A stretch of DNA of 64,000 nucleotides from Linnemannia hyalina. Its lineage: Eukaryota; Mortierellomycota; Mortierellomycetes; Mortierellales; Mortierellaceae. This document shows positions 1-64,000 of this stretch, piece after piece (the stretch's first letter is position 1; each line of letters starts with the position of its first letter). A program made the position numbers and the translations under genes. The notes beneath the pieces were generated by a model. It did no database searches. It was not told the origin of the DNA and was given only the letters and a program-made list of their open reading frames with translations. The stretch is taken from contig JAHRHY010000010.1 in the NCBI GenBank assembly GCA_019671135.1, positions 558,001-622,000 on the forward strand. The letters are read 5' to 3'.

Positions 1-257
1 GTCTGAATCGACTTGATCCTGCTCCTCTATGACGGCTTGTCCATGGTAGTCCATTCCATTCGTGAAAGGTGTGAGGAGTACAGAGGGGGCGGTTTCTTTT
101 TCCTGCCTTGAAATTCTTCAAAGTGAAAGAACGGGTCGTGACCGCCACTCGACAGGATAAAAGGACGTTTTCGCCGCCTCGAAAGCGCACCTTTTCCACA
201 CGAATAACCCTCATTCCCAGGAAACACCCAAACACACGCACACACAAACCTTCAACA

Positions 258-1816
258 ATGACAAACGACATGCTCAGGAATATGTACAAGGGGCGTCCAC
301 CACCACTGCCACCACACCTGGACGATAACGACGACGACGACTCTACAGAAACAAACGACACCTTCGACTCTCTTTCCTCGTCCTTCCTCAACCCTTCTCC
401 AGCTGTGCACCCTTCCAAGCTCAAGCAGACCGGCGGTAGAAGTGGAGGAGGTCCGTACAGTGGTGCTTCCAATCGGTACGCAGCGCTGGAATGGAATGGC
501 TTCTTTCAAGAGAAGCGGTCAGTGACAGTGCCGGGCAATGAGGCTGAAGGCGAAGCGGATATTACTTTCAACGTGTACGAGACAAAGGGCAAGGCTGGGG
601 CACCTGTGTTTGTGATGCATCATGGTGCTGGACTTGCCGCGTTGTCCTTTGCGTTGACGGCTAGAGAGATCAACAAGCTTGTTGGAGATGGAGCTGGTCT
701 ACTAAGCTTTGATGCGCGAGGACATGGTAAAGTGTACACCTGGTCGTGGTCGTATGATGATTTCTTCGCAACTCAGCCCTTTTGATACCGAACGTCAAAA
801 GTTTACTCATGAGGCGCCGAACTTCCAATTGGCATTGTACTTTAGGAGAAACAACGTCAGGAGATGAACACAACTTGTCGCTGGACCGACTCGCCAAGGA
901 CCTCGAGAATGTGATTTTCGCCGTCTATGGTCAGCACCTTCCGGACATTATCCTTGTGGGACACAGGTGAGAGCGCGTGCATGCTGCTGGAATGGACATT
1001 AATAACAAGTCAGAAGAACAAGCTTGATAACGCTTGACTTTATGTTAGCATGGGCGGAGCTGTGGTATCGGAGGCAGCGTCGCGAGGAACGATCCCCAAC
1101 CTGATTGGCGTCGCGGTGCTGGATATCGTCGAAGGTATAGAACGCATATTGACGTTCCAGCGTAGGTCGTAATTTTTTTTCACATAATCATACTGACTCT
1201 TTTTTGTTGTCGTATTCGCGTTGCTGTAGGCGTTGCTATTGAAACATTGACCTACCTGAATGGATGGATTGAACGCAGGCCAGTCAACTTTCGATCGCTT
1301 GACAAGGTCATTCAATGGAGGTTCGTCAATGTCTATTCCTTCGAGATGAGTGTATGCAAAAGAGGAGTCGCCGTGAGCTTGTTGGCTAACTCTGTGTGCG
1401 TTCTATAACCATTTAGTGTCAAGTCAGGAACAGTTCGCAACGTTGAATCGGCTCGGGTGTCTTGTCCACCGTTAGTCAAACTAATCAATGACTCAACACT
1501 TGAGAACCCATGCTATGGTTGGCGGACAGACCTGGCAGCGTCTGAGCAGTACTGGAAGGGATGGTTTACGGGATTGACAGAAAAGTTCCTTTCGTGCAAG
1601 GCGGGCAAGCTGTTGGTCCTTGCAGGGACGGATCGGCTGGACAAGGATATGACGATTGCACAGATGCAGGGCAAGTTCCAGATGCTTGTCTTTCCAAATT
1701 CTGGCCATTGTGTTCAAGAAGATGACCCTGAGCGAATGGCGAGGGAGTTGGTCGCGTTCTGGAAGCGGAACGAGAGACTTATCCTGCCGCCCAAACCGCA
1801 TTCTTTTCACGCGTAG
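258..1816 (+). CDS. PPE1: Protein phosphatase methylesterase 1 (PP2A-specific)
   Basis: Alpha/beta hydrolase that removes the C-terminal methyl ester from the PP2A catalytic subunit. Five exons fit in frame: 258-726, 846-966, 1049-1134, 1230-1320 and 1417-1816, giving 388 residues, close to the usual length of this family. The first 75 or so residues are proline/aspartate/serine-rich. The core shows the oxyanion HHG motif, DARGHGET after intron 1, the nucleophile elbow GHSMGG (Ser about 197, its codon split by intron 2), and a late NSGHC segment holding the catalytic His. The start ATG at 258 follows an A-rich context (CAACA); the next in-frame ATG at 270 would remove only four residues. COG2 begins only 174 bp downstream on the same strand. 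The family call is firm; regulation is not visible. Confidence 0.92.
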
Positions 1817-1855
1817 AAAAGCAACAAATCGTGTCGCGCGATAATTCGTGGGTGA

Positions 1856-1861
1856 AATAAA
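1856..1861 (+). terminator. Polyadenylation signal AATAAA of the PPE1 gene
   Basis: A canonical AATAAA lies 40 bases after the PPE1 stop codon, inside the 174-base gap before COG2. Confidence 0.6.
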
Positions 1862-1990
1862 GTATGTCTTTGTGACTTCTTTGATTCATGGACTTCAACT
1901 TCCTCCTTCCTCCTTTTCTTTCCTGTTCGTCCACACTTCTTTACGTCTCTTTTCAAAGCCAACGAAAAAAGACAAAACGCATTCGCCCAG

Positions 1991-4900
1991 ATGGTGGCAT
2001 CCACAGGAGTAGCCGACAACTTGGGCACAGCCAACAACAACAGCAACAACAACGCCCATCATCATCCTTCTCAACCCAGTAATGGACCAGGACCAGGAAC
2101 AGACTCCATCACAACCATCAATTCTTCTTCCACTACTTCGTCCTCTGCAAGGAAACCATCCCATCTAAGCATCGACTCCAGCGGGGCAAACTCGGCCTTC
2201 CTCCACACCCTCAACTCACAGCTCCAGATGGCGGCCGGCTCTCAACCTCGTCATTACCAACCACACCACGACGCGTCCTCTGTAACTGCTGCTGACAGTG
2301 ACTTTCCGCTTTCGACGGGCATTGACCGTGCGGCTCTTATTGCGGCTGACTTTGATACGGACGAGTTCCTTTCGGCGCGTCGACACTTGCCTCTGGAAGA
2401 ACTCAAGTCTCAGGTACGGGAAAATACTCGTAGCCAGGGGAAGCGAAGGAGAGGCTTATGGCGCGCATTGATTGAAGAGAATGGGCACCGTGGGCAATCG
2501 ACTGACCTTCGTTGTATTTCTTCTGCTGCCACTGCCATGTTTTCTTAGCTTATCTCGCATATGAAGGAGCTCAAGACGGAACTCGTCGAATTGATCAACA
2601 GCGACTATGCGGACTTTATCAACCTTTCAACCAACCTCAACGGCGTTGACAGGATGATGGAGGATCTTCGAAAGCCATTGGACAGGATGAAGGACGACGC
2701 CATCGTATGTATCCTCTTGCAAGGGCGTAGTATCTGTTGTCTGTCTGGATCGCTTTTGATTCTTTGCATGGCGTAACCAACATCACCCTGGTTTTACTTT
2801 TGCACTGGGATAGGCTGTGAAATCCAATTTGGAGTCTGTTGTCGGGAGTCTGGAGCAGAAACTGGAGCATCGTGCAGAGATTCGGGAAAAGAAGGCTAGT
2901 CTCCAACTGCTACTGAACATCTCCGAGTCTGTGGCCAAGGTTGAGGGATTGCTTCAGATCTCGAGCGGCTCTGAGACGCCTTCAGGACTGAGGGACGGCA
3001 ATGAGAGGTACTAGAACGATCTGCCTATCAATGGCATATCAGGACTATGTTAGTAGACGGGGCGTGATTTCGTGGAGATTTTCTGTGTAGCTAACAGCTA
3101 TTACCGCTTCATGTTCTTGTTTTGTAGCATAAGTGTCGCAAAGAGACTAGAGCGCGTCGCTATTGAGTATAACCAGATGCAGTATCTTGTCACCAAGGGC
3201 GCATCTCTGCCTTTTGTCACCAACATTGATTGGGTAGGTCACTTCCCTGACTTGGAAATGTTTGCGCAAAACTTCACTTAGCTTCGCCACATTGTGCTCA
3301 CACTTTCACCCACTTACTGATAGCGCCTGGTCAGGATCAAGGAGACAATGAGCGAAAACCTGTCGACAGTTCTGCGCGCTTGTATTCACCCATCTCAACT
3401 GACTGATGTCGATGCAGCATCCAACAAGGAGTCACTCACTCAGTGCTTGAGAACCTACGCCCTGATCGACCAGACTGCTGAGGCTGAAAAAGTCATTTCT
3501 GAGGAACTCTTGAGTCCTTTCATGAACAAGGTACACCACATTTAGCTTTAGGAAACATGGGAGACATGAGTCATTCGAACAGAACAATATGCTAATATAT
3601 GCATTGTCTTCCAACACATAGACTATCACCCGAGCGGCCCTCTCTGCTCAAGCTCAGACAAACAAACCCACTGACGGCGCCATTCCAATCCGACCACTCG
3701 TCACCATGTTCAACAAAGTGCTCGCGTTCATCGACATTCACTGCAGCACATTGATCGATGTCACACAAAGGGAACTCAAGGGCACCAACTTTGATATCCC
3801 CGTCAACTGCATCTGGAACGTGAGCGCGGCCACGATTCTGAGCAACATTCCTCATATCTTATCGCCTGGTATCGCAGACGACTTTCATCGCAACTACACA
3901 GATGCTATCGACTTTGTGTCCAAGGTTGAGGAGCTCTGTGGGTCCCGTCGGTCGTTGACGCGGCTAAGGTCGCAGCCTAGTTACCAGGCGATCACGAAGA
4001 GGCAACTCCCGACTTACTTCCAGATTCGGTTCAAGGATATTTCAATGTTGGTTGAAGATGCATTGCAGGTGAATGTTGAGACCAGCCCCAAGTTTTCTAA
4101 TACCACCGAAGGTAAAACACCAGTTCCTATTACAAAAAATACCATCGTTGAACGTGTAGACAAATGCGGGGGCAGGATGAAATATTAACCTTCTTTTCGT
4201 TCCCTTTCACGACCCGAGTAGTACAATTGCCTGCGAGTGTGGCGATTATTCGTGCGATTGAGCGGTGTTGGTCGTCAGACGTGTTCCTCTATGGGGTTGC
4301 GCACAGTTTCTGGAAGTTTACGTTGCAGCTGATGGCTAGATATTCTATCTGGATCTCGACCAACCTCGCCAAGGACTTGGACCCAGCAAAAGACCGAACC
4401 ATTCAGGTAAACGGTTTCGACTCTTTTTTCTTTTTTTTTTACAATTATAGGCAATAAGCAAACGCGTGAAGCGAGTTGTAATTAACGTGTTTACATTTTT
4501 TGATTGGATAATGGGTCACTATCATAGTCGCGTTCGTCGTCGCCAGCACCTGGCGCGAATCCTAACACCTCCCGCGCCCAAGGTCGAGCAACACCCACAC
4601 CAGGACCGATCCGTTCAGCAACAATTGGACCAGGATCAGGACCAGGACCTGTGGGCAAGACATCAGTCGAGGAGATGATGTTACAACAGCTTTCAATGGT
4701 CGTCAGCGATGTCGACAGTGTCACTGCTCGGATTCAAGATATCTTTGCCACCCAGATCCGGTCCCGGCTCCCTCCCTCGATGGCGGAAGACCCTATCCTT
4801 CTGGAATCGTTCAACCTCAACTTGCAGGCCATTCGGCGGGATGTCCCTGCGGTCCAGGAACGGATTACGGCGCTGATTACTAAGCATTGTGTTGATACCT

Positions 4901-5570
4901 TGGCGAACGTCTGGACTCTCAAACCCCTAAATAGTGAGGGCCCGCCCGGGGAACCATCGCACTTTGTGACACTCATCTTGGGACCCCTTTCAAAGTACAT
5001 GTCAGGCCCCGGCGCGGTGCTGAGCGAGGAGGCCAAGCAAGCTTGGACAAAGGAGGTCATTGTTGCGACCACTGAGCGCTACAGTGTCATTCTTGCAGAG
5101 AAGCTGGCAAAGAGCAAGAGCATGGAGGAGCAGACTAATAAGCTTAAGCTTGCTGGTGAAAGATCTAGGGCTGGCTTATTGAGATCGGCCTTGCCTAATG
5201 CCTGGTCTGTAGGTGCTGGAAGTGGCGGTGCGGATTCTGAGGGCGCTAATATGTCGACCCATGATAAGTTGAGGCTTCAGTGTGTCCTTGATGTCCGGTG
5301 CTATAAGACTGAGGTAAGGAACGCCATAGGGACGCTTTTTTTTTGTTGTCTTTTTGTTTGCAAAAGAAGATGAGAAATGCTTACTGAACGCCTTAATCAC
5401 CAACAACTCACCTATGCGTTCCACCCCTCCTCCCTCCTCCCCCTGTTTGTTGTCTTTCCCAACAGCTGACCAAGTTCAAGATGGAGCCAGATACCTTTGA
5501 ACCATACCTGGACCTGCAGTCAAACACCCAGCCCTACGAGAACTTGCTTACAGCGGCAGGACAAAATTAG
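1991..5570 (+). CDS. COG2: Conserved oligomeric Golgi complex subunit 2
   Basis: Subunit of lobe A of the COG tethering complex, which acts in retrograde transport within the Golgi. Nine exons join in frame: 1991-2413, 2549-2704, 2814-3007, 3128-3233, 3324-3530, 3622-4111, 4222-4406, 4528-5313 and 5466-5570, giving 883 residues. The first ~95 residues are N/H/S/G-rich. The conserved COG2 N-terminal region follows, starting near the FDTDEFLSARRHLPLEEL segment, then a helical stretch around NLNGVDRMMEDLRKPLDRMK typical of the CATCHR tether fold. A Pro/Gly/Ser-rich insert opens exon 8. The C-terminal region carries the conserved NVWTLKPL and LSKYMSGPG segments. The C-terminal exon encodes only 34 residues. 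All introns are 80-152 bp with GT-AG ends. Identification rests on overall similarity to the family and is firm. Confidence 0.9.
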
Positions 5571-5579
5571 ACGACATCA

Positions 5580-5585
5580 AATAAA
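5580..5585 (+). terminator. Polyadenylation signal of COG2
   Basis: AATAAA lies 9 bases after the stop codon of COG2, with further A-rich AATAAAA directly behind. The opposing CRN-like gene ends at 5703, so the two 3' ends converge within about 130 bases. Confidence 0.55.
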
Positions 5586-5702
5586 AATAAAATCGTGCTA
5601 GAGCTTTATTTTTTCATATGCACAGGTTCGATTATTGGGACATGTATGTGCTACAGAACAGCTAGAGTACAACGGCTACGACTACAGAAAGCCTTGTTCG
5701 AG

Positions 5703-6787
5703 CTAGACTCGCTGCATTTTGCCCACCGTGCGCGCGGACGGAGCCGACTGCTCAGATGTGGTGAACTTTTGTTTTTTGAGCTGGAGCTCGCGTTCTAGGA
5801 TCTCAGAATGCATCTTCCTCATGAGCCACACAATTTGGCCCAGCACAGACTCGGCTTCGACTCCCCAAGTGTCCTTGGCATAGTTGATGATGTCCTTCAG
5901 CTTCGATACCCTGAACTTGGGCCGGTCTCCAGACTCTTGTGACTGGTCGATGGTGCATTCCACGAAGAACCAGTAGATGGCATTAGTGACAATGCCATAC
6001 GCTCTCAAAGGGACGGAACTGTTCCTCTTGTCGCTCTTCATCTCCATTGTTATCACTGCTGCGCTTGCGTTTTCTCACCGTCAACGATGAACTCCAGCTG
6101 AACAAGGTTCTGCGCCAAACCCTTGCGGTAGTCCTCATGCTTGACCTTTGTCACGGCCAGTACGTGTCTCGAACCATCTTCAGCAAGAGCCTCGATAGCA
6201 TAGTCGACCTTGCCATGCCCATGTCTGCCTCGGAGCAGTCTCTCGGGTTCAAGTGTCAGCTCGCCATTGAATATCAGGACGGCCTGCGTTAAGAACGAGC
6301 ATACGTAGGCAGAGCATGTGGCGTCATTGGAAAAGGTGATTGAAGGGATCGCCCGAATCCTGGAATCGATCTCGTCAAGCAGTCTCCGAAGCGACTCCTT
6401 GTGCGCTTTGGAATCAAGTGGCTCTGTCGAGATGCCAGTGAAGTGCGGTAGGTCAGATAAGGTTGGTGCTTCCGTGTTCGATATCTCATACAGGTTGTTG
6501 ACCTCCTTGAGCGTGAAGTCGGTGTACTTTTTGGTTGGCGTCTCCAGTGCCACTGTTAATGTCCTTGTGTTCGTCCTCGAATACTGCCTGATGATATTTC
6601 TGAACCGTGTGTCGGTACTGGGGTGCTCAGTCCCTCCGCCTTCATATTGAGAAGTCCCACGTGCATGGATGATTGTCAACACAGCCTGGCCGTCCTCTCT
6701 GTCCGGGTATTCGTGGTAGATGGCTCTCTCCAGCTCCTTAATGCTCGTCGTCTCGGTGTCTGTCGCCAGATGGACAGTGTGCGATTT
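5703..6787 (-). pseudogene. CRN (Crinkler)-like protein, 5'-incomplete, probably inactive
   Basis: Reading on the minus strand gives one open frame from 6787 to 6053 and a second, in another frame, from about 6001 to 5703. They can be joined by a phase-consistent 77-base GT-AG intron (6078 to 6002). Alternatively, the intervening bases read in the third frame as a charged KRKR...DEER linker, so two frameshifts are also possible. The protein resembles the C-terminal region of CRN-type proteins that are expanded in Mortierella-like fungi: a helical segment (RLLDEIDSRIRAIPS), then GKVDYAIEAL and VLAVTKVK, the layout of a restriction-endonuclease-like fold, then a YGIV/FFVECT segment. No in-frame ATG exists in the first frame, a TAA lies just upstream, and the alpha-tubulin stop is only about 185 bases further, so the N-terminal part is missing. 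The position usually held by Glu in the E-x-K motif is Lys. Family assignment is from memory of related proteins and moderate. Confidence 0.55.
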
Positions 6788-6971
6788 TTAAATGCGACCA
6801 ATTGAGAGCCAAAAACAACAACAGCATATCATTGCCAATGACAATACGATGATACATTTTTGAAAAGGGTTTATTGGTATTGTTCTTTACACACAAATTA
6901 CTGCAAGAGTCTGCAAGAATTTAAAACTGTCATCATTCATCCAAGAAAGCAATCCGTCAAAGAAAAGCGAC

Positions 6972-9110
6972 TTAGTACTCCTCAACCATCTCCTCGTCGA
7001 TGGCAGAGTCCGAGGAGACCTCCTCGTAATCCTTCTCAAGGGCAGCCAAGTCCTCACGGGCCTCGGAGAACTCACCCTCCTCCATACCCTCACCGACGTA
7101 CCAGTGGACGAAAGCACGCTTGGCGTACATGAGATCGAACTTGTGGTCAAGACGGTTCCAGGCCTCAGCAATGGCGGTGGTGTTGGACAACATGCAGACG
7201 GCACGGCTGACCTTGGCGACCTCACCGCCAGGGACGACGGAGGGAGGCTGGTCGTTGATGCCGACCTTGAAACCGGTGGGGCACCAGTCGACGAACTGGA
7301 TGGTGCGCTTGGTCTTGATGTTGGCAATGGCGACGCTGACATCCTTGGGGATGACATCTCCACGGTACAAGAGACAGCAGGCCATGTACTTTCCGTTCTT
7401 GGGGTCGCACTTGACCATCTGGTTGGTGGTCTCGAAACAGGCAGAGGTGATCTCCTGGACGGACAACTGCTCGTGGAAGGCCTTCTTGGCGGACAAGATG
7501 GGGGCGTAGGTGACCAAGGGGAAGTGGATACGGGGGTAGGGGACCAAGTTGGTCTGGAACTCGGTCAAATCGACGTTCAACGAACCAACGAAACGCAACG
7601 AGGCGGTGATCGAGGAGACGACCTGGGCGATCATGCGGTTAAGATGGGTGTACGAGGGACGGGTAACATCAAGGTTGCGACGGCAGATGTCGTAGATGGC
7701 CTCGTTATCGACCATGAAGGCGCAGTCGGTGTGCTCGAGGGTGGTGTGGGTGGTCAAGATCGAGTTGTAGGGCTCAACAACGGAGGTGGCCATCTCGGGG
7801 GCGGGGTAGACAGCAAACTCGAGCTTGGACTTCTTGCCGTAGTCGACGGAAAGACGCTCCAAGAGCAAGGCACCGAAACCGGAACCGGTACCACCACCGA
7901 AGGAGTGGAAGACCAAGAAGCCCTGGAGACCAGTGCAGGCATCGGAGAGCTTGCGGACGCGGTCGAGGACAGAGTCGACGAGCTCCTTGCCGATGGTGTA
8001 ATGACCACGGGCGTAGTTGTTGGCGGCATCCTCCTTTCCGCTGATCAACTGCTCAGGGTGGAAGAGGCTGATAACATGGGGGGTTTAAATGAAAATATGT
8101 GGTGGATTAGCATCTTCCATTCTTTTCTCCCGATGATATTCCTGCAGAAGTCATTGTTGTGTGTCCGTGGTATAATGCGATTGCCGTAGCCATGGTGTGT
8201 GGGTTCTTACTTGCGGTAGGTACCGGTGCGGACCTCATCGATGACGGTCTCCTCGAGATCGACAAAGACTATTTGCAGTTAACGAGTTAACGGAATGACA
8301 AAACAAGACAAAAAAGGGTTAGGGGCGGACAAGGTTATTGGTACGATTGTAGGATACCAAATAAACAAGCAAGATCCACGTTGGGTTGAGTTGAGGCGAA
8401 CAGACAGCTGCTCTCAGGCACCAAACATCCGAGACAACACCACCCCAACAACAACGGCCAATTTTTCATCTCCTTGTAAAAATAAGACGGCAAGGGGGAG
8501 GAAGAGAACAAAAGGAAGGTCAAGGAAAACAAGACCCAGGTCAAAGGGGAAGACCAAAAAAATGACACTTACTGGCACGGGGAACGTGCTTGCCGGCAGA
8601 GGTCTGGGAGAAGAAGGTGCTCGAGGACGAGTCGAACTGGGAAGCCTGCTTGTCAGAGGCACTACAATGAACGAGAAAAGTGAAAAAGACGAGTGAGTAT
8701 GAGCGCGAGGTTTCCTCGTTCAACGATAGTATTTTGGTCAAACGATGTATTGGCGTGTTCCTGCGTGTTTGTGTTGGATGAATGAAAGGCTTTTTCCTTG
8801 TTCGTAAAATGAGGAAGGGAGAGAATACTTACACGGTACCATCGGGAGAGATGCCGTGCTCCAAGCAGTAGAGCTCCCAGCAGGCGTTACCGATTTGGAT
8901 ACCGGCCTAATAGACAGGATTGTAGATGAGGAGGTGTCGTACAAGCAAGTTAGTGAATCTGTTTTTTGTTTATGCAAGATGATGATGATGATGACAGGCC
9001 GCCGTACGATTTGTGAGATGATGATGACGATAACTAATAAAGAAGAGCGGAGAGAGAGAGAGAGTAACAAGACTCACCTGTCCGACGTGGATAGAGATGA
9101 CTTCGCGCAT
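6972..9110 (-). CDS. TUB1: Alpha-tubulin
   Basis: Structural subunit of microtubules. Five exons on the minus strand: 9110-9078, 8906-8833, 8661-8573, 8268-8211 and 8067-6972, giving 449 residues, the normal alpha-tubulin length. It begins [13 protein letters not shown], the alpha (not beta) form, and has the GTP-binding GGGTGSG signature, the [11 protein letters not shown] segment with the catalytic Glu that triggers beta-tubulin GTP hydrolysis, and an acidic tail ending in EEY with the terminal tyrosine. Lys40, the classic luminal acetylation site, is kept in the ASDK loop. Four introns crowd the first 120 codons (143-304 bp), while the last 365 codons are a single exon. Codon choice is strongly biased to C in third positions, as expected for high expression. 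That bias opens a 361-codon shadow frame on the opposite strand. Confidence 0.97.
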
Positions 9111-9518
9111 GGTGAATGAGTTTTGAGTGGGTGGGTGGTAGGTGGTGGTGGGTGGTGGTGTGTGTAAAGAGAGTGGTGGAGCCGGTGCTATTTAGTCAAG
9201 TTAGGAGACAAAAGTGGGAACCGATAAAGAGAAAACCAAAAAAACAGTGCAACTCGTGTATTTATTTTCGCCACAAAGCAAGGGCGGGAAAATGGGACGA
9301 GGTCAAGCGCTAAGCCACCGAGACGCAGACATGCATATCAAATAAATGCGCGGTTTCGATCATTGGACTTCCACAACATCACACTACTACCGTACTACGA
9401 CACACGGACAGCAAGACCATGGAACATGCAGCAAAGACAGCCTTGGAGCAGTTATTTTCAAGGAGGAGGCGGGAGGTACAAAGAGGATATGGACATGCTG
9501 CTTTATTTTAGGTCATCC
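9111..9518. other. Intergenic: tubulin 5' region and esterase 3' region
   Basis: No gene seen. On the minus strand this holds the alpha-tubulin leader and promoter, with a C/A-rich tract at about 9120-9170 (GT-rich on the plus strand). The end facing 9519 holds the 3' flank of the carboxylesterase. Confidence 0.5.
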
Positions 9519-12017
9519 CTAGAGGGACGGTATCCGGAACATAAAGTCATGCTTCAACTCCTTCTCGATCCATTGGCAGGACGCAGACCGGAGGTTATAC
9601 GCCACTCTACTCTCGACATTCATATCCAACGTAGCATTCAACTCGCCATAGGGCAACCACTCGACTCCCATGATATCGGGGTTAGTTATCTCGACACCGA
9701 AAAGTCCACCTGGCTGAGGATTCGGGTTACCAGTCTTGGCAAAAGTCGTGAATCGATCAACGACTTGGCGCGCAAACCGAGCATCGTCTCCCGTTTGAGA
9801 GAACCCGGGGACAGCAGCACCACTTGCAAAGACGGTCTGGATCTCGTTCGAGTGGCAAACGCGGCCTGTACTGGCAGCGCAAAAGCTTCCCTCGACCAGT
9901 GGCATGTCACGCCCACGGCTGAAACGAAAGTTGTAGGTGGGCTTGTACTTTGTCATCATGCGACTGAAGTATTGGAGCGGGCATAACCAGTAGTAGTCCG
10001 TGCCGAATTGTGTGAAAGACACTCGGAAGGTATCTGGGTCGCTCGAAGAGAGTGGGAAGTAAGGTGACGCAAGGATAGTGGTGGCCCTATTTTTTTCAAA
10101 CATGACCTCCAACGATTCGGTCGCTTGTGGGATAGGGACAGGTTCTGTATAGTAGAGGGGTACATAGAACCCAGCCTCGTCCTTGACTGTACCCCACATG
10201 ATACTAGCGTTGGTGTTGTATCTGCCCTCCCTGACGAGTGTCGTAAAGTCATCCACAATTAATTCGCCGTCGTTGGTCGGTCGCTCGACCAGTCCGAATG
10301 TTGTCCATGTATCATCGTCAAGCGCCAGCTGGTCAGCCTTCAATGTTGCCTCCAAGATATCGTTGACTGATGCGGCACGTGCACAGTTAAGGTTGCCAGT
10401 GTTACAGCCCAGGAGCGTCAAGAAGTAGCTGTTGATCCTGGCCGCATCCTGCGGTGACTTGAAGGGGATGTCGAGCGGGTCACTCTCACTAATGACTCTC
10501 TGATAGAGTCCAAAGGCAGATGGTGTAGAGAGAAGGGCGCGAATGCTGTTGGCTCCTGCGCTTTGACCAAAGACCGTTACACGGGTAGGATCACCACCAA
10601 AGGAGGGAATGTTCGCTTGGACCCACTGGAGAGCAAGGATCTGGTCGCGAAACGCCTGGTTGCCAGGGATAGCTGACCTAGCCCACGAATTGATGTTCTC
10701 GAACCAGCCAAAGAGACCCAGGCGGTAGTTGATGGTGACAATGACGACACCACCCCTAGATACCAGATTGCCGGGCTCCAGGATGATCAACGAACCGGAA
10801 AAACTATTGTACGGAGGCAATATTCAGTGGTTAACAACATATACTTTGCTTTTTCTTATTGCCCTTCATCCTTTACGACACAGCCTCCTCGCAGTCAGCA
10901 AATCAGTCATCAAAGGGATGACCTACTTTGTAAATCCGCCGCCGTGTAAAAAAAGCATGACTGGCAGAGGCTCTTGACCTTGACCCTTCAGACTAGGAGT
11001 GTAAACATTGAGGTTCAAACAAGCTTCATCCTCCGTTGCAGTCTGCGCTAACCAAGACAAGACCTCTGTTGCGACGCCTTTGGATTTGGGGGTTTGGGGG
11101 CAGGTGTGTCCGTATTTGGTGCCATCATGGGTGTCTGCAAACGGCGGGTTGGGGACTGGAGCAGCGAAACGAAGATTGCCCACAGGTGGTTCTGCATAAG
11201 GGATCCCCAAGAAACGAAAAGCATTCTGATCCCGCCAGCCTTGGATCTGTCCGACAGAGGTGTTGACTTTGATTTGGAGGCTGTTGTCTTCAAAGAACAG
11301 GACTCGACGCTCGACGCTGTTGGAGCATATGGTTGGTAACTGGGTGCTGCATGGTATCCTGTCTGTTATTCCTGTTTCCTTGTTGACCGCCAAACACTTT
11401 GAGAGGAAACCAGGCACCCCTAGAGAGTGTGAGCAGAAAAATAATGTTAGAGACAACTGCAAGAACATGAGAGAAGAAATTGGCATGCTCGACTTGGTCG
11501 TCAAATAAAGTTATAGTTATACCATTGAGAACCCAGAACTGGGAATATGCTGACACTTCTGGTTGAGCGACCGAGTTGTTTTTCAACAAGGACACAAGAC
11601 TGCTTGCTCCTTCTGTTCCAGGTACGAACACGTATCCACCTACAAACATACCAAAACAAGCATTCGTTTAACACACGGGTTTACTAAAGAGTCCGGTTTG
11701 ACTACAAGCATAAAATTTGTGAGAATAACGACACGAGTTGTCCAGACGCATGCCTCACCTTCGCTCAGCGAATGACAAGAGGCCATCCCGTCGTTGTACG
11801 ACCTTGGATGAGATAATAGCAAGAACGAAAATTTGGGTGTGGAGGAGTCAACATCGTTGTCGATGAGGATGTTGACACCATCGATATCGCTTGCCAAGGG
11901 TGCTGAGGATGATAAGCTGGAGAATTTTTCTTGTGGGTGTGTCGGTGAAGCGTTTGTCTGACAGAGGTTTAGAGTCAAGAGAAGAGCGACTGCAAGGATT
12001 GTCGATCTGAGGAACAT
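9519..12017 (-). CDS. Secreted type-B carboxylesterase/lipase with N-terminal C-type-lectin-like module
   Basis: Predicted extracellular serine esterase. Four exons on the minus strand (12017-11759, 11639-11523, 11419-10927, 10803-9519) join in phase to 717 residues, about 150 longer than a plain fungal type-B esterase. Residues 1-22 are a hydrophobic signal peptide. Residues ~80-160 read as a C-type-lectin-like fold: first Cys in ASCHSLSEG, a YVFVPGT strand, FWVLNGG, then CLAVN and PCSTQLPTICSN. The esterase domain starts near residue 175: GIPYAEPPVG, oxyanion HGGGF, nucleophile GQSAGA (Ser about 371), acidic member near GTVKDEAG, and His in CHSNEIQ, so the triad appears complete. The start was chosen because the signal peptide begins there; an upstream in-frame extension lacks coding character. 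The lectin reading is by pattern only; the esterase call is firm. Confidence 0.88.
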
Positions 12018-13440
12018 ATTTCGACCGACAACAATTTTAGAGACTTTTGGTGATTGTGTTCTGTTGCAAAGAAAGGTGAATGATGTGCCCGAAAAAAGGC
12101 AGAAAGTTGCAGATGTGAAGAAGAGGTGAAAGTGAGAAGGAAGGAAGGACAGGTATTGCTGAGGGTCCATGGAGTATAATGCTTCTGCATTTATTCTCGC
12201 AAGTCGCACCCGAATAGAATGATCCAAACAACTCCCCTTTTTCACAAAGCCCTCCCTATTGTATAGTCATCAGCTCTCTTTCTCTTTCTCTCTTCGACCT
12301 CCTTTGCCTTTGATGCCAATGTGATCCGACATGGCAGTAAACTTGCGCCTCAACCTTAAATCTGAGTAGATATGATAAGAGTCGTGGTGTTAGTGCAAAA
12401 GGGAAGATAAGACGTAAACATCGTGCATGAACTTAGCGAATGGCACCTCAAAAAAAAAAAAAAAAGACGACTGCTGTGCTGAGTATCTATTATTACCGCG
12501 CACCTTTTCGGCAACGATTCAAAGATCAATCGCTCGCTCTTTTCCTGTACATCCTGATCCACCTTCCACACCAGATTACAAATAAAGATCCGGCATCCAT
12601 GATCGATATCACTAGAAGGGAAGACATAAAGGTGTGGTCAGATTAATATCAAAGTTAGATTCGTTTATTAGGCAATCGAACAAGCTCAGACAGAAAATTT
12701 CTTTACCAAGGCGCCGGAGAGCATTGAGACGATATCCTGGATCGCATATCCTAGAAAAGTCAAACAATCATTTCAGAACGATTTAAGCTTGAAAAAAAAA
12801 AGGTGCACGCATTACGGGCGAAGCAGAGACGAAATGGAACAGTGGTCGTCCTCTTTGCCAACAAGAAAAAAAAGGGCGAACGTCGGAATGAGGACGAAGT
12901 CCAAAACTGGATGGGAGTCATGGTGAATGAAAGGATGCAAAGCCATCTTTTTCAACCTGAAGATAATCGTTTTCTACGGATGGAGGACCAGCGGCATTTG
13001 TCCATGCGAATGTAGATGCGGTATCGTTTTTTTGTGGCGAGGAAAAAGAAAGGGAAAGTGAGAAAAAAAACGAAAAAGGCACCTAACAAGAACACTTGGT
13101 CAAAGCAGACCATGCGCCACATGACACCCAAAGGGCTACATTGAACAAAGGGCCATCACGCTGTCCCCTTGCAAAAAAATGATGCCATGTGCACAGAACA
13201 TCCAAGGTCGGCATGGCATGGCGGACTGACAATTGACAGCTAAAAGTCCAATCAGGCCACAAAGCACGTAGTCTCCTAGCATCTTGCGTTACCAACATGG
13301 CCGTTAAAAAGATGATATTGTATTGAAGTAGAAGAAATGTAGATATAAAATAAAAGTTAAAGTACATGAGAAAGGTCGCGTTTGCTAAACCAGTAAAGGG
13401 TGAGGAACAAAATAGTACTACAAGAATTTTTTGCCACAGT
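12018..13440. other. Intergenic, no gene recognised
   Basis: Holds the promoter and leader of the carboxylesterase next to 12018. An A-run lies at about 12451-12466. Several frames of 60-70 codons run through the stretch on both strands, but none shows a fold, signal peptide or consistent codon bias. Confidence 0.4.
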
Positions 13441-13960
13441 TCATGCGAGAGTCGAAAAGCGGAAAAGAAAACGACTCTTGCTATCGCTAACCTTGGCATG
13501 CCAAAAGTAATTACTCCCAAGGCTACCAAGTATCTCATCCCCACCAACAACCTTAAGCCTGTACCAAGCCTGACGAGACCCCTTGCCCGTATCATACCTA
13601 TGCAACGTGAACCCAGACCCCGATGCTTTGACCAATAGACCTTCTTTTCGCCTTTCTGGGTAACCCAATTCTCGGCAAAGCCAGACCAATATCTGTAACC
13701 AATCGAGTACTCCTTGTTCTCCCAAAGCGTCCCGGGACGATCCATACACTCCCATCCACTTTCATGGGTGTAGTCCCAGGTGTTGCAGAACCTGAGGCAG
13801 TACAGGTTGTCGTTTGGGCTGGAGAACACGGGGTATCCTTGACCGGGGAACTCGGTTTGGTTCTCTATACCATGATGGCTCCAAAACCCGGTCTCTACTC
13901 CGGAACTCTTACGTATGATAAAGCTTGGTCTAATATACCAGAGTGATCGGCGAAGCAAAA
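13441..13960 (-). pseudogene. Unknown protein-coding remnant with an apparent frameshift
   Basis: On the minus strand a frame rich in Trp, Tyr and Cys runs from about 13960 to 13640 (segments such as YCLRFCNTWDYTHE, GWECMDRPGTLWE, YRYWSGFAENW). The protein-like character then continues in a different frame from about 13640 to 13441 (ASGSGFTLHRYDTGKG, QAWYRLKVV, LGSNYFWHA). No GT-AG intron fits the junction near 13640, so a one- or two-base shift is the simplest reading. The family is not recognised; the composition suggests a small secreted or lectin-like protein. A real gene with a mis-seen junction, or chance open frames, remain possible. Confidence 0.35.
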
Positions 13961-14870
13961 TGGTTAGCTTAGGTCCGATTTTTTTGAGTCGTGATTGAGT
14001 TTTTCCATCAACAACACATTGATGGCTAGCGCCTACCTTTGGATTTTGTCGCGTATCCCTTTTTTTTTTGTTTGTTTCTTTTCCTTTTTTTCCGAGCAAC
14101 GGAAGGATTTTTTTTCATTCCGGCGGGAAACCTGTTTCCTTCACATCCTTCGATGCCTTTTGTTTTCTGGCTGTTTTATTTTCCGTTCGCGGTGCTAACA
14201 TATGGTGCGCCCTGTCGCCATCCATCTACAATTTTCAACAGACGTCAAGCCTCCTCCAACCTTAGCCCCCTTCCACTCCTTCGTGGAGAAAAGGATATTT
14301 TGCTGGGCATTCACCCTATTGGTGTGCAACAGATGAGATTATCTTGTTTTACAAAAACGACCAATATTTCGTTTTTCCTTAGCATTTTTGTGCCATTTGA
14401 CAGTTAAGCGCTGGGGCATTTTTTCTTATGCACATGGCACTATCGTCTATCAGCCATCGATGAGCGGGTGCAACTTTGCTCTCTTCCAAAATGAACTTAT
14501 TTTCCGAGGCCCAATTGATGCAACACGCCTCAGCCATGTCGCCATTTACGCCATTTACCCGTTTTCCGTGCTCAATTTTTCTTTCCAAACGAGTGACTGG
14601 CAACCTTCTTTTCTTTTTGCTTCACCTCATTCACCCTTCATACCGACACTATGCTCGCTTCTATCCCTTCCTTCCTTACCCATGGCGTCTATCCTTTCAT
14701 TATTTTCGTCTTCACTTTCTAGATCTCGTTTTACAAAACTCATTATTCATCGCCCACGCCGGTTGAACTCTTTCAATGTTCTCTCGGACTAGGTAAATGT
14801 TCAGTCTGAACAATCAGCATGCAAGAGTTTGGGCGTTGTGGCGAGACCCTCTGTTGTTCCAACAAGATCT
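13961..14870. other. Intergenic, pyrimidine-rich plus strand
   Basis: Long T- and TC-rich tracts (about 14050-14180 and 14570-14700) give several low-complexity frames but no recognisable protein. The right end forms the upstream region of the dioxygenase gene. Confidence 0.4.
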
Positions 14871-14875
14871 CCAAG

Positions 14876-14883
14876 TATAAAAA
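14876..14883 (+). promoter_or_regulatory. TATA box of the dioxygenase gene
   Basis: TATAAAAA sits 95 bases before the ATG at 14971. The spacing suits a core promoter with a short leader, and the gene's strong codon bias fits a highly expressed TATA-type gene. Confidence 0.6.
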
Positions 14884-14970
14884 CGACACTTCATCCCCCC
14901 CTTTTTCATCACCAAATCAACAACACAAACCTTCCCAATAAACAACCAACGAACAACAACTCTCACAACA

Positions 14971-16171
14971 ATGGCTCCCTCCATCGCTCCCTCTGACAAC
15001 GTCGTCCTCTCCTCTACCGAGAAGGATGCCTCCCTCGCCGACCGCAACACCTTCGCCACCCGCGTCGCCGGTAAGGGCGCTGACCCCGAGAAGAAGGCCC
15101 TCTTCGCCAGCGTCACCAAGCGCATCGATTACACCCCAAAGATCGGAACCGAGTTGCACGGCATCAAGCTCGCCGAGTTGACCGATCAGCAGGCCGAGGA
15201 GCTCGCCGCCTTCATTGCCGAGCGTGGTGTCGTCTTCTTCCGCGACCAGGAGGGCTTGGACCGCAAGGAGCACGTCAAGCTCGGCCAGCGCTGGGGTCCC
15301 CTCCACGTCCACCCCTTGGTTCCCCATGACCAGGAGAGCCCCGAGCTCATCGTCTTGGACTCCCGCCTCAGGTATGTCACTCCTCTTGGTTGCTCTTTAT
15401 TGATGCCACTTCTAAGACCTTCTTTATTCATTGAAAACCATGCACCTCATCCTAACCATACCTTACTTCTACTCTATTCATTCGACTAGCCCTCCCGGCA
15501 GCTACAACACCAACAACTCGTGGCACTCGGATGTGTCGTTCGAGCCCTACCCCTCTTCGTTCTCGATCCTCAAGTTTGAGGAAATCCCCGAGGCTGGCGG
15601 TGATACCATCTGGTCGAACGGCTACCAGCTCTACGACAACCTCTCCCAGCCCCTCAAGACCCTTCTTGAGGGCCTCACCGCCACCCACACCTCAGACCGT
15701 TTCCGTGAGTTCCAGGCCAAGACCGGCCGCAAGGCCTTTGGCAAGTTGAATGACTCTGTCCACCCCGTCGTCCGCACCAACCCCATCACCGGCTGGAAGT
15801 CTGTCTTCACCAACTCGGTTTTCACCCGTGAGATCAACGGTCTTTCGCCCACCGAGTCCAAGTGGATCCTCGAGTACCTCAACGACCTTACCTCCAAGCG
15901 TCTCGACTACCAGGTCCGATTCTCCTGGAAGAAGGACTCTGTTGCTATCTGGGATAACCGCTCGACCTTCCACACTGGTGTCCCAGACTTCCAGCCTTAC
16001 TTCCGCAAGGGTGTTCGTGTCACTGTCTCTGGTGAGGCTCCTTACTACGATGCTGAAAACAGCGGTACCCAGGCTGAGGCCTTCAAGAAGACCGCTGATG
16101 CCATCATTGCCAAGCAAGAGAAGGAGGCTGCTGAGAAGTCCAACGTTGACCCTGCTCTTCAGCTCGCTTAA
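14971..16171 (+). CDS. TauD/TfdA-family alpha-ketoglutarate-dependent dioxygenase
   Basis: Predicted cytosolic Fe(II)/2-oxoglutarate oxygenase of the sulfonate/taurine dioxygenase type (as yeast Jlp1), which would release sulfite from organic sulfonates; substrate unproven. Two exons, 14971-15371 and 15490-16171, split an AGC serine codon and give 360 residues, typical for the family. The iron ligands are visible: H146 and D148 in WHSD, and H295 in STFHTGV. The Arg in RKGVRVTVSG is suited to bind 2-oxoglutarate. The early ERGVVFFRDQ segment is also characteristic. The final 45 residues form a charged helical tail. Codon use is extremely C-biased, more than in neighbouring genes except tubulin. 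AATAAA follows the stop at 16294. Confidence 0.9.
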
Positions 16172-16293
16172 GCAACCTTTTCGTCTTTCCCCCATCTCTC
16201 TCTACATCCATTTTCATTATATATGTATATATCATTACCACTCTTTGTCAAAACACAGTATGTTTGAGTTGAGTGAAGCCCATTCCCTTCAAT

Positions 16294-16299
16294 AATAAA
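16294..16299 (+). terminator. Polyadenylation signal of the dioxygenase gene
   Basis: AATAAA lies 123 bases after the stop codon. Confidence 0.5.
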
Positions 16300-16550
16300 A
16301 ACGGTATCCTCACATTCACTTCCCAACTGCCTGCGTTAGATCAAATACGAATGATCAGTGATAAAATAAGGGACATGCAAATCAACGAAGGTAAAATTTG
16401 GTGGCGTTGTTTGTACTGTTTCACTGATAAAAAAAAAACATACGCAGCATTCAATTGTTTAGTCTTTCCACGATGGGAAAAAAAAATGCACTACTTTATT
16501 CTGAAGTAGAAGGAGGGTGGAGAGGGATGGAGTGTGGATATGAGGTGCGT

Positions 16551-16796
16551 CTGAGCGATCTTGATAAGGAGCTTGCCGGTAGACTTTCGGCCCTGGAGAT
16601 CCAAGTGAGCCTACTGGACCTCATCAAAGGAGTAGATCTTATAGATATCGATCTTCTGCCGTCCCTTTGGCCAAGTGCTCTGCCAACTCTCCGTACAAAA
16701 CTCATCAAATTTCCTCACAGGTCATGATGTAGTTGTCCCAAGTCTTGTCCAGGTTACCTTCACATTCTTACCTGACAAACGAACCAAGAGGAAAGG
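16551..16796 (-). pseudogene. Decayed C-terminus of an NADPH:quinone oxidoreductase (zeta-crystallin-like)
   Basis: Only the last ~75 codons of a zinc-independent quinone reductase can be read, and only by changing frame. From high to low coordinates: an LSGKNVKVT strand (about 16787-16752), WDNYIMTCEE, then YGELAEHLAKG in another frame, then KIDIYKIYSFDEVQ, an in-frame TAG at 16613-16611, AHLDLQGRKSTGKLLIKI, and the end near 16551. The order and spacing match the conserved C-terminus of the family (Y-S-F-D-E-V-Q-x-A-H ... R-K-S-T-G-K). At least two frameshifts plus one nonsense codon make it non-functional. No upstream Rossmann segment was found, so most of the gene is gone. Confidence 0.72.
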
Positions 16797-17431
16797 ATGG
16801 ATGAGAACAGCGAAGGAAGAGAAGAATGAGAACCATTGCCTCTTTTTATACCTCTTTACATGAATTCTAACTGCAAAAGGATAAAAAGTTGTTAAGCCTG
16901 GCCTTGGGCATTGGGCTTCATGCCGACACTATGAGTCGGTGCATCCCATTAGACAGAACAGTAGGGCGACGCATCGATTGAAATGATGAGTGGTTGTTGA
17001 GACAACGATGACGACTTGTGTGAAGAAACGAAGGACGTGCACATTCAATGACAACCAAAAAAAAATAATTAGAAATAGAGGACGAAGAGGCCATTGCGCT
17101 AATTTGAATGATAGATCGGCCCCTGATGCCAACCAAAAAATGCAACAATTAGCTGAAACTGAAACTCTTGTTCTTTGTAAGCCAGGCAGAGCCAGCCTAT
17201 CACCTCAACCTTCTCATCTCAGCAACCCCAATATGCATCTTTTACACATGCAAACATGCCAAGGAAGCATTCATGGGTCAAAATGATTTGGTATATTACA
17301 AGGAGCAGTTCAATGATACAGGTTGTAGGGGAATACTATCTATCGTCGCCAAAGCAACAATGGAAGGAAGAATTAAGGATAAAGGTGTAATGAAGAAAGA
17401 GAAAGAGCGAGTGGAAGGGATGGTTTGTGTT
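16797..17431. other. Intergenic, no gene recognised
   Basis: Spacer between the quinone reductase remnant and the 3' end of cystinosin. Short frames on both strands show no protein character. Confidence 0.4.
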
Positions 17432-18588
17432 TTAGTGACGGGTGGAATGCTGAGAATCATCAAACCCCAACTCGAGATCCTTCATGCTCGCTGGCCGAGA
17501 GATCCTAGCATCCTCACGCTGGATGCTCGAATACGTCTTATGACCAGGCGACAACAACAACTTCTTGCTCTCACGCGCCTCACCATTGTTCTCCACCATC
17601 GACAGGGGTGCATAAAAGTCCTCGCGGTTGCGGTACAGGATAAAATGCTGAGTCATAAAGACCAAGTCGAACGCAATGCTCAAGAAGCCCAATCCAAACT
17701 TGACAGGATCGCCCGAGATGCCGGACCAGTCTCCAGAGATGTACGCATCGAGGACCAATTGACCGATACTGAGTGCGCCGCCAGTGAAATCCAGGAGGAT
17801 GTTGTGGATGCTCCAGCCAACGGTCGATTGGGAGGCATAGTTGAGGTAGACCTGAGGGCAGTACTTGATGAAACTGATGCCGAGTTTGATATAGCTGAGG
17901 TAGTAGAGGAGGTCGATCCACTGCGAAGTGCCGGCGTAGGCTGCGCCAAAGACGATCGAAGCGCCAAAGGTGCTGATCAGGATTAGAAGCTTTGTGGGGC
18001 TAGAGACTTTCTGACCCTCATCGCGCTAAATTGGGCGTAAGGAAATATATTAGGGTGGTTAGAATGGTCTCCTTTTTTGTGGTGTCTGATGCACACACCG
18101 TTGCTCATATGAGGGGCACGCGTCGTTCGTTCGTCGTCCCTAGCAAAAATGGCGTGCTCCCCTTCTCGCCAAAAATCAACGAAAAAAATTCTAATAGAGA
18201 TAGGGGCCGCTCTCATTTGTCATGATTCTTTTGGTTGGTTGCATACCTTGTAAATAAGTGTCTGGAAGAGAGTAAAGGACGAAAGGATGAGGGCATGGAC
18301 AGAAAAGAAGACATCGTTGACGCGGACGAGGTTGTCCTGTCCATCGTTGCGCTTCCTGTATTCCTCCTGGACCTCGGGGCTGTAATAGAAGGAGAGGTTG
18401 AAGATCGAATAGCAGAGGAAGCCGAGGACGTTGAGGTAGATGAAATCCATTGAGAGACCCTGGACGGATTTGCGGCGCCAGTTGAGGATCGCTTGTGGGT
18501 AAAAGGAGGCGGACCAGGCGATAAAGTAGGCCCAGCCGATGATGTGGGAGAGGATCTCTCCGAACCCTTGTTGTGCTGCAGTGTCCAT
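17432..18588 (-). CDS. CTNS: Cystinosin, lysosomal/vacuolar cystine-proton symporter
   Basis: Seven-helix PQ-loop transporter exporting cystine from the vacuole (yeast counterpart Ers1). Two exons, 18588-18247 and 18025-17432, give 311 residues, slightly shorter than the human protein because the long glycosylated N-terminal domain is absent, as in other fungi. Both PQ loops are present: YPQAILNWRRKSVQGLS near residue 30 and CPQVYLNYASQSTVGWS near residue 165, the second followed by the conserved LLDFTGG segment. The C-terminal ~50 residues are hydrophilic and cytosolic. Human cystinosin ends with a GYDQL sorting motif; this tail lacks it. The 221-base intron falls between the first and second halves of the transporter. 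The head-to-head neighbour is mitochondrial uS5. Confidence 0.9.
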
Positions 18589-19246
18589 GGTGTCTGTGTG
18601 TATATGAAAGTGTAGTTGTTGTGGAGTCGTTGTAGAGTTGTAGTTGTTGATATAAAGAAAAGGCGAATTGAAGTGAAATGATTGCTTGAGTGTTGCTTGT
18701 AGCTAGCCGTGTTCCTGTAGGGTATGAGTGACAGAGAGGATGTTGATCCGGGGGTATGAAAGGGTATAAGGAGGAGAAGTGGCAGGGAAGAAAGCGTTGT
18801 GGGAAAAAGAAAGAGCAAGCGAGCCAATGGCTACTTATATGAAGAAAAAAGAAGGGTGGTGTATTTGTCACCCAAAGGGCCAAAGAGTAAAGAGAAAAGA
18901 CACATCGGACGGAACCCCACAACAATAGAGCGATGGCGTGCTCGACCCTAGACAAAGTTGCGCAATTTCTGCGGCTATTCATTAATCAGCGGACTCACAG
19001 ACAGGTACGGAGGGAACGAGCCTGTCGAACAAAAGGGCCCAAACCGAATTAGGCAAGTATCTTGGGAAGAGCAATGGATCGCATGAGCTATATTCTCCTC
19101 TCTCCTCCCTCATAGCAACCGAAAAGAAGCAGTCCCCTAGGACATACTCGAGTAAACAAGCCGATCAACTCTACTCCCGAGCGAATGCATCACTCAGTTT
19201 GCATCCCTCGCTTTCTCTCTCTTTCTTCACATCAACGACAACGATA
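18589..19246. other. Divergent promoter region between CTNS and MRPS5
   Basis: A 658-base gap serves two genes transcribed outward. On the minus side, just before CTNS, the leader is A/C-rich; on the plus side, CT-rich tracts (19205-19230) precede the uS5 start. No TATA box is obvious on either side. Confidence 0.5.
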
Positions 19247-20391
19247 ATGGCATCACCAGCATTGTGGCAGCGTTGCATCGCCGCGTCCGCCTTGGCTTCG
19301 ACCTCCAGGAATGGTAATTGAATACAATACAACCACCAACCAGCAAGAACAACAGCGATGCTCTCACACAGGCGCCTGTTGCGAATATTCAGGAACAAAC
19401 AAGCAAGAGTGGCAGGAGACCACCGGGAAACACGGATCATACTACAAGGACCTTATATCTAACCACCACCACGTACATTGAAACTTGTGAACTCAATAGT
19501 CACCAGAACATTCACCACCACAACAGCCGTCGCCATGGCCCGCCAACGCCCAGGAGCATCAAAGCCCACAGTCGCTCGCGTCCCAGGACTCGACCACCCA
19601 GGAACGCTTCACAACCTCTCAGAGATCCACCCCCTCCTCGACCACTACCCCCGCAAGACCGATCAGGATGGTAGCCTGAACCTCGAGACCCCCAAACTCT
19701 GGGCCTCTGCCCCACCACTGGACAACATGCTCAAGAACCAAGCCGACGACGACGTTGACGAGGCCTCGCTCCCTCACGGATTGACCAAGGATGATTTGAA
19801 AAAGTTCTTGAAGCGCGCTTTGGTTGTCAAGCGTACGTCCAACATGACGACTGCGGGAAAGATCCCCAGCATGTACGCGCTGGTCGTTGTCGGAAACGGA
19901 GAGGGTATTGCGGGATATGGCGAGGGCAAGGATGATGAGGTTGCTCGTGCTGTCCGCAAGGCGACCAACAGAGCCATGAGAAACTTGACTGCCTTTGACC
20001 GTTATGATGATCGCACCATCTACCACGATATCGACCACAAGTTCCACGCCACCAACATCCAATTCCGCTCCCGTCCCCCAGGTAGCCCTTCGACCTTTAT
20101 CTATGCACGCTGTTTTAATGCACCTAAAATTACGATCTGGAACTAACACACGCATTTGTTATCCTAATAGGTTTCGGTAACCGTTGCAACCACTACATTC
20201 ACGAGATTTGCTCGTGCATCGGTATTCTGGATATCAGCGCCAAGGTCTGGGGCTCGCGCAACCCCATGAACGTCATCAAGGCTACCTTCGAGGCCCTTTC
20301 CTTGAAGCAGAAGCTTCCCGAGGACATTGCCCGTGGTCGTGGCAAGCGTGTCGTCGATGTTCAGCATACTTACTACGGCGCCAACGAGTAA
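19247..20391 (+). CDS. MRPS5: Mitochondrial small-subunit ribosomal protein uS5m
   Basis: Component of the mitochondrial 30S-like ribosomal subunit. Three exons, 19247-19313, 19500-20081 and 20171-20391, yield 289 residues. Exon 1 (22 codons) encodes an Arg/Ala/Ser-rich presequence starting MASPALWQRCIAAS, and exon 2 continues VTRTFTTTTAVAMARQ, so the ATG at 19533 that would also open the frame is probably internal. The S5 N-terminal dsRBD-like domain is clear: KRTSNMTTAGKIPSMYALVVVG, then GEGIAGYGEGK. The C-terminal domain shows NHYIHEICSCIGILDISAKVWGSRNPMN. Both introns split glycine/valine codons in phase 1. Spacing from cystinosin suggests a shared divergent promoter. Confidence 0.88.
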
Positions 20392-20933
20392 GAAACTGGA
20401 TATTTTACAAAACAGGAAAAACAAACAGGATATCTCAGTCTCTTCAGGATCACTCAACAAACCCCCCATCACTCCCCCTCCCCCCAACCATGTGTACAAT
20501 AATTATCGATAGAGAAAAGAAAACGGCTGGTTTGGAACGATTAAAGCAACCCCTCCCTTCAATTAGCATGAAAAAAATCGCATCTATCCTAGTCAGCGGA
20601 GTGAAGTGAGTGAGGAAGGGTATCCTAACAAATTGGGAAGGCGCAAAACTCCGTGTTTTTCTGGTTTGCTTGTTTTGTGATTTATTTGTCAAAATATTAT
20701 CGGGGCCCTTTGTGGTGTTTGTTGGGCTGAATTGAGATACTAAGCACAGATGGTCCGTGTTCAATCCGAGAAGGGTTTCCTCCTCCTCCTCCTCCTCCTT
20801 CTCCTCCTGTCCATCCCTCTGTCCAGTGGATCGACTCTTTGCCGGACAAACATCGCTTTCCTTACAAACGTAGTTACAGTCTCAGACTTACTCGTACACT
20901 CTCCCACTCTACCCTGCCAGAACCTCTGGCTTC
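20392..20933. other. Convergent 3' region, no gene
   Basis: Lies between the stops of MRPS5 (+) and the coiled-coil gene (-). It carries a (TCC)n-type tract at about 20777-20811; nothing else is seen. Confidence 0.4.
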
Positions 20934-22334
20934 TCAAGCAACGAGTGCAGATCCGGCACAGACATCCAACAACTGAACCTTGAGATCCTGGTTCTCGCTC
21001 TCCAACGAATCGACATACTCGGACGCCTGTGCATGCTGCATTCTTAGAGCTTGGAACTTGGCCAACAACTTGGGATGCTCGACCGCGAAATCATAACCGA
21101 CACTGTTGACTGTACAAGCAACTGGAGCAGCCTGGAGGGCATTGAGGTCAGAGTTACTCTCGACGGAGCTGGGTGAGGTGCTGGAAGACTTGAGGCTGTT
21201 GTTAGAGGCGGACTCTGTCAGATCACCAGCAGCACGATCAGTGCAGGTGGTGCCAGAAAGGACGGATGCTGATTGAGAGGTTGTTGCGGCAATAATGGCT
21301 GCGGCCGTGATAGGGACGATGCTCTCCAATGTGGCGCTCTTTGGCACTGGAGCTGCCCCAACGGCGGTCTCGATCTTGGCAACAGGAACGAGGATGGGCT
21401 CTGGTGTGAGGGGTTGCTCTAGACGGGCCTTTTCTCGCTCAAGGTTCAATACCTCTGTGCCTAGACGGTCGACCTTCTCCAACAGCTCTTTGATCTGGGC
21501 ATCCTTGCGTGCATTCTCCTCCTCCAGAGCCTTGATCCGGTCCAGATCAACACTGCTGCTGCTCTCTGCCGTCGTGGCTGTCGGTGCCTCTGTTGTTGCC
21601 ACTGCTCCTGCTGGTTGTGCCTGTTCCTCCTTTGTCGCCTTCTCTTCTAACACTACCTCCTCGCCCTTCTTCTTCCCTTTTGCCTCCTTCTCCGTGGTGT
21701 CCTCCTGGATTCTCGCCGCCTGCAATTGAGCCTTCAACCCATCGCACTCCTCCGTCCTCACCCTAACTTCCCTCTCAACCTCCAAAACCCTCTCCCTCAA
21801 CCCCATAATCTCCCCCTCCTTCACCTCCTTCTCACTCTTAATCTCAGCCCTCTGCGCATGAACCTGTCGATGGGCCAAAATCAACTCCTCCTTCAATCCT
21901 GTCAGATACCGTTCCAACTCTACAATCTTGGCCCTCAGCGTCGAGTTCTCGATATTCAGCTTGGACGTGTTGCCAATGCTCGGGAACCGGCGCAGACCGC
22001 TATTCGCGTTATTGTTATGACGATGATGATGGTCAGGGTGGTGGGTGTTGTGGTGGGTCTGGTTATGCGCGGCTGTAGAAGGAGTAGAGTTCACGGAGGA
22101 TTCGCGTTGGTGGTGGTGGTGGTGGCGGTGGTTCACGGTTTGGCTCTTGCCGATGACAGAGGTGCGAGGGGAGACGGCGTTGGTGGGAGTCGAGGATCCA
22201 GAAGAACTAGTAGTGTTGCTGAGGTGCGCGCCGATATCCGAGACTGGGGGCGTGGTAGGCTGCCGCTGGGTTCCGGGGACAGGGATCGGTCCAGAGATGG
22301 GTTGCATCGTCGTCGTAGAGTCGGCTGCTGGCAT
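20934..22334 (-). CDS. Uncharacterised coiled-coil protein
   Basis: Single-exon frame of 466 residues, not assigned to a family. Residues 1-112 are disordered (Pro/Ser/Thr) with His runs at ~70-75 and ~95-106. Residues ~125-212 form a long coiled coil starting KLNIENSTLRAKIVELERYL, the most conserved-looking part. A Lys/Glu-rich linker and an Ala/Thr-rich patch follow, then a second heptad region (~265-310), a Ser/Ala-rich linker, and a short third coil before the C-terminus. No catalytic motif, signal peptide or membrane span is present. A donor-like site at about 22962 and an acceptor-like CAG at about 22362 suggest an intron in the 5' leader. A cytoskeletal or polarity scaffold is plausible but unproven. 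Confidence 0.7.
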   Translation of the reverse strand: MPAADSTTTMQPISGPIPVPGTQRQPTTPPVSDIGAHLSNTTSSSGSSTPTNAVSPRTSVIGKSQTVNHRHHHHHQRESSVNSTPSTAAHNQTHHNTHHPDHHHRHNNNANSGLRRFPSIGNTSKLNIENSTLRAKIVELERYLTGLKEELILAHRQVHAQRAEIKSEKEVKEGEIMGLRERVLEVEREVRVRTEECDGLKAQLQAARIQEDTTEKEAKGKKKGEEVVLEEKATKEEQAQPAGAVATTEAPTATTAESSSSVDLDRIKALEEENARKDAQIKELLEKVDRLGTEVLNLEREKARLEQPLTPEPILVPVAKIETAVGAAPVPKSATLESIVPITAAAIIAATTSQSASVLSGTTCTDRAAGDLTESASNNSLKSSSTSPSSVESNSDLNALQAAPVACTVNSVGYDFAVEHPKLLAKFQALRMQHAQASEYVDSLESENQDLKVQLLDVCAGSALVA

Positions 22335-24365
22335 TCAAAGGTATTAGAGGATATCAACTGTGGGTTGAAGTGAAAACAAGAAGAAGAGGAAAGTGCGAAA
22401 GAAAAGGTCGAGTAGTTAAAATGAACAAGGTAGAGGAAAGATGGACAAAGTAGAGGAAAGATGAACAATAGAAAAGAGCAACGGGTAGTTACTCTGCGCG
22501 GTAGAAGGAGAGCAAAGAAGAGAGGCGAAAAAAAAAGAGAGCGTGGAGCAATAACTGATACGCGTGGCAATTAACAGCAAAAAGTGAAAGGCAGCAAAAA
22601 TAAAACAAGACAAATTAGTTGAGCTAGGAACGGATGGGATATAGACAGAAGAGGATTGTGAGTGAGAAGCAACTGTTGATGGGATAGAGAGCGAAAGAAA
22701 GAAGGAAGAATGGAAGGAAGGAGAGAGAGAGAAGAGGTTGAGCAGAAAAGAAAGCAAAAAAAGAACGAAACAAAGAAGAAAAAAAAAGAAATATGAAAGG
22801 AAGAAAAAGTGAGAAAAGTGAACAAACGCGACAAATGGAATGAAAAGGGTGCCCAAAGGGATCAGAGAGAACACCGGAGACAAGGGAACTCAACAAAGGC
22901 ACAAGGTGTACCTTGAACCTGTTACCCACAGACCTATCTCGAAGAAAGTGTTCATACCTTGTTTGTTGTTTTGTTTATTGTTAATTGTTGGTTCAGTCCA
23001 GACAAGGAGAGGTGAATAAGCCCTTGCAGGGTCAGTCAGCATTTCTAGGACAGACAAAACGGAGGGAGGGATGGAAAAAGTAGCAGGAGGCGGGGTAAAG
23101 AAGGGACACTAATAGGAGAAAAATGCTATTGGCCCGTGGTAATGAAGGGACAATGGGTAATACTGACTTCGTTTCTTTTATTCCTCTTTTCTAGGAGTTG
23201 TATTACAACCCTTTTTTTTCCTCTCCTCATGGAAGCCAAGAAAGCGAGTGTGTGTGTATGAAATGAGCTCGACAAGGAGTCATTTTCATCCCTTTCCTAG
23301 CTGGTCGGTCAGGCGAAAAGGATGAGAGCCGTACTTATTACACCAAAGGGAGGGTAAGTTCAGAAGACCAAAAAAAATAAAGGGGAGAGGAAGAGGTCGA
23401 CGACGAACAAAGAAAACGAAGAAGAGAAGGCGCACTCGGAGGTTCGCCTCCCTCCTCTCACTCTCTCGACACGTTATGTTTTTTTCAGAGCAATTACAGC
23501 GAGAAACGCCAGCAACGATGACGCCGTCGTTTGTTCCTCCTCTCATCTTCCTCCTGCTCTCTTCCCCCCGGTGAGCTGAAGCTTGGAATGAAAGGGATGG
23601 ATTCTAGCTTCAAAACGCAAGCACACAATGTACAAAATGTGCAAAAGGGGAAGGAAAGGCACGACGACGTACAACGAGACTAAGCGAAGCGAGCAGAAAA
23701 ACAGGGATCGTAAGCTATTTTGGAAGACGAAAAACGAACCATTGAGCCATTGAGCCTTGACCCTTCTATCTTTTTTTTTCTTGTTGTCAGTCCTCCTGCT
23801 CTTTGTCGTCAGCTCCTCTTTTCCTTTTTTTTCCTGTACGTTTTTGCAGCCTGACCATCCTTACTTTGCTGTTCGATTCCTTTCCAGTGAGCAATGATTG
23901 TCCTTTGACCTTCCATCAGGTGCGATTCTTTTTACTCTTTCCTCTTCGACAACCACACTGAGCACAATGCATGGACCTACATGTCCCGTCTTTCCATCCC
24001 AAACAGATGAAAATCAGCAATAAGATTTCGACGATCATGGACGTAAAAGAAAAAAGTAAAGCAAAACAAAAAAAACAAAGTAATAGGAAGGGGGCCTACA
24101 CGGCTTCTCTTTTGAAGGAGGAATGTTACAGTCTCATGCATAAGACAAAAACAGAGAAGAGAACCACTTTTCCCCTTGACATCGCCCTTTTTTTTTTTGG
24201 TCTCAATTGTCTATTTTTTTAGAGTTTGCTTTAAGTTGTTTTACGTGTTGTTTGGCGACGGGGTGAGAGGGGTTCATTAGTATCCAGCTTGGTTTCGTTA
24301 ACCAGGAAGGAGGTGGTATCATTAAAGTGGCCAGTTTAGTTTGACCTTTGTACACAACAAGAAGA
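22335..24365. other. Intergenic, purine-rich leader and spacer
   Basis: The left half (22380-22900) is strongly purine-rich on the plus strand, i.e. CT-rich leader of the coiled-coil gene, possibly spliced. The right part (about 23000-24365) has short T- and A-runs and no recognised gene. Confidence 0.4.
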
Positions 24366-26848
24366 TTACGACACGAATCGCAAGTCAATGAGGTCAACAC
24401 GCGCCACTTCCTCTTCCTCCACAGCCTCAACTCCACCACTACCACCACCACCACCAGCACCACTCCGTCTCTGTCTCCGGTTCCGTTTCGCCTCCAAGAT
24501 CTCGTCCCTCCTCGCTATCCCCTCACGATACCCCACCATCGCCCTCTCCAACTGCAGATTCCAACTCTCGTGCAGATGCGCCGAATCCGTAAACGCATAG
24601 ATGTTATTATCCATATTGCTGGTGAGATCTTCTTCTGTCGCGCTGGACATGTCGATTCCTGTGGGGGAGATGACGAGGACGAAGCCGTTGCTGCCAACAT
24701 CGACTTTGTCGTAGTCGGGTGGTTGGACGGATAGGATGTGTGCTAGTGAGATTGTTGTGATTGGATCTCGTTTCTAAGTTTTGGTTGGAGCACAACGGGG
24801 TATATGGTGTTAATATCATTCTTTGTTGTCCAAAGAAAGAGACAGGATAAATGCAACGAAAGAAAAAAAAGTGTGTGCTTACTGTTTGGTACTCGACATC
24901 GTAGAGCTTGACGGCGTTTCCTTGAAGAACCGCCCAGTACCGCTTCCACGCCTACATTGAACGAAAAGCAAAGGGAAATGACGACGATTAATGGTTTAAA
25001 TTAAGAAAAAAAGTAAGAATACAAGCTACCATCATAACAAACAAACATGTACACACACAAAAAAAAATAGAACTTACGGCCATGCGAAGACCACGGGTCA
25101 TGACAGTCAAATGTCCCTCAAACAAGACCTCATTCTCCCAAGACCGATCATCAACCGGCTCCTCCAGCACATGAAGTCCAATCATGACCACAATCTCACA
25201 ATCAACCTTCTCCTTACTTTGGGCCTTGATCGCTGCCGCAGAGGCCAGGGGCTGTTGACTTCCGTCCATCATATGGATCGTCCTGCGCAACTTGTAGGTG
25301 CGGACGGATTTCTCCAAGGATTCGAGGGCTATGGGGAGATGGAGGTATCCTAGATTGACGGATTGGGTATTGGAGAATCCGGCCATGGTTCCGAATTTTG
25401 TAGCGATGGGTGTTCCTGTCACCTCGATCTCTAGTTGGAATGCCTCTTCCACATCGCTGAGTAGAGGGAATAGGCCGTTTTGTTAGTTCAAGTGCAGAGT
25501 GAACAATCGGGGTGAATTGGTGGCGCATTTCGGAATAGATTTCACATCTCTTTCTACTATCGAACTGTAATGAACAAGACACTTACAAGAGGAAGACTTC
25601 ATTCATGGTGGCGGTGTTGCCAGGGTTGTCCTTGAAGGACCGTGCAGGGTGGGATGTACGCTCCACATTGCCGACGCGCAGATTGCATTCAATGTCGAAT
25701 AACTTGGACGTAGCTCGGTTGGAGACCTGCATCACTATTCAGACATTGTGGACGCAGGTTAGAAAAAATCATTTGTGTACCCGCAAATCGGAAGGCATGG
25801 GCTGTGAGAGATGTGAAGTGGGAGGGATAGCAAACCAACTTACGCTTGACGAGAGCCAGGCCGGTTGCTTCATTGGGGTTGTAGTATCCTGTCTTCAAGA
25901 AACTATTGTATTCAAATAGACAAAAAGGAAGGTTAATGATGTTGTTCTGGTGGCAAAAAAAAACGCGTCGCGTCGATAACCAATAAAAAGGAGCACAAAA
26001 GAAGATGAAAGAAAAAGGTTCGCAAAGACGTACTCTCGACCTGAGGCGACAAGGCCGGCAGAACTCTGAAGGTCACAGGGGCGTCCATCACCAGGCGACG
26101 TGGCCACCACATCCCAAGCGCGCTCAGACTTCAAAACATCTCCCCCCAACTGACCAAGTCCAATTCCAGCGCCAGTGAGCAATGGCTGGTTAGGACACTC
26201 CCGCACCCAGTTCTGGCGTTCGGGTGAGAACTGGTCCAAAGTCGCGACAGAGGGTGGACAGTGGACTAACGCAGGTTCCTCCAGCTTCGGATAAATTCGC
26301 ATGCTCCCATTGAACCCACCAGGGCTAAGAGGGGATCTCAGAAAACTACTGGCCTTTGTCAATTTGTGCTGCTGTTGTTGCTGTTGCTGGTGAAAGAACT
26401 GAGGATTTCCTCCTCCTCCTTGCTGCTGTAGTTGTTGCTGTTGACTCAGCCCAAAATACCCGGCAGCACTCCCGTTGGACGACGTGAAGGAAGGGTTCTC
26501 GTCCAGCGAGCCCTTACTAAGCGTCGAAAGCGAAAAGTTGTGAAGCGAGACCGAATCCGACGTCAACGAAGAATAAGGTGAGACTTGCCCTCCGCTCAAG
26601 TCCTTTCTCAAGTCCGACGTGGTCAAGCCAGAGAGTCCTATGGGCTTTTTGCTGCTGTGGTGATGAGGAGGATGGTGGTGGTGGGGCTGTTGAGGGTGGC
26701 TGGAAAAGTTGTTGTTGCTGAGGGTGAACAAGTCGCCGTTGCCGCCGGCCATGGAGGACTTTTTGGTCTTTTTATTGATGTAGTTGACCGGGATGACCAA
26801 TACTTCCTGTAGGTCCTTGCTGAATCGCTTGAAGGCGTCGTTCTGCAT
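24366..26848 (-). CDS. Anillin-like protein with C2-like and PH domains
   Basis: Probable cortical scaffold for septum or bud-site formation, related to the Mid/Bud4/anillin group. Six exons on the minus strand: 26848-26034, 25902-25844, 25734-25587, 25456-25078, 24951-24883 and 24773-24366, giving 625 residues. Residues 1-200 are disordered with HHPPHHH and poly-Gln tracts. Residues ~270-460 (from FLKTGYYNPNE through SKLFDIECNLRVGN to FLFDVEEAFQLEIEVTG) look like a C2/anillin-homology region. A PH domain follows: AWKRYWAVLQGNAVKLYDVEYQ, then ISLAHILSVQPP, and a final helix with ESWNLQLERAM. The end is Gly/Glu-rich. The acceptor at 25734 was chosen because the nearer CAG gives an early stop. 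A generic C2-PH adaptor is the alternative reading. Confidence 0.68.
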
Positions 26849-28310
26849 GTCTGTTGTCGTTTTCTTTGTTTGTTATTGGTCGGAGAAGTTGTTCCTTTGA
26901 GTTGATGTGGGGAGGGTATTGTCCTTGGGTTGGATTTGGGTGAAGCTGTAAAGGGAGCGTGAGTTTGTGAACAAAGGGGAATAGTCCAATTGAATCTTTT
27001 GATGAGAGAGGTGTGGGTATGTGGTACTAAACAAAGGAGGGTATGAGGGCCTGGACAGGGGGGGGGGGTGCGAAGAAGGAGGGGGTCCAAAACCTGTAGA
27101 GCGAAGAAAGTTCGGCGAAGACGTGGGGTATTCAATCCCTTTTATGATTCACACGAAACAAAGACACGACAGAATAGAGCTGTGCGTGCGGGTTGTGAAG
27201 AAGAAGGTGAAGGATGGAGGAATAAGGGAAGGAGAGATGGAAGGGGAAACAAGGAGATGAGAAAAAGAAAGAAGGAAGAAGGAACGTCAATAAAGGAAGG
27301 GAAAAGTATTCACGAAGGCGGGTTGAAAAAATCGACAGAGAAAAGGATTGAATGCAGCGACGGGTGGATTGCAGAGTGGGTCTATTCTTCCTCTCTACTC
27401 TCTCATCATTTTTCTCCAACAGTCCAACAGTTCATATGCATGGATGCATGTATGAGTCTTTCCTTCCTTCCTTCTTCCTTTGTCGGTTGTGTATTCGATA
27501 GACGATTCTAATCCATCCCCACACAACAGCATCTGTAATGCAAGAAAAACGGCGGCAGCAACAAAATGATATGACATGGAGAGAAAAGGTTCGCAGTTGA
27601 CGGCGCAGAAGAGCCATTCCATACAGAAAAAAAATAAGATGAACCGTACCTTCATCCAGGCACGAAAGTAGAGTCTTCAATTGCATTTCTTGAAAAGGCG
27701 TACAGAACATAGCCGTGCATTTTGCGTCCTGGCGAGTGCGGATACGGTTAGCGTACAAGAGGAAAACGATTGTCAGTTGGACCACGAACAGGATAAGAGA
27801 CATATAAGAATAGTAGAAAGGGACGTGAGTCAATAACCATCTGCAGAACATCGGGCATTCCTACCGTTACCATTGCATGGTCAACGCTAACAGCGATCAA
27901 TTCTGCGTAACGCGACATAAAAACGACAAAACGGCACTAAAAAAACAATGGCATACATAAGCCATACTTCTCATATTGTGAATGGAACAAAGCACGACAA
28001 TCATGGTGGATTGTCGTTTCTGGCGTCTTTTTTTTTTTTGCTACAATTTTCTCTTCTTCCATGACTTTTTCCCCAGAGTTAGCACAGATCGGAAACACTA
28101 TCATCGAATAAAATATGTTGTGCATTCCAATACTCCGTGAGCCGATCGTTGCTAACGATGACACTAAAAGCCTCTCCACATTATCAGTCTGAGACTGGAG
28201 CTTGGTCAACATTCGCCAGCTTAAGAGATTATGTTCGTTTCTACCTTACTTTGTACAAGTTTATGCATGAGAGAAAGAAAAAAAAAGGGATCGATGGACG
28301 GATGCTTTCA
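26849..28310. other. Intergenic, no gene recognised
   Basis: Leader/promoter of the anillin-like gene (26849 to about 27300; purine-rich plus strand with a run of ten G at about 27059) and 3' flank of the RING gene. Open frames of 80-139 codons, such as 27432-27851 on the minus strand, show no motif. Confidence 0.4.
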
Positions 28311-30248
28311 TCAGAGTTTGGTTTCCTGTCGTCCAAGACCGTCTAGATAGACATTATGTAAGACGCGGTAGGGACGGAGAGAGTCAAAGTCAGTACCTCT
28401 GCTTACATACATAGTCCTGAACAAAACAATTGCGCGCAAAGCACAACAGAAACGAGAACAACATACCTGAGAACCGCGGTCGTAATGGTCCACTGGTACT
28501 CAACGGCCTTCCTCCGCCGGATCCGCCCCCTCCTCCACCACCAGCGCCATTGTTTCCCCCTTTCATGGCCTGCTGCATATTCGCATTCCCGCCTGCAGGC
28601 GATCCAGGCGGTGGAGGTCCCGGTGGATGGTGTCGGCTGTTCTGCTGCTCCAACAGTAGATAGTGCATCTGCATCCGGAGTCCATGACAGACTGCTCGCA
28701 AACTCTGAACCTCTTCCTGAAGTCTCATACTCTCAGTCATGATGGCCATATTCTGCTTAAGTTCCAGAGACGCCAGGCCCGCTGTCAAAGTCTCAAGCTC
28801 GGACCTAATCCGCTCATTCTCAGAGATGAGTAATTCTTGTGTCTCTGCAACACTGCCTCGTACTCCTCCGCCTGCTCCACCATTAGAAATCATCGACTCT
28901 GCTCCAATGCTATTGTTCCTCCGCTCCATAGCTAAAGCCGCGCGCATTTCGACTTCATGATCGCCACCTTCGCCAGCACCTTCGTCATAAGAGTCGTTCC
29001 TGTACAATTGCTGTTGTGGATAGTTGTGATAGTTGGGATAGCTCATATCCATGTATCCAAGCATGGACTGACCGAACCCTCCTCCTCCACCTCCTCCCAT
29101 CTGTTGTTCCTGATGACTGAACAGCTGAACAGATTCCGAAAGCTGTCCTACTTGGTCCCGAAGTTGTTGGACTTGAGGTTTCATGTCGTGAAAAAGTCCT
29201 CTGAGCTGTTGGTTCTCTTGCTCAAGCGCTTCCATCCTTGACTTTGAAATCTCCAAGAATCCACGGATCGCCTCATAGGGACACTGGGGGATATGAATGG
29301 CGTCCAGATCGAAGCGGGGTCCTTTCCAAGGACATCCGAATTCCGATAGAGAGCAAGGGATGATCTGTCGTGGACATTCTTTGAGATGATCCAAGTGTCG
29401 TAGCCTCGTCCGTGTCGTATCGCAATGCGGGCAAGTAACACTCTCCGCCGGACATGTTTTGTGGTGCTCCTATTATCGTGTTGGTTTGGTGTTCAGCAGA
29501 AGGAATATATCGTTCGAATTAAATACCACAACTGTCAGACATGAAGAAGCACACTTACTGAGAGTTGAGACTTTTGGACTTTAGCATGACACATCAAACA
29601 ATCAACCCGCTTATACGGACAACTCTCCATATGCTCCGACAGATCCTTCTTCAACAGCTTCTTCCGACACTCCTCCACCCGACACAACGTCCCGATATAC
29701 ACACAGTCGTCCTTCAAATGTTTTCCTAGCTGGATCCGTTGACAGGTATGGTTGCAGCCGAGGGTCTTGTGTGGGCAGTAGACGGGTAGCTCGTCGCAGA
29801 GTCGGGAGAGGGCGATTACTTCGTAGAGTAAAGAGGGGTCGATGAGAGTTCGACAGAGTGGGCAGCCGGGGTTGACTTCTAAGGCTTGCAGTATGCAGCC
29901 TTTACAGAACGTGTGCCTGAAGTGCGGGGTGGAAAAAAAGTTTAAAATGTGTAAAGTCAGCACTAAAGGGGTCATCCGACATGGTGTTAACATTGTGCAG
30001 TAAAATGAGCTTTCTTGCATTCGGTTCTCCCTTCCGTCCGTGACTTACCCGCAGGGGACGCTGACGGGTTGAGTAAAGTACTCGCAGCAAACGGAGCACT
30101 GGAGACTGGTCTGGGTCGGTTCGAGGTACTGGAGACCGCGGGGGTCGTAGAGTGGTTCGTCAGGTATGGTGGTTTCTTTCCTGTCTCCATTAGTGTTGGT
30201 GTTGGATGCTGTCCTTGTGAGGGTATCCCTTGTCTGTTCTGCAGCCAT
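28311..30248 (-). CDS. RING/TRAF-type zinc finger E3 ubiquitin ligase
   Basis: Likely ubiquitin ligase. Four exons on the minus strand, 30248-30049, 29916-29559, 29469-28467 and 28342-28311, give 530 residues. A C3HC4 RING spans residues ~50-88 (CSVCCEYF, VPCGHTFCKGC, GCPLC); its middle is split by intron 1. TRAF-type zinc fingers follow (CPHKTLGCNHTC, KHLKDDC, then CPYKRVDCLMC, HHKTCPAE, CPHCDTT, CPRQIIPC). A coiled coil (~250-300) comes next, then poly-Gly and Asn/Tyr-rich segments, a second coil (~385-440), and a Pro/Gly-rich tail. The last exon adds only ten codons. The RING-TRAF-coil architecture resembles TRAF/RNF41-like ligases. No MATH/TRAF-C domain is seen. Confidence 0.85.
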
Positions 30249-30310
30249 GGCTTATGTGCATTAGTTGCCGTGAAGTGTGAATGAGTGAAGAAGAGAGAGT
30301 AGAAAGAAAA

Positions 30311-30390
30311 GTAGGTGCTCCATCAGTGGGTAAGACACCTGCCCGCCCATCAACAGTCACTTCGAACCGAACAGGTGGGAGTCTTAGTCA
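30311..30390 (+). other. Structured tRNA-like element upstream of the RING gene
   Basis: The segment TCCATCAGTGGGTAAGA (about 30319-30335) matches the D-arm/box A region of many tRNAs at 14 of 17 bases, and TTCGAACC (30361-30368) matches the box B core about 30 bases on. AAGAC (30332-30336) pairs with GTCTT (30381-30385), and ACCTG (30337-30341) with CAGGT (30372-30376), making a ten-pair stem with a small bulge. No proper acceptor or T-stem forms, so this is not a functional tRNA. A pol III-derived fossil or a leader hairpin of the RING gene are both possible. Confidence 0.35.
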
Positions 30391-30616
30391 CTTTATTTCA
30401 TCTCTTTTTCACGCTGGATGTTTAATGTAGGATATTTACAAGTTTTTCGTAGAGTTTTTATTCATGTGTGAATGGATGTGTGTATGTATGCATGCTTGCC
30501 TGAAGCATCAAAAAAGAGACAAAAAAGAAAAGGGTAACAAAGAGGATCAACTGGATCATGTAAAGGTCGTATCTCTCTCTTCTTTTTGTTCAGACTGCCT
30601 TGCCAGACGACGAAAT

Positions 30617-32516
30617 CTAAGAGGACTTCCACGCGACGTAGAACTGGGCGGCGGCAGCAATTCCTCCAAACATACCGACACCAACATCAGGGAAGCTCGA
30701 CTTCTCCAAACTCCAGTGAACAGTCAGGGGCAAGTATCCAGTGTTGATGATCGTGTTGATCCAGAGGCCCTTCTTCTCAGCCTTCAATGAAGCCATCTCA
30801 GTCTTAAAGACAGTCTTGTCGACGGGCTCGCCAGTCTCCTTGGCCTTCAAGTCGGCAGCACGGATCTGTCCCTGGATCGACTGGAGTCGGTTCTTGTAGA
30901 GGCGGTACTCCTCTGCAAGGTGGGCAAACTGTAATACGACGTAGGCGGCCCAGAAACGGCACGACCAGATGGCGATCTTGTTGGTCTTCTCCATCGAGAT
31001 AGGGATAACCTCGTGAGCTCCCAACCAGTAGATGTGCTCCAAGGGGTAGTAGATTAAGTTGCAGATGTTCTGGAGGCGGTCAATGGTGAGCATAAGAGGG
31101 CTGGGCGAAGGAGTGTTGTCGACATACTGCATCCACTGGATCAAAGGCAACAGTCCTATTGGAATCAGCAATGAGATGGTCAGTGTGTGAGAAAAAGAAC
31201 AGTATTGAATAGATCGATTTTCCAACCAGTCAGTCAATGCATATGTACCATAGTAACGGAGCAAGATACGGAAGTCCGAGATGGGTCCAGCCAAGTTCTT
31301 GATGCGCTGGGCAGTCGACTCACGGCCACGCTTCAAGAAGTACCAGATGAAGATCTTTGAAAAGTATTGCACAACCTACAAAGTTCACGCCGGAGGAGAA
31401 AAGAACAGCACGGTTAGCAATTCGCCATATCTCGAGACGCAACAATTGGAAAATAGGCTTTTTCTCAAGAAAAAAGAAGACAATGGCCAAGGTAGCCCTG
31501 TCCCCTCTTCGGGAAAACACGGTTGCCTTTGTCACCAAGGCCACCCTCTCGTTCCCCACCAATACCTCTTTCCCGTTTGACCAGTTTCTGTGCTCTCTCC
31601 CCACACATACAGCAAATGAAAGAAAAAAAATAAGGTAATAAGCCAAAACTCGAAAGTGGAGCCCCTCTTCTCACATCAACTTGTCCTTCGTTCACCTTAT
31701 TGCCCGCAAATTATTTTTCGTCGTGAACAAATGGCTGATCTCGTTCGTTCCCTTATCCCCCTCTTTCGCATTCTCTCACAATACCAAATTGCCGTTGGGA
31801 TAAGGTGTATTGGTGTGGGGTAGGAAGTAAAATGGTGATTGAAGAAAGCATCCTCAGGCAGAAAAGGCCATTGAAGGTGCAATAGTTCAAGAATCTTTCC
31901 TTGTCCACACCTGCACGCCTTGAAGGAGGAATGAGGGTATAATGGAGAAGCAAAACAACAAAGCCGAGGTCAAGGCGCTCCGTTTACGTCCAGATCTGAT
32001 TCCACCATATCCTTCACGGTTGTCCATGCGGTCTGTTGGTTTGCTGTTCCTGTACAGTAGTTATTGCCGGTTGTACGCACGTAGTTCTCTCCACTGCTCA
32101 GCTTATCCTCGTTGTCGTGTTGCCTTGCTATCCTGTCGCCATTGTAGTGTCATTCTGTTTTCCTTCCCCATGCAAAACAAACACAACACGCCATGAGGAC
32201 AGTCGGACTTTTTTTTTCCGTTCACCAGATGCAAACAGAAATGAGTATACTCCATCGCCTGGTCACTTTTCTCCTTGGCCCATCAGGGAAGCCCCTCCCT
32301 TTTTCGTGACCGAGCAGTAAGGGGGAAAAAAGGTCTTACCATGAGGGTCTTATCGGTACCGCGGACCTGGCTCAAGAACCGAACAGTCTTGTCGAGGGTC
32401 TTGTTCTGGGGGAAGAGCTTTCCGAGGGCGAGGATCGAGGGTGTTTCCTTACGGGCCACGGGGGCCGCCTGGTGGTGCTCCTGAGAGTCGACTTCCTGTT
32501 TCGACGAAACTGCCAT
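30617..32516 (-). CDS. PEX11: Peroxisomal membrane protein PEX11
   Basis: Membrane-shaping factor that elongates and divides peroxisomes. Three exons on the minus strand, 32516-32340, 31375-31249 and 31155-30617, give 280 residues, a little longer than the family's 230-260 because of a ~20-residue Gln/His-rich N-terminus. The conserved N-terminal amphipathic helix region is visible: LDKTVRFLSQVRGTDKTLM, then QYFSKIFIWYF, followed by LAGPISDFRILLRYYG. A Lys/Glu-rich linker precedes the C-terminal hydrophobic segment containing GGIAAAAQFYVAW. Intron 1 is 964 bases, about eight times longer than typical introns here; intron 2 is 93 bases. The exon joins preserve the frame exactly. Confidence 0.92.
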
Positions 32517-33011
32517 TATTTTTGTCCTTTGTTGTTGACGGTGGTGAGGGTGAGGGGTGTGAGGGGAGAGGGTGGGTTTGGAGAAAGTAAGAAAAGAAGA
32601 AAAGGAGAACGGAGCAAAGACAAGTGAGAAGAAAGAGCACAAAAAAAAAGAGTGAGCGTCGGTGTCTTCTTTGGAGGAAGAGTGAAAATTTGCCTTGATC
32701 CACTCCGGCCGAATCAGGGCCATGGCCGACACGTGAGAATGGGAAAGAACCATGAACTGAGGCACTTGGACAGTCGTCGATCGGGTCAAAAGGAAGAAGA
32801 AAAGCCGATCTATCCATCTCTCCACACTTGCACACTTGAAGGCTTCTGCTGGGTGTTTTTATTCAAAAGAACTGGGGTATGTCGTTTCATTTTTTTCATT
32901 CATTCTAATATAACGTAGGTCATTACAAAACAAGGTCATAAACACAAAAAAAAGCGTAAAGAGAAGAGAAGGGAGGAATGGGTCATAATATCTAACGAGC
33001 AATTGAAGCGA
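32517..33011. other. Intergenic: PEX11 promoter and F-box gene 3' flank
   Basis: No gene. The PEX11 leader is pyrimidine-rich on the minus strand (32520-32660). Confidence 0.45.
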
Positions 33012-36000
33012 TCAATGGGGAGCAACAGTTGAAGTGTTGGATGAAGGTGGTGCTGCGTGCTGTTCCTGCTGCTGCTGCTGTTCCTCAGATGAACCGTGAG
33101 TATCACCGCCAGCAACCTGAGCAGCCGAGGTGACATTGTTGGACTGGATCGACGCATTCATGGCCTGAAGCTCACACTTGTAATCGACCAACCGCTTCTG
33201 GAGTTCAGGACACAACTCAACCAGGACCCGCCTGGTCGAGAACCGATACAATGTCGCCATGTCTGTCACAAGTAGACATTGCTTGATCTCGAGCACCGCC
33301 AGGTTCGGGCACAGCTGCATCAGTGCCCGGACCGACGAGCTCGTCAACAACGGGCAGCTGTTCAGCGAGATGCTATGAAAGCAGAATAAATACAATAAGT
33401 TAGAACTTGTGTTTGTGTCTGTGTGTTGTATCTTCTTTGTGTATCAACATTGGCAAGAAAGCAACAAACAAGGAAAAAAACGTACCGGTGGAGACCTGAG
33501 CGAGAGTAACGCGCAATCTCAATTACGGCATCGTCAGTCATTGCACAGCCCGCAAGCCCAAGGGTGTTCAGAGCCGTGTTCTTGGCAAGCTCGACAATAC
33601 TCTTGCCCGTCACCCTACCTGCAGCACTAACCCGACCAACATTCAAGTGCCACAAATCGCGACAGTGACGCGCCACCAGGATCAGCGACTCGTCCGACAC
33701 GTTCGAACAAGCCCTCAGGTCCAAATGTCGCATTCGTGGGCAATTCAACGCGACCTGAGTGATTCCTTGGTCCGTCACCTTGGCACAGCCGGGCATCAAC
33801 AACTGTTGCAGCTGAGGGCAATTCTCGGCGATCGAGATGACAATACGATCCGTCAACTTCTCACAGATATAGAATTCGATGATGTGGAGGTTATGGAACC
33901 ACGAGGTCAGAGGGAGGACGTCGGCATCCTCGATCAACTTGAGCTTGTGGAGGACAATCTTCTTGACTGCCGAGGCACGCTCGTGGAGACGCTTGACCAT
34001 AGCAGAAGGAGCCATGATCGATTCTTCGTCTAACGGTGGCCGTTGCTGTGCAGGCGCTACAATCAGGGCACCGGCACCAATGGCAGGGGCGGTCTCTTGC
34101 TGGCCAGATTGACCCTTGAGCAAGAAGCTAAGTCGTCTTGGGCGCTGCTGGGTGATCGTAGTGGTGGTTGCAGTTGCAATGACAGGCGTAGTTTTTGAAG
34201 TAGCGCTTTGTTGCTGTTGTTGTTGGCTGCTGGTAACGGCCTGACTGTTCCTCTCGATTCCAAGACATTCCACCGTATCGGTACGCTTGAGAAGGTCGAC
34301 AAAGAGAGCCAACTTGTCAGGGCTCTTGATCCGGATCTCACGCCACAATGTCTTCTGAGCGACCAGGTACCACTGCTTGCTGACCAGAAGACAGCTGTAA
34401 ATCTCGCGCTGAGAGTAGTCTTCTTGAGGTGTCAGGTCGACCACAAACTGGAAGATCAGATGCAGGATTTCCGGGAGCTGGATCGGGGTCGGCCGCTGGG
34501 CGTATTCGGGCAAGGGAGGAGGAAACATGATATAACCTCCTGTCTTGTTACGATACATCAGGTTGTTGTTGTCCGACAGAAGGCTCTGGCGGCGGAGCTG
34601 GCGCGTCTGGCGCTGGGTCGATCGCCGGGCACGGTCCTGGCGGCGGTGGCGGTGGAGCTCCAGCTCTACATCGCGGGTCGGCATCACACCATTCGCATAC
34701 ACTTCGTCAACCGCCATCCGGTGGTCGTCTTCGTCCGTTTCGTAATCATTAAAGTCATTATCATTATAGGCGTCAATATCCTCGTCGTCGTCAAAACTGT
34801 CTGCGTCAACGCTCTCCATATCATCGTCCTCGCCTCCTTCACCATCCAAGTCGGCATCGTCGTCCTCATCGGGGAGGGTGATCCCAGTCAAGTTGACCGC
34901 TGTCGTGGTCGAAAAGGCTGACCCGCGTCGAGAGCTAGCCCCCCCAGCCGCCATGTTGGCAGCCATAGATTTAAAGAAGCTGAGACGTCGCTTCATGGGG
35001 TCCTGCTGGCTCTGATGAATCATCGCAGCATTGTTTCCTTGAGGAGCAAAGGTTCCCATGCCTGTAAAGTGTTGGCGGTACTGTTGCTGATTGGCGATCG
35101 AACCGCGACGGCCCTTGTCGCCCGGACGTCCATTGCTGCCGCTGCTGCTGGTGCCACTATAGTCGCACACGCTCTCACCAGTCATGCTGCTGGTGATCGA
35201 TGACCGTCGGTTGGTCATGGCGCCTGTACCGGTGCTGTTGGTGGTGCTGCTCGACCTGACACTGGTTCCCCCAATGCTACCGGTTCGTCCTGGTCGATTC
35301 TTGCTGCTGCGACCTCCTCCAGAGTAGTTGTCCGTGGAACTGGCGCTGGTCGATGCACTCGCGATGCTGTTGCTTCGTTTCTTCTGACGAACACTTGAGT
35401 TGGAAGACGGGCCTGGTGCGCTCATAGCCATGAAGGCATCGTGGTCCTGGTAACCATAGCCATCGCCATAGCCATCGCCATAGTGGTCATCGCAGATGCA
35501 GTCATTTTCCTCACATGACCCACTCTCGTCCGTCTGAGGTTCGCTATCGACCAGACCGCTTGTTTTGGATCGTTGACTGCTGTTGAATAGTAATCCTCCC
35601 GTCTGACGGGGATCCATAAACTGTTCATCGGCGCTACTACCGGTGTTGCTGCCTGTTGTTCCGACAAAGACTTTGATGATCCGGCGGAAGAACGACGCAG
35701 AGGGGACAACAGGGACGGCGTGGAGCGAGCCCGTGTTCATGGTGCGACTGCGGTGGTGGTGGAGGTGATCCGGGTATAGTTGGGTTGAGGGGCTCTGGTA
35801 GTGGTGGCTGTGGCTGTGGCCATGACTGTGATGAGGCGAAACACGACGCTGTTGAGAATGGCTGCGTTCTGTAGACGTTGCTGACGAGGGAGAGGTAGAT
35901 GATGTTGAGGAGGATTGGATGGAGTACCGGCGGCGATGACTCTTGGCGTTGAAAGAACAAGTGGAAGAAGAGGAGGAGGAGGTGATGGATGAAAGCGTAG

Positions 36001-36190
36001 GATAGCAAGGGGTCGTGGGTGCAGCTGCAGAGGAGGTAGAGGACGAGTGTCGATGGCATCGATGGCAATCTGTCACGGCGGCCGCTGTTGTCTTTAAACG
36101 AATCCTACTTCTAGTGGTGACATTGTTGCTATTGTTGATCTCCTGATGTGTATCGACTACAAGCGGCATTGGGACATCCGTATACGCCAT
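33012..36190 (-). CDS. Large F-box/leucine-rich-repeat protein, AMN1-like
   Basis: Predicted substrate receptor of an SCF ubiquitin ligase. Two exons on the minus strand, 36190-33486 and 33372-33012, give 1021 residues. Residues 1-560 are disordered: Ser/Thr-, His- and Gly-rich tracts and an acidic stretch (DEDDDADLDGEGGEDDD) near 440. An F-box-like segment at ~565-620 reads LPEILHLIFQFV, SCLLVSKQWYLVAQKTLW. After a Gln/Thr linker, cysteine-containing LRRs run from ~760: CPQLQQLLMPGCAKVTDQG, CPRMRHLDLRACSNVSDES, LNTLGLAGCAMTDDA, then ISLNSCPLLTSSSV in exon 2, the type seen in AMN1/Grr1-class proteins. The C-terminus ends in a Gln/Ser-rich tail. The single intron interrupts the LRR array. The precise ortholog is uncertain. 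Confidence 0.85.
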
Positions 36191-36688
36191 CGTTTGTATT
36201 ATGCAGCTTCCTCCTGTGTTGTTTGTTTCTGTTCGTTATGAAAAGTGTTTCTATTGTGAGGTGTCGTAATTGAGTGTTATGTGTGTTGGGTTGGGTTGTA
36301 GGAGAGAGAGTAGCGGTTGTCTTGTTTGACAGCTGACAGACGGAGACGGGGCGTTTAGTGAACTGGAGTGGGGGTCAGTCAGGTCGGCGAATTGTCCCAA
36401 GGAAGGAAGATGAAAAAAGGGAGGGGATTAATATCTACACGACAGCAATAGATAATTCGTGGTCATGCAGATTGTTGATGTTGTTTGTCAGTCTTTGAAA
36501 GGAACCATGGAGAAGAAGAGTTGATGAGGGAAAAGATGAACGAAAGTACAAGAAGGAACAAAGATGCAAGTGAGGAGAAGAGAGGACGCAATTGCAACAA
36601 AGTCCAGTCGACCCAAGAACAAGGCACAGGAATGAAAACGATATGGTACCAGAAGGAAACGAAGGATGTCAGTTTACACTGGACACAT

Positions 36689-36712
36689 TGTGTGTGTGTG
36701 TGTGTGTGTGTG
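36689..36712 (+). repeat. (TG)12 microsatellite
   Basis: Uninterrupted TG dinucleotide repeat, 500 bases upstream of the F-box gene start and 29 bases before the hairpin at 36741. Confidence 0.9.
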
Positions 36713-36740
36713 AAGGTGAACCTGAGTGGAGACGGGATCG

Positions 36741-36761
36741 CTGCACCGTCTAACGGTGCAG
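36741..36761. other. Perfect 9-bp inverted repeat with 3-base loop
   Basis: CTGCACCGT, loop CTA, ACGGTGCAG. The stem is GC-rich and perfect. Lies about 550 bases upstream of the F-box gene ATG, in its leader or promoter on the minus strand. Confidence 0.8.
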
Positions 36762-38342
36762 ATGAACATGCACAAAGATAAAGAGGAATGAAGGATATGA
36801 CATACATAGTTCTTTTTGTGCTCTCACACATTGGAGCACAGATAGAATGCATATTAAATTGACCCGACACTTCGCAAACGTTGCACAGAAAGGGGAAATC
36901 TCGATCAACTGAAGGCAGCGTGCAGAAGGACAAAACACAAGCAGGCAAGGGTAATCAGGCCCAAAACGGGGGATAGAGGGACAAGAGCATGTCTAATTAC
37001 CTTGAGGATGGGCAGTAAGGAAATGGATAGCGGTGGCCACGGGGATCGAAGGGACCTTGTCGACAAAGCAGAAAGGTACAAGCGTGAATTGGAGTAGAAA
37101 GGAGGAGGAGGAGGGAGGAGGGAGTGGGCGAGATGTTGGGGTTAATAACAAAAGAAAGGAAGTGAGATGGCAATAAAGAAAAGGAGAAGTGCGGGTGTCT
37201 ATGAAGGGAGTAAGAGGATAAAGTGAGAAGAGTGAGGGAGGAGAAACAAAAGATGGGGAAAAAAAGACGTTGCGGGCAGGATAATAGCAAGAGGTGTGGT
37301 GATGATGGTCAGAGAGACAGTCCTGCAGATGAAAGAGAACGAGGAAGAGACAAAGAGAGGTAGAGTGCATGTCATAAGCAGAGCAGCCAGTCAGTCAAGG
37401 AAAGACAGACAAAGAAACTGTATGTGTGTGTCAACAGGACGAAACACCAATAAAGTGGTCGTTTCGTTCACTAAAAAGGGCTGACCACACATAATAATAC
37501 GCGCAAAGGGCTACAACTCCCTCCAGCTAATGGGAGGCGGGGACTGGAGCCAGGACAACAAAAGCAGATGTAAAAAAAAGCGCATTTATGTCTTGTCTAG
37601 AAAAGTCACTGGGAAGATGCTGGAGTGAACCGATCTCTTTTGTGGTGTATAGTACTACAGTATTGCACTTCTGTTTGGATTGGACATGTCGACTTCCAAC
37701 CGTATTCCGCTTGTCAAGAACTGCTGAGGTTGACCTCTTTCTTCTTTGTGTCTTGTTGTTGTGGCATTTCTTCGTTGCCACCGTTTGTTTACGGGTACAG
37801 TACAAACCTTCAAGAGAAGTAACATATGCACAAGAGACAGCACAGGTGCATCAATCGTAACGTAAGACATGCACACTTTAACTGAATACATATGAGCGAC
37901 ATAGAGAACGTGAACCGACCTGGATAATTTGATCCTTCAGCCACGACCGTTTTAGTTCTTTTCATACAAGCAGGAGTGGCATGGTCGCGATCGTGAAGGT
38001 GTAGGCAACAAAAAGAAAAAGCGCGGGAAGGTGACTTAAATGACTGTCAGACACGCTGAGTGAGAGCGCAAGATCATGAGGCAAGGGAGGGACAATGCGC
38101 AGGATGGAATCGAGACACACTCCGATTCATTCGGAACGACCCCCTTTTCAAAGTTATATTTTTTCAGTCGTGCTGTAGGGTCGCTATTATGTTGCCAGTC
38201 TGGTCTAAATTCTCCAATTGACAGCAATGACTTCATCATTTTGTCCACAGCTGGTATAAAAGTACAAAGGGCGGGTGTGATCGTTTTAATTGTGTGTATG
38301 TGTTCTCTAATGATGTATCATGATTTGTACAAACCAGTAGTT

Positions 38343-40348
38343 CTATGTGGTTCCTTTGGCAAGCATCTTGAGTTTCCGGGAACAAAAGGCAAAGACCATC
38401 ATGCTGATACCCAGAGCAGTTGATCCGACAATGGCGAATGCGTGCGGGTTGGTTTCGAGATAGTTGTGCAAGTTCATTCCGTAGAGACTGGCAATAATGG
38501 CTCCACTCGACATACCCAGGGTGCCCATTGCGATCCTGAGTTCAAAGAGCAGGAGCTGGTTCCTGTTGGCGCCCAAGATGACGTTGACGATCTCCTCAGT
38601 TGATTGCATCTGCTGTTTGACAATGGCGACCGTATTGGCAATCTCCTCGACCTGCTTCAGGTATGATTCTAGCAAGATTTCGATTTCTTCATGAGAGTCC
38701 TCTGTCCTGGGGTGTCCTTGTTTCTTCTCCGTCAGGTACATGTTAGCCAGATCATCATCTAATCGATCAATTTGAAGAACCTATTTAGTGACTGATCACT
38801 GAGTAATATCAACAGCCAAAGAGAAGCCATCCATCCAGTGATATAATCAAGCGTACCTTGATCTAACACCTCCACAAAGACATCGCGGATCAGCAGGGTC
38901 TTGGACTCAAACTGGGACAGCTTCTTGGAGTACTGCAACAGTTCCTTCAGCTTGTTCTGGTCAATGCTCTCTTCTAGATGCGCCAACAGCTTCGTCACAA
39001 AGTGCACCAATACATCCATCTCCGATTGCAACGACGATATCACCGAAATAAAGATAGCCTCCAATGCTCTATATACATGAATGACGTCAAGAAGAAAAAT
39101 ATCTCGTTAGGCTCATGTGCTACATGAGCGAGTAGCATGTTAGACACCGAATGAGGTCTTGCTGGCATAGATACCTGAATTCAAAGGGGAGACCTCCGGC
39201 AGCACTGGTGCTCATCCTCAGCTTCTCCTCGAGATCATAGATGAAAATGGATTGGTTATAACTGTCGGTCGATCCAAAAGAGTCGAACAGGACGACGAGA
39301 TCTGCCTTGATCAGGGCACGGATATGACCCACGTTCACAAGAATCGCCTCAGGGCGAACCAATAGCACGGGCATCTGGTTGTTGAAACTGCTGTCGATCT
39401 TGCGCAAGTCTCTGGCGTGCAGTCCATGCTATATCGGAAGAAATAAAAGAAAAATTCAGGATAAAGGTTCATCCAAACATCCAAGAAAAATCAGCTCATC
39501 GACAACAAAAGATTCGGCACTGGAGTAGAGAACTAACGAACCTGTTGGCATAGATCGCTCTTCAAGAACTCGCCGGCAGTAGTTTTGACGTTTCCCTTGT
39601 GGTCAAACTCGGTGCATCGCAGCTTGATCTCATTTTTGATGGTGTGGTGAGGGACAACGCTCAGGTTCCGTTGGAGGCGAGTGGCAGGGTCGGAGATCGA
39701 GTTGGGTATAGCCTGGAAAGTTGGCTTTGAGGGCATAGTGGCCAGAGAGCGGGCCTCCTGTGAAGATTTGGATGATGGGTAATGGTAGGGCCGACGCCAT
39801 GTCTGGAGAGAGTCGAGTCCTGTGACAGAAGTGTTCTTGTTATTGCTGTTGTTGAAGACTGAGGCAGTGGTCGAGAAAGGTCGTTGGTGCTGAGAGTTGG
39901 TTGCTGGAGATGGAGCAGTCCGGGAAGAAGAATTGAAGGAGCGCCTGCAAAAATTTCCAAATCGAACAGAAAAGGAAGACTCCGGGTGAGAGACCTCAGA
40001 TAACGTCGTCTTAATCGGTCGTCCCTTGGTCCCTGCGCAAGCCGCTGTTGACATGCTCCTTGTGAACCATGCCGATCCTGGTCCTGTCAATGATAGGATA
40101 TCACGACTGTCCTGACCTGCAGCAGTCGTCGTCCCTTTCCCGACAAGACAGCCTTTGTCACCGTTGGTCAACGTGTGACGCGACAAAGTTTGAACCGAAC
40201 GGTTCTTTTGGTGCCTTGAGGTAGCAGCGGCAAAGGACCAAGGGCTGGTTCGACTTGGTGCTAACACAAGATTGGTTGTTGTTGCTGCTGTTGTTGTTAC
40301 TGGTTGGGCAAGGAGCCGTTGCGGGTGGCAACGAAAGACGCATTGCAT
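38343..40348 (-). CDS. MRS2: Mitochondrial inner-membrane magnesium channel
   Basis: CorA-family Mg2+ channel of the mitochondrial inner membrane. Four exons on the minus strand, 40348-39542, 39428-39175, 39068-38857 and 38758-38343, give 562 residues; yeast Mrs2 is 470, the excess lying in a ~200-residue Ser/Thr/Arg-rich N-terminus that includes the mitochondrial presequence. The conserved core starts at IKLRCTEFDHKGN and continues HGLHARDLRKIDSS and LPFEFRALEAIF. The signature YGMN (GMN near residues 518-520) ends the first transmembrane helix, and a second hydrophobic helix (AFAIVGSTALGISMMVFAF) follows a short acidic loop with Asn-Pro. All intron phases match. The gene is head-to-head with BMS1, 420 bases apart. 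Confidence 0.93.
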
Positions 40349-40768
40349 CTCTGTTTTGTGAGCAAAAAGGGCGCGTCCTGGGTTGATGTTGTGAATAGTG
40401 TGAACAAGGAGGAGGTTGTTTTTGTTTTATCCAACGCTGAATGTAGACGAGGTGAATAGAAAAAGTAAGGAGTAGAAGAACAAGAAGAAGAAGAAGTAAA
40501 AGAAGAAGAGGGCGAAAGTGGCGGCTCTTGCGGTGGTGAGCACAAAGAAAGGAACGACAGATAACAAAAATCGCGCACTGCGAAGAAAGAACCCCATTTG
40601 AAAGAGGACACAGTCACATTATCCATGGTAAATACATAAGCCACAATAGACAACTGTTCTTTTTTTTTTTTTTTTGTGCATACGACTGCTGCAACAAGGT
40701 GAATGCTCTCCCCTGTACTCTGCTCAGCATTGCCATCCTCCCCTTCGCCTTAATTCACACACTCACAC
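40349..40768. other. Divergent promoter region between MRS2 and BMS1
   Basis: 420 bases serving two outward genes. A T-run of 16 at about 40660-40675 stands closer to BMS1 and could act as a nucleosome-depleting tract. An (AAG)n-like purine block lies at 40480-40510. Confidence 0.5.
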
Positions 40769-43700
40769 ATGTCTGACGCACCCCAGAAGGCGCATCGCGC
40801 CAAAACCGCGGGAGCAAAGGCAAACAAGCACAAGAAGAATGCCGAAAAGAACAACCCCAAGGTACATCTCTTTGTCTTGTGCCAGTTCACTGTTTGACTT
40901 TTACTTTCTCTAGCCTGTCAAACAAGGGGAAAGAAGGCCAACAACCAACACCTGAATGACTATCTAACGATAACAATGCATACAACCATAGGCTTTTGGT
41001 TTCCTTTCAGGACGCAAGGCGGAGAAGGCGGCTCGCCGTAACTTGGACAGGGACCAGACCAGACTTCATGTGCCTCTTGTCGACCGCACACCCATGGAGG
41101 CCCCTCCTGTCGTTGTTGCTGTTGTCGGACCACCCGGGGTAAGCATGAATCCACCACACACAACTACCAAAGGAAGCCAAGGATAACCAATTGCAATGAG
41201 AAACTAACAGTGACCTTTGTTCTGGAACAATAGACTGGAAAGACAACGTTGATCAAGTCTCTCGTCAAACGATTCACAAAGCACTCGCTCTCAGAGCTCA
41301 AGGGACCTATCACCGTTATTAGTGGCAAGAAGCGCCGCCTCACTTTCATCGAATGCAACAACGACCTCAACAGCATGATCGACGTCGCCAAGGTCGCCGA
41401 TTTGATCCTCCTCATGATCGACGCTTCCTTCGGTCTCGAGATGGAGACGTTCGAGTTCCTCAACATTCTGCAGACACACGGATTCCCCAAGATCATGGGA
41501 GTCTTGACACATTTGGACCGGTTCAAGAACAACAAGACGCTCAAGACTACCAAGAAGAAGCTGAAGCACCGTTTCTGGACCGAGATTTACCAGGGCGCCA
41601 AACTGTTCTACCTCTCTGGAGTCATCAATGGCCGCTATCCCAATCAGGAGATCATGAACCTTTCTCGCTTCATTTCCGTCATGAAGTTCCGACCTCTTAT
41701 CTGGAGAAATACTCACCCCTACATGATCGCCGATCGTGTCGAAGACTTGACCGACCCCGAATTGGTGCGCCAGAACCCAACCTGCGACCGTACTGTCACC
41801 CTCTACGGATATCTTCGCGGAACCAACATGAAGTCCGGTATGAGAGTTCATATTCCCGGTGTGGGTGACCATTACATGGACGATGTCAGCATCTTGCCCG
41901 ACCCCTGCCCATTGCCCGACAAAGTCAGGAAGCGTTTGGATGAAAAGCAAAAGCTGATTTACGCACCCATGTCCGACGTCGGAGGTATCATGTACGACAA
42001 GGATGCCGTCTACATTAACGTGCCAGGATCCTTCACCAAGAAGAGCCAGATCATCAAGGGAGGTCTCAAGGGTGCCGACGGTGGATCGGGTGACGAGGAA
42101 GCAGAGGAGGAGGACGAGGAGGAGAGCGAAGAGGAAGATTACGAGAAGGGTCAGGGCGAGAGGATGGTCATGAACCTACAGGACGCTCCCGACACCTTGG
42201 CCAGCCAGCTCGAGGACAGTGAGCTCCGTATCTTTGCTGACTCTACTCCTATGCGCGCCGGTGACGTTGAGGAGGACGAGGAGGATGAGGAGGACGAGGA
42301 TATGGAGGACGATAGCGAAGAAGAGTCTTCTGGCAAGAAAGGTAAGCTTTTCCTCGTACGCAATATTCAGCTAATTGTTTTATGCGTTTTATGATCTTGC
42401 CAACTAACGATCCCTTTTCCGCCCTGCGTTCATTGAACTAGGTCCTCGCGAGCGAAAGGAGATGGACGGCAACGGACGCATTCGCCGTCGCGCAATTTTC
42501 GGAGATGAGGATGACGATGTCGAGATGGAGAGCGGCGATGAAGATGACGAGGATGAGGATGAGGATGAAGAAGATGAGGAGGAGGAGGAGGATGAGGAGG
42601 AAGATGATTTGGGATACGGATCAGCTCACTCCCGCAGGAAATACAAGTCCAAATACGAGGCCAAGCATAAGGCAGGAAAGAACGACGATTCCGAGTCTGG
42701 CGAGGAGGAGGTTGCTTTCGCCGAGTCTGACAGTGATCTTGGCGGCGATGACGATGAGGAGGATGAGGACGAGAGCGCTCTTCGCTGGAAGAACAACCTG
42801 ATGTCCAAGGCCGAATCCGTTTTTCACTCCAAGCGCCGACCCAACTTGATGCGTCTGATTTATGGCGACCGCAAGTACACTCCTGAGCAGATTGCCCAGG
42901 GTGATATTGAGGAGGGACCCTTGAAGCTTTCGGGCGACAAGGACTCTGACTCGGATGAGGGCTTTGGCACAGGACCTGGCACCGGTGCCGAGGACGACAG
43001 CGAGGACGATGGTGACTTTTTGACCTTGAAGAAGGAGGATTCGGACGCCACCATTGCACAGACGATTGACTCGTGCAAGTCTACTCTGGAGTTTACGGAT
43101 CTGGAGGAGTGGGATGCGACCGAGGCCAAGGACTCGATTCGTGACCGTTTCATCACTGGATCATTGGATGTTCCTGGAGCTGCCGGTGGCGGCGACGAGG
43201 ATGAGGCATTCGGTGACTTTGAGGATCTGGAGACTGGCGAGAAGGTCGAAGGAGCCGACAGCCAGGATGAGGACGACGATGAGGATGATGAGGACGACGA
43301 GGGATCTAGCCGGAAGAAACCTACTGGTGAGAAGTCGTACGACAACATGTCCCGCGACGAGATTGCGGCTAAGAAGGAGCAGCTGAAGAAGAAGTTCGAG
43401 GCCGAGTACGGTGACGATGACGAGGAGAAGAAGGACTTTTACGACGAGATCAAGGGCGACATGGCCAAGCAGCAGCAGATCAACCAGGCCGAGTTCGAGG
43501 ACGATGACCCCACGACCCGCGCCATGGTCGAGGGTTTCCGACCCGGTACTTATGTCCGTATCCTTCTCAAGGACATGCCCTGCGAGTTTATCCAATACTT
43601 CCAACCCGAATACCCCATCATCATGGGAGGCTTGCTCCCTGCGGAAGAGAACTTTGGATTCATTCAGGTTCGTGTCAAGAAGCATCGTTGGCACAAGAAG

Positions 43701-44747
43701 ATCCTCAAGACCAACGACCCCTTGATCTTCTCGCTAGGCTGGCGTCGTATCCAGACCATGCCGATCTACTCGCTCAACGACGGAACGCGCAACCGGATGC
43801 TCAAGTACACACCGGAGCACATGCATTGTCTGGCCACCATCTATGGACCCATTCACCCTCCCAACACTGGATTCTGTTGTGTCCAGAGCGTATCGGACGG
43901 CACGTCTGCCTTCCGTATCTCTGCCACGGGAGTCGTCCTGGATATTGACCACACGGTCGAGATTGTCAAGAAGCTCAAGTTGACGGGACACCCTTACAAG
44001 ATCCACAAGAACACTGCCTTTATCAAGGACATGTTTACCTCTTCACTCGAGGTGGCCAAGTTCGAGGGCGCCAACATCCGTACCGTCTCTGGTATCCGTG
44101 GTCAGGTCAAGAAGGCGGTGCAGAAGCCCGAGGGACACTACCGTGCGACGTTCGAGGACAAGGTGTTGATGTCTGATATTGTCTTTTTGCGAGCATGGTA
44201 CCCTATCAAGCCCAAGAAGTACTGTAACCCCGTTACGTCGTTGTTGTTGGCCAAGAAGAAGGAGTGGCAAGGAATGCGTCTGACGGGTCAGGTCCGCCAT
44301 GCGCTCTCGTTGCAGACCCCCCAGAACGGCGATTCGACCTACAAACCTGTGGAGAGGATGACGAGGCGGTTCAACACCTTGAAGGTGCCCAAGGCCATCC
44401 GGGCATCGCTCCCCTTCGCATCCAAGCCCAAGCTTTTGGCGGCCCAGAAGAAGCCCGGTCTGTTGCAGCGCCGTGCGGTGATGTTGGAGCCTGAGGAGAA
44501 GAAGATCTATACGCTGATGCAGCAGATCAACACGCTCAAGCGAGACAAGGACACCAAGCGTGCTGAGAAGGCCAAGGAAAAGAAGGCTGTGTACGACAAG
44601 AAGAAAGCCAAGGAGACAGCCAACTACGACAACCGTGTCAAGCGCGAGCGCAAGGAGGTCTTCCGTACCCAGGGCAAGGAGCAGAAGCGTGCTGCACTCA
44701 AGGAGGCTGGTGGACGGAGGAAGAAACGCAAGGGCGGCGACGAGTAA
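40769..44747 (+). CDS. BMS1: Ribosome biogenesis GTPase Bms1
   Basis: Nucleolar GTPase of the U3 snoRNP/SSU processome required for early 18S rRNA processing. Four exons, 40769-40861, 40992-41138, 41234-42341 and 42442-44747, give 1217 residues, as expected. The N-terminus is basic. The P-loop GPPGTGKTT straddles intron 2 (residues ~75-84). Switch and G motifs follow ([41 protein letters not shown]). The AARP2CN segment follows, and long acidic D/E tracts occupy ~340-420 and ~430-600. The C-terminal RIBIOP_C domain contains [29 protein letters not shown] and [13 protein letters not shown] elements (here GIRGQVKKA), ending in a Lys/Arg-rich coil. Intron 3 lies between two acidic blocks. Confidence 0.96.
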
Positions 44748-45028
44748 ACAGCACGTTGTTTTTCCTTCGTTTTTGTTTTTTTCTTAGAGCATTTATTATT
44801 TTTTATCATTCATTTCTCACAAGCATTCTTTCAATATTAAAACACATCGTACATCAAACTGTGTCATTGGTCATTGGGTCATCACCTCTTATGCATGCTG
44901 CAAAGGTTTGAAAGTTTATGGAGAAGGTATGCGATAAAAATAAATATGCGGAGCGGATGTGTGTAATAAATGGTTGGATAAATTAAGAATGCTTAGAGTT
45001 GGTAACACAAATAAGGGAGGGGGAAGGC

Positions 45029-46831
45029 TTACAGGTAGCCTCCAGGGTTCCCCCGCGCGGCTGCCGAAGTATGGCCTGGTCCACCATTGCGTCCATCCTG
45101 ATCGCCAGAGTACTCTCCATAGGACTCATTGGCGTGCATCGTGGCCAGGGCGGCATCCGACTGGGCAAAGAACTGAGCCAGCTCGTCGTCTTGGTTGTAC
45201 TCGTACACATCCGGATCTGTGTCGTGATTTTCCAATTCATTAACACCCTCCAACCGTCCATGGGAACGTCCAGTACCAACACCCGACGCTGCGGCGGCTG
45301 CGGCAGCAGCAGCTCTTGCTTGACGCTCTTGGGCTTGACTGAAGTGGCGGATGAGGTCTGCACTTCCAGGAGAACCGGGGCGAGGCGGCTCGCTTGTGAA
45401 TGATCGTGTCGGTGGCTGGTATTGCCGTTCGTATTGTGTTGCAGTCGCGGCGGCAGCTGCTGCTGCAAGGGCGGCCTGTTCGGCAGCCTGGTGACCTTGT
45501 AAGGGTTGAGTACGACCATTGTCGTAGGTGGCCTTCTCGAGTTGATCCTGTAGTTGTTGTTGTTCCAATTGTTGTTTCTCCTTCTCTTGGGCCAGCTCGG
45601 CGGGGGTCTGGTCGATACCGGCGCGGGTTCCCCAGCCGACCTCGTGTAGGGTGAAGACGGCGTAGACCTTCATGATGGCGAAGTAGTAACCGAAGATCAG
45701 GAAGGCCGGGACCCAGATGACGTCCTGGGGGCGCTTGAACAGATGTGGGAGGAGCTTGATGACGCGGGTGAGCATCAACCAGACAAGGTAGGAGATGAGA
45801 ATATCCCACAGCGGCAGATGGAACTTGCCCTCGATCGCCATGACCATGACAGATATGGGACCTGAGAGGAGGGTGATGGGGTTGAAGATCTTGTCTACCA
45901 TTGTGAAGGCGACGTAGGGATGTCGGCTCCAAATAACGCGCTCGGTGAACAGGGACCGGAAATCTGACCGCCACGTATTACGAGTCCACCTCAGGACCTG
46001 CTTGACAAACCGCCAATTATTCTTGAACGTCGACAACAGCTCGGCCTCCTTACAGATCTGGACATAGGTGTTCCAGCCATAATACACCATCCACCTCGTC
46101 AAGAACTTATCATCGCCAGAGTTGAGAGGATACTTGCCCAGCCAGAAATCATGTGTAAACTGATACTGGAACTGCGGGTCCTGAAGGATACAAGTTCTGT
46201 ACGCAGCCGTCCTCCCGGACAAACAACAGATCCCACCATCGATATGCGTCGAAGCTGCAATCTCAATATTCCGAATCGTCAACCGAAACCCTGCCAAAAC
46301 CTCCCACACCGTCTGGTACCTCCCCACAGACTTGACCGTCTGCGAAGTCCCCACCCCGCCCATATTCGGATCCTCAAAACAAGCCAAGATATACTCCAAA
46401 CAAGTCGGCGGCCAGATCGCATCATCATCTGCAAAGACAATAATCTCACTAGTCGTATTCCGGATCCCCTCGACCATTTGCAACCGCTTATTCGCTTTGG
46501 GGACCGTCAACACCCGGATTCTGGACGGATCTACAGAATTGGCAAGCTCCTGAAGTGCATCCTTCATTTTGGTCTCGGTGATGATGATGATCTCCTTGGG
46601 GTTGTTGGCGAGCCAGGAGTAGGCAGCTTCCTTGAACTCTTCTCCGGCGTCGATGGTCGGTACGATGATGGTGACGTCGTATTCGGCGCGGTAGGTTGGG
46701 TTGGGCTTGGGGAGCATGGGCCGGTAGAAGAAGTAGGCTAGGAGCTTGATCGTGAACCAGAGGTAGCGGTAGAAACCTACCACTCCTAGGGGGACAAAGA
46801 CCGGGAAGAGGTCTTTTGTGAGATACAGCAT
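45029..46831 (-). CDS. GT2-family polysaccharide synthase (Cps1-like)
   Basis: Membrane glycosyltransferase of family 2, similar to fungal Cps1/hyaluronan-synthase-like enzymes; the polymer made is unknown. Single exon, 600 residues. An N-terminal hydrophobic span (~10-37) precedes the catalytic domain. YDVTIIVPTIDAG starts the nucleotide-sugar fold, the DxD-type metal site is FADDDAIWP (D135-D137), the acceptor-side acid lies in NSGDDKF (~239), and the processive Q-x-x-R-W motif is QVLRW (278-282). Three to four further hydrophobic spans (~310-410) would form the channel. From ~430 the tail is cytosolic: a Gln/Glu coiled coil, poly-Ala runs, and an acidic Gly/Asp end. The tail is unusual in length compared with the catalytic part. 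Confidence 0.85.
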   Translation of the reverse strand: MLYLTKDLFPVFVPLGVVGFYRYLWFTIKLLAYFFYRPMLPKPNPTYRAEYDVTIIVPTIDAGEEFKEAAYSWLANNPKEIIIITETKMKDALQELANSVDPSRIRVLTVPKANKRLQMVEGIRNTTSEIIVFADDDAIWPPTCLEYILACFEDPNMGGVGTSQTVKSVGRYQTVWEVLAGFRLTIRNIEIAASTHIDGGICCLSGRTAAYRTCILQDPQFQYQFTHDFWLGKYPLNSGDDKFLTRWMVYYGWNTYVQICKEAELLSTFKNNWRFVKQVLRWTRNTWRSDFRSLFTERVIWSRHPYVAFTMVDKIFNPITLLSGPISVMVMAIEGKFHLPLWDILISYLVWLMLTRVIKLLPHLFKRPQDVIWVPAFLIFGYYFAIMKVYAVFTLHEVGWGTRAGIDQTPAELAQEKEKQQLEQQQLQDQLEKATYDNGRTQPLQGHQAAEQAALAAAAAAATATQYERQYQPPTRSFTSEPPRPGSPGSADLIRHFSQAQERQARAAAAAAAAASGVGTGRSHGRLEGVNELENHDTDPDVYEYNQDDELAQFFAQSDAALATMHANESYGEYSGDQDGRNGGPGHTSAAARGNPGGYL

Positions 46832-49800
46832 TTTCTTTGCTGCTGCTGTTGTTGTTTGTTGGAAGGAGGGAGTCGAGATGTGGCAATAGAAGGGGAGAGT
46901 TGGGTGTAAGAATGAGACAAAAGTTGAAGGGGGGGCGATAAGAGGGATAGGAGGACGAAGCGACTAGGAGGAAGGATGAGGAAGAGGAGAAGCGAAAGAG
47001 AGGGTAGGATAGACTGATAACCAAGCGCAACGACGCGAGGATGGGGAGGTAAAAGAGTGAAGAAGAGGGTGATGAGGACAAAGACGGAAAGAAAGAGAAA
47101 GGAAGAAGAAAGAAGAGAGATTACAGGAGGCGGGTAGGAGCAGAAGTAAAACAATGGAGAGAGAAAAGGAGTAGGACGCTACTGTCAATGCCTGATGCTG
47201 GTAACCCCGTTCTGTCGTATGTGGGGATGAGTGATGTATCAAAACAAAAGGAAAAGACGGAGGCGAACGCGAGGCGATTTAAAATAGCAAACGGAAAATA
47301 AGATATAGGATATATCGTAGGAATGGGAGGGTGGTTCAAGAACGTGTGCAAGAAGAGGAAGGGAATGGAAGGAGGGGTGTGAAGGGATCGTTATTGCGCC
47401 CGGCTGCACCAAAGGGTTGGGCGCAATTATGGAGAAATAGGGTATTCTGAATGCTGGTTGGCTGCTGATCGGCTGCAGTGTTGATTTTAATGCCTGATCG
47501 ATCGTTCATTAATTTTTTGTTTGTTGCTTGTTCGAGGAAGGCGTCCTGCGAGGTTGAAGGAATGAAATGACAAGGAAGAATGAAGGTGTTTGTTGATGGA
47601 ATGAGGTGTATGAATGAGCGAAGACCGGTAGTTAGGAGTGGGCGGAATGCAGCAAACTTATCGAAAAGTGAGTGAGGACAAAGTCGCAAGAAAGAAAGAA
47701 AGTAAGGGTGAAAAAAGGAAGGAAGGGAGGGAGACGGGTATTATTAGATGATGAGGAGTATGATATGATTTGGGATTAGCCAAGGTGAGGAGTGGAGGGG
47801 GATGGCACTGAGAAAGAGATAGTAAAACAGAAAGGAAGGAAGAAGAGAAAGAATGGAAAGTCAATGACATGAAAAGACCCTTTTTGTATGATCTGATTGC
47901 CTGTTCGCTTGTCTTCGCCACTCTTTACTATGCAAACGAAGATATTTCTGCTTCAAAGTATGACAGACACATGCTTTTCCCATCATGGCACCAAACCAAC
48001 CAGGCATTCTCAGACACACCCATCCAACTGCCGCTTGCTCCAGGTACTCCTATACAATTCCTCTCAACACGGTCCTAGAAAGTATAAGTAGTTTCGTTCA
48101 TCGCTGACCATAGAGCTTTATAGTTATTTTGTTTCAATATCCCACTGCTGCAATGAAGCATATTTCAAGAAGGGTCTTTTAGTGCCTGATGTGATGTGGC
48201 CCCTCTTGCTAACCATCACCACCACCGTAGACATAGCTCCACATCCACTTTAACCTGCATTCCCCCATTCTCTTACTCACTCCCCAAAAGGATAACAACC
48301 AATCTTTTTTAGGAAAATCACAAAACAAACGGCAACGGAAAGAACGACAGAAGTAAGGAGCCAAAAATATCAGGCAGGCATGACCGATGTTTCGTCTCTC
48401 GTTTTTCTATTCCTGATTTTATCCGCATTATGTCCTTCCTTCGCATGGACATAATCGGCAATGTCAATGTCATGCGAAGCATGGACAGAACAAACCACAA
48501 TCCATTGTTACTTCCTTTGACGCTTGTGTCAGATTTTTCTTTCCCATTTTTCAGATAAACCACCTTCGGACGTACACATTGCACATACATTGAGGGTCCC
48601 AATGTTTATTAAAATGGTCGAGTGGAGTGGAGTAGGGGGAAATGACGACGAGTGGGGCAAATAGGGTCTCATTATCCAGCGTCCTTATGTTGGTACTTGT
48701 CTATTTCTAGGATGTCACTAATTATCGCCTTATCAAAATGGCATCGTGTGCCATTCTGCCTTGTCATTTCGCTCGTTTGTGTCTGTTTTTCTCTCGGTAT
48801 GTAACGAAAAGCCCTTTTGCACCCCTTTCTTTTTTTTCAAGTACAAAAGACACCAAAGGACAACAACGTGCGCGAGCGATATGTCCAGGCTCCTTCCCAG
48901 TTTAGAAGACTCCCTTTCGTTTTGGTAACTTGTGAGCCACACACACTTCAATTTTCGTGTGCTGTACAACTAACTCAAAACGCATTTTCCACAACACTAG
49001 TGCCAAAGAGAACAGGGAGACAAAAAAGACTCATGATGCCAATTGTGCACGCTTCCTTCGTCCCGGCAGTTTGTCCTTTTGGGCGTTCAGGTGAGGCTGT
49101 TTGTCTTTTTTTTCTGGCGCTGTCGCTGAGTGCGTCTTATTGGGTTTTTTTCCTCTGTCGAGTGGAGCTGTTGTGGCCATTGTTCTCCAGTTTGCATTTT
49201 TTTATTCTTGATCTGTTTTTGCAAAAATGCTAAGAATGAAGAAAGGACTAGGACGTGGAACAGAGGAAGGGCGTGATGGTTTGCTCAACGAGGGGAGTGA
49301 GTGGTGTCCACATGTGCTTTTTTTGGACGCATTTGGCATGCTCTTTTTTTACTTAGTTTGGTACTTCTTTTTCTTTTCTTTTGCGACTCCATTTTCCTTG
49401 TCTCCGACCAATTGACCTTGAATGTAGTCTGTTGCCCTGTTGGCAGTAGTAAGAGGCTTGACCATTTGAAACCCCATGAAGAAGACAGGGTGCATGCTAT
49501 CGTCGGTTTACTTTGAACAGAAGAGATCGACCAAGGGATAGGAATTCCATGTGAAGGCGTGATCACCCCTCATGTGCGGGTTCCGCCCAGGACTTGTACT
49601 TTTTTTTGCCTGACTGTGGCCACCGAAGCCGACTCTAATTCATCTCTTGCTATCATCCCTACCCTCCACGCGCAAAGAAGAGAACAGGGGCTGCTAATTA
49701 CCACAGCAAAAAAAAGGGAGAGTACCTGAGTGTCGGATGTTGAATATGTCCATCCAAAATGGATCAGGGACCATTTCAAATGTGATAATCATATATCATC

Positions 49801-50947
49801 GGGAACCACTTCATCTGAAATGAAAAAAGTGCTCATTTCTTTTTGCTCATCCATCCATCCAATCCGCACGGTGTTCTATGCCCACTGTATGCCTTCTCTT
49901 ATTTTACAAAACATGTACGAAGGTTGTTGTAGCAATTGAACGATGTCTGGTATGATGAGTATATGGGCATCGAAGAAGATAAGCATCTCTTCGCCTTGAT
50001 TTGCCTGTCCCTGATTCATCATTTTCATTGATCCCTTTTGAAGCATCTAAGAATAACGAACCCCGCTCATCAACTGACGAGAAGGAGGGAACAAAACAAA
50101 CTGCGATACTGTTTTCTCAAAATGAGAGGTGTCATTTGCTTTTCTTCTGAAGTATGTCTACTCCCCGCGTGTCCGACCAGACAGGGGTTGACAGGGGAAG
50201 GTAAGGATGCGGGTCATCCTCATCCACCCAACTTTGTTCCTGTGCCTCTTTCTTTTTTTGGGTGAATCGTTTTCGTTTTTGTTTGTTTTCTTTTTTCCTT
50301 TTCTCTTCTCATCACTTCACTTTTATCCGCACCTTTTTCAACTTCCTTTTTGTTTTTCCTTTGCTCACACTAACTCCTTCAATAACAACAACAATAGCCA
50401 CCACCATTATTCCATACAATAAACCCCCCTCATCCTTCCTTCCTTCTTCACTCTTACCCTTGCAGATCAACAGCCAACAAAGCAAACCATCCAACATACC
50501 TCCGTGTCAGAACTCGGGGTCTACAAACAATCCTTAATACCTCAACCCTGTCGACCCTCCTTCCCTCCCTTTCAGACCTCTCTCTCTCTTGCTCAACTTC
50601 TCTCTTCTCTCTCCTTCCTTCCTTCTCCCTTCGCTCCTTCCTTTGCTCCGTCTTTTTCCTTAATTATCTCCCCCCTGAAAACCAAAAGCTACAACACAAC
50701 AACCAGTCGTGCAGTGCATCATTATCATCGTTGTTGGTTCTCACCGACCTCTCCTACAAAGATTCTTCGCCTCGTGCCCTCCTCTCTCCCTGTCTCGTTT
50801 GCTCGCTCCCCTTCTCGCAATTCTCAAGTCTCTCTCTCGTTCCAGCGGTTTCAGGAAATAGACAAACCACATTCCTTTCTTGGTAGAGTCCAACAACAGC
50901 AACAACGTCTCTCAACTCAAGGAGTAGTAAACAACAAGACCTAGAAA
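46832..50947. other. Long gene-poor interval
   Basis: 4.1 kb with the GT2 leader (46832-47250, purine-rich plus strand) and the promoter plus CT-rich leader of the tetraspanin gene (about 50280-50947). Between them, frames of 60-140 codons occur but none has a motif, signal peptide or consistent codon bias. A paired inverted repeat stands at 48427-48479. Confidence 0.4.
48427..48479. other. Two overlapping, mutually exclusive inverted repeats
   Basis: Repeat 1: ATTATGTCC (48427-48435) with GGACATAAT (48447-48455). Repeat 2: CTTCGCATG (48439-48447) with CATGCGAAG (48471-48479). Both stems are perfect over nine bases, and base 48447 belongs to both. The 3' arm of repeat 1 and the loop of repeat 2 overlap, so only one hairpin can form fully at a time. 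Confidence 0.75.
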
Positions 50948-53900
50948 ATGTCATACAATCCAGTCAACACCGATAGCAGAAGCAATAGTCCGGTGCCCTT
51001 TGACCGACACCATGTACCCTATGGACAACAACCACAACAACGCAGGTACGCAACTTTCGACAAATTCACTCTCGCACTCTTTTCAACTTGCGATTTGAGG
51101 TTCGCAGTTGAGGATACAGGGGCGTTAATGGCGAGGAAACAAGGAACAGTATAAGGGGATGAGACAGGAGGAAAGAAAGAAGGAGGTAGAAAGCAGGACC
51201 CTTTCCCTCTTTGCTCGAGGCAAAAAAAAAAAAAAAAAAAAAGGCAATGGGTCTACATCAGATCCGACGCTATCTCAGTCAGACGGGTAGGAACGAAAAG
51301 GAAAAAGGCACGAAAAAAGTAACCTGGGATTCGAGGATGGGATGGGGACGGATCACCTTTTGTGTGTCTCTCTTTTGTGCGTGCTGTGTGCGGTGCATGC
51401 GTGCAGTAGATATATTATTATGGTCATAGACCATGTACTCAAAAGTGAGAGCATAATGACCCGATGATAGGAGATGGAAATGAAAGGAAAAAAAGGGATA
51501 GGTCGTGTATGGGCTATTGTTATTATTATAGTTATTGCATTTTTTCATCCGTCGGATATATGACATGCAGTTGGTATTCAGGAGACTACTGGATGGGATG
51601 GTCCCAGCTCGGGTTATGAGAGTAGTAGAGAGGGACAAGGTGTGACACTTACTTTGTATTTTTAGCATCTCTCAACGACTTTTTTTTGACTAAGAGAGAG
51701 TGAGAGTCACTTTGGTTCTGCCCGGAGTACTGGTTTTGAACTCTGGAACAATGGGAGAGGAAGGAAAAAGGAGGGCGAATATGCTATTATTCTTTTGATG
51801 GTTTAGACAATGGGAATGAGAGAGATATAACCCATTAGTGTTATTAATTGCAGCTATTCTTGTTGCTGTTGTTGTCAACGCATGGTCATGGATGGATGGG
51901 AGATGAGCATCGTTGCGGTCTAATACCAGCCTGGTTCTAGGAGCATGCCCGTTCGCCCCCCTCATTTGTGTTTATTGCCTGTGCGCAATTGAGTGTTTCT
52001 AGATCCCAACGCCTCTTCTTTCTCTCTTCTTCTCTTTGTTGTTTACTCTGTTCTGTACTGTACTGAACAAAACAAACAAACAAGCATTGGGTCCACCCCT
52101 TTCCTCCACAACTTTGAACATAACGACTTCACTTCCTTAACCCTTGGAGTCGTTTCGAAATCATCCCCCTCTCTTTTCGTTTTTTTTACAATAACTTGCT
52201 TCTCTTTACTCCACCTCCACTTCTTGTTACTTTTTTCTCCTCTTTCCTCTTTACGTGCCTCTTCCTCGCTTGTCAATTGGTCCCTGCCTCTCTTTCTCCA
52301 CTCACATTCTTTTCGACCTCTCTCTCCCCACATCCTCACTAACGACCCTCTCCTGCCTCACTTTCCACATCGTCTGAAACAGCTCGTCAGACCACGCCTC
52401 TCCATTGACAAGGCATCAACAACTCATCCAACAGATCCCCTCCAGAGATCCTTTCCAGTCTTCCCTCTACGAATCCTCACCAGCCGGTTCCCCATCCTTC
52501 TCTCGGTCCACCCTCAGGAACCAGCAACAACCATACAACCAAGGACACCAAGGCTATTCCGACATCTCACTCAATAACGATCCCCTCACATCTGAACTTC
52601 GCATACCCGCAGACCCCGCAATGAGAGCACACCACGGACCGGGAGCAGGGGGAGCCATGACACCAAGCTCTGGTAGATCCTTTGACGCCCGTGACAACTC
52701 AAGTTCGAGGTCCTCGGCTCATAACCTGGCCATTGGCACGGATCGTAGCTACAACCTGACACAGACGGATATGACGCTTGAGGGGTTGGCGGAGCGGTGG
52801 AATGCTTACCAAAACTGGTGGGCTAAACAGTACAAGGAGCAACCATTTTATCGCATCTGGACACGGTCAAAATGGATCCTGTTGTTTTCGGCTGTTTTGT
52901 TGCTTGGATACTCTGCAGCTCTCTTTGCCGTCTGTCTTGGCTACATGCTTGGCCGTAAGTTTTTTTTTTTTTTTTTTTTTTTTTTGGGCTTGGATACGAT
53001 GGACATCAATCATGGAGCAGCAAACACCGCATAAACTAACGACGACTTCCTCTCCACAATGAACCCTTGTAGACTTTGAATACTCGACGGTGGTCATGGA
53101 ATTTCACAGCAATCTCATCTACTGTAAGTCCACCACACCATTTGTCTCGGGCTGTGCCATGCACCGAACAAAGACACAAATAAACGTCGCACAAACCAAA
53201 CAAAAAATTAATTCGTGAATCCTCTCCTTACCTTCACCTTCATCCTTTAAAAATAGTGGCATTGGGAGGCTCGATAATAGGAATTCTCACCGCAATCGTG
53301 GGGCTGATCGGGATCTTCAAGGAGAACAGGATATGGCTGTCATGGTACACGATAGTACTCTGGCCAGTCTTTGCAATCTACATCTCGGTCGGGTACATTG
53401 CCTTCCGTCGGGCCAAGAACCATCTCCGTGTACACTTGAAGGATGAGTGGATTCATTCTTATTCGAGAGAGCAGCGTCTTCTTGTCCAGCGCCAGGTAAG
53501 AATATGTTCCCACGTGGACTTGATAACGGATATTTGTGGCGATCAACGGTGACAGAAAGAGCGGGCGCAGGAAGAGGAAGAGGAGAAGCAAGGGGGCTGA
53601 TGGAATCCGCTAATGAAACGAAGCTGTTCCAAATTACCATGTACCTCCAACATAAACCAATTTTTGTTCACACATTCCCTCATGTCCTCTCTCCTCCTTC
53701 CCACTTTCACCAACCTAATAGCTAAAGTGCTGTGGATTCCAGGACTCGCTGACTTATGGAGAATACGACTTGCGCTGCTTCCCCATGATCAACCTCCCAG
53801 GTTGCCTGCACAAGTACAACCTCTACGAGGATAATGTCCTTACAATGGCGTGGACTATTAGTTTCAGCATTGCCCCTGTCCAGCTGTTTGTCATGATTGC

Positions 53901-53979
53901 AGCACTTATGTGCTCTAATCATGTCGATGGCATGCTCCGGTCTGGACGGCCTGGAATTAAGAGCTTCAAGGAGCAGTAG
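50948..53979 (+). CDS. Tetraspanin-like four-helix membrane protein
   Basis: Five exons, 50948-51045, 52383-52954, 53073-53123, 53257-53495 and 53743-53979, give 398 residues. The first ~190 residues are cytosolic and disordered (Gln/Ser/Pro/Asn). Helix 1 is WILLFSAVLLLGYSAALFAV, then a short loop, helices 2 and 3 (GGSIIGILTAIVGLIGIF; WYTIVLWPVFAIYISVGYIAF), a ~60-residue outer loop with two Cys (RCFPMINLPGC), and helix 4 (ISFSIAPVQLFVMIAALMC). This topology and loop sizing match fungal tetraspanins, although the CCG motif is absent. Intron 1 is 1337 bases; the acceptor at 52382 is the one that keeps phase, since an in-frame stop lies just upstream. The function is unproven. Confidence 0.75.
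52960..52985 (+). repeat. 26-base T run directly after a 5' splice site
   Basis: Starts in the GTAAGT donor of intron 2 of the tetraspanin gene. Such uridine tracts just inside introns are bound by TIA-1/Nam8-type splicing factors in other fungi and animals; a role here is inferred. Confidence 0.7.
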
Positions 53980-54400
53980 TTGGGCAGATGGGATGCTATT
54001 ATTGTAAACGACTAAAAAAACCCACAACTCTATGAAACACCATGCATAATATTATTTTTTTCATTTTTCGGCATAATTTATGACTCCCCATTTAATTCGA
54101 CACCACCCCTTTGTTCTCGCACAACTTGCTTATCTGTGATCCTTTAATTAGTCATTCATTTATGATCCTGGTTTCGATAAAGTATTGGGAGCATGGCGCG
54201 TGCGCGGAGAAAGCATAAAAAGTAAGAAGAACAAAGAAAGTGCCACTATTCGATTGTTTTAATGCATTCAATTTATTTTTCGTTCCAAGGTTTCAAGAAA
54301 GAGAAGTTATGAATAACCTGGCGAATATGGCATGTACGGAAACGATAGACTGAGAAGAAGGAGAAGAAAGAGGTATAGAACAAGTACAAAGAAGTGATCT
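53980..54400. other. Convergent 3' region
   Basis: Lies between the tetraspanin (+) and the repeat-protein (-) stops. A/T-rich; no gene seen. Confidence 0.5.
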
Positions 54401-55879
54401 TTAGTTGGGAGTGGCAGAGGGGAAGATCTGCATCTGTCCGTTAGGGTAGACGAGAGCATCGACGTTAATGGGGACGGGGATCGCAGGCGAGTCGGCGCCC
54501 ACAACTATCGCGCCGGCCGGGATACCTCCAACACCGGGGATGGGACCACCAGGATAACCGGGGCCTCTGCGGGAGGAGGGAGGGGGGACCAAGTTGACAG
54601 AGTTTCCGTCCCAGACCAGTCCGACGTTAATTGGGACCGGGATCGCACCAGTGTTGGGATGACCATAATTGCCAGCGGCACCAGGAACTTGGCGTTTGTG
54701 CCACGTCTTCTTGTCGCCCTTACCGTCCATGCCGTAACCGGAATGACCACCCTTTCCGTAACGCGACCAGTCATCCCCACCGTCATAACCGTGTCCAGAT
54801 CCAGAACCAGACCACTTGCTCAAGTTGCCTTCATCAAACTCCTCACGTTTGCTCCACTTCTTCCCACCCTTGCCATAGTGAGACCAAGCGTCACGACCGC
54901 CACTGCCATATCCAGATCCAGCACCAGCTTGAGACCACTTACTCAAGTTACCTTCATCAAGGTCCGAGCGCTTCCAGTTCTTGCCGCCACCAGCTCCAGC
55001 ACTGCCTTGTTCAGCAGGAGTCGTACCAGTACCAGTACCAGTACCAGCTGACCAGGAACGATTACGGGGGTCGGCCGAGTTGGCAGGGTTGGGAGGCTGA
55101 TCAAGGGTATAATAATCCTTGTTGTCGGAGCAATGGATCAGTCCGCGGGTTGTGGTGTCGAGGTTACAGACAAGGGCTGACATGCGGTAGGTAGGAGAAC
55201 CGCCTTGAGGAGCGGTTGCGGCGGCGAAAGTTGAGGCGGCACGCTTTTGGATGGTGTAGGGTTTTCCCAGTTGCTGGTCTCGGCCCTGGCCTTGCTGCTG
55301 GTACCACTGCTGTCCCTGCTGGCCCTGAGAAGGGTACCACTGCTGTCCCTGCTGGCCCTGAGAAGGGTACCATTGCTGTCCCTGCTGACCCTGAGAAGGG
55401 TACCATTGCTGACCTTGCTGGCCTTGAGAAGGAGTCCACTTCTGTTGCGGTGAATCGGCGGCACGCTTCTGAGGCGCACCGTTGGCTTGCTTGGCAGTCA
55501 AAGGAGAAGCGCTCGTTCTAGAGAAACCCGATGACGCAATGGTGGGTGGCACCATCGAGGTAAGAGCCTCGTTCCTGAGGGCTTTGATCAGCTCAGGAGA
55601 TCCGGCGCCAGGTGGTGCTGCGTTGACCGAATTGGTAATGTTGGTGAGCTGAGGGGTGGCGTTGTCGGCCGAGGAGGAAGGGGTGGTGATCTTAGTACCG
55701 GCGATAACCCCGTCGTCGGTGGCGACGGAGATTGCCGATGACGATGGCGGCAAGGAAGGAGAGTCGAGGAGGGTTCCAGAAGGGATGGAGACGGAGTTTG
55801 TCCCGGGAATGGGGAAGGTGCCCATCATGGCCGAGACCAGAAAGAGCGAGAAGGAGATTGTTAACAGGCCACGGGTCAT
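54401..55879 (-). CDS. Secreted Kex2-processed repeat protein (KEP-like precursor)
   Basis: Single exon, 492 residues, starting at the ATG that opens a clear signal peptide (MTRGLLTISFSLFLVSA). A TTG eight codons upstream is not used. Five Lys-Arg sites at residues 138-139, 212-213, 303-304, 344-345 and 395-396, plus Arg-Arg at 437-438, would cut the precursor into peptides. The segment 140-211 holds four copies of an 11-residue Gln/Trp/Tyr unit (SQGQQGQQWYP). Segments 305-343 and 346-394 are related: each has DEGNLSKWS near its start and a WSxYGKGG core, and ends with a Lys/Trp/Lys-Arg cluster. The last segment has two IPVPINV copies. This design matches fungal Kex2-processed repeat proteins such as Ustilago repellent, or pheromone precursors. 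The role is unknown. TATAAAA lies ~150 bases upstream. Confidence 0.82.
   Translation of the reverse strand: MTRGLLTISFSLFLVSAMMGTFPIPGTNSVSIPSGTLLDSPSLPPSSSAISVATDDGVIAGTKITTPSSSADNATPQLTNITNSVNAAPPGAGSPELIKALRNEALTSMVPPTIASSGFSRTSASPLTAKQANGAPQKRAADSPQQKWTPSQGQQGQQWYPSQGQQGQQWYPSQGQQGQQWYPSQGQQGQQWYQQQGQGRDQQLGKPYTIQKRAASTFAAATAPQGGSPTYRMSALVCNLDTTTRGLIHCSDNKDYYTLDQPPNPANSADPRNRSWSAGTGTGTGTTPAEQGSAGAGGGKNWKRSDLDEGNLSKWSQAGAGSGYGSGGRDAWSHYGKGGKKWSKREEFDEGNLSKWSGSGSGHGYDGGDDWSRYGKGGHSGYGMDGKGDKKTWHKRQVPGAAGNYGHPNTGAIPVPINVGLVWDGNSVNLVPPPSSRRGPGYPGGPIPGVGGIPAGAIVVGADSPAIPVPINVDALVYPNGQMQIFPSATPN
55300..55431 (-). repeat. Four tandem 33-bp coding repeats
   Basis: Units at 55300-55332, 55333-55365, 55366-55398 and 55399-55431, each an exact 11-codon unit of the repeat protein. 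The first two are identical; the others differ by a few bases, so recent duplication is likely. Confidence 0.9.
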
Positions 55880-58800
55880 TGTCGAGGATCGGGTTGTTTT
55901 CAATGTTTGTGTTTATAAGAAGGGTGTGTAGGAGAAAAAGGAGGGTATATGTCTTTGTGTTTATCTGCTTTGCAAAGGTGTTGAGAGGTGAGGTAAGATG
56001 GAAAGGGTGCTGAGGACGGTTAGGTTTTATAGTGGCTGAAAGGAGACGAAGGGGTGATGGCTATCCAAGAGGTGTGTTCTTGTAGTGATGGATTAGAAGT
56101 AGCGGGTTTCTGTAGAAGAGACGAGTGAGTAAAAAAAAAACATTTGCGGTGATGGATGGGCGAGCTCACATTATGTCCATATCAGCGTTGGGCTAAGCAA
56201 ATAGGGTAGTCTCAGTGTTCGTGATTGATGGCTTTATCTACACAGCAGCCAACCGTCTGCCCTTCTTCGTATCCAAATGGTATCTAGGATATCCATCTCC
56301 AGGAGTGGCATCCGCCAAGCCCTGGTCAGTGATGGGCGCAGGGCCAGAAAGGGGGATGCACATACACAAAGTGATCGAGACAAATAAAAACCGCGACGAG
56401 GAGGAATGCGCCTCTGGAACTGGCTCTGTACGCGACTCACTATTTTTTTTTTGCTCTCTTTCTACGCGGAGACCCTGATTTTAGTGTCCATCTCTGGTTT
56501 CAGTTAGTAGCTCTTCTACCTTATTGTTTTACGCGTTCCCCCTCCTCTATCCACACTACCACTTCATTTCATTCCTAGGTCCTACTGGTCTTCTTTCCTG
56601 TCTGCGAGTGTTCAATGAGAAGTGAGATCCTAGTTCCTAAATCCTCCATGACCAACTTCTCCCCCGCATCCTTCCGATCTCCTCTTTTCTTTTCTCCACC
56701 AGTTGACATGTGAATGTTGAAACCAATTTCATTTTGTACGCTCACAGAGCCGAAAACCTTCCGCATTGTTTAACTTGTTTTGTGTATATGTACTTCTTTA
56801 CCCCAGGTTCTTCCTAAAGAGGGCAAAATGGGGACGAAGGGAGGGCACTAGCTCGGAAAAAAACCTCACAATTGAAAGTTTTGAACACAAAGCACAAACA
56901 AAACACGCGTGCAAAGAATGAACACGCATGAACACAAAACGGACAAACCCTTTCGGCTGACTCGGATGGTGAAGGAGGAGAGGACACGCATGGAATGAAG
57001 AAAAGGAAAGGGGGAAAAAAAGTGAGGGAGTCATTCCTCGTCTGATAGGTCTTACTTTTTTTTCTTCCGGCAGGCAGGACTTGCATGCTTACAAAAGATG
57101 CCCCCACAGGCAAGTGGATGGACGAACGGACGAACGGATGGACTAGCTCCGAAAACAAGGACAGGTGGTGGACAAGGGGGAACGGAAGAAAAAAAAAGGG
57201 TCTCCTCGCCCGCATGGTCTAGCACATTGACAAATATAAAAAAGAACGCGACCCAATTCTGAAACTTTGACAAGAACAGCCCAACAAGTGGCAAAACAAA
57301 GAAAGCTTTACCAATTGGTGATACATTGAGACAGCAAAGAATCTAGGCGAGACGGACAAACAGGTCAGCCAAGAATAACACAAACGAGTTGGGCGAGTTG
57401 TGCAAGCGAATAAAAAAAATGTGGGGCGGAAGAAGTACGGAGGAGGAAGGATGCAACCAAACAAACGACATGAAGCAAGTAGAGGGACCCAGGGCAAAAA
57501 ATTTACGAAAGGTCCTTGTTCACTCGTGCCCAATTGTTTTTATTGCGTGTTGTTTTTGCAAAGTATCATCGTTAAGTAATGGTTCTTACAAAAGTAAAAG
57601 GAGGAAAACGAGATGCAGACGAGAGACAGACAGGAGGGATAGAAGAGAGATGCGGGGTCCGCAGAGTGCATGGGCGTTTATCGCACATTTTCGTCCTTTC
57701 GCCCTGCCTTCACTTTGTTGCATCCTGCCTGTCAATCCTGCTTCTGCTCCTTCAGCCCTTCCTCATCGTTCCTCACCCTTCTTTGTCCTTCCTTGAACCA
57801 TCTTACCTCGTTGTTTCTAATTGTTTTTGTTTTTTCTTGGCCCGCCCTCTCTGCGTGCATAAAACTACAATCGGAACTCAAAAGTACATGGACATGAGCA
57901 TGCACGAATGAAACAAGGGTGTACCCCGGAGCGGACAGGAAGGCAAGAATGCAGCCCAAGGCCGGACCTTGTTGTGTCGTCTATGGGCGCGTTACCTTTC
58001 GCCTTGGTTGGTGCTTTGCCTCTCACCTTGGTTGGTGCAGAGTCCAATTAGTCTTGAAAAAGATGACTTCACCTCCGCCCTCACCCCGACACTTTTGTTT
58101 CATTGCGCACTTTTTTTTTTCTTCGATGTCTGTTCGAGATGGACAATCGGAACTCAGATGTTGTGATCGCTCTGTTTTCCTTTTCTGCTGTTATTCCTGC
58201 TGAAGAAACACCTTAAATTCTTCCCACGGGTGAACACAAAATCCAGGCACCGATTATTATTCTTTGCCTTGTGTCAGTGTCAAAAATAAGAGCAAGAGAA
58301 GAGAGGTCATGTCGGTGCCATGTCCCCAGCCTCCCTTTTATTTTCTCACACCTTTTTATCCTCTCCTTCAACTTGATATTTTCTTCATCTTGCTTGTACC
58401 TCCTCAACAAAAGAGAAGACAAAAGGTACTCATCAAATGCAAAACCTAGAAAGCATATGAGAATAGGGCCAATTCTTTTGGATGTTGAGTTTGGGTCTAA
58501 AAGTCCGGGGTGGTTGGGAACACCACAAAAAGGGTTTCTCATTCATGTTGGCGGGGGGTGCTCTCATCCAAAAGAGAAGCGTGTTCCGTGGGCAGCCAAA
58601 ATAAAAATAACTTTGTTTTTCGCAACCTTGCTTGTTTATGGTGTCTCCCTCCTTTTTTTCCCCTCTTTTCTCTCCGATCGAACATTGTTTTGTTTTGCTC
58701 GCAGGCCGAATAGAATAAGCTGCAGACAGACAGACTTAGCCAGTCAGACACATATATGCAGAAATGAGACAATGGGCATCGCCCTGCGCTGCCTACTTGC

Positions 58801-59365
58801 CTGCTTCTGTCCCTCTGTATGTGTGTTCCTTTCTCGTTATGGCTCTCGCTCTTTCCAACCATACTCGACATGCACGTTGCTTTGCATGTTTCTGATGGAG
58901 ATGGTCCCCAGTTCAATCAAGAAAAAAACCCCCCAACTGCACAGTTCATGATCCATCCATCTTCTTTTCAAGTGTACAAATTTTCAAGTATTTTTAAGAT
59001 GTTGGTTTGTGTTTTAATGAATGAGTGCCAGTTCTGTTTTCTTTTTGTTAAAAGTATCCTGGATGCTATGAATTGTTTTTTTTTGTGTTGTGCAGAGTAT
59101 GCTATGTAACTAACTAGTATTTGAGTTATGTGTGTTGTTTGGGTTTGTTTGGTTGAAAGAGTAGGGAGTAGCGAATAATCGAGTTGTTTTGTTGGAGAGT
59201 TTTGAGAGAAGCAAAAATGAGTGTGTCGGTTGGTTTGTGAGGTGTGTGAATGCGAAGCTATGTACAAGTTGGGCTGCAGAGTCCATCTTCTCTCCTCCCA
59301 CTTGTTATTCTTTTGGGGGTAACAGTAGTAATGATTGTGTGTGCAAAGAAAAAGAAACCCCGGAT
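55880..59365. other. Gene-poor interval
   Basis: 3.5 kb containing the promoter of the repeat-protein gene at its left end. Many short frames on both strands; none has a recognisable domain. A 13-base direct repeat (CCTTGGTTGGTGC at 58002 and 58026) is the only local repetition noted. Confidence 0.4.
56025..56031 (-). promoter_or_regulatory. TATA box of the repeat-protein gene
   Basis: TATAAAA on the minus strand, 146 bases before the ATG at 55879. Confidence 0.55.
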
Positions 59366-59845
59366 TTAGAGGAGACGGACCATGTGGCGACCGTCCTTGG
59401 TGACCAAGGAATCGGCATTGTACAACTCATCGTACTCGGCATAGGCGCCCTCGACATGGGGGTGGTCCTTCAGGACAACATCCTTGGCACGAATGACATG
59501 GGGCACGGCAGACTCAAAGGTGGTCTGGTTGGGGAAGAAGTACTCTTGGGACTTGCGGCGGGCAGAGTTGGCGTTGGCCATGGAAGAGAGGATCTCGGCA
59601 AGGGGGTTGCCGTCGTCAAAGGAGGAGGTCGAGGAGGCCGAGGGGGAGAGCATGGGAGGGGTCGAGGGGGGAGAGTTGCGCTCGAGACGGCGGCGGTCGG
59701 CGGTGGGGATCTGGATGGACAGGGGTGCGTAGGCGTAGGCGGCGATCTTCGAGGAGGCGGCAGAGAAGACGGAGGGCTGGGTCTTGGGTCTGCTGCTGTA
59801 GAAGAGGCCGGTGGCGATGATCGCGGATGTAATGATGACAGTCAT
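59366..59845 (-). CDS. Small orphan protein with N-terminal hydrophobic anchor
   Basis: Uninterrupted 159-residue frame with strong third-position C bias like tubulin and the dioxygenase, which supports it as real and well expressed. Residues 1-18 (MTVIITSAIIATGLFYSS) form a short hydrophobic segment followed by Arg/Lys, fitting a membrane anchor or mitochondrial import signal. The middle is Ser/Pro-rich; the C-terminal half (RKSQEYFFPNQTTF, VLKDHPHVEGAYAEYDELYNAD) looks folded and is the part worth searching. No family recognised. TATAAAAG is placed 160 bases upstream. It lies in a gene-poor stretch without close neighbours. Confidence 0.65.
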   Translation of the reverse strand: MTVIITSAIIATGLFYSSRPKTQPSVFSAASSKIAAYAYAPLSIQIPTADRRRLERNSPPSTPPMLSPSASSTSSFDDGNPLAEILSSMANANSARRKSQEYFFPNQTTFESAVPHVIRAKDVVLKDHPHVEGAYAEYDELYNADSLVTKDGRHMVRLL

Positions 59846-62800
59846 TTTTGTGTTTTTGTGTGTAGATGGAAGCTAAGAGGTAAAGGAAGGAATTCGGATT
59901 TGGGCTGGAATGGAGTGAAGGATATGGAGAGAAAGTTGGAAGGAAGGATGGAGTAATGAAAGAAGAAAAAAAAAGAAAAGAGAAAAGAGGTGGCAAACCA
60001 ACATTCTTTTATACTTCATCAATGGGAATGACTCCTTCATTTTCACTTTCACACACACTCAAAAATGGCGAAATGTGGGGAACGTCTTTGCACCTTGGGC
60101 ACACACACTCGCACTAAACCTTTTTTTGTTCGAGGTGCAAGCCACTGCCACTGAACTCTCCCTTTGTTCGCTTCTGTGCTCAACAAATAAAATTGGGTAT
60201 CCGTCTGGCCCCTTCTTTTTGGATGGATGACTCTCTCTATTTCTATTTCTTGTTGTTCACAAAACGTAAATGGTCTCGACACCCACTTAACATTCTGTTT
60301 GTCAAACACGCAAAAAGGTTAGCTTCGCTCGTGTTGTTACTCTGTCGCTGGAATACGAACCAATCACAAGCCCTCAATGAGGTTGGTCGTCTCCCTCGGT
60401 CAGTCTTTTCTCATTCATTTCTGCAGTCAGTGCTGCCAGCCTGTCAGGATGCATGCCTGCCTACACTTCATCATGGCATAATCATTGCCCTATGGCCACC
60501 CTTTAACGACTTTTACGAATTCACTCTCCAGTTACTTGTCATGTCACCATCCCTTTGCTATGTCCTCAGAATGACTCCGTATAGTACGAGGGAAGTGAAG
60601 TTCAACTTTTGGCCCGATTCCCCCCGTCTTGCCCAATAACCTGTTCCGACCAGACGTGAAGATGTCTCATATTGTCATCATCCCACCCACGCATGTATGT
60701 TGTGAGAGTGTGGCTTTCGTTGGAACCTGACAAACAATTGTGTGCATCCGAACCGACCGAGTGAGGGCAAGTAGGAAGAAGGGGAGGAAGAACAGCATGA
60801 GTTTCCATGTATACTGGGTGCTTGAGACGTGGGTCATGGAATATTTCTTTTTTATCGTCGAGATTCCTGCCTTCTTTCTTCACCCAGGCTACATTGCTCC
60901 AATCAGCAAACCGCTTGAACGATCATTCGCCAAAACTATGCATCCCCCTTCACAAAAGAACGCAATCAGCCATTTTCATGTTGCCTTGACCTTTGCCATG
61001 CTTCGTGGCGGCTTTGATAGATTCGATGTGATGGATTATGTGAGGAAGAGAAAAGCCTCATGAGGCGATGACAAAGGTTTGTCAACAATGACGCTTCTGC
61101 CAAAGGGTGACAAAGGGACGTTTTAAAAATATAAATACAGAATAAAAACAGTAGCGTAACATGGGCGAAGCGTAAGCGAGTGACAAAGCGCAGCCCACAC
61201 AGCCAGGGTTGATTATTCAGTCGCTTCTGCTCAGTCAGCAACCATTTTAGAAAAAAAAGGAAGCATAATTGCGCCTGACTAGCCTTGTCATGCCATGGCC
61301 ATTTGGGTTGTCGGTCCGTTCGAAAAACTCTCTCTCGATCACACCGACGGACCGGAGAAAAATGAGAGAGAGAGAGAGAGAGAGAGACAAGCAACTCTCC
61401 CACGAACAAACAGCAGCGCGCCAAGAGGGTCTCACTTGGCTCCTGCTCCTGCTCCCTTTTTTCCTTCGAAAGTGTCTATCTAAACATGCGTTGAATGGTG
61501 ATCCCTTCACTCCAACTCTTTCTCCTTATCGAAATGAAGAGAAAGAACGGTTGGACACATGCTTCGCAAATCCACACGACTTTCTTTCGCTGGGCCGCTT
61601 CCTTATGCTAATTAGGTTTACACATGGGTGGCACACACATGTGCGCACTAAAAAATCAAGACTCGTTGCACCATACTCGTTTTGATGGTGTCCATCCGCC
61701 TCTTTTTCTTTTTCTTCTTCAGTCTGCGCGGTTGACAGAAACATATTGGCATCTTACAAGGTTTTCTTTGCCGAGTAAGTGTGATGATGCCCGTCGACAG
61801 CACCATTTTACTCACCGTTTCCTTCCAACCCATCCAACCCACCCATCTATCCGATCCCGCATTCGTCGCAGATGTGGTATATTCATCATTTTTTCTCTCC
61901 CTCTTTTTTTTGGTCTTCCACAGACATCTCTTTCAGTCTTAGTTCTTGGATGCGTCGCTTCGCCTTTTGTCCTTTCATTCCTTCTTTCCACCCTTTCTAC
62001 CCTTTCCACCCATCCGTCCGCATGATCAATTGAGATGACCGGGGGTAGCTCTTCAAAGCTCGCTCCTTCCCTCCCTCTCTTTCTCTCTCTGTTACAAAAA
62101 ATGCCCGGCTGACCATGCACGCCGTGCACGTTTTTCTTGTTATTCTTGTTTTTCTTTACCAAATATGCAAAAGCTGCTTATGATCTGGCCACTACTTTAT
62201 CCGACCCTTTCAACATTCTTTTCCTCGCAAAGGAGTGCATCAACAAAAATAATGGGCCCAGCAATACAGCAATATGCAAAGCAGCAATTAGATCAAGAAA
62301 GCGAGAAAGGATGGCAGAAGGAAAGAGAGAGAGAGAGAGAGAGAGAAAGAATGGGGTCGTCTCTCATTGATGCTCGCTAAAAAAAAAAAAAAAACGCAAT
62401 GCACTTAAAAAAATGGCGAAAAGGAAGGAGAAGGGAGGGAGAGGACGTTGAATGTGATCCAATCAACTTGCCCACGATTTCTTCCCCCTTTTAGTAAGAT
62501 TCTTTTAGTAAGATTCTCTTGAAACAAAAAAAAAACAAAGGAATGGGCTTCGTAGGTTGCCTTTGCTTTTTGCTTTGTTGTTTGTAAGGAACGTAGCAAA
62601 AAAAATAAGGCGCCGCTAATAGAAAAAGCAATGAACAACAGCCTTAGAAAAGCATTCTGGCGTTGTTGTTGCTGCTTCTATTGCATATTCAACATTATTC
62701 TAATACATGAGTCACTTCATCCAACACAAACATACCAGAACATACAAATGGATGCAAAGTTGAATTAAAGAAACAGAATGAGCAATCGGCCATGAATATG

Positions 62801-63176
62801 AAAAGTACCAAAAAAAGAGATGTATTGCGAATTGCAAAGAGCTCTAATGCTTTATAAAGAAAAAAAATAATGTATCATTATCTATCGATGTATGTCTAAG
62901 CACTGTAGGAGTAGTGCCGTATTAAGGAATGAAAAAAAAAACTGGAGAAAGATGAAAAATGAAAGTGGAGTTGTTCTATGTGTGGGGAAAGGAATGAGCA
63001 TCAAGTGTTGAACTTGAATGGGGTATATGAGGTGTGTGTTGAAAAGGTGGGGAAGAAAGAGACTCCGAACTGGAAGTGGTGCTATCTCTCCACGGATCGG
63101 CCCCAGGAAGTGAAAAAAATATATCAGGATCTGGAGGTAAGGAGGGTCCCTGGAATCCTTGAGAGGGAGAAGGTGT
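59846..63176. other. Gene-poor interval with microsatellites
   Basis: 3.3 kb. Left end is the promoter of the 159-residue orphan. (GA)n runs stand at about 61364-61387 and 62325-62346, an A-run at 62380-62394, and a tandem pair of a 14-base unit (TTTTAGTAAGATTC) at about 62490-62518. No gene recognised. Confidence 0.4.
60006..60013 (-). promoter_or_regulatory. TATA box of the 159-residue orphan gene
   Basis: TATAAAAG on the minus strand, about 160 bases upstream of the ATG at 59845. Confidence 0.55.
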
Positions 63177-63416
63177 TTACTTGTTTGGGGTCCAGTAGAC
63201 GACCTCGTCCTTCAAGAGGTGCGAGACGCTGGCGACGACAGCAGTGCTTCCGAGGACGGCATAGGCGACAGTCTTGGCAGTCTTGGCTCCATTTGAGGGA
63301 GCAGCGGCAACGGTGTGGTTGATGGCGACAGCAGCGGCATTGGCCCTGGTTGAGCTTGAGATCAAGCGCTTGGCGACGGTGGTGGTCGAGGTGGAGGCAC
63401 GAATCATGGACATCAT
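63177..63416 (-). CDS. Small predicted mitochondrial membrane protein
   Basis: 79-residue frame beginning MMSMIRASTSTTTVAKRL, an Arg/Ser/Thr/Ala-rich, acid-free N-terminus typical of mitochondrial presequences, followed by Ala-rich sequence, one hydrophobic span (TVAYAVLGSTAVVASVSHLL) and a short DEVVYWTPNK tail. Third-position C bias suggests high expression. The layout resembles small accessory subunits of respiratory complexes, but no family is recognised. TATAAAAG lies about 180 bases upstream, the same arrangement as the orphan at 59366. A second in-frame ATG follows directly, so the exact start is uncertain by one codon. Confidence 0.62.
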   Translation of the reverse strand: MMSMIRASTSTTTVAKRLISSSTRANAAAVAINHTVAAAPSNGAKTAKTVAYAVLGSTAVVASVSHLLKDEVVYWTPNK

Positions 63417-64000
63417 TATTGTTGTGTGCGTGTTGTGTAGGGTTGGGTGTTGGGTGTGGTTGTTTGTTTGTGTGTAGTGGGAGTGAAGAGGCTTTGATTT
63501 GGGGTTCTTCTGTAAGAAAGAGAGAATGTTGTTGTTGTGGTTGTTGAGGATTGTTTGTTTGTATCGAAGGAAAAAAAGAGGGGAATCACCAAGCCTTTTA
63601 TACCTTTCCGCTATGACACATCGCCCAGAAAAAGACAACAACAACGAGTACGCACGCTGAGTGACTGACTGGTTGGGCTTATGACTGAACAGCATCCAAA
63701 ATTAGAACTCTGGTCACTGGCAGTGTAAAGGTGTAGATAACGGTTCAGTCCCCTCTACTCCTCTACCCCTCTCCAGAGCGGACCTTCTAACCACGCTGTT
63801 CCAATGGTGTAACTCGAAGGGATTAGGGACATTCAAAAACACCCGATCGTTTCTCCTGGTTGGACTGAGCTCATGAGTGAATCCCCGACCGAGGCAAAAT
63901 GGGCCGATTGGAGGAATTATGAAGAAAAAAGAGCGCACCTTTACTGTATTAGGGCTCGTTCGCTAGCTTGGTTTGATCAGACAAGGCTGCCAGAAAATGG
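63417..64000. other. Upstream region of the small mitochondrial protein gene
   Basis: Contains the leader (CA-rich on the minus strand) and TATA box; beyond 63640 nothing is recognised up to the window edge. Confidence 0.4.
63595..63602 (-). promoter_or_regulatory. TATA box of the 79-residue gene
   Basis: TATAAAAG on the minus strand, about 180 bases before the ATG at 63416. Confidence 0.55.

What the first reader, a model, noticed from the sequence alone, without database searches (positions are those of the whole stretch)
54401..55879. Secreted precursor with five Kex2 sites and repeated candidate peptides
Seen: signal peptide, five Lys-Arg sites, a Gln/Trp/Tyr tandem-repeat segment, two related ~40-50-residue segments (DEGNLSKWS ... 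WSxYGKGG) and two IPVPINV copies. Known: Kex2-processed repeat proteins give repellents, toxins or pheromones in dikarya. Inference: an early-diverging-fungus KEP releasing at least two related peptides and a surface-active Trp/Tyr/Gln peptide.
Basis: partly seen in the sequence, partly recalled or inferred. Interest (0 to 1): 0.75.

Follow-up and report, generated by a model that had tools for sequence, protein, structure and literature searches.

The report
Kex2-cut secreted peptide precursor, Mortierellaceae
A Mortierella-type fungus gene encodes a secreted, apparently unfolded protein whose conserved cutting sites suggest it is chopped into several different peptides, two of them alike; it resembles a known fungal kind of precursor but belongs to a family of unknown role.

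Summary
Window 54401-55879 (minus strand) is one 492-aa frame with a signal-like start, five Lys-Arg (KR) sites (shuffles average 0.74), an 11-aa Gln/Trp/Tyr repeat, two related 41/51-aa segments and two IPVPINV copies. Searches gave 14 homologues; the named ones are Mortierellaceae or Mortierella species, with no listed Pfam domain or function. KR-site residues are kept in 100 of 103 aligned cells, other Lys/Arg in 173 of 270, so processing is probably real; the genome has two kexin-type loci.

Published definitions of Kex2-processed repeat proteins need three similar fragments between cut sites; this protein has two. What reaches the most distant homologue is not the repeats but a C-x11-C pair (12 of 12 proteins that reach it) and a C-terminal fragment that starts with Gln after the last KR and carries both IPVPI copies (14 of 14). 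A peptide module found in 10 of 14 homologues is missing here, probably lost. A surface or wall role is my best guess, untested.

The parts
54401..55879 (-). Precursor gene, one open frame, 492 aa plus stop
   Evidence: collinear homologues
55820..55879 (-). Signal-like N terminus, residues 1-20 (cleavage after A17 or G20, by eye)
   Evidence: hydropathy and 93% identity among homologue residues present
55463..55819 (-). Acidic N-terminal segment, residues 21-139, ending in KR1
   Evidence: residues 20-33 are 94% identical in the A2 homologues but not alike in P0016
55463..55468 (-). KR1 (residues 138-139)
   Evidence: kept in 10 of 11 homologues that reach it; QQ in P0016
55241..55462 (-). 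Gln/Trp/Tyr segment, residues 140-213, ending in KR2
55300..55445 (-). 33-bp tandem repeat array, 4.4 copies
55241..55246 (-). KR2 (residues 212-213)
   Evidence: kept in 10 of 11 homologues that reach it; GR in P0016
54968..55240 (-). Segment with the Cys pair, residues 214-304, ending in KR3
   Evidence: core 232-273 is 83% identical in A2 homologues
55130..55168 (-). C-x11-C pair, residues 238-250
   Evidence: same spacing in 12 of 12 proteins that reach it, window included
55023..55047 (-). 6-bp repeat (GTACCA x4.2) coding a Gly-Thr run, close to where relatives carry an extra module
54968..54973 (-). KR3 (residues 303-304)
   Evidence: kept in 11 of 13 homologues with letters there; absent in P0010 and P0016
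54845..54967 (-). First SKWS segment, residues 305-345, ending in KR4
54845..54850 (-). KR4 (residues 344-345)
   Evidence: kept in 7 of 8 A2 homologues with a letter there; 5 others have a gap; AF in P0016
54692..54844 (-). Second SKWS segment, residues 346-396, ending in KR5
54692..54697 (-). KR5 (residues 395-396)
   Evidence: kept, with Gln after it, in 13 of 13 homologues that reach it
54404..54691 (-). C-terminal fragment, residues 397-492, begins with Gln
54587..54646 (-). First IPVPI repeat, residues 412-431, strands in a low-confidence model
54425..54481 (-). Second IPVPI repeat, residues 467-485, strands in low-confidence models

Best explanation
A secreted precursor, so far seen only in Mortierellaceae, that is cut by kexin (Kex2) after each Lys-Arg and probably trimmed by Kex1, giving six products: an acidic N-terminal piece; a Gln/Trp/Tyr low-complexity peptide; a peptide with a 13-residue Cys-to-Cys ring; two related 39- and 49-residue GNLSKWS peptides; and a 96-residue Gln-started C-terminal piece with two IPVPI hairpin-like repeats. 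Shown here: the anatomy, the conservation of the cut sites, kexin-type loci in the genome. Inferred: cleavage itself, the disulphide, Kex1 trimming, possible cyclisation of the N-terminal Gln. My most likely role is local: peptides that stay at the hyphal surface or wall as a loose coat or matrix, with the C-terminal piece and the Cys-ring peptide as core and the middle peptides as replaceable cassettes (this role about 0.35 likely; the confidence below is for the processing claim).
For: KR-site residues kept in 100 of 103 cells of 13 homologues against 173 of 270 for other Lys/Arg beyond the signal. Fisher p about 6e-13; about 1e-8 with P0016 added to the KR side only; cells are not independent. 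Five KR against 0.73 expected. Two P-domain (PF01483) loci 4.7 kb apart on contig C47 (one match holds a TAA, read as an exon end); a catalytic exon from the first matches Kexin 1ot5 at 7e-70 (the second was not compared). Precursor model with mean pLDDT 34.9, in keeping with an unfolded precursor. Module turnover: the tree puts the window and P0003, which lack the module, inside module-bearing proteins (93/90). C-x11-C and KR-Gln reach Entomortierella. Compared repeat copies differ only at third codon positions.
Against: No cleavage product has been seen. KR1-KR4 are not at the aligned places in P0016; KR3 is missing in P0010, whose SKWS-like stretches lie in one uncut 142-aa fragment. KR4 has a gap in 5 of 13 A2 homologues, so the 100 of 103 leaves out absent segments. 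Four homologue models (P0002, P0005, P0009, P0011) start at a Met at the end of the signal; I take this as annotation, untested. The AlphaFold alignment had 14 rows, so low confidence is weak evidence of disorder. Nothing tested bears directly on a surface role, and the genome has a class II hydrophobin.
Confidence: 0.62

Rival explanations
1. A secreted or wall protein in which only the last KR matters: a long, loosely conserved pro-region is removed once to free the Gln-started C-terminal piece; the other KR sites are incidental or minor.
For: KR5 with its Gln is kept in 13 of 13 homologues that reach it, while KR1-KR4 are absent at the aligned places in P0016. The C-terminal piece keeps a narrow length, 91-110 aa in those 13.
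Against: Among A2 homologues with letters at the place, KR1 and KR2 are kept in 10 of 10, KR3 in 11 of 12 and KR4 in 7 of 8, above the rate of other Lys/Arg. Longer homologues carry further KR sites at module borders.
Confidence: 0.2
2. A signalling peptide precursor, such as a pheromone-like KEP.
For: Signal-like start, two related KR-bounded peptides, AA (an XA dipeptide) after KR1 and KR2, and DPPIV-type (STE13-like) matches in the genome (4 matches).
Against: No short near-identical core; SKWS fragments begin SD and EE, without an XA/XP ladder; no SKWS repeat in P0016. The STE2 search was blank but so were its controls, so it says nothing.
Confidence: 0.1
3. A precursor of antimicrobial or host-directed peptides.
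For: Trp- and Lys-bearing ends (GGKKW, DKKTW) of the two SKWS peptides; turnover of middle modules.
Against: Net charges of the two peptides at pH 7 are +0.5 and -2.9, GRAVY -1.18 and -1.59, unlike typical cationic amphipathic peptides (recalled).
Confidence: 0.06
4. A ribosomal cyclic-peptide (dikaritin-type) precursor.
For: KR-bounded, Tyr-containing segments.
Against: No short Tyr core repeated between cut sites. UstYa search blank with blank controls, so inconclusive. Seven nearby frames scanned: 3 of 7 had a match (tetraspanin-like, glycosyltransferase 2, Tsr1/BMS1 type), none a tailoring enzyme.
Confidence: 0.02

Closest known systems
Kex2-processed repeat proteins, KEPs (PMC6339444: passages and section 24; PMC7329392: passages)
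   Same: Secretion signal, several KR sites, related fragments between them; reported also in Mucoromycota.
   Different: Two, not three or more, similar fragments between sites; the other fragments are unlike each other; a conserved Cys pair and a double-repeat C-terminal piece.
Ece1-type heterogeneous precursor (described in a passage of PMC7329392)
   Same: One precursor cut by Kex2 into unlike peptides, only some of them repeated.
   Different: No sequence relation was tested; no toxin role is suggested here.
Ustilago Rep1 repellents (named in passages; details recalled)
   Same: Kex2-cut repetitive secreted protein; a surface role is my guess here.
   Different: No similarity was tested; the window's tandem units are not separated by KR.
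Glomeromycotina AGL and Geosiphon RIC proteins (PMC8786786, passages)
   Same: Secreted disordered proteins of related fungi, discussed as surface proteins; RIC proteins carry KR.
   Different: AGLs have a GPI-anchor signal, none seen here. That paper reports finding none in Mortierellomycotina. Homology was not tested.

Membership tests
KEP (PMC6339444 pipeline) | Signal peptide, no other membrane segment | tested here: inconclusive
   Hydropathy fits; SignalP and TMHMM not available
KEP (PMC6339444 pipeline) | At least four fragments when cut at KR or RR | tested here: met
   Seven fragments, the C-terminal one included
KEP (PMC6339444 pipeline) | At least three similar fragments | tested here: not met
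   Two in the window protein; clusters of three in 3 of 14 homologues (P0004, P0005, P0008), linked in chains, by my shuffle test and not by FIMO
KEP (PMC7329392 definition) | At least three tandem repeats of 8 or more aa between Kex2 sites | tested here: not met
   No dibasic site between the Gln/Trp/Tyr units; SKWS segment twice
Alpha-type pheromone precursor | Short near-identical peptides after KR with XA/XP (STE13) dipeptides | tested here: not met
   Fragments of 41-119 aa; XA only after KR1 and KR2
Alpha-type pheromone precursor | Ste2-type receptor in the genome | tested here: inconclusive
   Blank with blank controls
Dikaritin RiPP precursor | UstYa (DUF3328) genes nearby | tested here: inconclusive
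   Genome search blank with blank controls
Hydrophobin | Eight-cysteine pattern | tested here: not met
   Two Cys; no hydrophobin hit in Pfam
AGL surface proteins | C-terminal GPI-anchor signal | tested here: not met
   No hydrophobic window at the C terminus; no GPI predictor run

The most novel reading that the evidence does not exclude
The precursor defines a new fungal peptide system whose core is not the repeats: a pair of extracellular products kept across Mortierellaceae (a 13-residue Cys-ring peptide and a Gln-started double-hairpin piece), with a fast-changing set of swappable KR-bounded peptide cassettes between them, gained or lost as whole modules.
Probability: 0.25. Interest if true: 0.5.

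Novelty: new variant of a known kind. Interest (0 to 1): 0.36.

Why it matters
Secreted peptides of Mortierellaceae seem little described: a text search for Mortierell- with Kex2 gave 5 papers; of two I saw passages, neither describing this, and of three only the listing. If the cuts are real, the gene gives defined peptides that can be made and tested, and shows how a multi-peptide precursor can lose a whole cassette while keeping two outer elements.

Tried and rejected
A third IPVPI copy at the N terminus (FPIPGTNSVSIPSG) looked plausible by eye and was rejected: 645 of 2000 and 639 of 2000 shuffles score as high against the two C-terminal copies; with P0008's segments 1446 and 1213 of 2000.

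Paralogues in the own genome: no second match with the whole protein (E up to 0.001), the C-terminal piece or the Cys segment (E up to 10); these searches score only the best candidates and gave no profile search.

Known domain or structure: Pfam gave only TFIIA at E 0.42 for the window protein, far below cut-off, and nothing at E up to 0.1 for 9 of 14 homologues. PDB by sequence: best E 0.53, none for the alignment. No fold search was run because both models are of low confidence.

An alpha-factor-like stretch in P0010 (residue 441) was dropped as a single-protein resemblance. The idea that the gene stands in for missing hydrophobins was dropped: a class I search was blank with blank controls, but a class II hydrophobin is present.

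dN/dS and synteny were not done: I had no homologue DNA. Rows left out: P0016 was found later and is not in the counts (its cells are); P0002, P0009, P0013 and P0014 are not in the tree.

Full report
What is there. The minus-strand frame 54401-55879 encodes 492 aa without interruption. It lies tail to tail with what I read as a tetraspanin-like gene on the plus strand, whose last frame ends at 53979; one of its frames matches Tetraspanin at 29.8 bits, just below the cut-off of 32.1, and joining the frames into one gene is inference. The window is contig C2:558001-622000 of a 51.5-Mb assembly, and one match was found there. The nearest homologues are from Mortierella sp. GBA39 and M. hygrophila (87 and 85% identity), so the organism is a Mortierellaceae fungus, probably near Linnemannia. 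Linnemannia, Entomortierella and Haplosporangium gracile are Mortierellaceae in the NCBI taxonomy, which now sets Mortierellomycota apart from Mucoromycota.

Five KR sites stand where composition predicts 0.73; 12 of 20000 shuffles reach five. The 33-bp array scores 227. The two SKWS segments and the two IPVPI segments are far more alike than shuffles. In the repeat copies compared at DNA level the differences (4, 2 and 2 in pairwise counts) fall only on third codon positions, which suggests that the peptides are held by selection; the numbers are small.

Family. Three protein searches gave 14 homologues. I dropped one further row, a bacterial leucine-rich-repeat protein at E 0.02. Twelve of the 14 bear organism names (Mortierella, Linnemannia, Haplosporangium, Entomortierella); P0013 and P0014 bear none. 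The first two searches were capped (7988 and 7990 candidates scored), probably by Gln/Gly-rich words, so the third used the C-terminal piece alone (496 candidates) and found the most distant member, P0016. Absence beyond Mortierellaceae is not shown.

Cut sites. Across the 13 homologues of alignment A2 the KR-site residues are identical in 100 of 103 cells and the other Lys/Arg beyond the signal in 173 of 270. By site, among homologues with letters there: KR1 10 of 10, KR2 10 of 10, KR3 11 of 12, KR4 7 of 8 (five more have a gap), KR5 12 of 12. P0016, outside that count, keeps KR5 alone of the five, though it has other KR sites. The genome holds two P-domain loci close together; a catalytic exon of the first is nearest to Kexin chains in the PDB.

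What reaches furthest. In A2, identity to the window is 0.94 for residues 20-33, 0.93 for the signal, 0.88 and 0.78 for the second and first IPVPI repeats, 0.83 for the Cys core, 0.71 for the Gln/Trp/Tyr segment, 0.71 and 0.66 for the SKWS segments and 0.58 for residues 21-139 as a whole. So the stretch just after the signal is the most conserved among close homologues, but it is not alike in P0016. The C-x11-C spacing is the same in 12 of 12 proteins that reach it and KR-Gln opens the C-terminal piece in 14 of 14, both with the window and with P0016; each of the 14 has two IPVPI-type copies.

Module change. Ten of 14 homologues carry a WFRRPQPY-type motif in a further module; P0002, P0003, P0014 (a fragment) and P0016 do not, nor does the window. 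In a tree of 11 proteins the window and P0003 form one branch (93/90) inside module-bearing proteins. Loss is the simpler reading, but one inner fork is open, three of eight inner branches are starred, P0016 is a long branch, and 49 to 53 of 500 label shuffles do as well.

Structure. With 14 rows AlphaFold gives mean pLDDT 34.9 for the whole and 53.1 for the C-terminal piece, with strands at both IPVPI repeats. This is only suggestive.

Function. Processing is likely; the role is unknown. I favour surface or wall peptides because the pieces are long and rich in Gly, Ser, Gln, Trp and Tyr with low net charge (-2.9 to +0.8), and because disordered secreted proteins of Glomeromycotina are discussed in that way (PMC8786786, passages). 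That is analogy. The genome has a class II hydrophobin, in line with one reported in Mortierella elongata (PMC6784888, passage), so there is no evident gap for this gene to fill.

Comparison. KEPs are defined by at least three similar fragments between cut sites (PMC6339444 section 24; PMC7329392 passage). The window protein has two; three of 14 homologues reach three by my shuffle test. It works like a KEP but should not be filed as one. KEPs in Mucoromycota are in those papers; neither main text contains a word beginning with Mortierell, and their supplementary tables could not be read, so the family may be listed there. No paper was found with six of the homologues' locus tags, nor with Linnemannia, secreted proteins and transcriptom- together. 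Mortierell- with Kex2 gave 5 papers (passages of two seen); Mucoromycota with KEX2 and peptide gave 6 (passages of four seen). A broader search gave 28 papers, of which 20 were listed.

Verdict. A real and well-seen feature: a modest extension of a known kind, with a shared core other than the repeats, and no experimental support.

Noticed in passing
L006 989-1213 minus (match at G000:C13:289594-289785): Class II hydrophobin (PF06766, 96.5 bits) in a Mortierellaceae genome; the open frame has nine Cys, eight in the hydrophobin pattern by eye. A passage of PMC6784888 calls hydrophobins so far known only from Dikarya before its own finds.
   Followed up: partly
L003 and L004 (G000:C47, about 1.4817 and 1.4864 Mb): Two kexin-type loci close together, 4.7 kb apart; only the first was compared with solved structures.
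   Followed up: partly
window 52378-53979 plus: Tetraspanin-like frames (PF00335, just below cut-off) convergent with the precursor gene.
   Followed up: no
homologues P0002, P0005, P0009, P0011: Public gene models start at a Met at the end of the signal, so automatic secretome screens could miss these proteins.
   Followed up: no
homologue P0010, residue 441: A stretch EWYFQLPKPGVPSGQP that faintly recalls alpha-factor (recalled resemblance); seen in one protein only.
   Followed up: no
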